DNA of 46,345 nt. Origin: Clostridia bacterium. Its GTDB lineage: Bacteria; Bacillota; Clostridia; Christensenellales; Aristaeellaceae. The translations under genes and the position numbers were made by a program. Below, piece after piece: positions 1 to 46,345 of this stretch (position 1 is its first letter; the number at the start of each line of letters is the position of its first letter). The notes under the pieces are model-generated. The model was not told where the DNA came from, ran no database searches, and saw nothing but the letters and a program-made list of their open reading frames with translations. Where the stretch lies: positions 1 through 46,345 of the forward strand of contig JAFUHD010000113.1 in NCBI GenBank assembly GCA_017469025.1. Reading direction: 5' to 3'.

Positions 1-1
1 G

Positions 2-961
2 GAAGAGGCCGAGAAGGTCGAAGAGGCTGTAGAAGAAGCCAAGGCTGAAGCAGCTGAGACAGTTGAAGAGGCTGTAGAAGAAGTCAAGGAAGAGACCGAG
101 AATGTCGAAGAGGCTGTAGAAGAAGTTCAGGCTGAAGCAGCTGAGACAGTTGAAGAGGCTGTAGAAGAAGTCAAGGAAGAGACCGAGAAGGTCGAAGAGG
201 CTGTAGAAGAAGCCAAGGCTGAAGCAGCTGAGACAGTTGAAGAGGCTGTAGAAGAAGTCAAGGAAGAGACCGAGAATGTCGAAGAGACTGTAGAAGAGGT
301 CCAGGCCGAAGCAGCTGAGACGGTTGAGGAAGCTGCAGAACTTGTGGATGTTGAGCTGGCAGAGGCTACACAGGTTTTCGAAATCGTAGATGATGAAATC
401 GTCGATGAAAATGCAGAAAATGAAGCAACAGAAAATGCAGAGGGTGTCGTTCCGGCAGAAGGCGAGACTCCAGCTGAAGGTGAGATTCCGGCAGAGGGCG
501 AAGTAGCAGTAACTGGCGAAACACCTGTAGAAGGTGAGGTACCGGCAGAGGGTGAGACCATTCCTGCTGAAGAAGTACCGGCAGATGAAACACTCACTGA
601 AGTGGAACTCATGACGATTGAGAGCCTTCCGGAGAATGCAGAACTGATCGGTGAAATTCTGGACGAACTGAATGCCGAAAGAAGCATTGACGTATATGCT
701 ACATACGGAGATTCCATTGACTTTGGCGATACCATTACTCTGATTGCTGTATTCAATGGTTATGAAGGAACCAGCTTTGATATTCAGTGGCAGACCAATT
801 CCGGAAGCGGCTGGGAGGATGTACCTGGTGCAAACGGACAGAGCTTTTCCTTTACCATGAATGAGTCCAACTATACCAATGACTGGCGTGTTCTGGCCAA
901 TATCCATGAGGTTGCGATTCCTTTAGAAAAGCTTGAAGAAAAGGGACTGATTGGCGAGTGA
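2..961 (+). CDS. Glu/Ala-rich repeat protein with C-terminal Ig-like domain (5'-truncated by window edge)
   Basis: The frame is open from base 2 to a TGA at 959-961, so only the last 319 residues of a longer protein are present. Three zones are visible. The first is a strongly acidic, probably helical region of Glu/Ala/Val/Lys built from 29-residue repeats. The second is a low-complexity stretch of PAEGE-like units with Pro every five to eight residues (about 445-590). The last 95 residues or so contain YGDTI-like and 'IQWQTNSGSGWEDVPGANG' patterns typical of the bacterial Ig-like domains on clostridial surface proteins. No sortase motif or membrane anchor is seen at the C-terminus. An internal ATG at 344 lies inside the repeat protein and is not the likely start. 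The next gene begins 55 bases later in the same direction and also encodes an exported protein, so the two may form one transcript. Function is unknown; adhesion or cell-envelope attachment is inference. Confidence 0.8.
   Translation, partial: EEAEKVEEAVEEAKAEAAETVEEAVEEVKEETENVEEAVEEVQAEAAETVEEAVEEVKEETEKVEEAVEEAKAEAAETVEEAVEEVKEETENVEETVEEVQAEAAETVEEAAELVDVELAEATQVFEIVDDEIVDENAENEATENAEGVVPAEGETPAEGEIPAEGEVAVTGETPVEGEVPAEGETIPAEEVPADETLTEVELMTIESLPENAELIGEILDELNAERSIDVYATYGDSIDFGDTITLIAVFNGYEGTSFDIQWQTNSGSGWEDVPGANGQSFSFTMNESNYTNDWRVLANIHEVAIPLEKLEEKGLIGE
17..364 (+). repeat. Four in-frame 87-bp tandem repeats (29-residue units)
   Basis: Copies start at 17, 104, 191 and 278, an exact spacing of 87 bases. 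Copies one and three are identical over their length and copy two differs at a few bases near its start and at its last base, giving a higher-order 174-base unit. Copy four is diverged in its second half, where the array runs into the non-repeat part of the gene. The array continues off the left edge, so the true copy number is unknown. Confidence 0.92.
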
Positions 962-1016
962 CCGCTGCCGGAATGCATGAATGTGCTTCGCAGGCGATGA
1001 GGAAGGAAGCAAAAAC

Positions 1017-2831
1017 ATGAGTAAGAAGTTAGTATCTCTGATACTGGCGGTGATGCTTCTGATTGTATTTGGAATGAGCAGTGCAATGGCTGCTGTGGTT
1101 ACCAATACAACCAACAAAAGCGGTACCATCAGTTTCAAGGGAAAAGTAAAGGCGTATAAAGTCACCTATAATGTCAATGGCGGATCTGGAAAAGCGCCGA
1201 CAGATGCAAACCGGTATTCCGGCTCAGATCCGGTGACGGTCCTTGGACAGGGTGAAATGGTCGCACCGGCTGGCAAAACTTTTGCCGGCTGGGCAGCAGT
1301 TTCAGATGCCAAAACGGCAGCATATAAACCGGGTTCGACCATTACGATCGGTGGAAATCTGGATCTGTATGCCGTCTGGTTGACCGCGACATCCATAACA
1401 GCGACCTATCATTACAAGGATAAGAACGATAAAGAATACGTAAAAGCGGAGACTTATGCAAGCGGTGAGACCGTCACGATGCCGTCGCTTTCATCACTCG
1501 GCTGGACCCTGGATGAGGGCTACAAATTCGACGGATGGTATACTCAGGGTTATGGAACGGGGACGCAGATTGCAGCAGGTGCATCGAATACGCTGACCGA
1601 ATCCCAAAATTATTATGCGACTGCGTCGACAACCGGAAGAACGGAATTCGTAGCAACCATCACATGGGATGATGCTGGAAACTTTGATGAAGTCCGCCCA
1701 TATCCGGATGATGTCATTCGTGCACTTGCATTGGATCCGGCGGCCAATTCCGACAGCTACATTACGGCAACGAATACCAGCGGCAATGAGTGGACAATCG
1801 TCTGGTCGAATCTGGACAACACCGGTTACAAGATTGTTGCACCGTCAGTAGAAGGTTATACGGTTACAGCGTCAAGTGGCAGTGCGATTACATTCCACCG
1901 CACGGTTGCAGAAGTCTCCATGACAATGTGGATTACCAACAAGAAATGGGACAAGTACGGTGATCTCATCAAGTTCAAGGCAGGACAGACGGTTAAGTTC
2001 CGCATGGACATTACCAACGAAGGAAACCAGTCGGTATCCAAGGTCTTGGTTTATGAGACGCTGAAGGGTGCCAAGTTTGTCAAGGCTGACGGTTACAGGG
2101 TGACCAGTGACGGCTATGCCAGCATTGGAAATCTGGGACCTCATCAGACGGTCAGTGTCTGGGCAACCTATCGTATCACCAATTCCGATACGCGCAAGGA
2201 TAAGGTCGCCAATGTGGCAGGCGTTGACTACATGCGCAATGATGGAAGCTGGGGCGATGACTGGGATGCGGTCCGTATCCCGATCAATAAGAAGAGCTCC
2301 ACAGCCACAGCTGTGCCGACGCCGCTCCCGACTCCGACGCCGATTCCGGTAACCGAATACATGGTCGAACGTCTGGTAAAGGATGCTGCGGGCCTTAATC
2401 TGAGCTATCCGAACGGGACGATTGATGTGGTTGGCGCGGATGAAATCCTGACGCCGGAAGAGTTTGCGGTTTATCAGACGCTGAATACGCAGGACAAGAT
2501 TCTGACTGTGCTCAACAGCATTGGCTTTGATGCGCTGATTCCGGTGGAACGGCTGCGTCTTAACCTGTCCGTTTCCGAAACGGCACTGAATCTGATGAAT
2601 ACCATTTATGCGCGCAAGCAGGTGATGACTGCCGAAGAAAAGGCAGCCCAGCAGGCAAAGGAAGCCATCTACTTCCCGAAGCAGTCTGTTATTAACAATG
2701 GATATATGCAGAACTACTTTGAAATGGCGCTTAAGCTCACAGTCAACAACAAACCCCGCATTGACCGTTACACATTCCGTGAGGAAACGAATGGTCAGTG
2801 GAGTTATGTACGTACGGTTATTGAGCAGTAA
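1017..2831 (+). CDS. Exported InlB-type repeat protein with DUF11-like domain
   Basis: The preferred start is ATG 1017 (604 residues), preceded by GGAAGGA and followed by MSKKL and a hydrophobic stretch ending SSAMA-A, a classical type I signal peptide; a start at 981 would put 12 extra residues before the signal. Residues about 45-120 match a Listeria-Bacteroides (InlB B) repeat: VTYNVNGGSG at the start and GWAAVSD...LDLYAVW at the end. A second, weaker copy follows (YKFDGWYTQG). Residues about 310-430 resemble a DUF11/conserved-repeat domain (VKFRMDITNEGNQSVSKV). A PTPLPTPTPIP linker then leads to a C-terminal domain of about 155 residues that I do not recognise. No LPxTG motif is seen. It is probably secreted or wall-associated. 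It lies 55 bases after the Ig-domain gene and is closed by a strong terminator. Confidence 0.85.
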   Translation: MSKKLVSLILAVMLLIVFGMSSAMAAVVTNTTNKSGTISFKGKVKAYKVTYNVNGGSGKAPTDANRYSGSDPVTVLGQGEMVAPAGKTFAGWAAVSDAKTAAYKPGSTITIGGNLDLYAVWLTATSITATYHYKDKNDKEYVKAETYASGETVTMPSLSSLGWTLDEGYKFDGWYTQGYGTGTQIAAGASNTLTESQNYYATASTTGRTEFVATITWDDAGNFDEVRPYPDDVIRALALDPAANSDSYITATNTSGNEWTIVWSNLDNTGYKIVAPSVEGYTVTASSGSAITFHRTVAEVSMTMWITNKKWDKYGDLIKFKAGQTVKFRMDITNEGNQSVSKVLVYETLKGAKFVKADGYRVTSDGYASIGNLGPHQTVSVWATYRITNSDTRKDKVANVAGVDYMRNDGSWGDDWDAVRIPINKKSSTATAVPTPLPTPTPIPVTEYMVERLVKDAAGLNLSYPNGTIDVVGADEILTPEEFAVYQTLNTQDKILTVLNSIGFDALIPVERLRLNLSVSETALNLMNTIYARKQVMTAEEKAAQQAKEAIYFPKQSVINNGYMQNYFEMALKLTVNNKPRIDRYTFREETNGQWSYVRTVIEQ

Positions 2832-2845
2832 TCTGATTTAAACGA

Positions 2846-2874
2846 ACAAGCCGGCTATGCCGGCTTGTTTTTGT
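2846..2874 (+). terminator. Intrinsic terminator after the InlB-type gene
   Basis: A perfect 10-bp stem (ACAAGCCGGC with GCCGGCTTGT) around a three-base TAT loop is followed by TTTTTG. It lies 14 bases after the stop codon. Confidence 0.9.
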
Positions 2875-2957
2875 AGTGCGCCGGAAAGCGTACATGGCAA
2901 AATCCGGCGCATAGGCATCTGATGACATGTGAAGCGTGAGAATTGGGATTCCCGGCC

Positions 2958-2986
2958 TTGCAGATGCGGGAAAATCGTGTTATTCT
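2958..2986 (+). promoter_or_regulatory. Candidate promoter of the aroF operon
   Basis: TTGCAG (2958-2963) and TATTCT (2981-2986) are separated by 17 bases, about 90 bases ahead of the aroF start. The -10 is imperfect, so this is tentative. Confidence 0.4.
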
Positions 2987-3077
2987 TTCAGGCGTTTGAC
3001 GGGAAAAACAAAAGGGAAACGTATGTATATGGTTTATGTACGTTTGCTGTTTCAAAACACAAAGGGGGATTCGCAAT

Positions 3078-4097
3078 ATGATTGTCATCCTGAAACCACA
3101 GGCTGAGCAGGTTAAGATAGATTCATTGCTGGAACAAATCCGTGCAAAGGGTGTTTCCATTCACTACAGTCAGGGCGAAACAGAGACCATTGTCGGTCTC
3201 GTCGGTGATACCACGCATGTGGATGAAGACTGGCTGCGTGCAAATGAGATCGTTGACGACATACGGCGTGTTTCAGAGCCGTACAAGCTGGCAAACCGCC
3301 GTTTTCATCCGGAGGATACCCATATTACAGTAGCGGGACGGACGATTGGCGAAGGCCGCTTTTCCGTGATCGCCGGCCCGTGTTCTGTGGAAAATGAAGA
3401 ACAGATCATCTGTGTTGCAAATGCAGTCAAGGCAAGCGGCGCGGCTTTTTTGCGCGGCGGTGCCTTTAAGCCGCGGACGTCCCCCTATTCTTTTCAGGGA
3501 CTCGAGGGGGAAGGATTGCGTCTTTTGAAGATTGCAAGGAAAGAGACCGGTCTGCCCATTGTGACAGAGATCATGAGTGAGAACCAGCTGGATGATTTTG
3601 CAGATGTGGATATCATTCAGGTAGGCGCACGGAATATGCAGAACTTCCGACTGCTGAAGGAACTGGGTCACAGCAAAAAGCCGATACTGCTCAAGCGTGG
3701 ACTGTCTTCCACAATGGAAGAGCTGTTTATGAGTGCTGAGTATATCCTGGCCGGCGGCAATGACAATGTGATCCTCTGCGAACGCGGTATACGTACATTT
3801 GAGAAAATGATCCGGAATAATCTGGATATTTCTGCAGTTCCCATTATCAAGGCCAAGTCGCATCTGCCGGTGATTATTGATCCATCTCATGCGGCAGGGA
3901 TTGCATGGATGGTGGAACCGCTGGCCAAGACGGCGGTTGCAGCTGGTGCGGATGGTCTCATGATCGAAGTACATAATGATCCGGCACATGCGCTGTGCGA
4001 CGGTGCACAGTCCCTCAAACCGAAGCAGTTTGATCACCTGATGAAGGATATTAAGCGGCGGGTTGCCTTCGAAGGAAAGATCCTTGAAGGGCAGTGA
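3078..4097 (+). CDS. aroF: 3-deoxy-7-phosphoheptulonate synthase (DAHP synthase)
   Basis: This enzyme joins phosphoenolpyruvate and erythrose 4-phosphate in the first step of the shikimate/aromatic amino acid pathway. ATG 3078 follows AAAGGGGG at a good distance and gives 339 residues, typical for the Thermotoga/Bacillus-type (AroA I-beta/KDOPS-like) enzyme. Residues 1-70 form the small ferredoxin-like regulatory domain (MIVILKPQAEQ...). The barrel follows, with FSVIAGPCSVE, the KPRTSPYSFQG loop, LLKRGLSS, ILCERGIRTFE and IIDPSHAAG, which carry substrate and metal ligands. The N-terminal domain usually gives allosteric control by an aromatic amino acid. It heads an operon with the DUF218 protein and rsmG. 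Confidence 0.95.
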   Translation: MIVILKPQAEQVKIDSLLEQIRAKGVSIHYSQGETETIVGLVGDTTHVDEDWLRANEIVDDIRRVSEPYKLANRRFHPEDTHITVAGRTIGEGRFSVIAGPCSVENEEQIICVANAVKASGAAFLRGGAFKPRTSPYSFQGLEGEGLRLLKIARKETGLPIVTEIMSENQLDDFADVDIIQVGARNMQNFRLLKELGHSKKPILLKRGLSSTMEELFMSAEYILAGGNDNVILCERGIRTFEKMIRNNLDISAVPIIKAKSHLPVIIDPSHAAGIAWMVEPLAKTAVAAGADGLMIEVHNDPAHALCDGAQSLKPKQFDHLMKDIKRRVAFEGKILEGQ

Positions 4098-4104
4098 GAC
4101 AGGC

Positions 4105-4689
4105 GTGGCTAGAAAGATGATTGTTGCACTGCTGGTACTCGTACTTCTGGGACTTGCAGCCTGCCTGGGACTCATGGGCTTTGTGTACTATAAGGAAAAG
4201 ACACTTCCGGAGCAGAAGCCATCGGATGTCATCATTGTGCTGGGGGCTCAGGTGAAACCGGATGGTACACCCTCTGTAGCACTCGAACGCAGAATGACGG
4301 CTGCACTTGAAACGTATCTGGAAAAACCGCAGACCATTATCTGCTGCGGTGCCAGAGGGGATAATGAACCTGAGGCTGAAGGCGCGCTGATGCAGCGGTG
4401 GTTTGTTGAACATGGCGTCCTGGAAACAGATGCAGTGGCCGAAACAGCATCCTTCAATACCCGGCAGAATCTGCAGAATGCCAGAGTGATTATGGCTGAG
4501 CGCGGAGTAACCCAGGCGCTGGTGGTTACAAGTGATTATCATGTGCCAAGGGCGCTGGCACTTTGCAGGGATGTCGGTATTGAGGCGACCGGAAAGGGAA
4601 GTCCTTCAAAACCGGAATATTTCATTAAGAATCATATCCGTGAGGGCCTCAGCTGGATCAAATATTTGTTGGAGCGTGGAAGAGAGTGA
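4105..4689 (+). CDS. DUF218/YdcF-like (SanA-type) membrane-anchored protein
   Basis: The preferred start is GTG 4105, seven bases after the aroF stop, with GAAGGG at 4086-4091; ATG 4117 is an alternative. It gives 194 residues. An N-terminal hydrophobic segment of about 20 residues acts as a membrane anchor. The DUF218 domain follows: DVIIVLGAQV near the start, then CCGARGDNE, a TASFNTRQNLQNA motif, and VVTSDYHVPRALALC, all standard for the family. SanA/YdcF/ElyC-like proteins are linked to envelope integrity and peptidoglycan precursor metabolism, but the biochemical activity is not settled. Its stop codon overlaps the rsmG start, so the two are probably translationally coupled. Confidence 0.85.
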   Translation: MARKMIVALLVLVLLGLAACLGLMGFVYYKEKTLPEQKPSDVIIVLGAQVKPDGTPSVALERRMTAALETYLEKPQTIICCGARGDNEPEAEGALMQRWFVEHGVLETDAVAETASFNTRQNLQNARVIMAERGVTQALVVTSDYHVPRALALCRDVGIEATGKGSPSKPEYFIKNHIREGLSWIKYLLERGRE

Positions 4690-5402
4690 ATAAGGACAGA
4701 CTGGTCCAGGGACTGAAGCAGCTGAATCTGCCGTGTGATGAGCAGATCATGCTGCGGTTTGAACAGTTTCATGAGATTCTGGATGAATACAACCGACACA
4801 TGGATCTGACAGCGGTACTGGATGAGGATGAACGGGTGGACCGTCATGACCTGGACAGCGCGGCTGTTCTGACAGCGGTGACCATTCCAAACGGAGCCAG
4901 TGCAATTGATGTCGGGACCGGTGCCGGTTTCCCGGGAATTCCGATTCTGATCCTTCGTCCCGACCTGCATCTGACGCTGCTGGATGCCCAGCAGAAACGG
5001 TGCCTGTTTTTAAAGAATGCCGTCAGCCGGATGGGACTTCATGCAGAAATCATCCATGCCCGCGCTGAGGATGCAGGCCGTAATCCGCAGCTCAGGGAAC
5101 AATTTGATTTTGCTTTTTCCAGAGCAGTAGCGTCCATGGGGGTTTTACAGGAACTTATGTTGCCGCTGGTCAGAATCGGCGGGAAGGCAGTCGCATGGAA
5201 AGGGCCAAAGGGTCTAGAGGAACTGGACAGTGCAAAAAGAGCCGCCTTTCTGCTGGGCGGCACATTCATGGAACCGGTTTCCGTAGAAATTCCGGAACGG
5301 CCGGACTGGACGCATCTTCTTCTGGTTACGGAGAAAGTAAAGGGAACACCGAAAGCCTATCCCAGAAAAGCAGGAACGCCGTCTAAAAAACCATTGGCCT
5401 GA
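4686..5402 (+). CDS. rsmG: 16S rRNA (guanine527-N7)-methyltransferase RsmG
   Basis: It methylates N7 of G527 in 16S rRNA with S-adenosylmethionine. It has 238 residues from a GTG start whose GTGA overlaps the stop of the preceding gene. The Rossmann-type SAM site is clear (AIDVGTGAGFPGIPI, residues about 76-92), followed by LLDAQQKRCLFL and the family motif FAFSRAVASM. The C-terminal IGGKAVAWKGP is also typical. Unlike the common mnmG-rsmG-parA arrangement, here it sits behind aroF and a DUF218 gene. A strong bidirectional terminator lies 150 bases downstream. Confidence 0.95.
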   Translation: MNKDRLVQGLKQLNLPCDEQIMLRFEQFHEILDEYNRHMDLTAVLDEDERVDRHDLDSAAVLTAVTIPNGASAIDVGTGAGFPGIPILILRPDLHLTLLDAQQKRCLFLKNAVSRMGLHAEIIHARAEDAGRNPQLREQFDFAFSRAVASMGVLQELMLPLVRIGGKAVAWKGPKGLEELDSAKRAAFLLGGTFMEPVSVEIPERPDWTHLLLVTEKVKGTPKAYPRKAGTPSKKPLA

Positions 5403-5556
5403 GAACCGGGTACCGGAGGATGCAAGAAGATTTTGCTTTTGAGGATATTTCCAATGCAGGGATCAAACATCCTTTGAGTTGATTTCATCATGGAAACCAA
5501 TGTTATCTTCATCTCTGGGGACTCCGGGATCGGAAAAAGGAACCTGCAGCAAAAAG

Positions 5557-5583
5557 AAGTCATCAGGCAAAGCCTGATGACTT
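5557..5583. terminator. Bidirectional terminator between convergent rsmG and TRIC genes
   Basis: A perfect 12-bp stem (AAGTCATCAGGC / GCCTGATGACTT) with an AAA loop is flanked by AAAAAG on the left and TTTTCT on the right, so it can stop transcripts from both sides. Confidence 0.88.
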
Positions 5584-5622
5584 TTCTAGTATATGAAAAT
5601 ATGAAATGCAGAGGGAATGCTT

Positions 5623-6246
5623 TTATCGTGCCTTGGGAAGGCTCCAATGGAAATGCGCAGCCAGCACCCGGATGATGAGGGTTACAAATGCACCGAGGAG
5701 CATGGAAGGAAATACGGGAAACACGTAACTGGACAGATAATAAACAACGGCGCCGGCAAGAGATGCACAGGCGTAGATGTGCTTGATGAAAATGTAGGGT
5801 CTGTCTCCGGCAAGGACATCACGGACAACGCCGCCGAAGACGCCTGTAATCACGCCGAGAGTCAGTGCAAAGAAAACATTGCTGCCGTATCCTGCAGCTT
5901 GTACGGCGTTGACGCCGACAGAAGTAAAGACACCGAGACCGACGGCATCTGCCAGGAAAACGGTGGTTTCCAGATGATGCACCTGCAGAAAGTGAGAATG
6001 GCGGACAGCCGGGATGAAGGTAATGATGGACGTGATCAGTGCTGTCAGTGGATAGATGGGACTGGTGAACATGCTGGGCGGAATCTGTCCAAGGAGCAGG
6101 TCCCTGAAAATACCGCCGCCACATGCTGTGGTGAGGCCCATGATACAGACACCGAGCATATCCATGTTTTTCCGGATGCCGATGATCGCACCGGATATTG
6201 CAAAGGCAACTGTTCCAATCAGTTCAAGCAGCAGAATCAGAAACAA
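5623..6246 (-). CDS. TRIC-type cation channel / UPF0126 (YicG-like) membrane protein
   Basis: The chosen start is TTG 6246, since GGAGGA lies six bases upstream and the resulting 207 residues match the usual family length; longer readings from 6399 add 51 residues with no family resemblance. Two repeated halves of three helices each are seen. The first contains LLLELIGTVAFAISGAIIGIRK and ACGGGIFRDLLLG; the second contains LADAVGLGVFTSVGV and TGVFGGVVRDVLAGDRP. The paired G-G-x-x-R-D motifs are the hallmark of the family. TRIC proteins are trimeric potassium-permeable channels; the bacterial role is poorly defined. It is transcribed divergently from the MATE gene. Confidence 0.88.
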   Translation of the reverse strand: MFLILLLELIGTVAFAISGAIIGIRKNMDMLGVCIMGLTTACGGGIFRDLLLGQIPPSMFTSPIYPLTALITSIITFIPAVRHSHFLQVHHLETTVFLADAVGLGVFTSVGVNAVQAAGYGSNVFFALTLGVITGVFGGVVRDVLAGDRPYIFIKHIYACASLAGAVVYYLSSYVFPVFPSMLLGAFVTLIIRVLAAHFHWSLPKAR

Positions 6247-6289
6247 AGGAAATCCTCCGAATAATCGTAATTGGGCAAAGTGTTCCTGT

Positions 6290-6317
6290 ATTATCGTACT
6301 TTTCTGCAAACTGTCAA
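6290..6317 (-). promoter_or_regulatory. Promoter of the TRIC-type gene
   Basis: On the minus strand TTGACA (6317-6312) is followed after 16 bases by GATAAT (6295-6290), about 45 bases ahead of the TTG start. Confidence 0.6.
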
Positions 6318-6477
6318 GAGCAGAATGAAATGGAATCCTGGAATGCGTCTCAAAGATCCGAATGGGAATGCCGGGGAGAAAATTGGAGTGAGGGAACACA
6401 AGGTGCGTGAAGTGTGATATACTCCACTCTTGGCACTGAATGCCGTAGAGAACAACACAGAAGGATGGAAACGCGGA

Positions 6478-7878
6478 ATGGATATCAGCATGCTGGGGAC
6501 AATCATGGCGCTTGCATGGCCGACGATGCTGGAGATGCTGATGCAGACGGCAGTGCAGTACATTGATACGGCCATGGTTGGGTCTTTGGGGACACAGGCA
6601 ACAGCTGCTGTCGGTGCAACCAGTACGGTAAACTGGCTGATCGGAAGTACAATTTCCGCCGTCGGCGTTGGATTTCTGGCATTTATTTCGCAGTCGTATG
6701 GTGCGGGAGAGTACCGGAAAACCAAACGTGCCAGCGCACAGGCGGTCTTCATGACACTGGTCATGGGTATTGCCATTACACTCTTAACAACAGGACTCAG
6801 TACGAAGGTGCCGGTCTGGATGCAGGTGGACCCGGGAATCCGGGACCTGACGAGCCGTTATTTTCTGATTCTGTATACGCCGATGCTTTTCAGAACGGCC
6901 AGCATTATCCTGGGAACAGTGCTTAGAAGCGTCAGGGATACCCGGACACCCATGAGGGTGGGCATCACGGTCAATGTTCTGAATGTGATTCTTAATTACT
7001 TTATGATCTATCCGACACGGACAATAATGCTTCCATTTGGACAGATGAGGATGTTTGGCCTTGGATGGGGTGTAGAGGGTGCCGCAGCGGCATCCGCAGT
7101 TTCCTATGCCTATGGCGGAATTGCGATTTTTGCTGCTTTATGGCGTCATAAGACCATCTCTCCCAGAGGAGAACGTTTCCTGCCGGATCCTGAAATCCTG
7201 AAGCCCTGCTTCAGGGTGGCAATTCCAAATATGCTTCAGCGCTTTGGGACATCGCTTGGGTATGTATTTTTTGCAGCCATGATAAACAGCCTGGGGGATA
7301 TCTCAACGGCAGCGCATACGATTGCGAATACCGTTGAGTCAGGATTTTATATCCCTGGTTGGGGCATGCAGACAGCCGCGGCAACGCTTGCGGGCAATGC
7401 GTATGGTGCGCGGGATGGTGAGCGGCTGAAACGGCTTGGACGGACATTCCTGCCCCTTGAAATCGGTCTTATGGTCATTACAGGTTCTCTGCTGTTCATC
7501 TTTGCCGAACCGCTCGTCCGTATCTTTACCACAGATCCTGAGGTGGTGCGTCTTGGAACGACTGTGCTTAAAATGGTGGCTGTTTCCGAGCCGTTTTACG
7601 GTGTACCGATCGTTGTCGAAGGCATGATGCAGGGATGCGGCCAGACGCTTGTTCCGCTGGCTTTCAATCTGTTGGGAATGTGGTGTGTACGGATTGCAGG
7701 AACGTATGTCTGTACCCAGCATCTTGGAATGGGACTGACGGCTGCATGGGGCTGCATGATCGGGCATAATCTGCTGCTGTTTGTTCTGTTTGGCGTGATT
7801 TTCCTGATGGGCAGATGGAATCCGCTTACAGGTTATGAAAAAGACCTCTTATCCCTTAAAACTGAAAGCAGACAATGA
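6478..7878 (+). CDS. MATE family multidrug/cation efflux transporter
   Basis: The preferred start is ATG 6478 (466 residues). A TTG at 6430 would add 16 residues, but it coincides with the expected transcription start of an extended -10 promoter (TGATATACT, 6415-6423), so it is less likely. The protein has about 12 hydrophobic segments in two halves, with MATE features: ALAWPTMLEMLMQTAVQYIDTAMVGSLG at the N-terminus and GWGMQTAAATLAGNAYGAR opening the second half. MATE proteins exchange drugs or metabolites for Na+ or H+; the substrate cannot be told. No neighbouring gene suggests a specific compound. Confidence 0.9.
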   Translation: MDISMLGTIMALAWPTMLEMLMQTAVQYIDTAMVGSLGTQATAAVGATSTVNWLIGSTISAVGVGFLAFISQSYGAGEYRKTKRASAQAVFMTLVMGIAITLLTTGLSTKVPVWMQVDPGIRDLTSRYFLILYTPMLFRTASIILGTVLRSVRDTRTPMRVGITVNVLNVILNYFMIYPTRTIMLPFGQMRMFGLGWGVEGAAAASAVSYAYGGIAIFAALWRHKTISPRGERFLPDPEILKPCFRVAIPNMLQRFGTSLGYVFFAAMINSLGDISTAAHTIANTVESGFYIPGWGMQTAAATLAGNAYGARDGERLKRLGRTFLPLEIGLMVITGSLLFIFAEPLVRIFTTDPEVVRLGTTVLKMVAVSEPFYGVPIVVEGMMQGCGQTLVPLAFNLLGMWCVRIAGTYVCTQHLGMGLTAAWGCMIGHNLLLFVLFGVIFLMGRWNPLTGYEKDLLSLKTESRQ

Positions 7879-8024
7879 TGGCAGGTTCCTAAAGTCATCC
7901 GTCATCTGCGATGATCCGCCTAACGGCAGACTGTTTCTGGTAAAAGAAATGGCATTCTTGCAAAATTTCTGACCGGCTGCTTTACCGGGCTTCACACAAG
8001 CCTGAGAGATTCTGAAAATAAAGA

Positions 8025-8052
8025 AAGGGATGCCTGAATACAGGCATCCCTT
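8025..8052 (-). terminator. Terminator of the gltB-gltD transcript
   Basis: A perfect 12-bp stem (AAGGGATGCCTG / CAGGCATCCCTT) with an AATA loop is followed on the minus strand by CTTTATTTT. It lies just past the gltD stop; on the plus strand there is no T-run, so it serves gltD better than the MATE gene. Confidence 0.82.
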
Positions 8053-8063
8053 AAGTGTATATT

Positions 8064-9482
8064 TCATATCTTTCTGCCGGACAGCCAGTCATGAACGGCG
8101 GCTGCACAGGCGCGGCCGTCTGCCAGTGCACGTACAACAAGCGACTGTCCTGTTCGTGCATCACCGGCTGAAAAAAGGTTCCCGCCGAGATAATGGAGTC
8201 CATTCTCTCCGGCCAGTCTTCCGCGGGAATCCGGGACAAGGCTGAATGCATGGGCAGTAGCCTGATCACAGCCGGTAAAGCCGGCAGCAATCAGCAGGAG
8301 ATCGCAGGGCAAACGCTGTTCAGTGCCCGGAAATGGTTCGAAACGTTTGTCGGTCTGTTTTAACCGGACGGTTTCTACAGCATTGAGAACGCCATTTTTG
8401 TCCGGGTGAATGGACTTGACAGTGGTTTCGTAAATCCTTGGATCATGACCGGTAACAGACAGTGATTCAAGTTGGCCGTAATCCGTTCTAAGTGTGCGCG
8501 GCCATTCGGGCCATGGATTCGCAGGAAGGCGGGAGACTGGCGGCTTTGGCATCATTTCGAGCTGAGTGACCTGTGCGGCACCAAGACGCAGCACCGTACC
8601 GACGCAGTCGTTTCCTGTGTCGCCGCCGCCGACAACGATGACGCTTTTGCCTTTAACGGAATCCGTTACAGTGGAAGGAGGTGTCTGGTGATCGAGCAGT
8701 GAACGTGTGACCTCACTCAGAAAATCAACGGCATACAGGACGCCGGGCAGATGGTCGTTTGGCAGATGGAGGGATCTTGGGGTCCGTGCGCCGCTGCAAA
8801 GCAGAACGGCATCAAATTCACTGCACAGGGAGGCAGACGCCTCGATATTCAGACAGAACGTGATGCCTGACTGCTGCATGAGATCGATGCGGCGCATCAC
8901 GATATCCTTTGGCAGTTTCATATTGGGAATGCCGTACATGAGCAGACCGCCCGGACGGTCTGCCCGCTCAAATACGGTGACGGTATGCCCAAGTCGGTTC
9001 AGAAGGTCGGCGGCGGCCAGACCGGATGGACCGCTGCCGACGATGGCAACACTGCAGCCGCTGCGTCTGGATGGGGCTGCCGGCCGGATCCATCCGTTTT
9101 TAAAGCCGGTTTCAATCAGATAAAGCTCATTATCCCTGTTGGTAACGCCATCGTCGGCAAGATTGCAGGCTTTTTCGCAGAGTGCTGGACAGACTCGACC
9201 GGTGAACTCGGGAAACGGCGCTGTTTTCATTAGCCGGATGAGTGCGGCATGCTCCTGGCCTGCTTCGAGCAGCTGGTTCCATTCGGGAATCAGATTATGC
9301 AGTGGACATCCAAAGTCTGACTGACAGAACGGGACGCCACAGTTCATGCAGCGGCTGGCCTGCAATTGCCGTTTAGCCTGAGAGAGCGGTATGTGCAGAT
9401 CGCCAAAGTCCTGCAGGCGGGCTGACGTGTCACGGAAAGGATTTTCCATGCGTGGAAAGGTGAGAAAACCTTTGGCTGCCAT
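8064..9482 (-). CDS. gltD: Glutamate synthase (NADPH) small subunit
   Basis: The small subunit passes electrons from NAD(P)H through FAD and Fe-S clusters to GltB. It has 472 residues and starts at ATG 9482, one base after the gltB stop, so the pair is translationally linked. The N-terminal cysteine region (CMNCGVPFC, GCPLHNLIPEWN, CPALCEKAC) supplies cluster ligands. The FAD site is VAIVGSGPSGLAAA, the NAD(P)H site is VIVVGGGDTGNDC, and the second FAD motif is NLFSAGDARTGQSLVV near the C-terminus. Spacing and order match the standard enzyme and nothing appears missing. Confidence 0.95.
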   Translation of the reverse strand: MAAKGFLTFPRMENPFRDTSARLQDFGDLHIPLSQAKRQLQASRCMNCGVPFCQSDFGCPLHNLIPEWNQLLEAGQEHAALIRLMKTAPFPEFTGRVCPALCEKACNLADDGVTNRDNELYLIETGFKNGWIRPAAPSRRSGCSVAIVGSGPSGLAAADLLNRLGHTVTVFERADRPGGLLMYGIPNMKLPKDIVMRRIDLMQQSGITFCLNIEASASLCSEFDAVLLCSGARTPRSLHLPNDHLPGVLYAVDFLSEVTRSLLDHQTPPSTVTDSVKGKSVIVVGGGDTGNDCVGTVLRLGAAQVTQLEMMPKPPVSRLPANPWPEWPRTLRTDYGQLESLSVTGHDPRIYETTVKSIHPDKNGVLNAVETVRLKQTDKRFEPFPGTEQRLPCDLLLIAAGFTGCDQATAHAFSLVPDSRGRLAGENGLHYLGGNLFSAGDARTGQSLVVRALADGRACAAAVHDWLSGRKI

Positions 9483-9483
9483 G

Positions 9484-12400
9484 TTATTTTCCCCCTTTCA
9501 GGTAGTTCAGATATTCGTCTGAAAGAACGGAACGGAAATCCGGACGGAAACGCTCAAACTGCTCGAGTATTTCGCGTGCAAGAGAAGAGCCGGTATACTG
9601 GACATGAAGACTGAGCAGATGCCAAAGATCTGTGGCATCCTGATCGGACAGTTCATGAATGCGGACATGTCCCGGATTGATCCGCTCCTCCAGTATGTGG
9701 CCGGGATCGAAAACCCATGCGATTCCACCGGACATACCGGCAGCAAAGTTGTTTCCGACAGGGCCAAGAACTGCAACCCGTCCACCTGTCATGTATTCGC
9801 AGCCATGGTCGCCAACACCCTCCACAACGGCAAGTGCACCGGAATTGCGCACAGCAAACCGTTCGCCGGCAGCACCGGCGATAAAGGCATTGCCAGAGGT
9901 GGCGCCATACAGGGCGACGTTGCCGATGAGTGTATCTTCGGAATGCCAGAGTGCATCTGCAGGCGGGCAGACAGCAATGGTTCCGCCAGACAGGCCTTTT
10001 CCGAGGTAGTCATTGGCGACGCCGTACAGGGTGATCTGCTGTCCATCCGGCAGGAACGCGCCAAAGGACTGTCCTCCGCATCCGTGCGCCTGGATGGTTC
10101 TGCTGCCTTTCAGCATGGTACCAAAGGCACGGTCAGTGGTCATAAGCTGAACATGATCCTGGAAGAGACGGGCATCGGTGCGGGCGTCAAGATCAAAGGC
10201 ATGCTGCTGTCCGGGGATAAAATGTGTATTACGGGCAAAACCGGTGATTGCGGAAAGATCAAGAGATGTACCGGCTTTTGCGAAGAGGAGATCACTGCGT
10301 CCGACCAGTTCCTGAACGGTTCTGGCACCGAGCCGGGCCATGATGGTCCGAAGCTGCTCTGCAATCAGCAGCATGAAGTTCTCCACATACTGGGGCTGTC
10401 CGGCAAAACGTTTCCGGAGCTCGGGATCCTGTGTGGCAATGCCAAATGGACAGGTCCCCAGATGACAGACGCGCATCATGCGGCAACCCATGGCGATGAG
10501 CGGCGCTGTTGCAAATCCAAATTCTTCTGCACCCAGAAGCAGGGCAACTGCGACATCATGGCCGCTCATGAGCTTGCCGTCTGTTTCGAGTGTGACTGTC
10601 TGGCGCAGACGGTTCCTGCAAAGCACCTGATGTGCTTCGGCAAGTCCGATTTCCCACGGCAGTCCGGCATGATGGATGCTGCTTAATGGTGCTGCACCGG
10701 TACCGCCTTCTCCGCCGGAGATGAGTATGCCGCCGGCACCGGCTTTGGCAACACCGCTGGCAATCGTGCCGACGCCTGTGGATGAAACCAGTTTGACCGT
10801 AATCTTTGCCTTTTCGTTGGCACACTGGAGGTCATAGATGAGCTCTGCCAGGTCTTCGATGGAATAGATGTCATGATGCGGCGGCGGGGAAATCAGAGAG
10901 ATCCCGGGTGTCGAACACCGTGTATCCGCTATGTTCTTTGTAACCTTTGCACCCGGCAGATGGCCGCCCTCTCCGGGTTTTGCCCCCTGTGCCATCTTGA
11001 TCTGGATTTCCTGCGCTGAAAGGAGGTATTCACGCGTGACGCCGAAGCGTCCGGAGGCAACCTGCTTTATAGCTGAGTTCAGTTCCGTTCCAAACCGTGC
11101 GCGGAGTTCTCCGCCTTCACCGCTGTTGGATTTTCCGCCCAGGTGGTTCATTGCCTTCGCCATGCATTCATGCGCTTCCTGCGAGATTGAGCCATAGGAC
11201 ATGGCACCCGTTTTGAAGCGGCGGACAATGGATGCAGCTGGTTCTACTTCTTCAATGGGAACCGGTGTACATGCGTCATAGCGGAAATCGAGAAGGGATC
11301 GTATGGTTTGCGGACCCTGTGTATTAAGAAAGGAGGTGTATTTGTCAAACAGTTCACGGCTTCCACACTTTACAGCCTCCTGCAGAAGGTGAATGACTTC
11401 CGGGGCATAAAGATGCTCTTCTGATTCTGCTGAACGGCGGAACCGGTGCCGCCCGACACCCGGAAGGCTTTCCGGCTGCGTGGACTGAAAGGCTGCGGAA
11501 TGATAGTACCGTGTATCTGCCTCGATTTTCTCAAGACTGATGCCGCTGAGAACAGACGGGGTATTCGTAAACCAGTGCTGTACCAGATCCGTATCCAGTC
11601 CGACAGCTTCAAACAGCTGCGCGCTCTGATAGGCCTGCAGCGTGGAAACACCCATTTTGGACGCAATTTTGAGCACACCGGCAGTCAGGGCATGGTCATA
11701 ATTGAGAACTGCGGTTTCCGGATCATGAGAAACGAGACCGGATGCGGACAGTGCACGCACGCATTCGTGAGCCAGATATGGACAGACGGCTCTTGCGCCG
11801 AAACCAATGAGTGTAGCCAGATGATGGACATCCCGCGGTTCTCCGCTTTCCAGAATAACGGAAACTGCAGTACGCTTTTTGATTTCAATCAAATGCTGTT
11901 CAAGTGCGGAAACAGCAAGCAGGGATGGAATGGCGATTTGCTGCGCACAGACGCCGCGGTCGGTCAGAATCAGAATATTGGCGCCGGACCGGCAGGCATC
12001 GTCACAGGCATTGAAATAGTTCTGCATGGCCTGGGACAGGCGCTGCGTTACCGGAAAGAGCAGGGAGATACTGGCAACCTTGAAGGCAGGGTGCTGAATC
12101 TGTTCAATCCGGGCAAGATCACTTTCCGTCAGTACCGGAGACGGCAGTTCGAGAACCGTACAGTTGTCGCTGCTTTGCGACAGCAGGTTTCCATCATCGC
12201 CGATATAGATGCTGCAGTCTGTTTTACAGACTTCACGAAGGGCATCTATGGGCGGATTGGTGACCTGGGCAAAGCGCTGCCTGAAATAGTCAAAGAGGGA
12301 CGGATGTGCTTTGGAGAGTGCGGCGATGGGTTCATCTGCACCCATGGAGACGATGGGTTCACTGCCGTTTTCCGCCATTGGCACGAGAATGTCCGAGATG

Positions 12401-13797
12401 TCCTCCCATGCATAGCCGAAGGCACGCTCAAGAATCTGACGTTCGCGCTCGGAAAGGCAGCTGGAAGCTCCCTGAGGTTTAAGATCGGCCAGACGGAGCT
12501 GGCTCTTGATCCACTTGGAGTAGGGAAACGAAGCGGCAAGTGCTGTTTTGATCTCGACATTTTCAAGGAGGCGGCCTGAGGCCAGATCTGCCTTCAGAAT
12601 TTCACCGGAGCGCAGTTTCCACCGGCGGATGATATGTGCATTCTCCTCAAACAGGACACCCGCCTCAGAGGAGAGAATCAGCCGGTGGTCATCTGTCAGG
12701 GCGCACCGAAGCGGACGCAGCCCATTGCGGTCCAGAGAAGCGCAGACCTGTTCCCCGTCTGAGTAAAGAATGGCAGCGGGTCCGTCCCAGGGCTCCATCA
12801 TGGTGGCGTAATAGCGGTAAAGGTCACGCCACGGTGTTTCCTCGGGCTGGCCCTGCCAGGGCTCCGGCAGGAGAACCATACCGGCAAGAGGAAGGGGGAA
12901 ACCGTTCATAACAAGAAATTCCAGCGTGTTATCGAGCATTTGGGAATCGCTGCCATTTGCCTCTATGACAGGGAGGACGCGGCGCATTTCCGGTCCAAGC
13001 GTCGGGGACTGCATGGTTTCCTCTCTGGCCTTCATACGGTCATGATTGCCCCGGATGGTGTTGATTTCTCCATTGTGGAGCAGCATGCGCTGGGGATGGG
13101 CTTTGGACCAGCTTGGGAATGTATTGGTTGAAAAACGGGAATGGACCATGGCCATACGGGACCGGTAGCGTACATCCTGAAGATCGTCATAGAAGGAGCG
13201 TAGCTGACTGACCAGCATCATGCCTTTGTAAACAATGGTACGACAGGACAGAGAACAGATGTAGGTATCGGTATCCTGCTTTTCAAACAGACGGCGCAAT
13301 ACGTACAGACGGCGGTCAAATGCAATGCCTGCTGAAATCTCTTTGGGACGGCGCAGGAAGCACTGGCGGATACGGGGCATGGTGCGGCGTGCCCCTGCGC
13401 CAAGCTGTGCCGGATGACAGGGAACGTCACGCCAGCCGATGACCTGGATACCTTCAGAAACAGCCAGCTGTTCAAAAATCCGGCAGATGTTGAGTATGCC
13501 GATTTCATCCTCCGGAAGGAAAAACATGCCGACACCGTAATCGCCCGGTTTTCCCAGCTGGAGGCCTTCCTCCTGCGCCCAGACGGCAAACAGATCGTGC
13601 GGCAGTTCGGTCAGAATGCCGACACCATCGCCGGTGGTTCCAAGCGCGTCGCTGCCAGCCCGGTGTGCCAGACGTTCAACAATGGTCAGAGCCTGGTCAA
13701 CTGTCCGGTGTGTGTATTTGCCGCTCAGGTCGGCGATGGCGCCAACACCACAGGATTCATGTTCCAGTTCCGGATGATACAGTGGATAATCCTGCAT
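9484..13797 (-). CDS. gltB: Glutamate synthase large subunit
   Basis: It converts glutamine plus 2-oxoglutarate into two glutamates. It has 1437 residues, slightly short but within family range. The N-terminal glutaminase nucleophile is Cys16 in HESCGVGAI, after a 15-residue propeptide that is normally removed. The class II amidotransferase domain fills about the first 400 residues. The FMN barrel carries the 3Fe-4S motif CRMMRVCHLGTC near residue 1105 (Cys spacing x5 and x4). The C-terminal beta-helix has the GGxIxV / GNVALYGATSGNAF repeats. The start ATG 13797 follows GAGGAGGCATAAATC. It is the third gene of the glnA - ANTAR regulator - gltB - gltD cluster. Confidence 0.96.
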   Translation of the reverse strand: MQDYPLYHPELEHESCGVGAIADLSGKYTHRTVDQALTIVERLAHRAGSDALGTTGDGVGILTELPHDLFAVWAQEEGLQLGKPGDYGVGMFFLPEDEIGILNICRIFEQLAVSEGIQVIGWRDVPCHPAQLGAGARRTMPRIRQCFLRRPKEISAGIAFDRRLYVLRRLFEKQDTDTYICSLSCRTIVYKGMMLVSQLRSFYDDLQDVRYRSRMAMVHSRFSTNTFPSWSKAHPQRMLLHNGEINTIRGNHDRMKAREETMQSPTLGPEMRRVLPVIEANGSDSQMLDNTLEFLVMNGFPLPLAGMVLLPEPWQGQPEETPWRDLYRYYATMMEPWDGPAAILYSDGEQVCASLDRNGLRPLRCALTDDHRLILSSEAGVLFEENAHIIRRWKLRSGEILKADLASGRLLENVEIKTALAASFPYSKWIKSQLRLADLKPQGASSCLSERERQILERAFGYAWEDISDILVPMAENGSEPIVSMGADEPIAALSKAHPSLFDYFRQRFAQVTNPPIDALREVCKTDCSIYIGDDGNLLSQSSDNCTVLELPSPVLTESDLARIEQIQHPAFKVASISLLFPVTQRLSQAMQNYFNACDDACRSGANILILTDRGVCAQQIAIPSLLAVSALEQHLIEIKKRTAVSVILESGEPRDVHHLATLIGFGARAVCPYLAHECVRALSASGLVSHDPETAVLNYDHALTAGVLKIASKMGVSTLQAYQSAQLFEAVGLDTDLVQHWFTNTPSVLSGISLEKIEADTRYYHSAAFQSTQPESLPGVGRHRFRRSAESEEHLYAPEVIHLLQEAVKCGSRELFDKYTSFLNTQGPQTIRSLLDFRYDACTPVPIEEVEPAASIVRRFKTGAMSYGSISQEAHECMAKAMNHLGGKSNSGEGGELRARFGTELNSAIKQVASGRFGVTREYLLSAQEIQIKMAQGAKPGEGGHLPGAKVTKNIADTRCSTPGISLISPPPHHDIYSIEDLAELIYDLQCANEKAKITVKLVSSTGVGTIASGVAKAGAGGILISGGEGGTGAAPLSSIHHAGLPWEIGLAEAHQVLCRNRLRQTVTLETDGKLMSGHDVAVALLLGAEEFGFATAPLIAMGCRMMRVCHLGTCPFGIATQDPELRKRFAGQPQYVENFMLLIAEQLRTIMARLGARTVQELVGRSDLLFAKAGTSLDLSAITGFARNTHFIPGQQHAFDLDARTDARLFQDHVQLMTTDRAFGTMLKGSRTIQAHGCGGQSFGAFLPDGQQITLYGVANDYLGKGLSGGTIAVCPPADALWHSEDTLIGNVALYGATSGNAFIAGAAGERFAVRNSGALAVVEGVGDHGCEYMTGGRVAVLGPVGNNFAAGMSGGIAWVFDPGHILEERINPGHVRIHELSDQDATDLWHLLSLHVQYTGSSLAREILEQFERFRPDFRSVLSDEYLNYLKGGK

Positions 13798-13865
13798 GAT
13801 TTATGCCTCCTCAGCCTTTAGATCTTTTGAAAACTCGGGCAAAAGCCCAATGGGCGTGAATCCTG

Positions 13866-14396
13866 TCAGGTGCTGCCGGATTTGTTCAGAATCTGCCGTG
13901 CATAATCCGTCATTTTTAAGCCATGCGCCATTGCATAGTGCTGCATGTGGGAATGTGCCTGCGGTTCTGTCATGCCGTGATTCCGGATGAGTATCTGTTT
14001 GGCTGCCTCTACCAGCTGCCGGTCCGGCTGTGACCGCTGCGGATGATTCATATCATACAGCTGCGTGAGCATTTCAACAGCGCCAAGAATTGACTGTCCG
14101 GTACATGGATAACTGAGATGAAAGAGGTTATGGGCATTGTGCACTTCAATGACTGCGGGTCTTGCAATAAGGAGGATCTGCAGCTGGTGATGGAAATCAC
14201 AGAGCAGGTCTTCAGGCGATGTATCCGGCAGAAGACCCGCCATAATCAGAAGCGCATGATCACAGGCACTCAGTGTACGCCTGACTTCACCTGCAGACCC
14301 ACAGCTTCTGAATGGAACAAAGCCGGCGGTGCCCAGTACCTGGGCAAGCTGAGAACGTGCACTTTCGAGCGCACTGGCAATCAGGATCCGGGGCAC
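13866..14396 (-). CDS. ANTAR-domain transcription antiterminator with pseudo-receiver domain
   Basis: The start GTG 14396 is fixed by GGGAGG seven bases upstream and gives 176 residues; the frame stays open a further 52 codons upstream through repeat elements, but that part is not receiver-like. Residues 1-115 resemble a response-regulator receiver (RILIASALESAR...) that lacks the phosphorylatable Asp: the beta-3 end reads HALLIMAGLLPD. Residues about 125-170 (EAAKQILIRNHGMTEPQAHSHMQHYAM) match the ANTAR domain, which binds paired RNA hairpins and prevents termination, as in NasT, EutV and AmiR. Its place between glnA and gltB points to control of nitrogen assimilation genes. The loss of the Asp suggests control by protein contact or ligand rather than phosphorylation (inference). 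Confidence 0.88.
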   Translation of the reverse strand: MPRILIASALESARSQLAQVLGTAGFVPFRSCGSAGEVRRTLSACDHALLIMAGLLPDTSPEDLLCDFHHQLQILLIARPAVIEVHNAHNLFHLSYPCTGQSILGAVEMLTQLYDMNHPQRSQPDRQLVEAAKQILIRNHGMTEPQAHSHMQHYAMAHGLKMTDYARQILNKSGST

Positions 14397-14404
14397 AAGT
14401 AAAC

Positions 14405-14499
14405 CTCCCTTTTTTTGACATAGTTGTGCTTTTGGCACCGTATCAATCGCAAATGACCTGTTTTGACAGACCAGCACAAAGTGCTGGGACAAGTCCGTT
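14405..14499 (-). repeat. Dispersed ~86-bp repeat, copy A (upstream of ANTAR gene)
   Basis: A diverged copy. It retains the CCAGCAC-TTT-GTGCTGG hairpin, the TCTGTCAAAA motif and the GTGCCAAAAGCAC hairpin, and its 3' end delivers the GGGAGG that serves the ANTAR gene. The coding-like frame of the element has lost its stop and runs on in frame into the ANTAR gene. Confidence 0.8.
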
Positions 14500-14553
14500 A
14501 ATGACATGGTTGTATTTTCGGCCTTGTACCGACTGCGGTTGATGTATGACAAC
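14500..14553 (-). repeat. Dispersed repeat, degenerate partial copy A'
   Basis: Only the 3' half is recognisable: TTGTCA-, then GGCCGAAAATACAACCATG and TCATTAACGGAC, matching the family's PKARLCH-coding end. It lies directly against copy A, so copies here are in tandem. Confidence 0.55.
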
Positions 14554-14574
14554 TCGCACGGCGTGCATGGAAGT

Positions 14575-14666
14575 CTCCTTTAATGACATAGTCGTGCTTT
14601 CGGCACCGGATCAAAGCAGATGTCATTGTTTGACAAACCAGCATGAAGTGCTGGACCATCTCCTTT
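14575..14666 (-). repeat. Dispersed ~86-bp repeat, copy B (downstream of glnA)
   Basis: Bounded by AAAGGAG at both ends (14666-14660 and 14581-14575; spacing 85). It keeps both hairpins and the outer ATGACA/TGTCAT pairing but has a one-base deletion relative to the other copies, which breaks the 26-codon frame. Confidence 0.88.
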
Positions 14667-14718
14667 ATGGGAAAAGAGACTTCCATGGTCCGCAGACAAT
14701 ATGATGGAAGCGTCTGTG

Positions 14719-16050
14719 TCAGCACATGACCAGGTAACGGTCGATTTCCCACTGGCTGACATGGGTGCGGTAGGCATCCCATTCTTTCTGCTTTCCGTCA
14801 ACATACTGGGTGAGAACGTGTTCGCCAAGTGATGCACAGATGACGTCGTCGGCCAGCAGACATTCGACAGCTTCAAAGAGTGTGCCAGGCAGGCTGGCAA
14901 TGCCTTTTGCCTCACGGGTGGCAGCATCCATGGCAAATATGTTTTCTGTGATCTCTGCGGGCGGCGTTAGGCCTTTTTCAATGCCGTCAAGTCCGGCTGC
15001 AAGGCATACTGTCATGTTGAGGTATGGGTTGCAGGATGGATCCGGGCAGCGAAGTTCAACACGGGTGGACTGACCGCGTGCCGCGGGAATACGGATCAGG
15101 GCAGAACGGTTGCTGGCACTCCAGGCGAGATAGCATGGCGCCTCATAACCTGGAACCAGCCGTTTGTAGCTGTTGACCAGCGGGTTGGTTACGGCAGCCA
15201 TTCCGCGGACATGTGCCAGGATGCCTGCAATGAAGGAATAGGCTTCCTTAGACAGTCCAAGCGGATCGGATGGATCGGCAAATACGTTTTTGCCATCCTT
15301 GAAAAGGCTCATGTTGGTATGCATGCCGCTGCCGTTGATGCCGAAGACCGGCTTGGGCATGAAGGTGGCATGAAGGCCGTTCTTCTGTGCAAGGGTCTTG
15401 ACAGCCAGCTTGAAGGTCATGATGTTGTCAGCAGCGGTCAGGGCATCTGCATATTTAAAGTCAATCTCGTGCTGCCCGGCAGCCACTTCATGATGGCTGG
15501 CTTCAATTTCGAAGCCCATCTGTTCGAGTTACATGCAGATTTCGCGGCGGGTGCTTTCACCATGATCAAGCGGACCGAGATCGAAATAACCGGCTTCATC
15601 GGATGTCGTTGTGGTTGGATGACCGTTTTCATCCGTCTGGAAGAGGAAAAATTCACATTCCGGTCCCACATTAAAGGTATATCCCATCTTTGCTGCGCGT
15701 TCCAGCATCCGCTTGAGGACGCCGCGCGGATCGCCGGCAAAGGGCGTTCCGTCCGGATTGTAAACATCACAGATCAGGCGGGCAACTTTCCCATGCTGGG
15801 GACGCCAGGGAAGAATGGTGAACGTGTCAAGATCCGGAACCAGATACTGGTCGCTCTCATTGATACGGACAAAGCCTTCAATACTGCTGCCGTCTATCAT
15901 GATCTGGTTATTGACGGCCTTTTCAATCTGGCTGGCGGTAATTGCAACGTTTTTCAGCTGGCCGAAAATATCGGTAAACTGCATCCGGATGAATTCCACA
16001 TCATCTTCCCTGACCCTGCGGATGATATCTTCCTTTGTATATTTGCTCAT
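14719..16050 (-). pseudogene. glnA: Glutamine synthetase type I with an in-frame TAA at codon 174
   Basis: ATG 16050 follows ACAGGAGGCATACCC, and the frame runs 443 codons to TGA at 14719, the normal length for a Bacillus-type GlnA, but codon 174 (15531-15529) is TAA. The reading before it ends [10 protein letters not shown] and resumes [16 protein letters not shown], where the family has an uninterrupted helix (consensus RRDIVLELEEMGFE), so a GAA to TAA change is the simplest explanation. Active-site motifs are intact: [39 protein letters not shown], and NRSALIRIP with the adenylylation/regulatory region after it. Everything else in the gene looks conserved, so the break is recent, a base-call error, or read through. 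It has its own promoter and leader and heads the minus-strand nitrogen cluster. Confidence 0.85.
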
Positions 16051-16100
16051 GGGTATGCCTCCTGTTCCTTTCGGATGATTAATGGACTGGTTTCAAAATG

Positions 16101-16140
16101 AAAAAAGGCAAACGGATTCCAAACAGGACCCCCTTGCCTT
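16101..16140 (-). terminator. Terminator-like hairpin in the glnA leader (candidate attenuator)
   Basis: On the minus strand the leader reads AAGGCAA, a 22-base loop, TTGCCTT and a run of six T. It lies between the glnA promoter and start codon, only a few bases after the predicted transcription start, so it would stop glnA transcription unless countered. An alternative hairpin TGCC-GACAA-GGCA uses the same 5' arm. Confidence 0.6.
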
Positions 16141-16149
16141 GTCGGCATT

Positions 16150-16178
16150 ATCATAGCACTATCAAATGAGTGCGTCAA
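16150..16178 (-). promoter_or_regulatory. glnA promoter
   Basis: Minus-strand TTGACG (16178-16173) and TATGAT (16155-16150) are 17 bases apart. The predicted start near 16143 gives a leader of about 90 bases. It is divergent from the asnB promoter across an AT-rich stretch (16190-16270). Confidence 0.8.
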
Positions 16179-16281
16179 GCATAAAATGAAATAAATGTAA
16201 ATAAAACTTGCAAAAATATATTAAATTGAAGTATTTAGAACGAATAATGAAATATTTCGTGTAAAGAAATGCAAATTTGCA

Positions 16282-16310
16282 TTGACAGCGGCGCCGCCCG
16301 GTGGTAAAAT
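16282..16310 (+). promoter_or_regulatory. asnB / T-box promoter
   Basis: TTGACA (16282-16287) and TAAAAT (16305-16310) are 17 bases apart, the -10 preceded by TGG. The predicted start near 16317 gives a leader of about 285 bases that holds the T-box. Confidence 0.85.
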
Positions 16311-16317
16311 GCGCGCA

Positions 16318-16600
16318 ATTGAACAAGCAAAGCAGTGCGGAAGACAAGTAACCTGGAATCTGTGATTTCAGAGAGCGGGCGATGATGGAAATCCCGTATG
16401 CAGTCCAGTTGAATAACCCTTCCAAGTCCAAACGGAAAGCAGGCATCAGCCTGCAAGTATGGGCGGCGTGATGGCGGCACGTTATCCCCGTCCGGGCTTG
16501 ACAGAGCCCGATAAAAAAGAAGCAATTCAGGTGGCACCACGAAGTACCGGACTTCGTCCTGAAACAGAAATGCCGGTAAGATGTATGGAGGTGCCCGTTT
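16318..16600 (+). ncRNA. T-box leader, specifier for asparagine
   Basis: Stem I is seen from GGAAGACAAGTAACCTGG on the 5' side, with the conserved apical AGAGAGCGGGCGATGATGGAAATCCCG (16369-16395, split here in two blocks by the loop), to CCAGTTGAATAACC-CTTCC on the 3' side. The specifier loop contains AAT (16412-16414) and AAC (16415-16417), both Asn codons. Stem III is CGGGCT-TGACAG-AGCCCG. The T-box bulge is CAGGTGGCACCACG (16529-16542); its TGGC would pair with the GCCA end of tRNA-Asn. The antiterminator closes with CTTCGTCCTG. No T-run follows, so transcriptional termination is doubtful; instead GGCACC (16533-16538) can pair with GGTGCC (16590-16595) at the asnB ribosome binding site. 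Confidence 0.9.
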
Positions 16601-18181
16601 ATGTGTGCAATTTTTACAGTTCAGAGCAGATCTGTTCCAGAGGCACTTGCACGTGAGTGCTTTGAGAGGACCAGCTCCCGCGGACCGGACATGAGCCGTT
16701 TCCTGACGCTTCCCTGGGGGTATCTGGGGTTTCATCGTCTTGCGATCATGGGCCTGACAGAGAGCGGTATGCAGCCCTTCCAGATGGATGAGGACTATGT
16801 CGTGTGCAACGGTGAGCTGTACGGCTTCAGACCGATCCGGGAGCGGCTGCTTGGGCAGTACCCGCTCAAAAGCGAGTCAGACTGTGAGATTCTGCTTCCG
16901 CTATACAGGGAATACGGCGTTGAAATGTTCAAGACGCTGGATGCGGAGTTCGCGCTTATCCTGTATGACGGGAAAAAGGGAAAGCTGATTGCAGCCCGTG
17001 ATCCGATTGGAATTCGGCCGCTGTATTATGGTACGTTGCCGGATGGCGGAATGGCTTTTGCCAGTGAACCCAAGAACCTGGTTGGTCTGTGTGATACGAT
17101 TCTGCCGTTTCCACCCGGTCATTATTGGATGGATGGAACGTTTGTCCAGTATGCAGATCCGGCGCATGTCGACCAGTTTACGATGAAATCAGAGGATGCC
17201 GTCTGTCAAAAGCTCCGCCGTCTTCTGACAGATGGTGTTGAGAAGCGGCTGGATGCGGATGCGCCGATCGGATTTCTGCTGTCAGGCGGTCTCGATTCCT
17301 CTCTGGTCTGTGCCATCGCACAGAAAAAGCTGGATCAGCCGATCCGTACATTTGCGATTGGTATGGATATTGATGCCATCGACCTCAAATATGCACGGAT
17401 GACAGCGGATTATATTGGAAGCGATCATACAGAGGTAATTATCTCCGAGCAGGATGTGCTGAGCGCGCTGCCTGAGGTGGTTGCGCTGCTTGGCACATGG
17501 GACATTACGACGGTCCGGGCATCCATTGGCATGTACCTGGTCTGCAAATATATCCATGAGCATACGGATATCCGCGTGCTTCTGACCGGCGAAATCTCGG
17601 ATGAACTCTTCGGCTACAAATATACGGATTTTGCTCCGGATGCAGCTTCGTTCCAGGAAGAGGCGGAAAAGCGGATCCGGGAATTGCACATGTACGATGT
17701 GCTTCGTGCGGACCGCTGTATTTCGTTTAACTCACTTGAGGCGAGGGTGCCGTTTGGAGATCTCAAGTTTGTCCGCTATGCCATGAGCATTGATCCGGAA
17801 CTTAAAATGAACCGTCATAACATGGGCAAATACCTGATCCGCAAAGCTTTTGCGGAGGACCACATTCTGCCGGATGAAATCCTTTGGCGTCAAAAGGCAG
17901 CTTTTTCAGATGCGGTCGGTCATTCCATGGTTGGAGATTTAAAGGCATTTGCCGAGCGGACCTATTCGGACGCGGAGTTTCATGAGCGTGCAGCCGGATA
18001 TGGATACTGTCCGCCGTTTACCAAAGAGAGCCTCCTGTACCGCGAACTGTTTGAAAAAGCGTACCCCGGGCAGGCCAGAATGATTGCGGATTTCTGGATG
18101 CCCAACAAATCCTGGCCGGGCTGCGATGTAGACGACCCGTCTGCACGTGTGCTCTCCAACTATGGTGCAAGCGGCATCTGA
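16601..18181 (+). CDS. asnB: Asparagine synthase (glutamine-hydrolysing)
   Basis: It makes asparagine from aspartate, ATP and glutamine. It has 526 residues from ATG 16601, with GGAGG nine bases upstream. The N-terminal nucleophile is Cys2 (MCAIFTV), followed by the class II glutaminase domain with SSRGPD, GFHRLAIMG and VVCNGELYG. The synthetase domain has the ATP pyrophosphatase loop FLLSGGLDSSLVCA near residue 225, then LTGEISDELFGYKY and SLEARVPFGD. Length and motifs match bacterial AsnB of the short type. It is controlled by the upstream T-box, sits divergent from glnA, and is followed by the Amt-PII gene after a terminator. Confidence 0.95.
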   Translation: MCAIFTVQSRSVPEALARECFERTSSRGPDMSRFLTLPWGYLGFHRLAIMGLTESGMQPFQMDEDYVVCNGELYGFRPIRERLLGQYPLKSESDCEILLPLYREYGVEMFKTLDAEFALILYDGKKGKLIAARDPIGIRPLYYGTLPDGGMAFASEPKNLVGLCDTILPFPPGHYWMDGTFVQYADPAHVDQFTMKSEDAVCQKLRRLLTDGVEKRLDADAPIGFLLSGGLDSSLVCAIAQKKLDQPIRTFAIGMDIDAIDLKYARMTADYIGSDHTEVIISEQDVLSALPEVVALLGTWDITTVRASIGMYLVCKYIHEHTDIRVLLTGEISDELFGYKYTDFAPDAASFQEEAEKRIRELHMYDVLRADRCISFNSLEARVPFGDLKFVRYAMSIDPELKMNRHNMGKYLIRKAFAEDHILPDEILWRQKAAFSDAVGHSMVGDLKAFAERTYSDAEFHERAAGYGYCPPFTKESLLYRELFEKAYPGQARMIADFWMPNKSWPGCDVDDPSARVLSNYGASGI

Positions 18182-18198
18182 CAATTTCACAAAACAAT

Positions 18199-18231
18199 AA
18201 GCGCAAGGACGTGCAATCCCTGCGCTTTTTT
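18199..18231 (+). terminator. Terminator between asnB and the Amt-PII gene, overlapping a hexaloop hairpin
   Basis: AAGCGCA (18199-18205) pairs with TGCGCTT (18221-18227), followed by a T-run. The 5' arm can instead form GCGC-AAGGAC-GTGC (18201-18214), a hairpin with a six-base loop having A at position 1 and G at position 4, the loop signature ANTAR proteins recognise. No promoter is seen between this hairpin and the transporter gene. Confidence 0.75.
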
Positions 18232-18277
18232 GTTGTTCAAAGGGCGAAACTTACATTTGGAAAGGGAGTTGACATTC

Positions 18278-19990
18278 ATGTATTCTGCAGCTAATACGAT
18301 TTGGGTTTTACTTGGGGCAGCACTGGTCTTTTTCATGCAGGCTGGTTTTGCCATGTGTGAGGCCGGCTTTACGCGGGCAAAGAATACCGGCAATATTCTG
18401 ATGAAGAACCTGATGGATTTCTGTATTGGCACACCGCTTTACTGGCTCTTTGGTTACGGCATCATGTTTGGTGCAGGCACAGCCCTGTTTGGCTGGATTG
18501 ATCCATTCATCATGAAGGATTACAGCCACGTCCTCCCGGCGGGTGTTCCGCTGTGGGCGTACGCGGTTTTCCAGACGGTATTCTGTGCCACATCAGCAAC
18601 GATTGTCTCGGGTGCAATGGCAGAGCGCACAAAATTCAGCGCCTACTGCATTTACTCGGCTGCCATTTCACTGTTCATTTATCCGGTATCCGGGCACTGG
18701 ATCTGGGGTGGCGGATGGCTGGCAGAAATGGGCTTCCATGATTTTGCCGGATCAACCGCAGTTCATATGGTAGGCGGTGTTTGTGCGCTGATTGGAGCCA
18801 AAATGCTGGGGCCCCGCATTGGCAAATATGGAAAGGATGGAAAACCGAAGGCGATTCCAGGACATAACCTGTCCATAGCGGCTCTGGGCGTATTTATTCT
18901 GTGGTTTTGCTGGTTTGGCTTTAACGGTGCATCCACAGTCGGGATGGACAGCGATGATCTGATCGTCAGCGCCGGCCGGGTTTTCTTCAATACGAACCTC
19001 GCGGCAGCACTGGCTACGCTTGTTACCATGATCTTTACCTGGATCCGTTACGGCAAGCCCGATGTATCCATGACATTCAATGCTTCGCTGGCAGGCCTGG
19101 TCGGCATTACAGCGGGATGTGATGCAGTGGATGCATTTGGCGCTGCCCTGATCGGTATCTTTTGCGGTATTGTCATTGTCCTTTCCATTGAGTTTTTTGA
19201 TAAAGTGGCAAAAATAGATGATCCGGTAGGTGCCATTTCTGTCCATGGCATCTGTGGTGCAATGGGAACCATTCTGACTGGTTTCCTGGCAACCGGCGTG
19301 ACCACGGAAAAGGGACTACTTTATGGCGGCGGGTTCCACTTTGTCGGGATTCAGCTGCTTGGCGTTCTGGCAACGATCCTCTGGACGGCCGCTATTATTA
19401 CACTGGTCTTTACAGTAATCCGGCAGACAATAGGCCTGAGAGCTTCAGAGACGGAAGAGATTATGGGTATGGACCGGTCTGAACATGGCCTTCTGACGGC
19501 GTATTCCGGTTTCTCGATTCTGCCGGATTCGATTGGAGCGGAAATTCCGTCTGACGTACAGATGCCCGCCGAACCTGTACCGGTGGAGCCGGCAGGGGCG
19601 CTGCACGAATACACTGCGCCAGTTCCGGGAACCGGATTTACACGGATTCAGATTATATGCCGGCCGGCAAGCCTGGAGAGCCTCAAGACAGCCATGAACA
19701 GGATCGGTATTACGGGTATGACGGTTACCAATGTCATGGGTTATGGTATGCAGAAGGGCAGGCCGGAATATTATCGCGGCACGCCGGTCACGGTTACGCT
19801 GCTTCCAAAGGTTCAGGTAGATATCGTGGTCAGCAAAGTCCCTGTTGAGACGGTCATCCGTACGGCACGTGAGACGCTTTATACGGGTCATATCGGCGAT
19901 GGCAAGATCTTCGTGTACGATGTGGAAAATGTTGTAAGAGTGCGTACAGGAGAGGAAGGGTATGATGCGCTGCAGTCAGATGAGGCATGA
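18278..19990 (+). CDS. amt: Ammonium transporter fused to a C-terminal P-II signalling domain
   Basis: The start ATG 18278 follows AAAGGGAG and gives 570 residues, about 150 longer than a plain Amt. Residues 1-410 hold about 11 membrane helices with family motifs: MQAGFAMCEAGFTRAKN, SGAMAERTKFSAY, DFAGSTAVHMVGG (pore His) and SVHGICGAMGT (second His). After a proline-rich linker (about 425-450), residues about 453-560 form a complete GlnB/GlnK-like domain: IQIICRPASLESLKTAMN, a T-loop GYGMQKGRPEYYRGTPV, LLPKVQVDIVV and IGDGKIFVYDVENVVRVRTGE. Normally a separate GlnK plugs Amt; here gate and sensor for ATP/ADP/2-oxoglutarate are on one chain. Such fusions are known but uncommon. It belongs to the nitrogen island with asnB, glnA and gltBD. 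Confidence 0.93.
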   Translation: MYSAANTIWVLLGAALVFFMQAGFAMCEAGFTRAKNTGNILMKNLMDFCIGTPLYWLFGYGIMFGAGTALFGWIDPFIMKDYSHVLPAGVPLWAYAVFQTVFCATSATIVSGAMAERTKFSAYCIYSAAISLFIYPVSGHWIWGGGWLAEMGFHDFAGSTAVHMVGGVCALIGAKMLGPRIGKYGKDGKPKAIPGHNLSIAALGVFILWFCWFGFNGASTVGMDSDDLIVSAGRVFFNTNLAAALATLVTMIFTWIRYGKPDVSMTFNASLAGLVGITAGCDAVDAFGAALIGIFCGIVIVLSIEFFDKVAKIDDPVGAISVHGICGAMGTILTGFLATGVTTEKGLLYGGGFHFVGIQLLGVLATILWTAAIITLVFTVIRQTIGLRASETEEIMGMDRSEHGLLTAYSGFSILPDSIGAEIPSDVQMPAEPVPVEPAGALHEYTAPVPGTGFTRIQIICRPASLESLKTAMNRIGITGMTVTNVMGYGMQKGRPEYYRGTPVTVTLLPKVQVDIVVSKVPVETVIRTARETLYTGHIGDGKIFVYDVENVVRVRTGEEGYDALQSDEA

Positions 19991-20057
19991 ATGACAGTGA
20001 TGGAACAGAAAAAAGGCTGAAAAAAGCTGCGCCTGACCCGGACCAATGAAAAACAGG

Positions 20058-20086
20058 TTGACGACTTGCCGATTTTAAATTATACT
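20058..20086 (+). promoter_or_regulatory. Promoter of the double-HTH gene
   Basis: TTGACG (20058-20063), 17 bases, TATACT (20081-20086). The start near 20093 leaves a leader of about 180 bases. Confidence 0.8.
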
Positions 20087-20144
20087 AAATGCAGCCTGAT
20101 ACAGATGGCGGAACGGTTTCTGTCTGTTATAACGGGAAACTGTG

Positions 20145-20210
20145 CCGGCGCAAAATCAAAAGGTGAGATTGCAGCCCATTAAGAGAATATGGAACGGTGA
20201 TCTGCGCCGG
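20145..20210 (+). other. Long-range inverted repeat in the leader of the double-HTH gene
   Basis: CCGGCGCA (20145-20152) is fully complementary to TGCGCCGG (20203-20210), closing a 50-base loop within the 180-base leader. I recognise no known riboswitch in it. Confidence 0.45.
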
Positions 20211-20274
20211 TTTGTCAAAAGTGACAAGTGCAATAGTTATGGGGTCAAAAACTGTTTTACAGGAGGGTCTGAAC

Positions 20275-20706
20275 ATGATGACAAGAATCGGAGGAGGAGA
20301 CCGGCTCAGGCAGGAGAGAAAGCGGATTGGGAAAACACAGAAGGAACTGGCACTGGAGCTCGATATCAGTGCAGCGTATATCAGCCTGATTGAAACAGGT
20401 CAGCAGCAGATTTCTGAGCCGATTGCGCTTAAAATGCAGTCAAAATATGGAACGAATCCCCGGTGGCTCCTGTATGGCGAGATGGGCCGCGGAGAAAAGG
20501 GACGTCTCAGAATTGCCAGAGACCAGATGGGAATGAAGCAGAAGGATATGGCAGCAGAGCTTGGAATCAGTGCGATGTATCTGGGTATGATGGAAAGAGG
20601 CGAGCAGCCGATTTCTGTACCGGTTGCCTTGAAAATGGAAAAGCTGTACGGATTTTCAGCCAGATGGATTCTGTATGGAACGCTGCCGCAAAGAGTAAAG
20701 AACTGA
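20275..20706 (+). CDS. Tandem double helix-turn-helix (XRE/Cro-type) regulator
   Basis: The start ATG 20275 follows AGGAGGG and gives 143 residues. The protein is an internal duplication of a single unit of about 65 residues. The first unit is GDRLRQERKRIGKTQKELA...SAAYISLIETGQQQIS...NPRWLLYGE and the second is GRLRIARDQMGMKQKDMAA...SAMYLGMMERGEQPIS...SARWILYGT. Each has a complete HTH_XRE motif (TQKELALELDISAAYISLIE) and an R-W-[LI]-LYG tail also found in some phage-type repressors. There is no effector or peptidase domain. One chain with two DNA-binding heads could bind a direct repeat as a monomer (inference). Targets are unknown; the gene stands alone between terminator and GH3 gene. Confidence 0.85.
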   Translation: MMTRIGGGDRLRQERKRIGKTQKELALELDISAAYISLIETGQQQISEPIALKMQSKYGTNPRWLLYGEMGRGEKGRLRIARDQMGMKQKDMAAELGISAMYLGMMERGEQPISVPVALKMEKLYGFSARWILYGTLPQRVKN

Positions 20707-20822
20707 ATTGATTCTCAAAATACAAAAGGCAGAGACCTGAATGTGCGGTGTCATTAACATAAGGACTGCCGAAGACTTGTTTTACAGTTAACAAGAACAG
20801 TTTGACGAATACTTTTATCAGC

Positions 20823-20868
20823 AAAAAACGGTCACGGGATATAGTATATGTCCAAGTGACCGTTTTTT
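20823..20868. terminator. Strong terminator after the double-HTH gene
   Basis: A 13-bp stem (AAAAAACGGTCAC / GTGACCGTTTTTT) with a 20-base loop that contains a further small inverted repeat. The stem carries A- and T-runs at its ends and could work both ways. A smaller inverted repeat CTTGTT/AACAAG lies about 45 bases upstream. The rest of 20707-21031 shows no gene. Confidence 0.85.
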
Positions 20869-21031
20869 GTTGTCAGACCATGGTGAGTTAATGACTCGGA
20901 ATGTCTCCGTCTTATGTTTGGATGGGAACGATTGTGCATGCCAAAGATATGTTGAACGGACGCCGCACGAAGACAGAGAGGCTGTCACAGAAAAGATGAA
21001 TTGACCACACAAAATGGATGTCTGTATCCCC

Positions 21032-21060
21032 TTGAAAGCCGTTTTTCCATAAGGTAAAAT
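21032..21060 (+). promoter_or_regulatory. Promoter of the GH3 glycosidase gene
   Basis: TTGAAA (21032-21037), 17 bases, TAAAAT (21055-21060), 50 bases ahead of the start codon. Confidence 0.65.
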
Positions 21061-21111
21061 ACGATGCAGAAGCGTTAAAAGTGGCGCTCATTGACAAAAG
21101 GAGGAGTAAAA

Positions 21112-23202
21112 ATGTCAAAAGCACAGACAAAGGAACAACGGCTTGCTTTTACAGAGGAAGCCCGGAAGATCGTGGATCAGCTGACACTTGAAGAAAAAGT
21201 ATCCCTGATGTCCGGAAACATAGATATTCAGGGCATTCCGCCGGAGAAAATTTCTGAAGTGCTTGGAGGCATGCTGGCCTCTGAGGATGCACACTACAAT
21301 GCACTGCCGTATGACGCCGGCGGTATTGAACGGTTTGATATTCCGCCGATGAAGTTTTGCGACGGCCCGCGCGGTGTGGTCTGCGGTGTTGGCAAGACAA
21401 CCTGTTTTCCGGTATCCATGGCCCGTGGTGCTTCCTTTGATACCGACCTGGAGGAGGCTATCGGTCACGCCATTGGACGCGAGGTTCGCGCATACGGCGG
21501 CAACCTGTTTGCGGGCGTGTGCATCAATCTGCCGTACAATCCGGGCTGGGGACGCAGCCAGGAAAGCTATGGCGAGGAAACACACCATATCGGTGCCATG
21601 GGCGCGGCACTGGTGCGCGGTGTGCAGGCAGAGGACGTCATGGCATGCGTCAAGCACTATGCATTCAATGACATGGAAAATGCACGGTTCAAGGTGTCCG
21701 TAACCTGTGACCAGCGGACGGAAAAGGAAGTATATCTGCCGCATTTCAAGGACTGTCTGGATGCTGGTGCAGCAAGCATCATGTCCAGCTATAACCGTTA
21801 CAATGGCGTGCACTGCGGACACCATCATTATCTGCTGACAGAGGTTCTCAAGGAGCAGTGGGGATTTGACGGCTTTGTCATGTCTGACTTCTGCTGGGGA
21901 GTCAAGGACACGGTTGAGGCAGCTAACGGCGGTCAGGATATGGAGATGCTGTGGACACTTGAATTCGGAAAGAAGCTGGTCCAGGCTGTCAGGGACGGCT
22001 TTGTACCCGAATCCCGGATTAATGACGCAGCGCTGCGTATTGTCCGCACAATTCTGGCCTTTGACCGCGGGCATAAGGAATATGGCATGTCCGTTGTTGG
22101 ATGCAGGGATCATATTGAACTGGCAAAGCGTGCGGCTGAGGAGAGCATTACACTGGTCAAGAATGAGGATGTACTGCCGCTTGACCGTGCATCGGTAAAG
22201 AAGCTGGCCCTGATTGGTTCGCTGGCAAAGAAACCGAATATCGGCGACTATGGTTCGAGCCGCGTCCGTCCTGCGTATGTTGTGACGCCGGAGGAAGGCA
22301 TTCAGAGGGCTGCACCGGACCTTGAGATCCTCTATGCTGACGGATCCGACATTGAAGCGGCCAAAAAGACAGCTTCCGAGGCGGATGCAGTTGTCTTTAT
22401 TGTTGGTTATAACCATGACGATGAGGGTGAGTTTGTTGCCGTTGAAGGGACGGACAATTATCTTGGCGCGACTGGCGGTGACCGTAAACAGTCTCTCGGA
22501 CTGCATGCCAATGACATTGAGCTGCTTAAGGCGGTTGGACCGGTCAATCCCAGAAGTACAGCGGTACTGATCGGCGGGAATATGATCATGATGACCGAGT
22601 GGATCGACTGTGTGAACAGCGTTGTCATGGCCTATTATCCGGGAATGGAAGGCGGCACAGCAATTGCCGAGATTCTCTTTGGTGATGTCAATCCATCCGG
22701 AAAACTGCCTTTTGTCGTTCCTGTAAAAGAAACCGATCTGCCATATGTGGACTGGGAGGCAACGGATCAGTACTATGAGTACTATCATGGATATACCCGT
22801 CTTGAAAAGAAGGGCATTGCTCCATTATACCCGTACGGCCACGGTCTCTCTTATACGACTTTCGGCTATGGTGAACCGACAGCAAAAGTTGAAGGGAATG
22901 CGCTGATTATCGGTACTACGGTTACCAACACTGGCACATGTGCCGGAACTGAGGTTGTGCAGGCATATGCCGGTTACATCAACTCCGCGGTGGATCGTCC
23001 TGTGAAACAGCTGGCAGGCTTTGCCCGTGTGTCCCTGAACCCCGGAGAGATGAAGCCGGTCACCATTCGTGTACCGCTTGAGAAGCTCGAGTACTATGAA
23101 CCGTCTACAAGAACCTGGGTGCTTGAGCATATGGATTATCCGATCCATGTGGGCGGCAGCGCGGCAGAAAAGGACCTGAAGACAGTAACCGTCGCACTGT
23201 AA
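21112..23202 (+). CDS. Glycoside hydrolase family 3 (beta-glucosidase type)
   Basis: It probably removes terminal beta-linked glucose or related sugars from oligosaccharides taken up by the cell. The start ATG 21112 follows GGAGGA (696 residues); there is no signal peptide, so it is cytoplasmic. The N-terminal barrel contains KFCDGPRGV, the VKHYAFNDME motif (binding Lys-His) and the nucleophile Asp259 in GFVMSDFCWG. The second alpha/beta domain begins near IELAKRAAEESITLVKNE and includes PGMEGGTAIAEILFGDVNPSGKLP. The C-terminal fibronectin-III-like domain is typical (GTEVVQAYAGY, KQLAGFARVSL). The second-domain acid/base cannot be named with confidence. The gene is monocistronic with its own promoter and terminator. 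Confidence 0.93.
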   Translation: MSKAQTKEQRLAFTEEARKIVDQLTLEEKVSLMSGNIDIQGIPPEKISEVLGGMLASEDAHYNALPYDAGGIERFDIPPMKFCDGPRGVVCGVGKTTCFPVSMARGASFDTDLEEAIGHAIGREVRAYGGNLFAGVCINLPYNPGWGRSQESYGEETHHIGAMGAALVRGVQAEDVMACVKHYAFNDMENARFKVSVTCDQRTEKEVYLPHFKDCLDAGAASIMSSYNRYNGVHCGHHHYLLTEVLKEQWGFDGFVMSDFCWGVKDTVEAANGGQDMEMLWTLEFGKKLVQAVRDGFVPESRINDAALRIVRTILAFDRGHKEYGMSVVGCRDHIELAKRAAEESITLVKNEDVLPLDRASVKKLALIGSLAKKPNIGDYGSSRVRPAYVVTPEEGIQRAAPDLEILYADGSDIEAAKKTASEADAVVFIVGYNHDDEGEFVAVEGTDNYLGATGGDRKQSLGLHANDIELLKAVGPVNPRSTAVLIGGNMIMMTEWIDCVNSVVMAYYPGMEGGTAIAEILFGDVNPSGKLPFVVPVKETDLPYVDWEATDQYYEYYHGYTRLEKKGIAPLYPYGHGLSYTTFGYGEPTAKVEGNALIIGTTVTNTGTCAGTEVVQAYAGYINSAVDRPVKQLAGFARVSLNPGEMKPVTIRVPLEKLEYYEPSTRTWVLEHMDYPIHVGGSAAEKDLKTVTVAL

Positions 23203-23239
23203 TGGCATTTGACAGCGTTTCCGTGATCTGACGGATATG

Positions 23240-23270
23240 AAAAAAGCGCAGGCGTTTCCTGCGCTTTTTT
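23240..23270. terminator. Terminator between convergent GH3 and ABC transporter genes
   Basis: A perfect 13-bp stem (AAAAAAGCGCAGG / CCTGCGCTTTTTT) with a CGTTT loop, usable from both sides. Confidence 0.92.
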
Positions 23271-23415
23271 GATGCATTTTAAGAGATCAACAGAGTTATC
23301 ATTGCGCTTTCATCTTATTTGAAACAGCGCAGCGAGCCTTTAGGAATCGTCAATGCTGGGCTATTATATTCGTTTATTATAACAGCCGGCTGCGAACGCC
23401 TGGCTTTGAAAAGGA

Positions 23416-24345
23416 TCAGTTCAGAAACAGGCCTGAAACGTCATAAGGGGCATCAATCATTTCAGAAGCGGCCATGAAATCGGCGGTTTTCTGGAATCCA
23501 TTGACATCATCTTCGGAGATGGCGAGCGAGAAATCATAAGCGGTGGTCATTTCGCGGACAGCGTCTGTACTGAGATCGAGATAGGTGGCGGTCAGTGCAT
23601 AGGCAGCTTCAGGATCAGCATCAATGGTTGACGTGATCTTCTCCTGGGCCTCTGTTATTTTGGCAATCACATCCGGGTGGGCATCAGCGAATTCTTTCGT
23701 AACAGCAACGGCAATGATCGCTTTGATCAGTCCTTTGCCATTGGCGACCAGGTGATATCCCTGAAGAGATGCGTTATAGGCAGCTGCACCGCCCAAAAGG
23801 GCAACATCGGCACTGCCGCCGTCCAGGGCGGCTTTGGCATCCGGAATGCCCATGCTGACATACTGGACATCGTCGATGGTCATGCCGGCAGTATTCAGAT
23901 AGGCAACGAGCAGTTCATGCAGATTGGTGCCTGCCGGGCCGGCAATGACCTTGCCGCGGAGAGATTCGGGCGTTGTAAGCGTTTCATCCTTGCTGTACAT
24001 ACAGAAAGCCTCAGGTGCCCGGCTGTACATGTTCAGCACTTTGATATCAGCGCCATTGGCGGCGGAGAGAATAACGGATGTGCCGCCGACGGCATAGAGC
24101 AGCTGGACATCGCCGGAGGCGAGGGCCTGTGTCTGATCGGCGCCGGAGGTAATTTCTGCATAGTCTACCGGAATACCGAGAACGCTTGAAAAGATGCCGT
24201 TTTCCTTCTCAACAATGCTGGGCACATTGAGTGGCGAGGTGACATAGGTTACGGTCAGGTGATCAACTGACAGACCGTCTGCAAGCGCAGAGGCAAGGGA
24301 AAGTGCAATCAGAAGGGCAATCATAAGACTGACATATTTTTTCAT
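23416..24345 (-). CDS. ABC transporter substrate-binding protein (SsuA/NMT1 type)
   Basis: 309 residues from ATG 24345, with GGAGG close upstream. The N-terminus (MKKYVSLMIALLIALSLASALA-D) is a signal peptide with an AxA-type site. It has no lipobox cysteine, unusual for a binding protein in a single-membrane Gram-positive. The body matches periplasmic-binding-protein-like II proteins of the nitrate/sulfonate/taurine/thiamine-precursor class: DQTQALASGDVQLLYAVG, SLRGKVIAGPAGTNLHELL and ALDGGSADVALLGG. It is the last gene of the hydF-hydE-permease-ATPase-SBP run. The ligand cannot be read from sequence; the co-transcription with hydrogenase maturation genes may be the best clue. Confidence 0.88.
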   Translation of the reverse strand: MKKYVSLMIALLIALSLASALADGLSVDHLTVTYVTSPLNVPSIVEKENGIFSSVLGIPVDYAEITSGADQTQALASGDVQLLYAVGGTSVILSAANGADIKVLNMYSRAPEAFCMYSKDETLTTPESLRGKVIAGPAGTNLHELLVAYLNTAGMTIDDVQYVSMGIPDAKAALDGGSADVALLGGAAAYNASLQGYHLVANGKGLIKAIIAVAVTKEFADAHPDVIAKITEAQEKITSTIDADPEAAYALTATYLDLSTDAVREMTTAYDFSLAISEDDVNGFQKTADFMAASEMIDAPYDVSGLFLN

Positions 24346-24435
24346 GGGAAACCTCCAAATTGATAATATGTCCGCAGAAGCGATGCAGTACGGCGCTGTG
24401 TTCTGCGGAGGAAAACCGCCGTCAGGCGGGATTCG

Positions 24436-25149
24436 TCAGAGTGCATGTTCCAGTCCGGCAATGATCTGCCGCCGTATGGCGATGATATCATCTGCATACA
24501 GACTGCGTGGATGCGGCAGAGAGACCGGATAGTGCGAGGCAGCAATGCCGCCGGAAAGGAGAACGATTTCATCGCCCAGTGTCAGCGCTTCATCGATGGA
24601 ATGGGTAACAAACAGTATGCTGGCACTGGTTTTTTCACGGATTTCGAGCAGAGCCTGCTGCATATCTTCCCGGGTAAAATGATCCAGCGCGGCAAACGGC
24701 TCATCCATCAGGATGAAAGACGGCTGGCAGATCAGGGCACGTGCAAGTGCCGTGCGCTGCTGCATTCCGCCTGACAGCTGATGGGGGTAGGCACGTTCAA
24801 ATCCGGTCAGACCAACGGTTTCAATAATTCTGTCAGTGTCTTCAGGCGAAATGTCGCGGCGGCGAAGCCCAAACTGGATGTTGTCCCGGACGGTGAGCCA
24901 TGGCATGAGACGCGGTTCCTGAAAGACAAATGCAGCTTTTGAATTGCTGCCAAAGCGGATCTCTCCGCTGTCCGGCATTTCAAGTCCGGCAATCAGCCGC
25001 AGAAGGGTGGTTTTACCGCATCCGCTTTTGCCCAGCAGTACGGTAATGGCACCGGATTCAAGGCTCAGTGTGAGGTCGCGGAGAACAGGCAGTATCCGGC
25101 CGTCCACGGTGTAGGATTTGTTCAGATTCCTTAGTTCAATCCCAGCCAT
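24436..25149 (-). CDS. ABC transporter ATP-binding protein (SsuB/TauB type)
   Basis: The start is ATG 25149 (GGGAGGG upstream, 237 residues); it overlaps the end of the permease by 14 bases. All nucleotide-binding motifs are present: Walker A LLGKSGCGKTTLL, Q-loop VFQEPRLMPWL, signature HQLSGGMQQRTALARAL, Walker B FILMDEPFAALD and the switch histidine in FVTHSIDEAL. The PRLMPWLTVRDNI segment is typical of the sulfonate/nitrate/taurine subfamily. It powers import of the ligand bound by the SBP gene downstream. Confidence 0.93.
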   Translation of the reverse strand: MAGIELRNLNKSYTVDGRILPVLRDLTLSLESGAITVLLGKSGCGKTTLLRLIAGLEMPDSGEIRFGSNSKAAFVFQEPRLMPWLTVRDNIQFGLRRRDISPEDTDRIIETVGLTGFERAYPHQLSGGMQQRTALARALICQPSFILMDEPFAALDHFTREDMQQALLEIREKTSASILFVTHSIDEALTLGDEIVLLSGGIAASHYPVSLPHPRSLYADDIIAIRRQIIAGLEHAL

Positions 25150-25921
25150 GCTGCGCCCTCCCGCCGACAAAACGCCTGATGAGCCTGCCCAGAATGAAGT
25201 CGGTCAGGCACCCGACTGTACCGATGACAAAGATACCGACAATCACTTTATCCGTTCTGGACATCTGCTGGGCAAACAGAATCATGTGTCCCAGACCGGT
25301 TGATGCGGCGACCATTTCTGCTCCGATAATGGCCCGCCATGCATATCCGAGACTGGTGCGCATGCCGAGCAGAATATCCGGCAGGGCGGACGGCAGAATG
25401 ACGCGCAGAAACGTTCTGTACAGGGGATACTCGAAAACCCTGGCAACTTCCAGGAGTTTCGGGTCAACACTGGTGAATCCCTTGACAATGGCCAGATACA
25501 TGGGAAAGAATGCAGCCAGCACAATGATAACGGTTTTGGTGGTTTCGCCAATGCCGCACCACAGAATAAGCAAGGGAATCATGGAGATCGGAGGGACATT
25601 CCGGAAGAATTGTACGAAAGGGGCATAGAAGGGTTCCGCGGATGGAAAAGCTATGCGGAGCATGGCCAGAAGAAATGCCAGCGCAAATGCAATGCCAAAC
25701 CCGCGGAAGACGCGGCCGAAACTGACCAGAATGTCCCGCATGATCTCACCGGAGCCGGTCATTTTGAGGAATGTCTGAAAGACTTTCCGGGGAGCAGGCA
25801 GTACATATGCACTGATATGACCGAATGTACAGGCACAGTGCCAGATCAGAAAGACCGCAGCAATGCCAATGAGAGGACGGAGATGCCGGAGAATGGCAGA
25901 GACGGTCTGTCTGCTATGCAT
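25136..25921 (-). CDS. ABC transporter permease (SsuC/TauC type)
   Basis: The start is ATG 25921 (CAGGAGG upstream, 261 residues). It overlaps hydE by 8 bases, so translation is likely coupled to the hydrogenase maturase. It has about six membrane helices and the coupling-loop EAA motif (LLEVARVFEYPLYRTFLRVILPSALPDIL, residues about 160-190), followed by GMRTSLGYAWRAIIGAEMVA, both standard for the family. Confidence 0.93.
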   Translation of the reverse strand: MHSRQTVSAILRHLRPLIGIAAVFLIWHCACTFGHISAYVLPAPRKVFQTFLKMTGSGEIMRDILVSFGRVFRGFGIAFALAFLLAMLRIAFPSAEPFYAPFVQFFRNVPPISMIPLLILWCGIGETTKTVIIVLAAFFPMYLAIVKGFTSVDPKLLEVARVFEYPLYRTFLRVILPSALPDILLGMRTSLGYAWRAIIGAEMVAASTGLGHMILFAQQMSRTDKVIVGIFVIGTVGCLTDFILGRLIRRFVGGRAQHGWD

Positions 25922-26975
25922 GAACAGTCCTCCTGACATCGCCCCGGCTGACGACGATGCGGTATCCTATGGCATCCATCCGCTGCTTAAGCTCGTTCAG
26001 ATGGTCTGCAGATTCTACGCCGGTGCAGAGCTTGTTGTCGTAGAGTTCATAGCGTCCGCGTGTATCCTCCGGTGACAGATTCGGCATGACAACGTTGGCA
26101 CCTGACTGTATGCCAAGCTCACGTCCGGCTGGATGAATGGTGCCGAGCGCTGTGGTTGCCGGAAGAAGCACATCGGGGAGAATGAGGCGGATGATGGACA
26201 GCAGATAGCAGGTCATGGATACGGTGCCGGCGGGAAATGCAGCGAACGGGGTATCATGATGGGGGATAAACGGGCCTATGCCGCACATTTCCGGACGGAA
26301 GGTTTCGATGAATTTGAGATCCTTTGCAAGATGGGCACTTGTCTGATACGGAGAACCGACCATGAACCCGCATCCAACCTGATACCCCGTTTCGCGGAGT
26401 GCCGTGAGACAGTCCATACGGTGCCGGAACGACAGTTCAGGCGGATGCAGCAGGTTATAGTGTGCTTCATCTGCAGTTTCATGGCGGAGCAGATACCGGT
26501 CCGCGCCGGCTTCATACAGACGGCGGAAGCTTTCGCTGCCGCGTTCCCCCAGGGAAAGCGTAACGGCACAGTCTGGATGGGCGGATTTAATGGAACGGAT
26601 CAGGGAGACGAGCAGGTCATCCGTGTAATAGGGGTCTTCCCCGCCCTGAAGGACAAATGTCCGGAATCCCAGCGTGTAGCCCAATGCCACGCATCTGAGT
26701 ATGGTTTCCGGCGGGAGATGATACCTGCTGCAGTTTGTATTGCTTCTGCGGATACCGCAGTACCGGCAGTCGTTCCGGCAGATATTGCTGATCTCAATCA
26801 GACCGCGGATATAGATATCTGTTCCATAAATGCCGCGGCGAATCCTGTCTGCTTCTACTGCCAGCACCTGTGCGGTTTCCGGAGAGCAGGCATCAATCAG
26901 TTCCCGATACGATTCCTCGGAAAGGGAATGAAATTCAGTCAGACGGCTAATGAGCTGCTGTACCCGTTCAGTCAT
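25914..26975 (-). CDS. hydE: [FeFe]-hydrogenase H-cluster radical SAM maturase HydE
   Basis: HydE is one of three maturases (HydE, HydF, HydG) that build the two-iron subcluster of the [FeFe]-hydrogenase active site. It has 353 residues. The radical-SAM cysteines are Cys66, Cys70 and Cys73 in NICRNDCRYCGIR. Other family features are TFVLQGGEDPYYTDD, SLGERGSESFRRLYEAGADRYLLRHET, GFMVGSPYQT and the C-terminal GANVVMPNLSP. The start ATG shares an ATGA overlap with the hydF stop, and the 3' end overlaps the permease gene. No hydG and no hydrogenase structural gene lie in the window. Confidence 0.95.
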   Translation of the reverse strand: MTERVQQLISRLTEFHSLSEESYRELIDACSPETAQVLAVEADRIRRGIYGTDIYIRGLIEISNICRNDCRYCGIRRSNTNCSRYHLPPETILRCVALGYTLGFRTFVLQGGEDPYYTDDLLVSLIRSIKSAHPDCAVTLSLGERGSESFRRLYEAGADRYLLRHETADEAHYNLLHPPELSFRHRMDCLTALRETGYQVGCGFMVGSPYQTSAHLAKDLKFIETFRPEMCGIGPFIPHHDTPFAAFPAGTVSMTCYLLSIIRLILPDVLLPATTALGTIHPAGRELGIQSGANVVMPNLSPEDTRGRYELYDNKLCTGVESADHLNELKQRMDAIGYRIVVSRGDVRRTVHA

Positions 26976-28186
26976 GAATGAACCTCCGGTGCAATCAGGG
27001 CATGCAGTTCCGGGAACGGGCGAAGACTCCGTTCCAGTGTGCCGGTCATCAGGGCAATGGCGGTTCCGTAATTGGTAAAGGGAACCTGCTGATGCTCTGC
27101 CTGATGCATGCGTTCCTGAACCTCATGCTCCGTAATCATGCATCCGCCGCAATGAATGACGGCGGCATATGCAGAGAGGTCCTTTGGAAAGTCATGGCCG
27201 CTGGCAGTTGCAATCTTAAGATCATGACCGACATGCTGCCGCAGCCATCCAGGTATTTTGACCGTTCCGATATCTCCGCACTGGCGGTGATGGGTGCATC
27301 CCTCTGCGAGAAGGACGGTACTGTCTGCAGTAAGATGACTGAGCGTGGAAACACCCCGGAGTGCAGTTTCAAGAAATCCCTTATAGCGTGCCATAAGGAT
27401 AGAAAAGGAGGTGAGAGGGATGGCCTCAGGGACGGTGTCGGCAACAACGCGAAATGCCTGACTGTCCGTAATGACGATATCCGGTGCCTCTTTGAGCGCG
27501 GACAGTGCACCGGCCAGTTCGGTTTCACGCACAACCAGTGCGCCGCGGCCGTGGTCCAGAAGGTCCCTGAGAACCAGCTGCTGCGGCAGAATCAGGCGGC
27601 CTTTCGGTGCCGCTGAGTCAATGGGACAGACCAGTATGGCCAGATGGCCGGAGCGGACAAGATCGAAGGCAATGGGCTTTTCTGCAGCACGCGGCATGAG
27701 CGCGGCAAGGCGCTCCCTGAGTGCATGGATGCCCATGCCGGTTGCAGCGCTGACCCGACAGGCTTTGGGATCCGGCTCTGCTGTTTCGCTGCACAGATCG
27801 CATTTGGTATAGACAATCAGATGCGGCAGTCTTTTTTCCGTGAGACGGGCGAGAAAATCCCGGTCATCTCCGGTCAGACCTGTGCAGGCATCAATGACCA
27901 GAACGGCGATGTCCGTTCGCGTGAGGGCCTGTTCCATTTTCTCAACACGCAGGGCACCGAGTTCACCGACATCATCAAATCCTGGTGTGTCCAGAATGAC
28001 AACAGGGCCAAGCGGCAGCAGTTCCATTGTTTTTGCAACCGGATCTGTTGTTGTTCCCTTAATGTCTGAAACAACGGACAGTGCCTGTCCGGTAATGGCA
28101 TTGACGAGGCTGGATTTTCCGGCATTCCGCCGGCCGAAAAAGCCGATGTGGATGCGTTCGGCGGCAGGGGTATTTGACAGACTCAT
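26972..28186 (-). CDS. hydF: [FeFe]-hydrogenase maturation GTPase HydF
   Basis: HydF is the scaffold that receives the two-iron precursor and passes it to the hydrogenase. It has 404 residues from ATG 28186, preceded by TTGGAGGAACC. The N-terminal Era-like GTPase has GRRNAGKSSLVNAI (P-loop), KGTTTDPV, DTPGFDD and TKCD. The C-terminal cluster domain carries EGCTHHRQCGDIG and IHCGGCMITEHE, which supply the 4Fe-4S ligands. It is followed by hydE with a 4-base overlap. A terminator lies just upstream and no clear promoter is seen between it and the start codon. Confidence 0.95.
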   Translation of the reverse strand: MSLSNTPAAERIHIGFFGRRNAGKSSLVNAITGQALSVVSDIKGTTTDPVAKTMELLPLGPVVILDTPGFDDVGELGALRVEKMEQALTRTDIAVLVIDACTGLTGDDRDFLARLTEKRLPHLIVYTKCDLCSETAEPDPKACRVSAATGMGIHALRERLAALMPRAAEKPIAFDLVRSGHLAILVCPIDSAAPKGRLILPQQLVLRDLLDHGRGALVVRETELAGALSALKEAPDIVITDSQAFRVVADTVPEAIPLTSFSILMARYKGFLETALRGVSTLSHLTADSTVLLAEGCTHHRQCGDIGTVKIPGWLRQHVGHDLKIATASGHDFPKDLSAYAAVIHCGGCMITEHEVQERMHQAEHQQVPFTNYGTAIALMTGTLERSLRPFPELHALIAPEVHS

Positions 28187-28213
28187 GAATTACGGTTCCT
28201 CCAAATCAAAAAA

Positions 28214-28241
28214 AGCCGTATCCCCAAAACAGGATACGGCT
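28214..28241 (-). terminator. Terminator between the TM1266-type gene and hydF
   Basis: A 10-bp stem (AGCCGTATCC / GGATACGGCT) with an eight-base loop is followed on the minus strand by a run of seven T. It ends only 27 bases ahead of the hydF start, so hydF transcription would have to pass through it. Confidence 0.85.
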
Positions 28242-28346
28242 GATAAGCGCTACATCTTGTCTTTCACCTCAAGTTTCGTTTCGGTGTCAGGGGATGAAAA
28301 AATTATTCAGTTGTCAGAAACGGATGCAGCGGCATCCGGCGGGAGA

Positions 28347-28592
28347 TCAGAGCGTGGAATAGGCAGCCTTGGCGGTGATGCCGTCAAAACGGCCAAGCGC
28401 ACCGGTAAGGGAATTGATTTTGTCCTGTGGTGCATCTATAACGACGCAGATAATGTTGACCCCGCGTGTCCGGTACGGGATGCCCATGCGTCCGACAATG
28501 TAATCGGCGTAATTATGAAGCAGATCATTAACACCGGATACGGCATCCGGCTTTTCAACGATGATGCTGACAACGGCGACTCTAGTTTCCAT
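28347..28592 (-). CDS. TM1266-family iron-only hydrogenase system regulator (putative)
   Basis: A small ACT-like protein of 81 residues. The start is ATG 28592, from GAGGTGAAAAAC just upstream; longer readings have no support. It opens METRVAVVSIIVEK, contains NDLLHNYADYIVGRMGIPYR and ends with INSLTGALGRFDGITAKAAYSTL, matching the TM1266/NikR-C-like family that accompanies [FeFe]-hydrogenase maturation genes. A regulatory role is assumed for the family and is not well proved. It has its own promoter and is separated from hydF by a terminator. Confidence 0.85.
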   Translation of the reverse strand: METRVAVVSIIVEKPDAVSGVNDLLHNYADYIVGRMGIPYRTRGVNIICVVIDAPQDKINSLTGALGRFDGITAKAAYSTL

Positions 28593-28613
28593 GTTTTTCA
28601 CCTCACGCGCGCT

Positions 28614-28642
28614 ATTATAGTGGCTCAGATACGAAAATGCAA
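28614..28642 (-). promoter_or_regulatory. Promoter of the TM1266-type / hyd maturation cluster
   Basis: Minus-strand TTGCAT (28642-28637), 17 bases, TATAAT (28619-28614). It lies about 20 bases ahead of the start codon. Confidence 0.8.
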
Positions 28643-28732
28643 GCAGGAAAAGCACAAAGAAGTCATGTGTTCCATTTAAGCAGATACGGGAGTTCTGTAT
28701 CCCGGGCGGGAAACAGTCCGGCATTATGCAGT

Positions 28733-28775
28733 GCGCCCGAAACGGGCGTTAACCGTACGGTTTTGTATTGCCTGG
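28733..28775 (-). other. Two hairpins downstream of the pyrophosphatase gene
   Basis: CGCCCG-AAA-CGGGCG and the perfect palindrome AACCGTACGGTT lie close together between the pyrophosphatase stop and the TM1266-type promoter. There is no T-run, so they are not simple terminators; they may protect a transcript end or bind a protein. Confidence 0.35.
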
Positions 28776-28808
28776 TACCATTTATCCATCTGCTAAATCC
28801 GGCGCCTG

Positions 28809-30428
28809 TCAGCCCCAGAGAATGGCCAGCGCGGGGACCATCTGCTTTTTGCGGGACATGATATTTTTCAGGAAAACGTGATTCCCTTTGATCTTCTGCA
28901 GATTGAAAGCCTGACGGATGATTTCCTTGTCGCCGATGAAAACGAGATCCGTGCCCTCACGCAGAACATCGGTGATCATGAGGAGCAGCATGTCATAACC
29001 GCCATCCTCCTTGATTTTGGTCATTTCGGTCAGGAATTCCGGCTGACGCTTGAGGAGTGACGCTGAATCCATGGTCGTGATCTGGCTGATGGCGACACGG
29101 TGATCGGTCAGGTGATACTCCTTGAAGTCTGTCTTGAGGAGTACATCTGCCGGTTTGTCGGCAGAGCCGGCGGAGAAGACTTCCTTTCCAAGCGCTTCCA
29201 GTTCAAGACCGGCAATGCGCGCCAGACGCTCCGCGATGCGCTTGTCCTTGGGCGTTGTGGTAGGCGACTTGAACATGACGGTGTCGCTGATGATGGCGGC
29301 TGCCATGAGACCGGCCAGTGATTCGCTGGGCATAAGGCCGTGTTCCTGGAACATGGTTGCAATGATGGTATTGGTGGATCCGACCGGTTCATTGCGCATG
29401 AATACCGGATAGCCGGTTTCCACATCGCCCAGACGGTGATGATCAATGATGCCAACCAGTTCTGCCTGTTCAAGACCCGGGACGGACTGGCTCATTTCAT
29501 TGTGATCGACCAGTATCAGACGTTTGCGGTTCGGACGGATCAGATGATACCGGCCGAGTGTGCCGACAACCTTTCCATCACTGTCGAGAACCGGATAGCT
29601 GCGGTAGCGGCTTTTGAGAACGGCGTCCTGAACATCGTCGAGGAAGTCATCCAGCTGGAAGCTGACGAGATCATCGGTTTTGGCAATGCGGCTGACCGGA
29701 ATCGCTTGATAAAGCAGGCGGGCGGCGCGCCATGCATCATATGGCGTGGCGATAATGCAGGTGGATGAGGACATGCCGAGATATTTTTCCGCAAGATTGC
29801 TCTGACAGAGAATGATGCAGTTGACGTGCAGCTGCAGTGCCTTCTCAACCACGTCCTCCTGCTGGCCGCAGAAAATGATGGAATTGGATCCGACATTGTG
29901 CAGATACCCGCCGGTATCCGGCAGTGCAAAGACTACCTCGCCGGAGATACTGTCAAAGACGTTTTCATCCTGATTGATGACCGTCCCCTCAATGGCAGAC
30001 AGTACATTGAAGATGGGTGCATCATCAATGACGGGACAGGAAATGGCGTGCATGTCACTTTCAGCAATTCCGCCGGCAGTTACCATGCCGAAAAGGGTGC
30101 CATCTTCATTGGTGACCGGCAGGGCGCTCAGATTCGGGTTTTCCTGCATGAGTTCCCATGCATGACTGACGGGAACGCTTTTTCCAAGCTTGGGTGGACG
30201 GTCGAATTCAATATCGCGTACCTGTGTGCGCACGGTAGACAGCAGCATAGGCGGCTGAAAGCCGAAACGCTTCAGCAGAAAACTGGTTTCATCATTCAGA
30301 TGTCCTAAACGGGCAGGAATATAGCCGCTCTCGCCGAGCGTATTTTTAAGGCTGGCATATGCCATGGCCGCAACAATTGAATCAGTATCGGGATTCCGAT
30401 GACCGCATACATACGTGGTGGGTTCCAC
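28809..30428 (-). CDS. CBS/DRTGG-containing manganese-dependent inorganic pyrophosphatase (family II)
   Basis: It hydrolyses pyrophosphate. The start is GTG 30428, with GAGAGGAG seven bases upstream (539 residues); longer readings add only unsupported sequence. The DHH domain opens with YVCGHRNPDTDSIVAA (metal ligands) and continues after an inserted regulatory region of about 240 residues with LVDHNE, GIIDHHRLGD and GSTNTIIATMF. The insert holds a CBS motif near SALPVTNEDGTLFGMVT, a DRTGG-like domain, and a second CBS near SYPVLDSDGKVVGTLG. The C-terminal DHHA2 domain ends SRKKQMVPALAILWG. In characterised relatives the CBS pair binds adenine nucleotides and tunes activity. Confidence 0.94.
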   Translation of the reverse strand: MEPTTYVCGHRNPDTDSIVAAMAYASLKNTLGESGYIPARLGHLNDETSFLLKRFGFQPPMLLSTVRTQVRDIEFDRPPKLGKSVPVSHAWELMQENPNLSALPVTNEDGTLFGMVTAGGIAESDMHAISCPVIDDAPIFNVLSAIEGTVINQDENVFDSISGEVVFALPDTGGYLHNVGSNSIIFCGQQEDVVEKALQLHVNCIILCQSNLAEKYLGMSSSTCIIATPYDAWRAARLLYQAIPVSRIAKTDDLVSFQLDDFLDDVQDAVLKSRYRSYPVLDSDGKVVGTLGRYHLIRPNRKRLILVDHNEMSQSVPGLEQAELVGIIDHHRLGDVETGYPVFMRNEPVGSTNTIIATMFQEHGLMPSESLAGLMAAAIISDTVMFKSPTTTPKDKRIAERLARIAGLELEALGKEVFSAGSADKPADVLLKTDFKEYHLTDHRVAISQITTMDSASLLKRQPEFLTEMTKIKEDGGYDMLLLMITDVLREGTDLVFIGDKEIIRQAFNLQKIKGNHVFLKNIMSRKKQMVPALAILWG

Positions 30429-30508
30429 AGAATCACTCCTCTCAAAAGGTATGGTCCGGCAGGACAGAATGCTTAAATTGTGTCCTGGGACCGGAATATC
30501 CGCCGGAA

Positions 30509-30537
30509 AGGCTATCACGAACTTGAACCGGTGTCAA
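30509..30537 (-). promoter_or_regulatory. Possible pyrophosphatase promoter
   Basis: Minus-strand TTGACA (30537-30532), 17 bases, TAGCCT (30514-30509). The -35 is perfect, the -10 poor. The remainder of the 440-base gap 30429-30868 holds the TetR promoter and nothing else I can name. Confidence 0.35.
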
Positions 30538-30710
30538 TCCTAAGAACTGTATTTTGTGAAGAACATGCCGTGATCTCGCACGTTTTGTGGAAGACACGGC
30601 TGTCCGGACGGGATGCGGCAGGCAGTGTCAGGACAGCAGAAAGGCGGATGCGGGAAAAACATGCAAAAAGACAGTTTGAACAGGGAAACGTATAATTGGA
30701 CAGAAATCGG

Positions 30711-30738
30711 TTGTAATCAAATGATGAAAAAGTATAAT
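30711..30738 (+). promoter_or_regulatory. TetR gene promoter
   Basis: TTGTAA (30711-30716), 16 bases, TATAAT (30733-30738), about 125 bases ahead of the start codon. Confidence 0.6.
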
Positions 30739-30868
30739 ACAGGCATCGGTAAAACAAACGGAGTACTGAAAAGCGCGGCCGGTATCAAATGAACCGGGTG
30801 GCGGATCCATGCAGATGGAACATCTTCGGTGCCGAAAGCCTGAACTGAGACTATGGGAGGTATGGCAG

Positions 30869-31420
30869 ATGAGAATTACAAAGACACCTGAGGAACGCAA
30901 GGCGGAAATGGTTGCCATTGCATCAGCTTTGTTTGCAAGACAGGGATTTGTCCGTACCTCTGTATCAGAAATCACGGATGGGGCAAAGGTTGCAAAGGGA
31001 CTTTTTTACTACTATTTCACGACCAAGGACGAGATGGTCAAGAGTGTAGTGGAAGGGTACTGTGCATACCTTGAATCAGAGGCAAACCGGATTGCATCTG
31101 AAGCGGGCACTGGACGCGAAAAGCTGGCACGTCTTTTTTCAGGCGATGAATGGAAAAAGCGGTTTACGAGTCCGATGATTGAAGACCTGAAGCTGCCCCA
31201 GAGCATGGCGGTTTACTGTGATATGTGTGACCGTATGGCAGATCATCTGCTGCCGGCAATGGAGAAGATGGTGGCACAGATGCTGGATGAAGCCGGCAGA
31301 CCGACCCAAATGGCAGACCAGATTGCAGGCACGATGCTTTATGGCATGCTGATGATGATGCGCCAGAACCGTTTGCAGCCTGAAAATATCATGTCCATGA
31401 TGGACATCATGGCAAACTAA
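30869..31420 (+). CDS. TetR/AcrR family transcriptional regulator
   Basis: The start is ATG 30869, with GGGAGG eight bases upstream (183 residues). The N-terminal HTH is standard: ASALFARQGFVRTSVSEIT, AKGLFYYYFTTKDEMV. The C-terminal ligand-binding half is all-helical and Met-rich (MLYGMLMMMRQNRLQ) and gives no hint of the ligand. No transporter or enzyme lies beside it in the same direction, so the target is probably its own promoter or a distant gene. Confidence 0.9.
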   Translation: MRITKTPEERKAEMVAIASALFARQGFVRTSVSEITDGAKVAKGLFYYYFTTKDEMVKSVVEGYCAYLESEANRIASEAGTGREKLARLFSGDEWKKRFTSPMIEDLKLPQSMAVYCDMCDRMADHLLPAMEKMVAQMLDEAGRPTQMADQIAGTMLYGMLMMMRQNRLQPENIMSMMDIMAN

Positions 31421-31488
31421 GTACCGCATTCCCAGGATTTATCCTGTTTATATAGATGACAATTCTTTTTCACCCCTCTTTTCACATA

Positions 31489-31518
31489 GGGCAGCAGGCA
31501 CAGCCTGCTGCCCTTTAT
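31489..31518 (+). terminator. Terminator after the TetR gene
   Basis: An 11-bp perfect stem (GGGCAGCAGGC / GCCTGCTGCCC) with an ACA loop, followed by a short TTTATT. Confidence 0.75.
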
Positions 31519-31533
31519 TGATGTGTAAACAAA

Positions 31534-31563
31534 AAAGGGGAACTGCCGGAGCAGTTCCCCTTT
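31534..31563 (-). terminator. glgP terminator
   Basis: A perfect 13-bp stem (AAAGGGGAACTGC / GCAGTTCCCCTTT) with a CGGA loop. The minus strand continues TTTTGTTTAC. It lies immediately after the glgP stop. Confidence 0.88.
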
Positions 31564-31566
31564 GGA

Positions 31567-34029
31567 TTACTTCTTGATGAGCGGCTTGAGATGCCAGATC
31601 TTATCGTTGTATTCGCGGATCGTGCGGTCGGAGGAGAAGATGCCGCTCTTGGCGACGTTGATGATCTCCTTGCGGGTCCAGGCGCGGGTATTCTGATAGT
31701 CGCGGATAAGACGGTTCTGGCAGTCCTGATAGGATCCGAAGTCCTTGAGGACCAGATACGGATCTGCCATGCCGCCGTTGTCAGAGAAGACAAGGGCGCG
31801 ATAGAGGCCTTCGAACATGCGCGGGTTGTCCGGCGTAAGGGTGCCGTCAAACATCATGTTGAGCGCACGGCGCAGTTCAGCGTTGGTCTCATAGATGTCG
31901 AGAGAACGGTAGGTGCCGGCGGCATAGAGCGCCTCAACCTCATGAGAACGCATGCCGAAGATGTAGCAGTTGTCAAGGCCGACCAGATCGGCAATCTCGA
32001 CATTGGCACCGTCCAGTGTGCCGATGGTGACAGCACCGTTCATCATGAACTTCATGTTGCCGGTACCGCTGGCTTCCTTGGAAGCGGTGGACAGCTGTTC
32101 GCTGACTTCGCTGGCAGGGATGAGTACTTCAGCAGTGGAAACATTGTAGTTCTGCAGGAAGACCACTTTGAGGAACTTGGAGGCACGCTCGTTCTTGGCG
32201 ATGTGTGCGGCAAGTACGTTGATGAAGTGGATGATTTCCTTGGCACGATAGTAGCCCGGAGCTGCCTTGGCGCCAAAGATGAACGTACGGGGCGGCATGC
32301 TGTAATTCGGATCGTCACAGATGCGGTTGTAGAGAACAAGAATGTGCAGCGCATTGAGCAGCTGGCGCTTGTATTCGTGCAGACGCTTGACCTGTACATC
32401 GAACATGGAGTCCGGATCGAGCACAAGGCCCTGATGCCGGTTGATCCAGTGCATGAAGTGTTCCTTGTTCTCATGCTTGACGGCAGCAAACTTGTCCTGG
32501 AAAGCAGCGTCATCTGCAAACGGCAGCAGCTTTTCGAGCTCCATAAGGTCCTTGTGCCAGCCGAGGCCGATTGCTTCGTCCAGCAGCCTGGTCAGAGCCG
32601 GGTTGGCCAGCATGAGCCAGCGGCGTGGTGTGATGCCGTTGGTGATTGCTGTAAACTTCTCCGGCATGACCTCATAATAGTCAGAGAAGGTGCTGCGCTT
32701 CAGGATATCACCGTGCAGCTGGGATACGCCGTTGGTCATCTTGGAGTAGGCGATGCACATGTTTGCCATGTGCGCCTGATCGTAGGCGAGGATGGCCATA
32801 TGGCCGATGCGCTCCCACTGTCCCGGGAAGCGGTCGAACAGACGCTGGCAGAGACGGCGGTTGAGTTCCTGCATGATGGTGTAGATACGCGGCAGGGTTT
32901 CGCGGACCATGGATTCCGGCCACTTCTCGAGGGCCTCGGACATGATGGTGTGGTTGGTGTAGGCAACTGTTGCCATGGTGATCTGCTCTGCTTCCTCCCA
33001 GGACAGACGCTCCACATCGATCAGGATGCGCATCAGTTCAGGAATGACCAGGGCCGGATGGGTGTCATTGATATGGAAAGCAACCTTATCCGGCAGCAGA
33101 CGGATGTTGTCACCGTTTACACGCTTGAAGTCACGGATCGCATACTGGAGGCTGGCGCTGACGAGGAAGTACTCCTGCATGAGGCGCAGCTTCTTGCCGT
33201 TGTAGGACTTGTCCTCCGGATACAGCACTTTGGAAATCTGTGCCGCAATAGAGGAACTGTCGCGCGTGGAGCTGTAGAAGTCACCGGTGGAGAAGCGCTC
33301 GAAGTTGAAGTTCTGCGGGAGAACCGCACTCCAGCAGCGCAGACGGTCTACGACATCGCTGTCATAGCCGATAATGGGCAGATCATAAGGAACAGCAACG
33401 ACATCCTCGGTATCCTCGAGGGTGACGTAGTTGATGTCATCAACCCACTGCTCGACGACATGACCGCCGAAACGGACCAGCACAGCGTCCTTCTGCGTCG
33501 GGATTTCCCACGCGTTGCCGTAGGTCAGCCATTCGTCCGGAATCTCAACCTGCTGTCCGTCTACGATACGCTGACGGAACAGGCCGTACTCATAGCGGAT
33601 GGTGCAGCCCATGGCCGGATAGTCAAGGGTTGCGAGAGAATCCAGGAAGCAGGCAGCAAGACGGCCGAGACCGCCGTTGCCAAGTGCTGGTTCCGGCTCC
33701 TCGTGGAGCACGCCGCGCAGCGTGAGGCCGAGCTCGTCAAAGGCTTTCACATATTCATCAGTTGAACAGAGGTTCAGCAGATTGTTGTGCAGCCAGCGGC
33801 CGGTCAGGAATTCGATGGAAAGATAATAAAGGCGTTTTGCTTTGGAGTTGAGACGTTCTTCTTTCTCAAAGCGCCATTTCAGCATGATCTGGTCGCGCAC
33901 GGTAGAGGCGACGGCGGCATAGATCTGCTTGGGTGTGGCTTCCTCGAGAGTAACGCCGTAGTAACGGAGGAGCTTATTGAGAATGGACTCCTTGATGGCG
34001 TCTTTGTTATATTCCTGCATCAGGGGCAT
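31567..34029 (-). CDS. glgP: Glycogen/starch/maltodextrin phosphorylase
   Basis: It cleaves alpha-1,4-glucan with phosphate to glucose 1-phosphate. The start is ATG 34029, with GGGAGG eight bases upstream (820 residues). Family signatures run throughout: YYLSIEFLTGRWLHNNL, EPEPALGNGGLGRLAACFLDSLATL, HINDTHPALVIPELMRIL, and the pyridoxal-phosphate lysine motif EASGTGNMKFMMNGAVTIGTLDGANVEI near residue 660-690. The N-terminus is short and lacks the phosphorylation site of animal enzymes. No other glycogen gene is nearby. The promoter carries a palindrome that overlaps its -10 box. Confidence 0.96.
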   Translation of the reverse strand: MPLMQEYNKDAIKESILNKLLRYYGVTLEEATPKQIYAAVASTVRDQIMLKWRFEKEERLNSKAKRLYYLSIEFLTGRWLHNNLLNLCSTDEYVKAFDELGLTLRGVLHEEPEPALGNGGLGRLAACFLDSLATLDYPAMGCTIRYEYGLFRQRIVDGQQVEIPDEWLTYGNAWEIPTQKDAVLVRFGGHVVEQWVDDINYVTLEDTEDVVAVPYDLPIIGYDSDVVDRLRCWSAVLPQNFNFERFSTGDFYSSTRDSSSIAAQISKVLYPEDKSYNGKKLRLMQEYFLVSASLQYAIRDFKRVNGDNIRLLPDKVAFHINDTHPALVIPELMRILIDVERLSWEEAEQITMATVAYTNHTIMSEALEKWPESMVRETLPRIYTIMQELNRRLCQRLFDRFPGQWERIGHMAILAYDQAHMANMCIAYSKMTNGVSQLHGDILKRSTFSDYYEVMPEKFTAITNGITPRRWLMLANPALTRLLDEAIGLGWHKDLMELEKLLPFADDAAFQDKFAAVKHENKEHFMHWINRHQGLVLDPDSMFDVQVKRLHEYKRQLLNALHILVLYNRICDDPNYSMPPRTFIFGAKAAPGYYRAKEIIHFINVLAAHIAKNERASKFLKVVFLQNYNVSTAEVLIPASEVSEQLSTASKEASGTGNMKFMMNGAVTIGTLDGANVEIADLVGLDNCYIFGMRSHEVEALYAAGTYRSLDIYETNAELRRALNMMFDGTLTPDNPRMFEGLYRALVFSDNGGMADPYLVLKDFGSYQDCQNRLIRDYQNTRAWTRKEIINVAKSGIFSSDRTIREYNDKIWHLKPLIKK

Positions 34030-34187
34030 GAAAGAAACCTCCCGGTTAATAGAATCCTTGTGCAAATGCGCGGACCCGGCGTGCCGCAGCTGTATGTCCG
34101 GAGTCAGACGAGAGAAAGAAATCGCGGCACATCAAAACAGTGTATCCTCTGTAAGCGGCATATGCACGCATGCACACAAGTCGAAGC

Positions 34188-34217
34188 ATTATATCATGAT
34201 GATATCAAAGGTGACAA
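34188..34217 (-). promoter_or_regulatory. glgP promoter with an overlapping 15-base palindrome
   Basis: Minus-strand TTGTCA (34217-34212), 18 bases, TATAAT (34193-34188). The near-perfect palindrome ATATCAT-G-ATGATAT (34191-34205) occupies the spacer and the first bases of the -10, the expected place for a repressor operator. Confidence 0.65.
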
Positions 34218-34272
34218 GGAAAAATTCCGGTTTGCCGGGAAAACGGCCGAAAAATTGACTGAACATAAAAAG

Positions 34273-34304
34273 ATTCACCAGAAAATTCGGTATTTCTGGT
34301 GAAT
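34273..34304 (-). terminator. murA terminator
   Basis: A 12-bp stem (ATTCACCAGAAA / TTTCTGGTGAAT) with an eight-base loop is followed on the minus strand by CTTTTTATG, 24 bases past the murA stop. Confidence 0.85.
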
Positions 34305-34327
34305 AAAAATACAGATTGGATCATATT

Positions 34328-35596
34328 TCAGGGGCAGAATCTGGATATTTCTGCACCGAGCGCGTTGAGCTTGTCCTCGAGATGCTCATATCCGCGGTCA
34401 ATATAGTGTGTATTGTAGATCTCCGTTGTGCCCTGCGCCATGAGTCCGGCAATGACAAGTGCCGCGCCGGCGCGAAGATCGCTGGCTTCAACAGCTGCCG
34501 CATGCAGCTGCGGAACGCCTTCAATGACAGCAGTCTGTTCATAGACCCTGACGTTTGCCCCCATGCGCTCCATTTCAGCCAGATGGCGGAAACGGGACTC
34601 AAAGATGTTTTCAACTACGCGTGAGGTGCCGCTGGCCGTGCAAAGCAGTGCACTCATGGGCTGCTGGAGGTCTGTGGGGAAGCCCGGGTAGACCTGCGTC
34701 TTAAAGGAAACGGACCGGTGTTCGCCCATTGACCGGACACGTATGGCGTCATCTTTTTCATCCACGCGTGCTCCCATTTCAAGCAGCTTGGCGGTCAGTG
34801 CCTCCATGTGGGTGGGAATGCAGCCGGTAATGGTGACATCTCCATGGGTCCCGGCAGCGGCAATCATGAGTGTGCCGGTTTCGATCTGATCGGGGATGAT
34901 GGCATAGGAACGCCGGGCAGCCAGGTGACTGGTGCCGCGTACCCGGATGGTATCGGTTCCGGCGCCTTTGATCCTGCAGCCCAGGGAACCGAGAAAGTTG
35001 GCCAGATCAACGATATGGGGTTCCTTGGCGGCATTGTGGATGGTGGTCATGCCCTCTGCATGTGATGCGGCCAGCATGACGTTAATGGTGCCGCCGACGG
35101 TAACCATGTCCATAAAAATGTCGGTCCCCACAAGGCCGGAAGACTGGGCAACGACCATGCCGTAGGACGTTTCAATATTGGCCCCCAGCGCACGCATGCC
35201 CTTGAGATGCTGGTCAATCGGGCGGCGCCCGATGTCGCAGCCGCCGGGCATGGGAACCTGCGCTTCGCCGAACTTTGCGAGGAGTGCACCAATATAGTAG
35301 GAAGAGGCCCGCATTTTGCGGGACAGTTCGAGCGGTACATCCGTCCGTGTAATGGTCGAGGCGTCAACGGTCATGGTGCCGGTATCCGGATTCCATTCCA
35401 CGGTGGCACCCAGATAGTTGAGCATCTCCACGGATACGCGGACGTCCTCGATATCAGGCAGATTTTCTATGACACAGGGGGTATCACAAAGGATGGCGGC
35501 AGGGATGATGGCAACGGCGGAATTTTTGGCGCCGCTTACATGGACGGTCCCTTCGAGACGGTGACCGCCGACAATCAGCATCCGTTCATCAGACAT
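34328..35596 (-). CDS. murA: UDP-N-acetylglucosamine 1-carboxyvinyltransferase
   Basis: It transfers enolpyruvate from PEP to UDP-GlcNAc, the first committed step of peptidoglycan synthesis. 422 residues from ATG 35596, with AAAGGAGG upstream. The substrate residues Lys24-Asn25 are in VSGAKNSAV, and the catalytic cysteine that fosfomycin alkylates is Cys120 in MPGGCDIGRRP, so the enzyme should be fosfomycin-sensitive. Other motifs: PDQIETGTLMIAAA, YPGFPTDLQQPM, NIFESRFRH and DLRAGAALVIAGL. Its ribosome binding site is the one at the 3' end of repeat copy C. Bacillota often have two paralogues (MurA/MurZ); which one this is cannot be told. Confidence 0.96.
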   Translation of the reverse strand: MSDERMLIVGGHRLEGTVHVSGAKNSAVAIIPAAILCDTPCVIENLPDIEDVRVSVEMLNYLGATVEWNPDTGTMTVDASTITRTDVPLELSRKMRASSYYIGALLAKFGEAQVPMPGGCDIGRRPIDQHLKGMRALGANIETSYGMVVAQSSGLVGTDIFMDMVTVGGTINVMLAASHAEGMTTIHNAAKEPHIVDLANFLGSLGCRIKGAGTDTIRVRGTSHLAARRSYAIIPDQIETGTLMIAAAGTHGDVTITGCIPTHMEALTAKLLEMGARVDEKDDAIRVRSMGEHRSVSFKTQVYPGFPTDLQQPMSALLCTASGTSRVVENIFESRFRHLAEMERMGANVRVYEQTAVIEGVPQLHAAAVEASDLRAGAALVIAGLMAQGTTEIYNTHYIDRGYEHLEDKLNALGAEISRFCP

Positions 35597-35603
35597 GGCG
35601 AAC

Positions 35604-35696
35604 CTCCTTTAATGTCATAGTCGTGCTTTCGGCTTTGTATCAATCGCAGGTGTCATTATTTGACAAACCAGCATGTATTGCTGGGCCATCTCCTGT
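35604..35696 (-). repeat. Dispersed ~86-bp repeat, copy C (upstream of murA)
   Basis: Its 3' end is the AAAGGAG that serves murA; the other boundary is ACAGGAG, 86 bases away. The 26-codon-like frame is conserved (MAQQYMLVCQ ... PKARL) but ends two codons early at TGA, while the outer RNA stem (TGTCAT to TGACAT) and the GTGC arm (to AAGC) are weakened. Confidence 0.88.
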
Positions 35697-35863
35697 TCTT
35701 GAATCATATTGGACTGATTAAGGAATGCGCCCATTATACACAGATGTCCATTTTTTGGCAAGCAGTCACCCTCCGGCGGGGGGAGAACGGGCGCTGAATG
35801 CGGTGCATCTTTCATCAGAATGGTCTCGGTCTGCCGCCGCGGCGAAAGGCTCAGGAATCGTTT

Positions 35864-35892
35864 TTCATAAACAGTGGAAAATGTGTTATAAT
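35864..35892 (+). promoter_or_regulatory. Promoter of the FHA-ftsW-pbp operon
   Basis: TTCATA (35864-35869), 17 bases, TATAAT (35887-35892), the -10 extended by TGT. It lies 35 bases ahead of the first gene. Confidence 0.6.
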
Positions 35893-35926
35893 CATCAGAA
35901 GATTCAATTTGGAGATTTATTGGTGT

Positions 35927-36547
35927 ATGGATGCATGGTATTCGGTATTATCCATGGTATTCGGCTATCTGTCTGCGCTTATGATTCTGGCCATTGTGCT
36001 GTCTGCAATGCGGAAAACGCTGACGGATCACCGCACATATAGAAGAGTGGCCAGAGAAAAACGGCAGATTGCGTATGCGGGCGAACTGACTGTACGGACG
36101 GGCGGGACGAAAAAGCTTGCGGCAGGCACAGTGCTGTATATCCCCTATGAAGGAACGCTTGGCGCGGCACCGGGCTGTGATGTTGTTCTGTCGGTCCGCA
36201 GGCTTCATCTGCGCTCCGCCTTTTTCTGGGTGGATGGGAACCGGATGCATCTGGTTCCGATACAGCGCGATGCCATACAGGTGGACGGAGAGACACTGAA
36301 ACCGGGCGATGAGGCCGAAATGCTGAACGGTGCGGTTTTGACGGTGAACGGCATCGGAATGGAACTTAGAATTTATGAGGATCATCCGGGAACACGTGAA
36401 AAGATGGAGGATCCGTATGTAACCCGTGCCAGAAGGGCACAGGTCCACAAGGGCCGCGGGAAAGGCATCGGAAGCATCGGTACAGCGGGATCGAAGAAAA
36501 GCAGGCGGCAGAAGGCTGCTGAAAACAAAACACAGGATGAAGCCTGA
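35927..36547 (+). CDS. Membrane-anchored FHA-like protein of the division/elongation operon
   Basis: The start is ATG 35927 (206 residues; TTGGAG is 12 bases upstream). An N-terminal helix (SVLSMVFGYLSALMILAIVLSAM) anchors it. Residues about 55-150 have the strand pattern of a forkhead-associated domain, with GTLGAAPGCDVVLSVRRLHLRSAFFWVDG and QVDGETLKPGDEAEMLNGAVLTVNG, but the usual conserved Ser and Asn phosphopeptide contacts are not clear, so binding may be altered. The tail is very basic (KKSRRQKAAENK). In many Clostridia an FHA protein precedes the FtsW/RodA and PBP genes as here, suggesting a link between Ser/Thr kinase signalling and wall synthesis (inference). Confidence 0.78.
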   Translation: MDAWYSVLSMVFGYLSALMILAIVLSAMRKTLTDHRTYRRVAREKRQIAYAGELTVRTGGTKKLAAGTVLYIPYEGTLGAAPGCDVVLSVRRLHLRSAFFWVDGNRMHLVPIQRDAIQVDGETLKPGDEAEMLNGAVLTVNGIGMELRIYEDHPGTREKMEDPYVTRARRAQVHKGRGKGIGSIGTAGSKKSRRQKAAENKTQDEA

Positions 36548-36571
36548 CGGCGGCTGCGGGGGAGCGGAAGG

Positions 36572-38077
36572 ATGCCGAAGAAGAGAGAAGAAGTCTACAC
36601 CGGCCGGAGGATGAGGCGCACCGAAAAGCCGCCCGAGGCTGCCGGATCCGTGCGGGGGAAAAGCGAAACAGCAGGCACTGATTCGCGCGGAAGCGGGAAG
36701 AAAGAAAAGTCCCGTCTGCGGCCTGAGCATATGACAGATGTCCGGAAAGCGGCGAAGCAGGTGAACCGGAATCCGGGGCAGGCCAGGGGTGGTGTGACGG
36801 CAGTGGAACTTGCGTCCCTGATCAGGAGGAAACCGGATTTTCCGGTTGTGCTCATCGCCGTTCTGACTGCTGTTTTTGAAACGCTTGGCCTCATGCTGGC
36901 GGCTGCCCATACGCAGCAGACCGTCGGCATGGATTCGGTCGCCATGATTGCGGTAATCGTACCGCTGGGGCTGTTTACCAGCCTGATTCTGCCCCGCTTT
37001 CTGCGGATGGATGCGCTGATTATGGCGCTTACAAATTTCCTGTGCGGCGTAGGCATTGTAACGCTGTGTACGGTTTCACCCCTCCGGGGAAACCGGCAGA
37101 TTCTGTCGTATGCGCTCAGTCTCGGGGGGATGGTCATTGCCTGCCTGGCAGTCACGCATCTTAATCGCTATCACGGCGTGACGATTTTTCTGATGATTGC
37201 GGGAATCGGCATTCTGGTGCTGCCCCTGATCTATGGACAGTGGAACAATGGTGCCAAGAACTGGGTAAGTATGCCGCTTCTCGGTTCGTTCCAGCCCAGT
37301 GAACTGGTCAAAATCTCAGCGGTTTTTGCCCTTGCGTATTACTTCAGTGCGCACCGTACGCTGATTCAGATGATGCCGGCGCTTTTGTTTTCCGGCGTCT
37401 GTCTTCTGATTCTCATGCTCCAGCGCGACCTGGGCACCGCACTTATCTATTATCTTTCCACACTGACGGTCTTTTATGTTGCCTGCGGCAACATCCCGCT
37501 TACGATGCTGGGGGCTGTCGGCGGTGTCGGTGCTGCCGTGATGGGCTACAGAATGTTTGCCCATGTCAAAGTGCGTGTTGCCATGTGGCGGAATCCATGG
37601 AGCGATCCGACGGGCGGCGGGTATCAGATTATACAGGCGCTTCTAGCAATCAGTTCGGGCGGACTGTTTGGCATGGGCCTTGGACAGGGCACGCCAGAAA
37701 AGATTCCCGCATATTACAATGATTTTATCTTTGCTGTGATCTGTGAACAGTTTGGACAGATATTCGGTGTGCTTCTTCTGGCAGTCTACGCGCTGCTTCT
37801 CCTGCGTACAGTCATGCTGAGCAGCCGTTCACGCCATTCTCTGACCATGCTTCTCGGGTATGGCACGGCTGCCATGCTTGGCATCCAGACATTCATGATA
37901 ACAGCCGGCGTGATTAAACTGGTTCCGCTGACTGGCGTCACAATGCCGTTCCTCAGCTACGGCGGTTCCTCCCTGCTGTCCTGCATGACCATGATCGGTA
38001 TCGTGCACGGTATTGCAGGACGCGCACAAATGGAAGCTGAGGATGGCATTCTGCTTAAAGGGGGCATTCGCAATTAA
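36572..38077 (+). CDS. SEDS family glycosyltransferase (FtsW/RodA/SpoVE)
   Basis: 501 residues from ATG 36572, with GGAAGG just upstream. Residues 1-85 are a long, basic, disordered cytoplasmic tail, much longer than usual for the family. Ten or so membrane helices follow, with SEDS motifs: NGAKNWVSMPLLGSFQPSELVKI, QRDLGTALIYY, GYQIIQALLAISSGGLFGMGLGQGTPEKIP, NDFIFAVICEQFG and VTMPFLSYGGSSLL. SEDS proteins polymerise lipid II together with a cognate class B PBP, here encoded by the next, overlapping gene. Whether it acts in division or elongation cannot be decided. Confidence 0.93.
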   Translation: MPKKREEVYTGRRMRRTEKPPEAAGSVRGKSETAGTDSRGSGKKEKSRLRPEHMTDVRKAAKQVNRNPGQARGGVTAVELASLIRRKPDFPVVLIAVLTAVFETLGLMLAAAHTQQTVGMDSVAMIAVIVPLGLFTSLILPRFLRMDALIMALTNFLCGVGIVTLCTVSPLRGNRQILSYALSLGGMVIACLAVTHLNRYHGVTIFLMIAGIGILVLPLIYGQWNNGAKNWVSMPLLGSFQPSELVKISAVFALAYYFSAHRTLIQMMPALLFSGVCLLILMLQRDLGTALIYYLSTLTVFYVACGNIPLTMLGAVGGVGAAVMGYRMFAHVKVRVAMWRNPWSDPTGGGYQIIQALLAISSGGLFGMGLGQGTPEKIPAYYNDFIFAVICEQFGQIFGVLLLAVYALLLLRTVMLSSRSRHSLTMLLGYGTAAMLGIQTFMITAGVIKLVPLTGVTMPFLSYGGSSLLSCMTMIGIVHGIAGRAQMEAEDGILLKGGIRN

Positions 38078-39476
38078 GATCATACGTCTGCGTTCCCGGC
38101 TGATGATTTTTCTGATGCTCGGGCTGTTTGCCCTGACCATTGCATATTTCTGCTATTCAGTTTATATCTATGGCGGACGCTGGGTGGCAAATCCGTACAA
38201 TCCGCGGATCAACAACCAGAAACGATATGTGAAAATGGGACAGGTGATGGACCGTTCCGGGGTTGTGCTGGCCTATACGGGAACAGACGGCAAACGGCAC
38301 TACAACAGCAGTGAAAAAATCCGCAGGTCTGTTTCGCAGGTGGTCGGCGACAGCGACGGGAAGGTGTCAACCGGTGTGGATACGTTTCATGCCCAGTACC
38401 TGCTGGGATTCAAAACCAGCCTGTTTGAACGCGTCCGGGATGCCGTCACAGGACAGGAGCAGGAAGGGGACAGCCTGGAGCTGACCATTTCCTCGGAACT
38501 GTCCGGCTATATTACGGAACAGTTTCCGTCCGGCAAGCGCGGCGCCGTCGTGGTCATGAATTACAAGACGGCAGAAGTACTGGCCATGGTATCCCTGCCG
38601 CAGTTTGATCCGGTCAATCTTGAGGCGGCGCTGGGAGATCCTGAAGCCGGCGCCCTGATGAACCGCTGTACGCAGGGCCTGTATCCGCCGGGGTCCACCT
38701 TTAAGATTGTCACCATGATTTCGGCTGTGGACCATCTGTCAAATCTGGATGATTTTGCCTTTGACTGCACCGGATATTATCCGGTTGGAAATTACTCCGT
38801 GACAGAAACTTCCGCACATGGCATTCAGAATCTGAGAAGCGCATTTGCAAATTCATGCAATACCACGTTTGCAGCACTTTCCCAGCAGCTGGGATATCGC
38901 CTGATAGGGGATACGGCTGGTCAGCTGGGCTTCAATGAAAATTTCATGTTCAATGACATGATTGTATACAATTCCAGTTATCCCATAGACGATCTCAGCC
39001 CTGAGGATCTCGCCTGGTCATCGATTGGACAGGGCCGCGTTCTGGCTACACCGCTCCATATGGCGCTCATTGCCTGTACGATTGCCAACAGGGGTGTCTT
39101 CAAGGAGCCGCGTCTGCTGCACAGGATCATTACTGCAGGCGGTTCGGACCGCATCCTGCCATTTGTGGCTGCGGACCGGAGCGTCATCACTTATACGACA
39201 GCAGAGCGGCTCGAACAGGACATGATTGATGTGGTTAGGAACGGGACAGGAACGCGGGCTGCACTCAGCAATTACACGGTAGCGGGCAAAACCGGATCGG
39301 CGGAGGTCAGCAATGACAAGAGCGTTGATGCCCATGCCTGGTTTGTGGGATATGTGACTGACAGCGCAGCGCCGTATGCAGTGTGTGTGCTCATTGAAAA
39401 CGGCGGAAGCGGCGGCAGGAATGCTGCACCGCTTGCCAGAAAAGTGCTCCAGAAAGCCATTCAGATGAAACTGTAA
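38043..39476 (+). CDS. Class B penicillin-binding protein transpeptidase (PbpA/FtsI-like)
   Basis: It cross-links peptidoglycan and is the likely partner of the overlapping SEDS gene. From ATG 38043 it has 477 residues, but an ATT at 38073 preceded by AAAGGGGG at ideal distance, sharing ATTAA with the ftsW stop, may be the real start. One membrane helix (IFLMLGLFALTIAYFCYSVYIY) is followed by a short dimerisation region (QVMDRSGVVLAYT) and the transpeptidase domain. Its three active-site motifs are present: STFK (YPPGSTFKIV), SCN (FANSCNTTF) and KTG (VAGKTGSAE). It is a compact form without PASTA domains. Confidence 0.92.
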   Translation: MAFCLKGAFAIKIIRLRSRLMIFLMLGLFALTIAYFCYSVYIYGGRWVANPYNPRINNQKRYVKMGQVMDRSGVVLAYTGTDGKRHYNSSEKIRRSVSQVVGDSDGKVSTGVDTFHAQYLLGFKTSLFERVRDAVTGQEQEGDSLELTISSELSGYITEQFPSGKRGAVVVMNYKTAEVLAMVSLPQFDPVNLEAALGDPEAGALMNRCTQGLYPPGSTFKIVTMISAVDHLSNLDDFAFDCTGYYPVGNYSVTETSAHGIQNLRSAFANSCNTTFAALSQQLGYRLIGDTAGQLGFNENFMFNDMIVYNSSYPIDDLSPEDLAWSSIGQGRVLATPLHMALIACTIANRGVFKEPRLLHRIITAGGSDRILPFVAADRSVITYTTAERLEQDMIDVVRNGTGTRAALSNYTVAGKTGSAEVSNDKSVDAHAWFVGYVTDSAAPYAVCVLIENGGSGGRNAAPLARKVLQKAIQMKL

Positions 39477-39477
39477 A

Positions 39478-39510
39478 GCAAGACCGCCATGAGGCGGTCT
39501 TGCAGTTTTT
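39478..39510 (+). terminator. Terminator after the PBP gene
   Basis: An 11-bp perfect stem (GCAAGACCGCC / GGCGGTCTTGC) with an ATGA loop, followed by AGTTTTT. It sits between the convergent PBP and tmcAL genes. Confidence 0.88.
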
Positions 39511-39523
39511 GGATGATGGAGGC

Positions 39524-40717
39524 TCAGATAACAACCGTTGGTGAAGACAGATCACGGTTTCCCTGACGGAGATCTGGGTTGCTGCAGCCTAGGGACCAGA
39601 GAATCTGTGCCCGGTGGTCAAGCTGATACTGCAAAGAAGCGGATGGCAGATCCCGTGCGCGGGCAATCAGGGGGATGGAGGTGCAGTTGTCTTTAATCTG
39701 CCGCAGCAGCGGCGCGGCAGTCCGACGGAATCCGAGTACGCGGACATATTCGGGGACAGAAAGCCTGCTGGCCATCTCCCGGGTCAGGCCGAGCAGAATA
39801 CAGCTGCAGATGCGGGAAAGACGTGTATATGGGAAACGTCTGTTTTTGACGCTCTGTATGAGTGACTCGCGGTCCGGCACATGATAGGCACAGTCGATAA
39901 AGCGGTTGTGAATCCCCTCTCCCATACCCGATATATTGGAAAGTTCATCGGCATTTCCGGTGCGCAGAAGATAAAGCAGTACCTGGGACAGGGCATCCGG
40001 TTCATGGACATCCCGTATCCGCTCGGCTTCAAGATAAGGTTCAGGGTCCGGCATGGCATAAGCAGCATCGGCCAGTTTTCCAGCCTGTGCGGTGTTTCTC
40101 AGTGCACTGGCACTGGAGTAAGCAGAAATGCCATTGTCATGATAGGCGCCGATCCGGGAAATGGCAACCGGCTGAATGGTGTCCGGTATTGCCCGAAGAT
40201 ACTGAAGGGCAAGGATGGCATTTGGTGCGGCGGTCAGTTTCTGAAGTTCCGGATACTGCATAGTTTTACTGAGTGCTGCAGCGTAGGCTGACGGATAGGC
40301 CAGACCGGAGCTGAGCTTTTCGCGGAGATGTTTTTTAAAATCATCTGTTTCATTGCGCACGGTTTCTGCAAGCCTGTCAAGCAGCGGAAGCAGTTCCGGT
40401 TCGCAGCCAAACGCCAGATGCGTACACACGGAGAGACTTCCGGCAATGGCAAGTCCGCCGGCAGCAAAATCCTGTGCCGGTGCGCAGGAAAACCGGACCG
40501 GAAGCTCGAGTACGAGATCAGCACCGGCACACAGCGCGGAGCGCGCTCTCAGAAACTTGTCATAACGGGCAAAGGAACCGCGCTGCATGATATTGCCACT
40601 CATAATGCAGACAATGTAATCTGCACCTGTTCGCTCCCGTGCTGTTTCCAGAAGATACCTGTGGCCATTATGGAACGGATCGTATTCGCAGATGACTGCA
40701 CAGACATTTTGCTGCAT
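39524..40717 (-). CDS. tmcAL: tRNA(Met) cytidine acetate ligase (TmcAL/YlbM)
   Basis: It makes N4-acetylcytidine at the wobble position of elongator tRNA-Met from acetate and ATP. The start is ATG 40717, since GGAGGT lies five bases upstream (397 residues, normal length); the frame stays open for 75 more codons upstream, but they are not family-like. The nucleotidyltransferase-type opening is clear: CAVICEYDPFHNGHRYLL, then YIVCIMSGNIMQRGSFARYDKFLRARSALCAGADLVLELP, and IGAYHDNGISAYSSASALR. It fits an acetate-producing cell, since acetate is the direct donor. Confidence 0.94.
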   Translation of the reverse strand: MQQNVCAVICEYDPFHNGHRYLLETARERTGADYIVCIMSGNIMQRGSFARYDKFLRARSALCAGADLVLELPVRFSCAPAQDFAAGGLAIAGSLSVCTHLAFGCEPELLPLLDRLAETVRNETDDFKKHLREKLSSGLAYPSAYAAALSKTMQYPELQKLTAAPNAILALQYLRAIPDTIQPVAISRIGAYHDNGISAYSSASALRNTAQAGKLADAAYAMPDPEPYLEAERIRDVHEPDALSQVLLYLLRTGNADELSNISGMGEGIHNRFIDCAYHVPDRESLIQSVKNRRFPYTRLSRICSCILLGLTREMASRLSVPEYVRVLGFRRTAAPLLRQIKDNCTSIPLIARARDLPSASLQYQLDHRAQILWSLGCSNPDLRQGNRDLSSPTVVI

Positions 40718-41372
40718 TTGTACCTCCATGAAAAAAGAGCAGACGCTGCTTCTCTGCCGTGATGCCGCAAAACAGAGTGAGGAAATGCAATGGTGACAAC
40801 GGCATCTGCCGGTATCCGGATCACAGATAGTCAGCTGTCCCTGGCAACGACGGATGCGCCGCACCGGTTCAATCATGATGGGCATTCTAAAACGTGCCGT
40901 ACGTTCTGTCAATTGATTCCGGAAAACACGGAACTGCAGCAATGTGAAGCCGTTTCTGAGCTTCCCGTGGAAACCCGGGAAGCACCCATATGGGAAATAC
41001 AGAACACAGGGTGAGGCAGGAATCAGAAAAAGTATCCGTCAGCATGCACCGAATCGGGCTGTTTGTTACAGTTCACGGGTATCAACGAATACTTTCCGCT
41101 GCCGTCATGGAGATAAGCTTTTCGATATAAACAAACGGTTATTACAACCAACAGATATGTTGGTTATTTTTTGATTTAAAAAACTGCTTTAAGAAGGAAG
41201 ATTAACTGTCTTCCGGGGACTTCATGGCTCCCAAATGGAATAAGGCTTTCCTGATTTTTCACAGTTTTTCACACTTTTTTGGCTTATTTGCAATAAGTCA
41301 GATGCATGTTAATACCAAATAATGCCATTTATGCTGAATGATATCACCATTTGTGTATAGTCTCTGATTGTC
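40718..41372. other. Gene-poor stretch with an orphan terminator
   Basis: No frame on either strand looks like a gene. The first 225 bases are the open but unsupported extension of tmcAL. AT content rises sharply after about 41080. An orphan plus-strand terminator is at 41146-41172 and a small inverted repeat CTTATT-TGC-AATAAG lies at 41282-41296. Confidence 0.5.
41146..41172 (+). terminator. Orphan intrinsic terminator
   Basis: An 8-bp stem (AACCAACA / TGTTGGTT) with a GATA loop followed by ATTTTTTG. No plus-strand gene precedes it within 1.6 kb, and the PBP gene already has its own terminator. Confidence 0.7.
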
Positions 41373-41599
41373 TTACATAGACGTAAGAGAGGAATTCTCT
41401 TCTCGAAACACACTGTAAAGTGCACGCAGGTTATCGTCCGAAATCTCCGGAAAAAAACGAGATTTCCACAATCCGCGCAACACGTTTCTATTCCGGTATA
41501 GTGATACTCTTTGCCTTTAATCGTGCCCGTCATGGGAAAGGATACAGTGGTATATTCCACATCATTTCTGCATTCCTCGCAGAAGGTTTTCTTCATCAT
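41373..41599 (-). pseudogene. YgiT/MqsA-type zinc-finger antitoxin, frameshifted
   Basis: The start ATG 41599 follows AAAGGAG (from repeat copy D). The first 45 residues are normal for the YgiT-type N-terminal zinc finger: TFCEECRNDVEY, TGTIKGKEYHYTG and CCADCGN, with two CxxC pairs. At a run of seven T (complement of 41451-41457) the frame slips; adding one T restores FFPEISDDNLRALYSVFREEN-, the expected continuation, up to TAA at 41373-41375. The C-terminal XRE DNA-binding half expected in full-length MqsA relatives is missing. It pairs with the toxin remnant upstream. A homopolymer base-call error could account for the slip but not for the short C-terminus. Confidence 0.75.
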
Positions 41600-41607
41600 G
41601 ATAGCTT

Positions 41608-41700
41608 CTCCTTTAATGACATAGTCGTGCTTTCGGCACCGTATCAATTGCAGTTGTCATGATTTGACAAACCAGCATGAAATGCTGGGCCATCTCCTTT
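41608..41700 (-). repeat. Dispersed ~86-bp repeat, copy D (between toxin and antitoxin remnants)
   Basis: The best-preserved copy. AAAGGAG occurs at both ends (41700-41694 and 41614-41608; spacing 86). It holds a perfect 7-bp hairpin CCAGCAT-TTC-ATGCTGG, TTTGTCAAA, the hairpin GTGC-CGAAA-GCAC inside an outer ATGACA/TGTCAT pairing, and a 26-codon frame that begins MAQHFMLVCQ, ends PKARLCH and stops on the TAA that runs into the second AAAGGAG. Confidence 0.92.
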
Positions 41701-41711
41701 CCTCTGCACCA

Positions 41712-42074
41712 TCAACGGAACAGATAGTCGATTGGCTTATTCCTTTTGAAATGACTACTGCAAGGCTGCCGGACGAAAGATCGATGATGTTGAATTTTGT
41801 ATAAACATTCACGGTTTCTTTCTCCCCATCTGAATTGAACAGCTGTACTTGAGGGACGAAGACGTAGAGGACCTCGTGCTCAAAGCCTATCTTCGTGTTT
41901 TGCAGCGAATGATAAAAATCCTCAGTTTTGATTTGCAAGAGGATGGGTCTCGGATACTGTATACATTGATGAAGTCTATGTTTTCCTGCCGATTTTCATT
42001 CTGAGCAGTCCATAATGGACTTTTTCAACGCAGGATTTGATTTTAGCAAGGATAGCGTCAACCTCTTCCCACGT
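41712..42074 (-). pseudogene. Remnant of the YgiT-associated toxin gene (multiple frameshifts)
   Basis: Fragments in different minus-strand frames line up end to end: TWEEVDAILAKIKSCVEK, NENRQENIDFINVYSI, then KTEDFYHSLQNTKIGFEHEVLYVFVPQ...ETVNVYTKFNIIDL...VVIS and NKPIDYLFR followed by TGA at 41714-41712. The order and the ending resemble small toxins encoded just ahead of YgiT-type antitoxins in Clostridia; the family name (MqsR-like) is from memory and less certain. At least two or three frame changes and no good start codon (the expected position reads ACG) show it is dead. Confidence 0.55.
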
Positions 42075-42262
42075 GTAGTTTTGATTGTAATGCGGATTCC
42101 AGTCAGCCCCAGCTCCAAGCCTATGATACACGAAATTACGGTGATTATCGAACAAATTTGCAACAATTAGTTTTTAATGGTTACAGTTCAAAAGAGATAT
42201 CCAGTAGTTTTCTGCCTATGATAAAAAGATGACGTTAATTACGGGCCAAACATACGCATCTT

Positions 42263-42596
42263 TTGCAGAATATCCGTTGCAACGTTTCTTTGACAAAGAC
42301 GTCGGAGATGATAAGCTACATTACAGATAGTTACAACAAACCAAGCACTGGCTGGATAAATGGATTTGCAAATGAGGCCGGTATTTTGACAGCAGACTTG
42401 CGTAAACAGTGGTTTGAGCGTATGGAATATGATGCAACTACAGTGCTTATCAATGGAAAGCTTCAAAATGTTTACACATGTGTATCTGGCCAATATGTTT
42501 TTATTTCTTTCGCGAACATAAAGGTCATGAAGGCATTAAAGAAATTCCGGTAGAAAAAACAACAGCGATTCTCGTTGCATGCTGTGCGCATTTTTC
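42263..42596 (+). pseudogene. IS66-like transposase fragment (frameshifted)
   Basis: One frame reads YDATTVLINGKLQNVYTCVSGQYVFISF, and a second, one base out, continues EHKGHEGIKEIPVEKTTAILVACCAHFS to a TGA. Together they match the central catalytic region of IS66-type transposases, where D-A-T...NGR, then REKKGHEGI-x-x-x-PVE and GILVHDH follow each other. Both ends are missing, no inverted repeats or accessory genes are seen, so this is an old fragment. Identification is from remembered family pattern. Confidence 0.6.
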
Positions 42597-42782
42597 CTGA
42601 CTCAATTATCGGTAATGAATGTTTTATCCTGGTCATTTATTCAAATAGCATACCACAGCATGGAAAATGCTTAGTATGATAAAATGAAGTGTGCCCAATC
42701 TCGAAATAATTGGCATCATGAGTAACATTTTTATACCCGTGAATAGCCCGTGAATAGTAACGCCTGTTTTCAGGAAATCTCC
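42597..42782. other. AT-rich spacer with an 11-bp tandem repeat
   Basis: No gene is visible. CCCGTGAATAG occurs twice in direct tandem (42736-42746 and 42747-42757), just ahead of the pta promoter. Confidence 0.5.
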
Positions 42783-42811
42783 TTTTCAAAGAGGGCAAAA
42801 TGCGTTATAAT
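42783..42811 (+). promoter_or_regulatory. pta-ackA promoter
   Basis: TTTTCA (42783-42788), 17 bases, TATAAT (42806-42811), about 50 bases ahead of the pta start. Confidence 0.7.
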
Positions 42812-42863
42812 TTCTACGCTTGATTTTATCTTTGATATAACAACTTTTGAGGAGGAGTTTACA

Positions 42864-43862
42864 ATGTCTGTTATTGAGACGATTCGCGCCAAGGCGGCTG
42901 CCGATCCAAAACATGTCGTACTGGCTGAGGGCACAGAGCCCCGTACTATCCAGGCATCTGCCAAGATTGTTGCCAAGGGCCTTGCCAAGGTAACACTGGT
43001 TGGACCGAAAGCTGAGATAGAGGCCAAGGCGGCCGAGCTGGGCACGGATCTGACGGGTGTGAACATTGAGGATCCGGCTGTCAGCGCAAAGACGGAAGGA
43101 TATGCGGAGCAGCTGTTTGTCATCCGTGAGAAGAAGGGCATGACCCGCGAGAAGGCGAAAGAGCTCTGCCTGACCAATACGCTGTTCTACGGCACAATGA
43201 TGCTGAAGATGGGCGATGCTGACGCTATGGTTGCCGGTGCAATCAATACGACCGGTGACGTACTCCGTCCGGCACTGCAGATCATCAAGGGTGCTCCCGG
43301 AATCAAGACGGTTTCCTCCTGCTTCCTGATGGAAGTTCAGAATGAGGCATATGGTGACAATGGCGTTCTCGTATTCGGCGACTGCGCTGTCAACATCGAT
43401 CCGACGTCCGAACAGCTGGCGGATATCGCCATGGCTTCTGCCCAGACGGCAAAGTCCCTGCTCGGCATGGATCCGCGTGTTGCGATGCTCTCCTTCTCCA
43501 CAAAGGGTTCTGCAAAGCATGAGAATGTGGATAAGGTATCAAAGGCTGTTCAGCTTGTACATGAGCAGATGCCGGAGCTTAACGTGGACGGCGAAATGCA
43601 GGCGGATGCCGCACTGGTCGCCTCTGTCGGCGAGCTCAAGTGCCCGGGCAGCCCGGTTGCCGGAAAAGCGAATGTTATGATCTTCCCGGACCTGCAGGCT
43701 GGCAACATCGGCTACAAGCTCGTACAGCGTCTCGGCAATGCAAAGGCCATCGGCCCGGTTATCCAGGGTCTGGCGAAGCCGGTTAACGATCTATCCCGCG
43801 GCTGCTCCGTGGATGACATCGTGGATGTCGTAGCGATTGCAGCAGTTAAGGCTCAGGCCTAA
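42864..43862 (+). CDS. pta: Phosphate acetyltransferase
   Basis: It converts acetyl-CoA and phosphate to acetyl phosphate. The start is ATG 42864, with GAGGAGGAG seven bases upstream; this gives 332 residues, the usual short single-domain clostridial form. Motifs include [89 protein letters not shown] and the C-terminal [16 protein letters not shown]...[18 protein letters not shown]. The codons here and in ackA are strongly biased to a few choices, as in highly expressed genes. It is 21 bases ahead of ackA and forms the acetate/ATP-generating pathway with it. Confidence 0.97.
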
Positions 43863-43883
43863 GAAAGGATATAAGGATTCAGT

Positions 43884-45080
43884 ATGAAAATTCTTGTCAT
43901 TAATGCAGGCTCCTCCTCCCTCAAGTACCAGCTGATTGATATGGATGATGAGTCCGTCAAGGCAAAGGGCCTTGTAGAGCGTATCGGCATTGAAGGCACA
44001 CACTTCAAGCACAGCGTTGTGGGGACCGACAAGGGCATCGAATTTACCCGGAACATGGCCGACCATACCGAAGCCATTACCGCAGTTCTTGAGGCACTGG
44101 TCGATAAAGAGAACGGCGCTATTTCCTCTCTTGATGAAATCGGCGCAAGCGGTCATCGCGTACTGCATGGCGGCGAGACCTTCAAGGAGTCGGCGTTGGT
44201 AACCGAAGAGTCCCTCAAGGAGATTGAGGCTCTGGTTCCGCTCGGACCGCTGCATCAGAAGGCCAATATCGCCGGCATCAAGGCGTGTCAGAATGTCATG
44301 CCTGACAAGCCGAATGTTGCCGTCTTTGACACGGCTTTCCATCAGACGATGCCGCCGAAGGCATATCTGTATGGCGTACCGTACAAATACTACGAGACGC
44401 TCAAGGTTCGCCGTTACGGCTTCCACGGCACCAGCCACCGCTTCATTGCCGGTGAAGCACCGAAGTACATCGGCAAGACGCCTGACAACTGCAAGCTGAT
44501 CATCTGCCACCTTGGCAACGGTTCCTCCCTGAGCGCTGTCGTCAATGGCAAGGTTGTTGACACTTCCATGGGCCTTACGCCTCTTGAGGGCCTCCTGATG
44601 GGCAGCCGCTCCGGTGATGTGGATCCGGCTGTTCTTGAGTACATCATGGACAACACCGGCATGGACATCCATGAGATGCTGAACATGCTCAACAAGAAGT
44701 CCGGTTTTGCGGGCCTGTCCGTATCGAGCGACATGCGCGATGTCAAGGCAGCTGCGGCAAAGGGCGATGAGCTTGCGCAGAAGGCTGTTGACATCTGGAC
44801 ATACAGAGTGCAGAAGTACATCGGTGCATACAATGTGGCTGTTGGCGGCGCGGATGCGATCGTCTTCACGGCAGGCATTGGCGAAAACGATGTGGAAGCG
44901 GCCAAGGATGTTATCGGCGGTCTCGGCTTCCTGGGTGTCAAGATTGATCCTGCAAAGAATGTGCGCGGCAACGCCGGTGTCATCAGCACGGATGATTCCA
45001 GCATTGCAGTGCTCCGTCTGTGTACCAATGAGGAACTCCCGATTGCCCGCGACACGCTGGCGATTGTAAGCAAACTGTAA
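43884..45080 (+). CDS. ackA: Acetate kinase
   Basis: It makes acetate and ATP from acetyl phosphate and ADP. 398 residues from ATG 43884, with AGAAAGGATATAAGG upstream. Motifs are complete: MKILVINAGSSSLKYQLID, HRVLHGGE, AVFDTAFHQTMP (catalytic Asp), RRYGFHGTSHR (catalytic and substrate Arg/His), CHLGNGSSLSAV, TSMGLTPLEGLLMGSRSGD and VFTAGIGEND. It is the second gene of the pta-ackA operon, closed by a GC-rich terminator. Confidence 0.98.
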   Translation: MKILVINAGSSSLKYQLIDMDDESVKAKGLVERIGIEGTHFKHSVVGTDKGIEFTRNMADHTEAITAVLEALVDKENGAISSLDEIGASGHRVLHGGETFKESALVTEESLKEIEALVPLGPLHQKANIAGIKACQNVMPDKPNVAVFDTAFHQTMPPKAYLYGVPYKYYETLKVRRYGFHGTSHRFIAGEAPKYIGKTPDNCKLIICHLGNGSSLSAVVNGKVVDTSMGLTPLEGLLMGSRSGDVDPAVLEYIMDNTGMDIHEMLNMLNKKSGFAGLSVSSDMRDVKAAAAKGDELAQKAVDIWTYRVQKYIGAYNVAVGGADAIVFTAGIGENDVEAAKDVIGGLGFLGVKIDPAKNVRGNAGVISTDDSSIAVLRLCTNEELPIARDTLAIVSKL

Positions 45081-45090
45081 TATATCAAAC

Positions 45091-45117
45091 TGCTGCCGGC
45101 ATTGCCGGCGGCATGTT
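45091..45117 (+). terminator. pta-ackA terminator
   Basis: A 10-bp stem TGCTGCCGGC / GCCGGCGGCA (one G-T pair) with an ATT loop, followed by TGTTTT. Confidence 0.85.
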
Positions 45118-45184
45118 TTCCCTCTGCCGGAAAAATTGCTGAATAAAAAGCCCGATGAAAGCAAATTTGCTTTTCTGAAGGTGC

Positions 45185-45213
45185 TTGACAACCCAATAGC
45201 ACATGGGTATAAT
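45185..45213 (+). promoter_or_regulatory. yceD-rpmF promoter
   Basis: A fully consensus promoter: TTGACA (45185-45190), 17 bases, TATAAT (45208-45213). Confidence 0.92.
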
Positions 45214-45238
45214 GTTGCACGGTCTGTTTTGAGGTGAA

Positions 45239-45766
45239 ATGATGAAGCTGGATATCACAAAGGGGATTCAACGCAACGGCATCGAGGTGCCGTTTGAAAT
45301 TACAGAATCCTGGAATGAGGACAGCTGGAACGGTGATCCGATCCGGTTTGCTGAACCGGTGACAGTAGCCGGCACCTATATGATCTCAGATGAGACCGTC
45401 GTGATTCGGGGAATCGCAGAGACTGTCATTGAAGGACCCTGCGCACGCTGCCTGCAGACTGCGCGTATGCCGGTGAAAGCTGAGCTTTCTGAAGCTTACG
45501 TTCGTGACACAGGTGAGGAAATCATCCAGCTGGATGAGGAACAGTATCGATATCAGGGACATATCCTGGATCTGTACGAGGCGGTCCGCACAGTGCTTCT
45601 GCTGGAATTGCCCACGCGGTTTCTCTGCAAAGAGGACTGCAAAGGCTTGTGCCCGGTTTGTGGCACAGATTTGAATCGAAATTCGTGTTCATGCCAGAAG
45701 GATGTACCGCGCAGAAATCCTTTTTCGGCATTGGCAGCTATGCTGAACGAGGATGAGGAGGTGTAG
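45239..45766 (+). CDS. yceD: DUF177 / YceD family protein
   Basis: 175 residues from ATG 45239; the adjoining ATG 45242 has better spacing to GAGGTG and may be the true start. The DUF177 pattern is present: GPCARCLQTARMPV (first CxxC), Y-rich middle, then ELPTRFLCKEDCKGLCPVCGTDLNRNSCSC, which adds two more Cys pairs able to bind zinc, and a C-terminal NPFSALAAML. In E. coli and plants the family is needed for 23S rRNA accumulation. It is found almost universally upstream of rpmF, as here. Confidence 0.92.
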   Translation: MMKLDITKGIQRNGIEVPFEITESWNEDSWNGDPIRFAEPVTVAGTYMISDETVVIRGIAETVIEGPCARCLQTARMPVKAELSEAYVRDTGEEIIQLDEEQYRYQGHILDLYEAVRTVLLLELPTRFLCKEDCKGLCPVCGTDLNRNSCSCQKDVPRRNPFSALAAMLNEDEEV

Positions 45767-45769
45767 AAA

Positions 45770-45961
45770 ATGGCAGTACCAAAAGGGAAAATTTCCAAGT
45801 CCCGCGGCCGTATGCGTCGTGCAAACTGGAAGTTGTCCGCGCCGGCCATTGTCAAGTGCCCGCGTTGCCAGCAGATGATGCTCACGCATCGTGTCTGCAA
45901 ACATTGTGGATATTATGACGGCCGTCAGGTTATCGACATGGAAGAAAAAGAAGCTGAATAA
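45770..45961 (+). CDS. rpmF: 50S ribosomal protein L32
   Basis: 63 residues from ATG 45770, with GAGGAGGTG upstream, three bases after the yceD stop. It opens MAVPKGKISKSRGRMRRANW and has the zinc-ribbon KCPRCQQMMLTHRVCKHCGYYDG with four cysteines, so it is the zinc-binding (C+) form of L32. Codons are biased as expected for a ribosomal protein. Confidence 0.98.
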   Translation: MAVPKGKISKSRGRMRRANWKLSAPAIVKCPRCQQMMLTHRVCKHCGYYDGRQVIDMEEKEAE

Positions 45962-45969
45962 GATTCTTC

Positions 45970-46002
45970 ATCCTCCGGAGTTTTCCGGAGGATTTCTTTT
46001 TT
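45970..46002 (+). terminator. yceD-rpmF terminator
   Basis: A perfect 10-bp stem (ATCCTCCGGA / TCCGGAGGAT) with a GTTT loop, followed by TTCTTTTTTT. Confidence 0.93.
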
Positions 46003-46109
46003 TCTCTAATAGCGAATATTTCATGAAAAACGTGATTGCAATCACAAAATCAGCAGGAAAAATGTGATTTCGATTGACGTCGCCTTTCCATCACTGTAGA
46101 TGATGTGAG

Positions 46110-46137
46110 GGCATAAAGGTTAACCCCCATTTATACC
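46110..46137 (-). mobile_element. Candidate right-end hairpin of an IS200/IS605-type element
   Basis: On the minus strand GGTATAAA pairs with TTTATGCC (one U-G pair) around a 12-base loop, about 60 bases beyond the TnpB stop, where the subterminal transposon-end hairpin of this IS family is expected. A second hairpin, GGCTA-TGTGATG-TAGCC, lies between it and the gene. The position of the element end is inferred. Confidence 0.4.
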
Positions 46138-46198
46138 AGTGCTAAAAAACACCAAGTAAAGGCTACATCACATAGCCGTTATCTCGTAGAGACTATAA

Positions 46199-46345
46199 TT
46201 ATTTTGCTACTGTAAGACCCTGATCCGGATGTCGATAAATAGTGGGCCTTGATAAAATGTCACAGGTTTCACAGGTAAACAGTGCAGGAAAGGCCTTGCG
46301 TCCAATGTTTGCGCTGCCGCCCATGTCAGTATTTACTGTGATACC
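46199..46345 (-). CDS. tnpB: C-terminal fragment of an IS200/IS605-family TnpB (RNA-guided nuclease), cut by window edge
   Basis: The last 48 codons of a minus-strand gene enter from the right edge and stop at TAA (46201-46199). VNTDMGGSANIGRKAFPALF matches the RuvC-III end of TnpB/OrfB proteins (typical form NADVNGAANILRKAFP, where the Asp is catalytic). The Asp is kept (NTD), but the N after it is M and NG is GG. The following tail, including a CETC pair, is not one I recognise. Intactness cannot be judged, since most of the gene is outside the window. Confidence 0.6.
   Translation of the reverse strand, partial: GITVNTDMGGSANIGRKAFPALFTCETCDILSRPTIYRHPDQGLTVAK

Follow-up and report, generated by a model that had tools for sequence, protein, structure and literature searches.

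What is a repeat of 86 bp doing in front of unrelated genes, with its own end apparently serving as their ribosome-binding site? The question is raised by the window, the whole stretch of 46,345 nucleotides analysed here (contig JAFUHD010000113.1 of a gut Clostridia bacterium whose genome is called G000 below), in which a first-pass annotation had described four copies and one partial copy, all on the minus strand. Re-reading of the sequence found the named copies at their reported places and on that strand, and an old copy on the plus strand has to be added to them (Table 1). The supposed partial copy at 14500-14553 proved to be a whole, though diverged, unit of about 82 bp, so that positions 14407-14659 form a tandem array of three units. 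Unit D has the consensus form, and 15 places identical to it over 87 bases are listed, the window copy counted in. At the contig start, the window also carries tandem direct repeats (1-427 and 437-591), consisting of a 166-nt family with 42/45-nt steps and another family with 18-nt steps, ahead of a gene whose protein matches Flg_new and DUF11.

Table 1. Copies of the repeat and neighbouring features in the window
Feature	Position	Strand	Remarks
Unit D, 86 bp, consensus form	41608..41693	-	The next ORF probably uses the right end AAAGGAG (41608-41614) as its ribosome-binding site
Left flanking AGGAG (apparent target site) of unit D	41694..41698	-	From sequence
ORF of 96 aa after unit D	41309..41599	-	Without Pfam match
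Unit C, 86 bp, in the murA 5' leader	35604..35689	-	From sequence and model search
Left flanking AGGAG of unit C	35690..35694	-	Within the ACAGGAG site, which is empty in G023, G016 and G015
Promoter-like TTGCCA-17-TATAAT of murA, upstream of unit C	35733..35761	-	By eye
Gene of the EPSP synthase family (PF00275), presumably murA (first-pass name)	34328..35596	-	Pfam match
Unit B, 85 bp, first in the three-unit tandem array	14575..14659	-	Left AGGAG at 14660-14664
Second, diverged unit of the array (about 82 bp)	14493..14574	-	Ends by eye
Unit A, diverged, last in the array	14407..14492	-	Right end falls on what is probably the ANTAR gene's ribosome-binding site
ANTAR-domain regulator gene after the array	13866..14396	-	PF03861, scanned from 14387; start by eye
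Old, decayed copy	20184..20266	+	Model search, E=2.4e-6

The repeat unit is 86 bp long, reads ATGGCCCAGC...CATTAAAGGAG and has AGGAG immediately on its 5' side. In G000 (4.25 Mb in 373 contigs), AGGAG adjoins the left end in 48 of 60 well-kept cases and the full AAAGGAG in only 27 of them, so the earlier description of AAAGGAG at both ends fits units B and D but not the family genome-wide. At the right end, every base of AAAGGAG is retained in 75 to 81 of 81 cases. Outside the ends conservation is slight in G000, with no more than 0.24 bits per position from -8 onwards to the left and no more than 0.15 bits beyond the right AGGAG. Judged from these ends and from the pairs of imperfect ends compared below, the left AGGAG seems to be the target and the right AAAGGAG to be borne by the element. 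The family described from the window is real and far larger than the copies first noticed: a core pattern, three mismatches being allowed, gave 367 matches on both strands of the whole genome against 0 for its reversed control, and a right-end pattern gave 252 against 0. Over 81 pieces, made up of the window and 80 further stretches (1.03 Mb in all, about a quarter of the genome), 248 units form 156 arrays, and since these pieces were mostly picked for containing matches, densities there are not genome averages. The arrays comprise 94 single units, 36 doubles, 22 triples and 4 quadruples. Several copies lie at contig ends (e.g. C292, C97 and C117), as expected of a repeat that breaks assembly. 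On contig C118 (L126, 11425-11464), a nearly perfect inverted repeat has the left end of the element facing itself near a normal copy.

Evidence for movement is comparative, from draft assemblies, and comes from empty orthologous sites, relative to which the murA copy is a clean insertion of 86 bp and a two-unit array one of 2 x 86 bp. The murA leader of G000 reads ACAGGAG, then 86 bp with AAAGGAG at its end, then GTTCGCC-ATG, whereas the empty leader of G023 reads ACAGGAGGTTTATC-ATG and those of G016 and G015 read ACAGGAGGTC. A model search of 26 loci including that of G000, from which G004, G008 and G017 were left out, found the element at the murA leader in none of the 25 other loci of the genus. 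Inspection by eye of the leaders printed for 24 genomes including G000, to which the model search added L215 and L222, found no element before the start codon in the 23 others, and most of them have promoter-like boxes similar to those in the window. A copy in G002 lies about 320 bases upstream of murA on the other strand (L201:3081-3168), not at the leader, and is independent of the murA insertion in G000. Three further loci could be compared: a two-unit array of G000 (L144) stands where G015 has an empty AAAGGAG (L166), a copy in G004 (L193) where G000 has an empty AGGAG (L085), and a copy in G002 (L178) where the G000 locus, without the element, has the site AGGAAGG (L119). The murA leaders and the empty site in G015 agree with the first-pass proposal that the repeat was inserted into Shine-Dalgarno-like sequences and that the site is normal where the repeat is absent.

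As the best explanation, and quite a probable one, the 86-bp repeat is a short mobile DNA element that is non-autonomous and regenerates the Shine-Dalgarno site it enters. On comparison, the copies have fixed ends, empty sites, dispersed positions, recent and old members, two covarying stems and species-specific subfamilies, and no conserved coding; of the proposal, the dispersal, the target and the restored end are well supported by such comparison. The element would insert in one orientation immediately 3' of AGGAG, preferring (A)(A)AGGAG, the Shine-Dalgarno core. As it ends in its own TTAAAGGAG, AAAGGAG would be restored before the gene upon insertion, and the downstream gene would regain a correctly spaced ribosome-binding site. 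Arrays may grow partly because copies bring new AGGAG targets at their ends and partly by tandem duplication. Insertions would persist mainly where they are harmless and so collect in ribosome-binding sites and at other intergenic AGGAG.

A position ahead of genes could also mean that the repeat is a structured RNA leader, co-opted or native, which regulates translation and whose copies spread because they are useful. Many copies do directly precede a start codon. Over 145 arrays (11 of the 156 being left out), a start codon 3-14 nt past the terminal GGAG, opening an ORF of at least 60 codons, was found behind 93, most commonly at a spacing of 8, compared with 131 of 423 free AAGGAG sites and 12% of random places. 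The remaining 52 arrays have no qualifying start codon, and some copies lie at the AGGAG of terminator-like stems (L130, L092/L120; by eye), both of which speak against a leader. When only intergenic sites were compared, with 27 of the 156 arrays left out as near stretch ends, recent arrays (last-unit score of at least 85) preceded a gene in 45 of 75 cases (about 60%), and free sites did so in 17 of 32 cases for AAAGGAG, 49 of 88 (56%) for AAGGAG and 108 of 236 (46%) for AGGAG. The mild excess over AGGAG (Fisher p=0.035) favours a leader, while there is none over AAGGAG (p=0.63); genes were called here as simple longest ORFs, and the classes are noisy, as 23 of 83 before-gene arrays were also flagged as ORF-spanned. 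Since the share before genes is close to that of free AAGGAG sites, location follows largely from the target motif together with presumed selection against hits in genes, and the element need have little further preference for ribosome-binding sites as such. The downstream genes identified (EPSP-synthase family, ANTAR and phosphofructokinase) are unrelated, again contrary to what a regulatory leader would suggest.

The structure of the repeat is the other point in favour of a leader, since two stems covary across species and the stretches TTTGTCA and GCCGAAAG are mostly conserved as sequence. AGGAG and GGC(C) are mostly conserved as well, and the foot of the palindrome is mostly GGC(C), with AGGAG further 5'. 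Among 45 distinct rows from G000, G015, G004 and G002, helices 1 and 2 each have changes on both sides at 7 of 7 pairs, and the whole structure has 151 both-sided-change cells in the four-species alignment, which was itself fitted to the structure; shuffles gave 44.8 such cells and slid controls no more than 36. Two of the five measures in this test were weaker, with 9 of 500 shuffles as high for both-sided pairs and 120 of 500 for further pair types. Among 70 units from G000, both-sided changes affect 4 of 7 pairs in hairpin 1 and 2 of 7 in helix 2, with 28 both-sided cells in the whole structure versus 9.7 in shuffles, and RNAalifold run on the G000 copies alone gave only a weak fold; the between-species covariation test, not RNAalifold within G000, was decisive for the structure. 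In a plain MAFFT alignment, helix 1 gave 59 versus 15.1; the right stem is misaligned there, so support for helix 2 comes from the fitted alignment and from direct reading, in which the best stem was a different one in some copies, including all five of G002. Within G000, the alternative pairing TGTCA/TGACA is conserved to about the same degree, and an inner GTGC/GCAC hairpin is poorly conserved across species (63% paired). Of the hairpins noticed at first, hairpin 1 is real and shows the reported T-A/C-G exchange; the ATGACA/TGTCAT pairing, which covaries across species, had been ascribed to each copy, yet it is intact in D, shortened in C and broken in A. Against a leader, the ribosome-binding site is left accessible by the predicted fold: over 59 cases, the predicted mean probability that the terminal AGGAG is unpaired is 0.52 with the element and 0.38 for the joined empty site (p=3e-4). 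Taken together, the modular regulatory leader that the first-pass annotation offered as an alternative is weakened by the arrays without a start codon, the terminator-like stems and the share before genes, and a leader is an unlikely account of the family.

The mobile element that restores its own target has also to be distinguished from a classical MITE, moved by a DDE transposase and flanked by a 5-bp AGGAG target duplication. Empty sites have one AGGAG, and of the 53 arrays in which both ends are preserved, 38 are flanked by AGGAG left and right, as such a duplication would leave it. In the 15 others, the variant is on the left only in 8, on the right only in 3 and on both sides but different in 4, so that the same variant occurs at both ends in none of the 15 imperfect pairs. 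If the target were duplicated, its variants should recur on both flanks, and their failure to do so argues against a MITE, although left variants may reflect decay of one side after insertion and not imperfect targets. The 7-bp duplication suggested previously fails on the same pairs, and 5 bp (AGGAG) at most are shared by the two ends. In addition, the unit has no terminal inverted repeats, its ends ATGGCCCAGC and TTAAAGGAG not being inverted copies of each other (by eye, unit D). A MITE of this kind is accordingly improbable.

A MIRU-like coding element, with a 26-codon ORF in each unit whose TAA overlaps the next AGGAG and whose translation is coupled, has a very small probability. The consensus unit does have the form ATG...TAA AGGAG, the 26-aa frame is intact in 91 of 137 distinct units, and raw substitutions favour third positions (291 vs 176 and 171), with a synonymous share of 0.42 against 0.25 expected. 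The raw lean towards third positions is due to a few frequent variants, however, and counted by mutation type the synonymous share is 30 of 117 (0.256) against 0.236 expected. Spacings between units often differ from 86 by 1, 2 or 4 bases, and AGGAG adjoins the ATG without spacing. The start codon is at the aligned place in 0 of 13 copies of G004, 8 of 8 of G002 and 5 of 25 of G015, and the frame is open for at least 22 codons in 0 copies of G004, 1 of G002 and 4 of G015. A conserved 26-codon ORF was rejected since mutation types are not enriched in synonymous changes and the frame is lost in sister subfamilies, and the element appears to be non-coding.

Neighbouring units are spaced by exactly 86 in 51 of 92 pairs. 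Their median identity is 0.87 versus 0.85 for random pairs, the mean rank of neighbour similarity is 0.33 (0.5 meaning no excess), and in 11 of 53 neighbour pairs the two units are near-duplicates, closer to each other than to nearly all sampled units. Such modest similarity with some near-duplicates fits nested insertion plus some tandem duplication. It also speaks for a plain tandem repeat (VNTR) spreading solely via recombination and slippage, which is scarcely credible given that 94 of the 156 arrays are single units, that the ends are precise and that orthologous sites, the single-unit murA site among them, are empty.

If the repeat is a mobile element that returns its target intact, the least certain step is the enzyme. 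A single-strand transposase (HUH/Y1-type, IS200/IS605-like) acting in trans is possible, if doubtful; the idea comes from the stems near both ends of the unit, the fixed left target, the absence of terminal inverted repeats and insertion that apparently leaves no duplicated target. The IS200/IS605 family is not known to duplicate its target. Y1 transposase matches were found in 19 of 41 genomes, with the element present or absent. In G000 there are four partial Y1_Tnp matches only, none of them linked to the element, and in G004 and G002 element copies lie some 560 and 1,260 bases away from the Y1 genes that were read; at the loci read in four species, all draft genomes, no element stands at the ends of a Y1_Tnp gene. 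No longer, gene-carrying copy or parent with the same ends was found in the 1.03 Mb of G000. The sole separated pair of ends there, 142 bases apart in L121, was judged by eye to be two decayed neighbouring units.

Diverged, species-specific subfamilies occur in G015, G004 and G002, members of the same genus. A model derived from G000 matched 4 of 29 genus members at E <= 0.001, and a four-species model run on seven members at E <= 0.01 gave at least 150 matches in G015, 138 in G004, 98 in G002, 5 in G016 and 4 in G023, and none in G021 or G008. In an even draw of 200 genomes of the family, some of this genus, G000 was the sole match under stricter filters and 21 scored candidates per genome, settings with which scattered old copies elsewhere could be missed. 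As judged by murA identity, the carriers are close to G000: G023, G016, G015 and G002 are at 88-91% and G004 matches in two pieces of 93% and 82%, with G021 at 84% and the remainder among the matches listed at 82% or less. Three of the four element-rich species (G000, G004 and G002; 4.3-5.0 Mb) have the largest genomes listed in the genus, and members without the element are mostly of 2.2-3.3 Mb. A pattern search of a collection of named genomes, which may leave out near relatives of G000, matched six stretches, five in the MAG RGIG4336 from roe deer jejunum and the sixth in a Lachnospiraceae bin from roe deer rumen. The contig of that bin, on which G000-type tandem units lie at L165:3868-4046, is possibly misbinned. 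Contig G015:C43 (L164) also bears G000-type units; of the G000 loci L132 and L131, one matches its right side at 84% and the other its left side at 94%, and the two parts meet at the element, so it is either a rearrangement via repeat copies or a chimeric assembly. Phages and plasmids gave no match at E 1e-5, and viral contigs none to the element pattern.

The repeat may, as a tentative proposal, stand for a new minimal class of mobile element that inserts at the Shine-Dalgarno core and has a working Shine-Dalgarno site as its end, able to occupy hundreds of sites, many in gene leaders, with no gene silencing and moved by a so far unseen enzyme through a structure-guided single-strand mechanism. 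It would suggest how a selfish element can pick a motif found before many genes, land there and return the motif intact. With its carrier relatives, four expanded subfamilies and clean empty sites, it offers a good system for the spread of short repeats that lack a transposase, and one suited to the study of insertion tolerance in the leaders of genes such as murA.

No described family like this one was known to the first-pass annotation, and comparison with Rfam agrees: there were 0 matches in the window at gathering score, and, with E values up to 0.5 admitted, 0 for four loci taken one from each subfamily. In the literature, a search of open-access papers, with most subscription journals outside it, found no repeat or transposon aimed at Shine-Dalgarno sites. 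The nearest parallels are MIRU in logic, and REP elements and the ends of IS200/IS605-type repeats in form. Pneumococcal BOX and RUP are likewise small interspersed repeats with strong predicted RNA structure, but as described in the available part of PMC3049150 they have tightly folded, base-paired terminal inverted repeats and BOX is modular, with a tandem boxB module; that part makes no mention of an AGGAG target. Non-autonomous elements of the IS200/IS605 type share the subterminal stems at both ends and the fixed short target adjoining the element, and move by a guide-sequence mechanism according to the accessible portion of PMC6006769. The right end of the present element repeats the target motif, unlike theirs, and no IS200/IS605 element with matching ends was found. 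REP, BIME and REPIN sequences, in the sections available of PMC8266576, PMC3116915 and PMC6006769, also have hundreds of mostly intergenic copies, stem-loops near a short conserved motif, species-specific sequence and tandem clusters. The element differs from REP/BIME in having no GTAG/GTGG at the hairpin foot and no inverted REP pair in the unit, and from REP with TnpA-REP (RAYT) in its direct tandem arrays, its fixed target and the lack of any linked TnpA-REP at the loci read. Membership of both MIRU and REP was rejected on the features tested. Like MIRU, the element nonetheless consists of short intergenic direct repeats within the range of 40-100 bp, which occur singly or in tandem, seem to be mobile and insert at a signal for translation start while doing the gene little harm, as far as the available parts of PMC12548453 and PMC2734929 describe these repeats. 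MIRU insert at start codons and do little harm by way of an internal ORF coupled to the gene, in the account given by the accessible text of PMC12548453. The present element enters behind AGGAG and ahead of the start codon, shows no coding conservation, has two covarying stems and restores the Shine-Dalgarno site, and it would thus be a second solution to the problem that MIRU meet with a coupled ORF.
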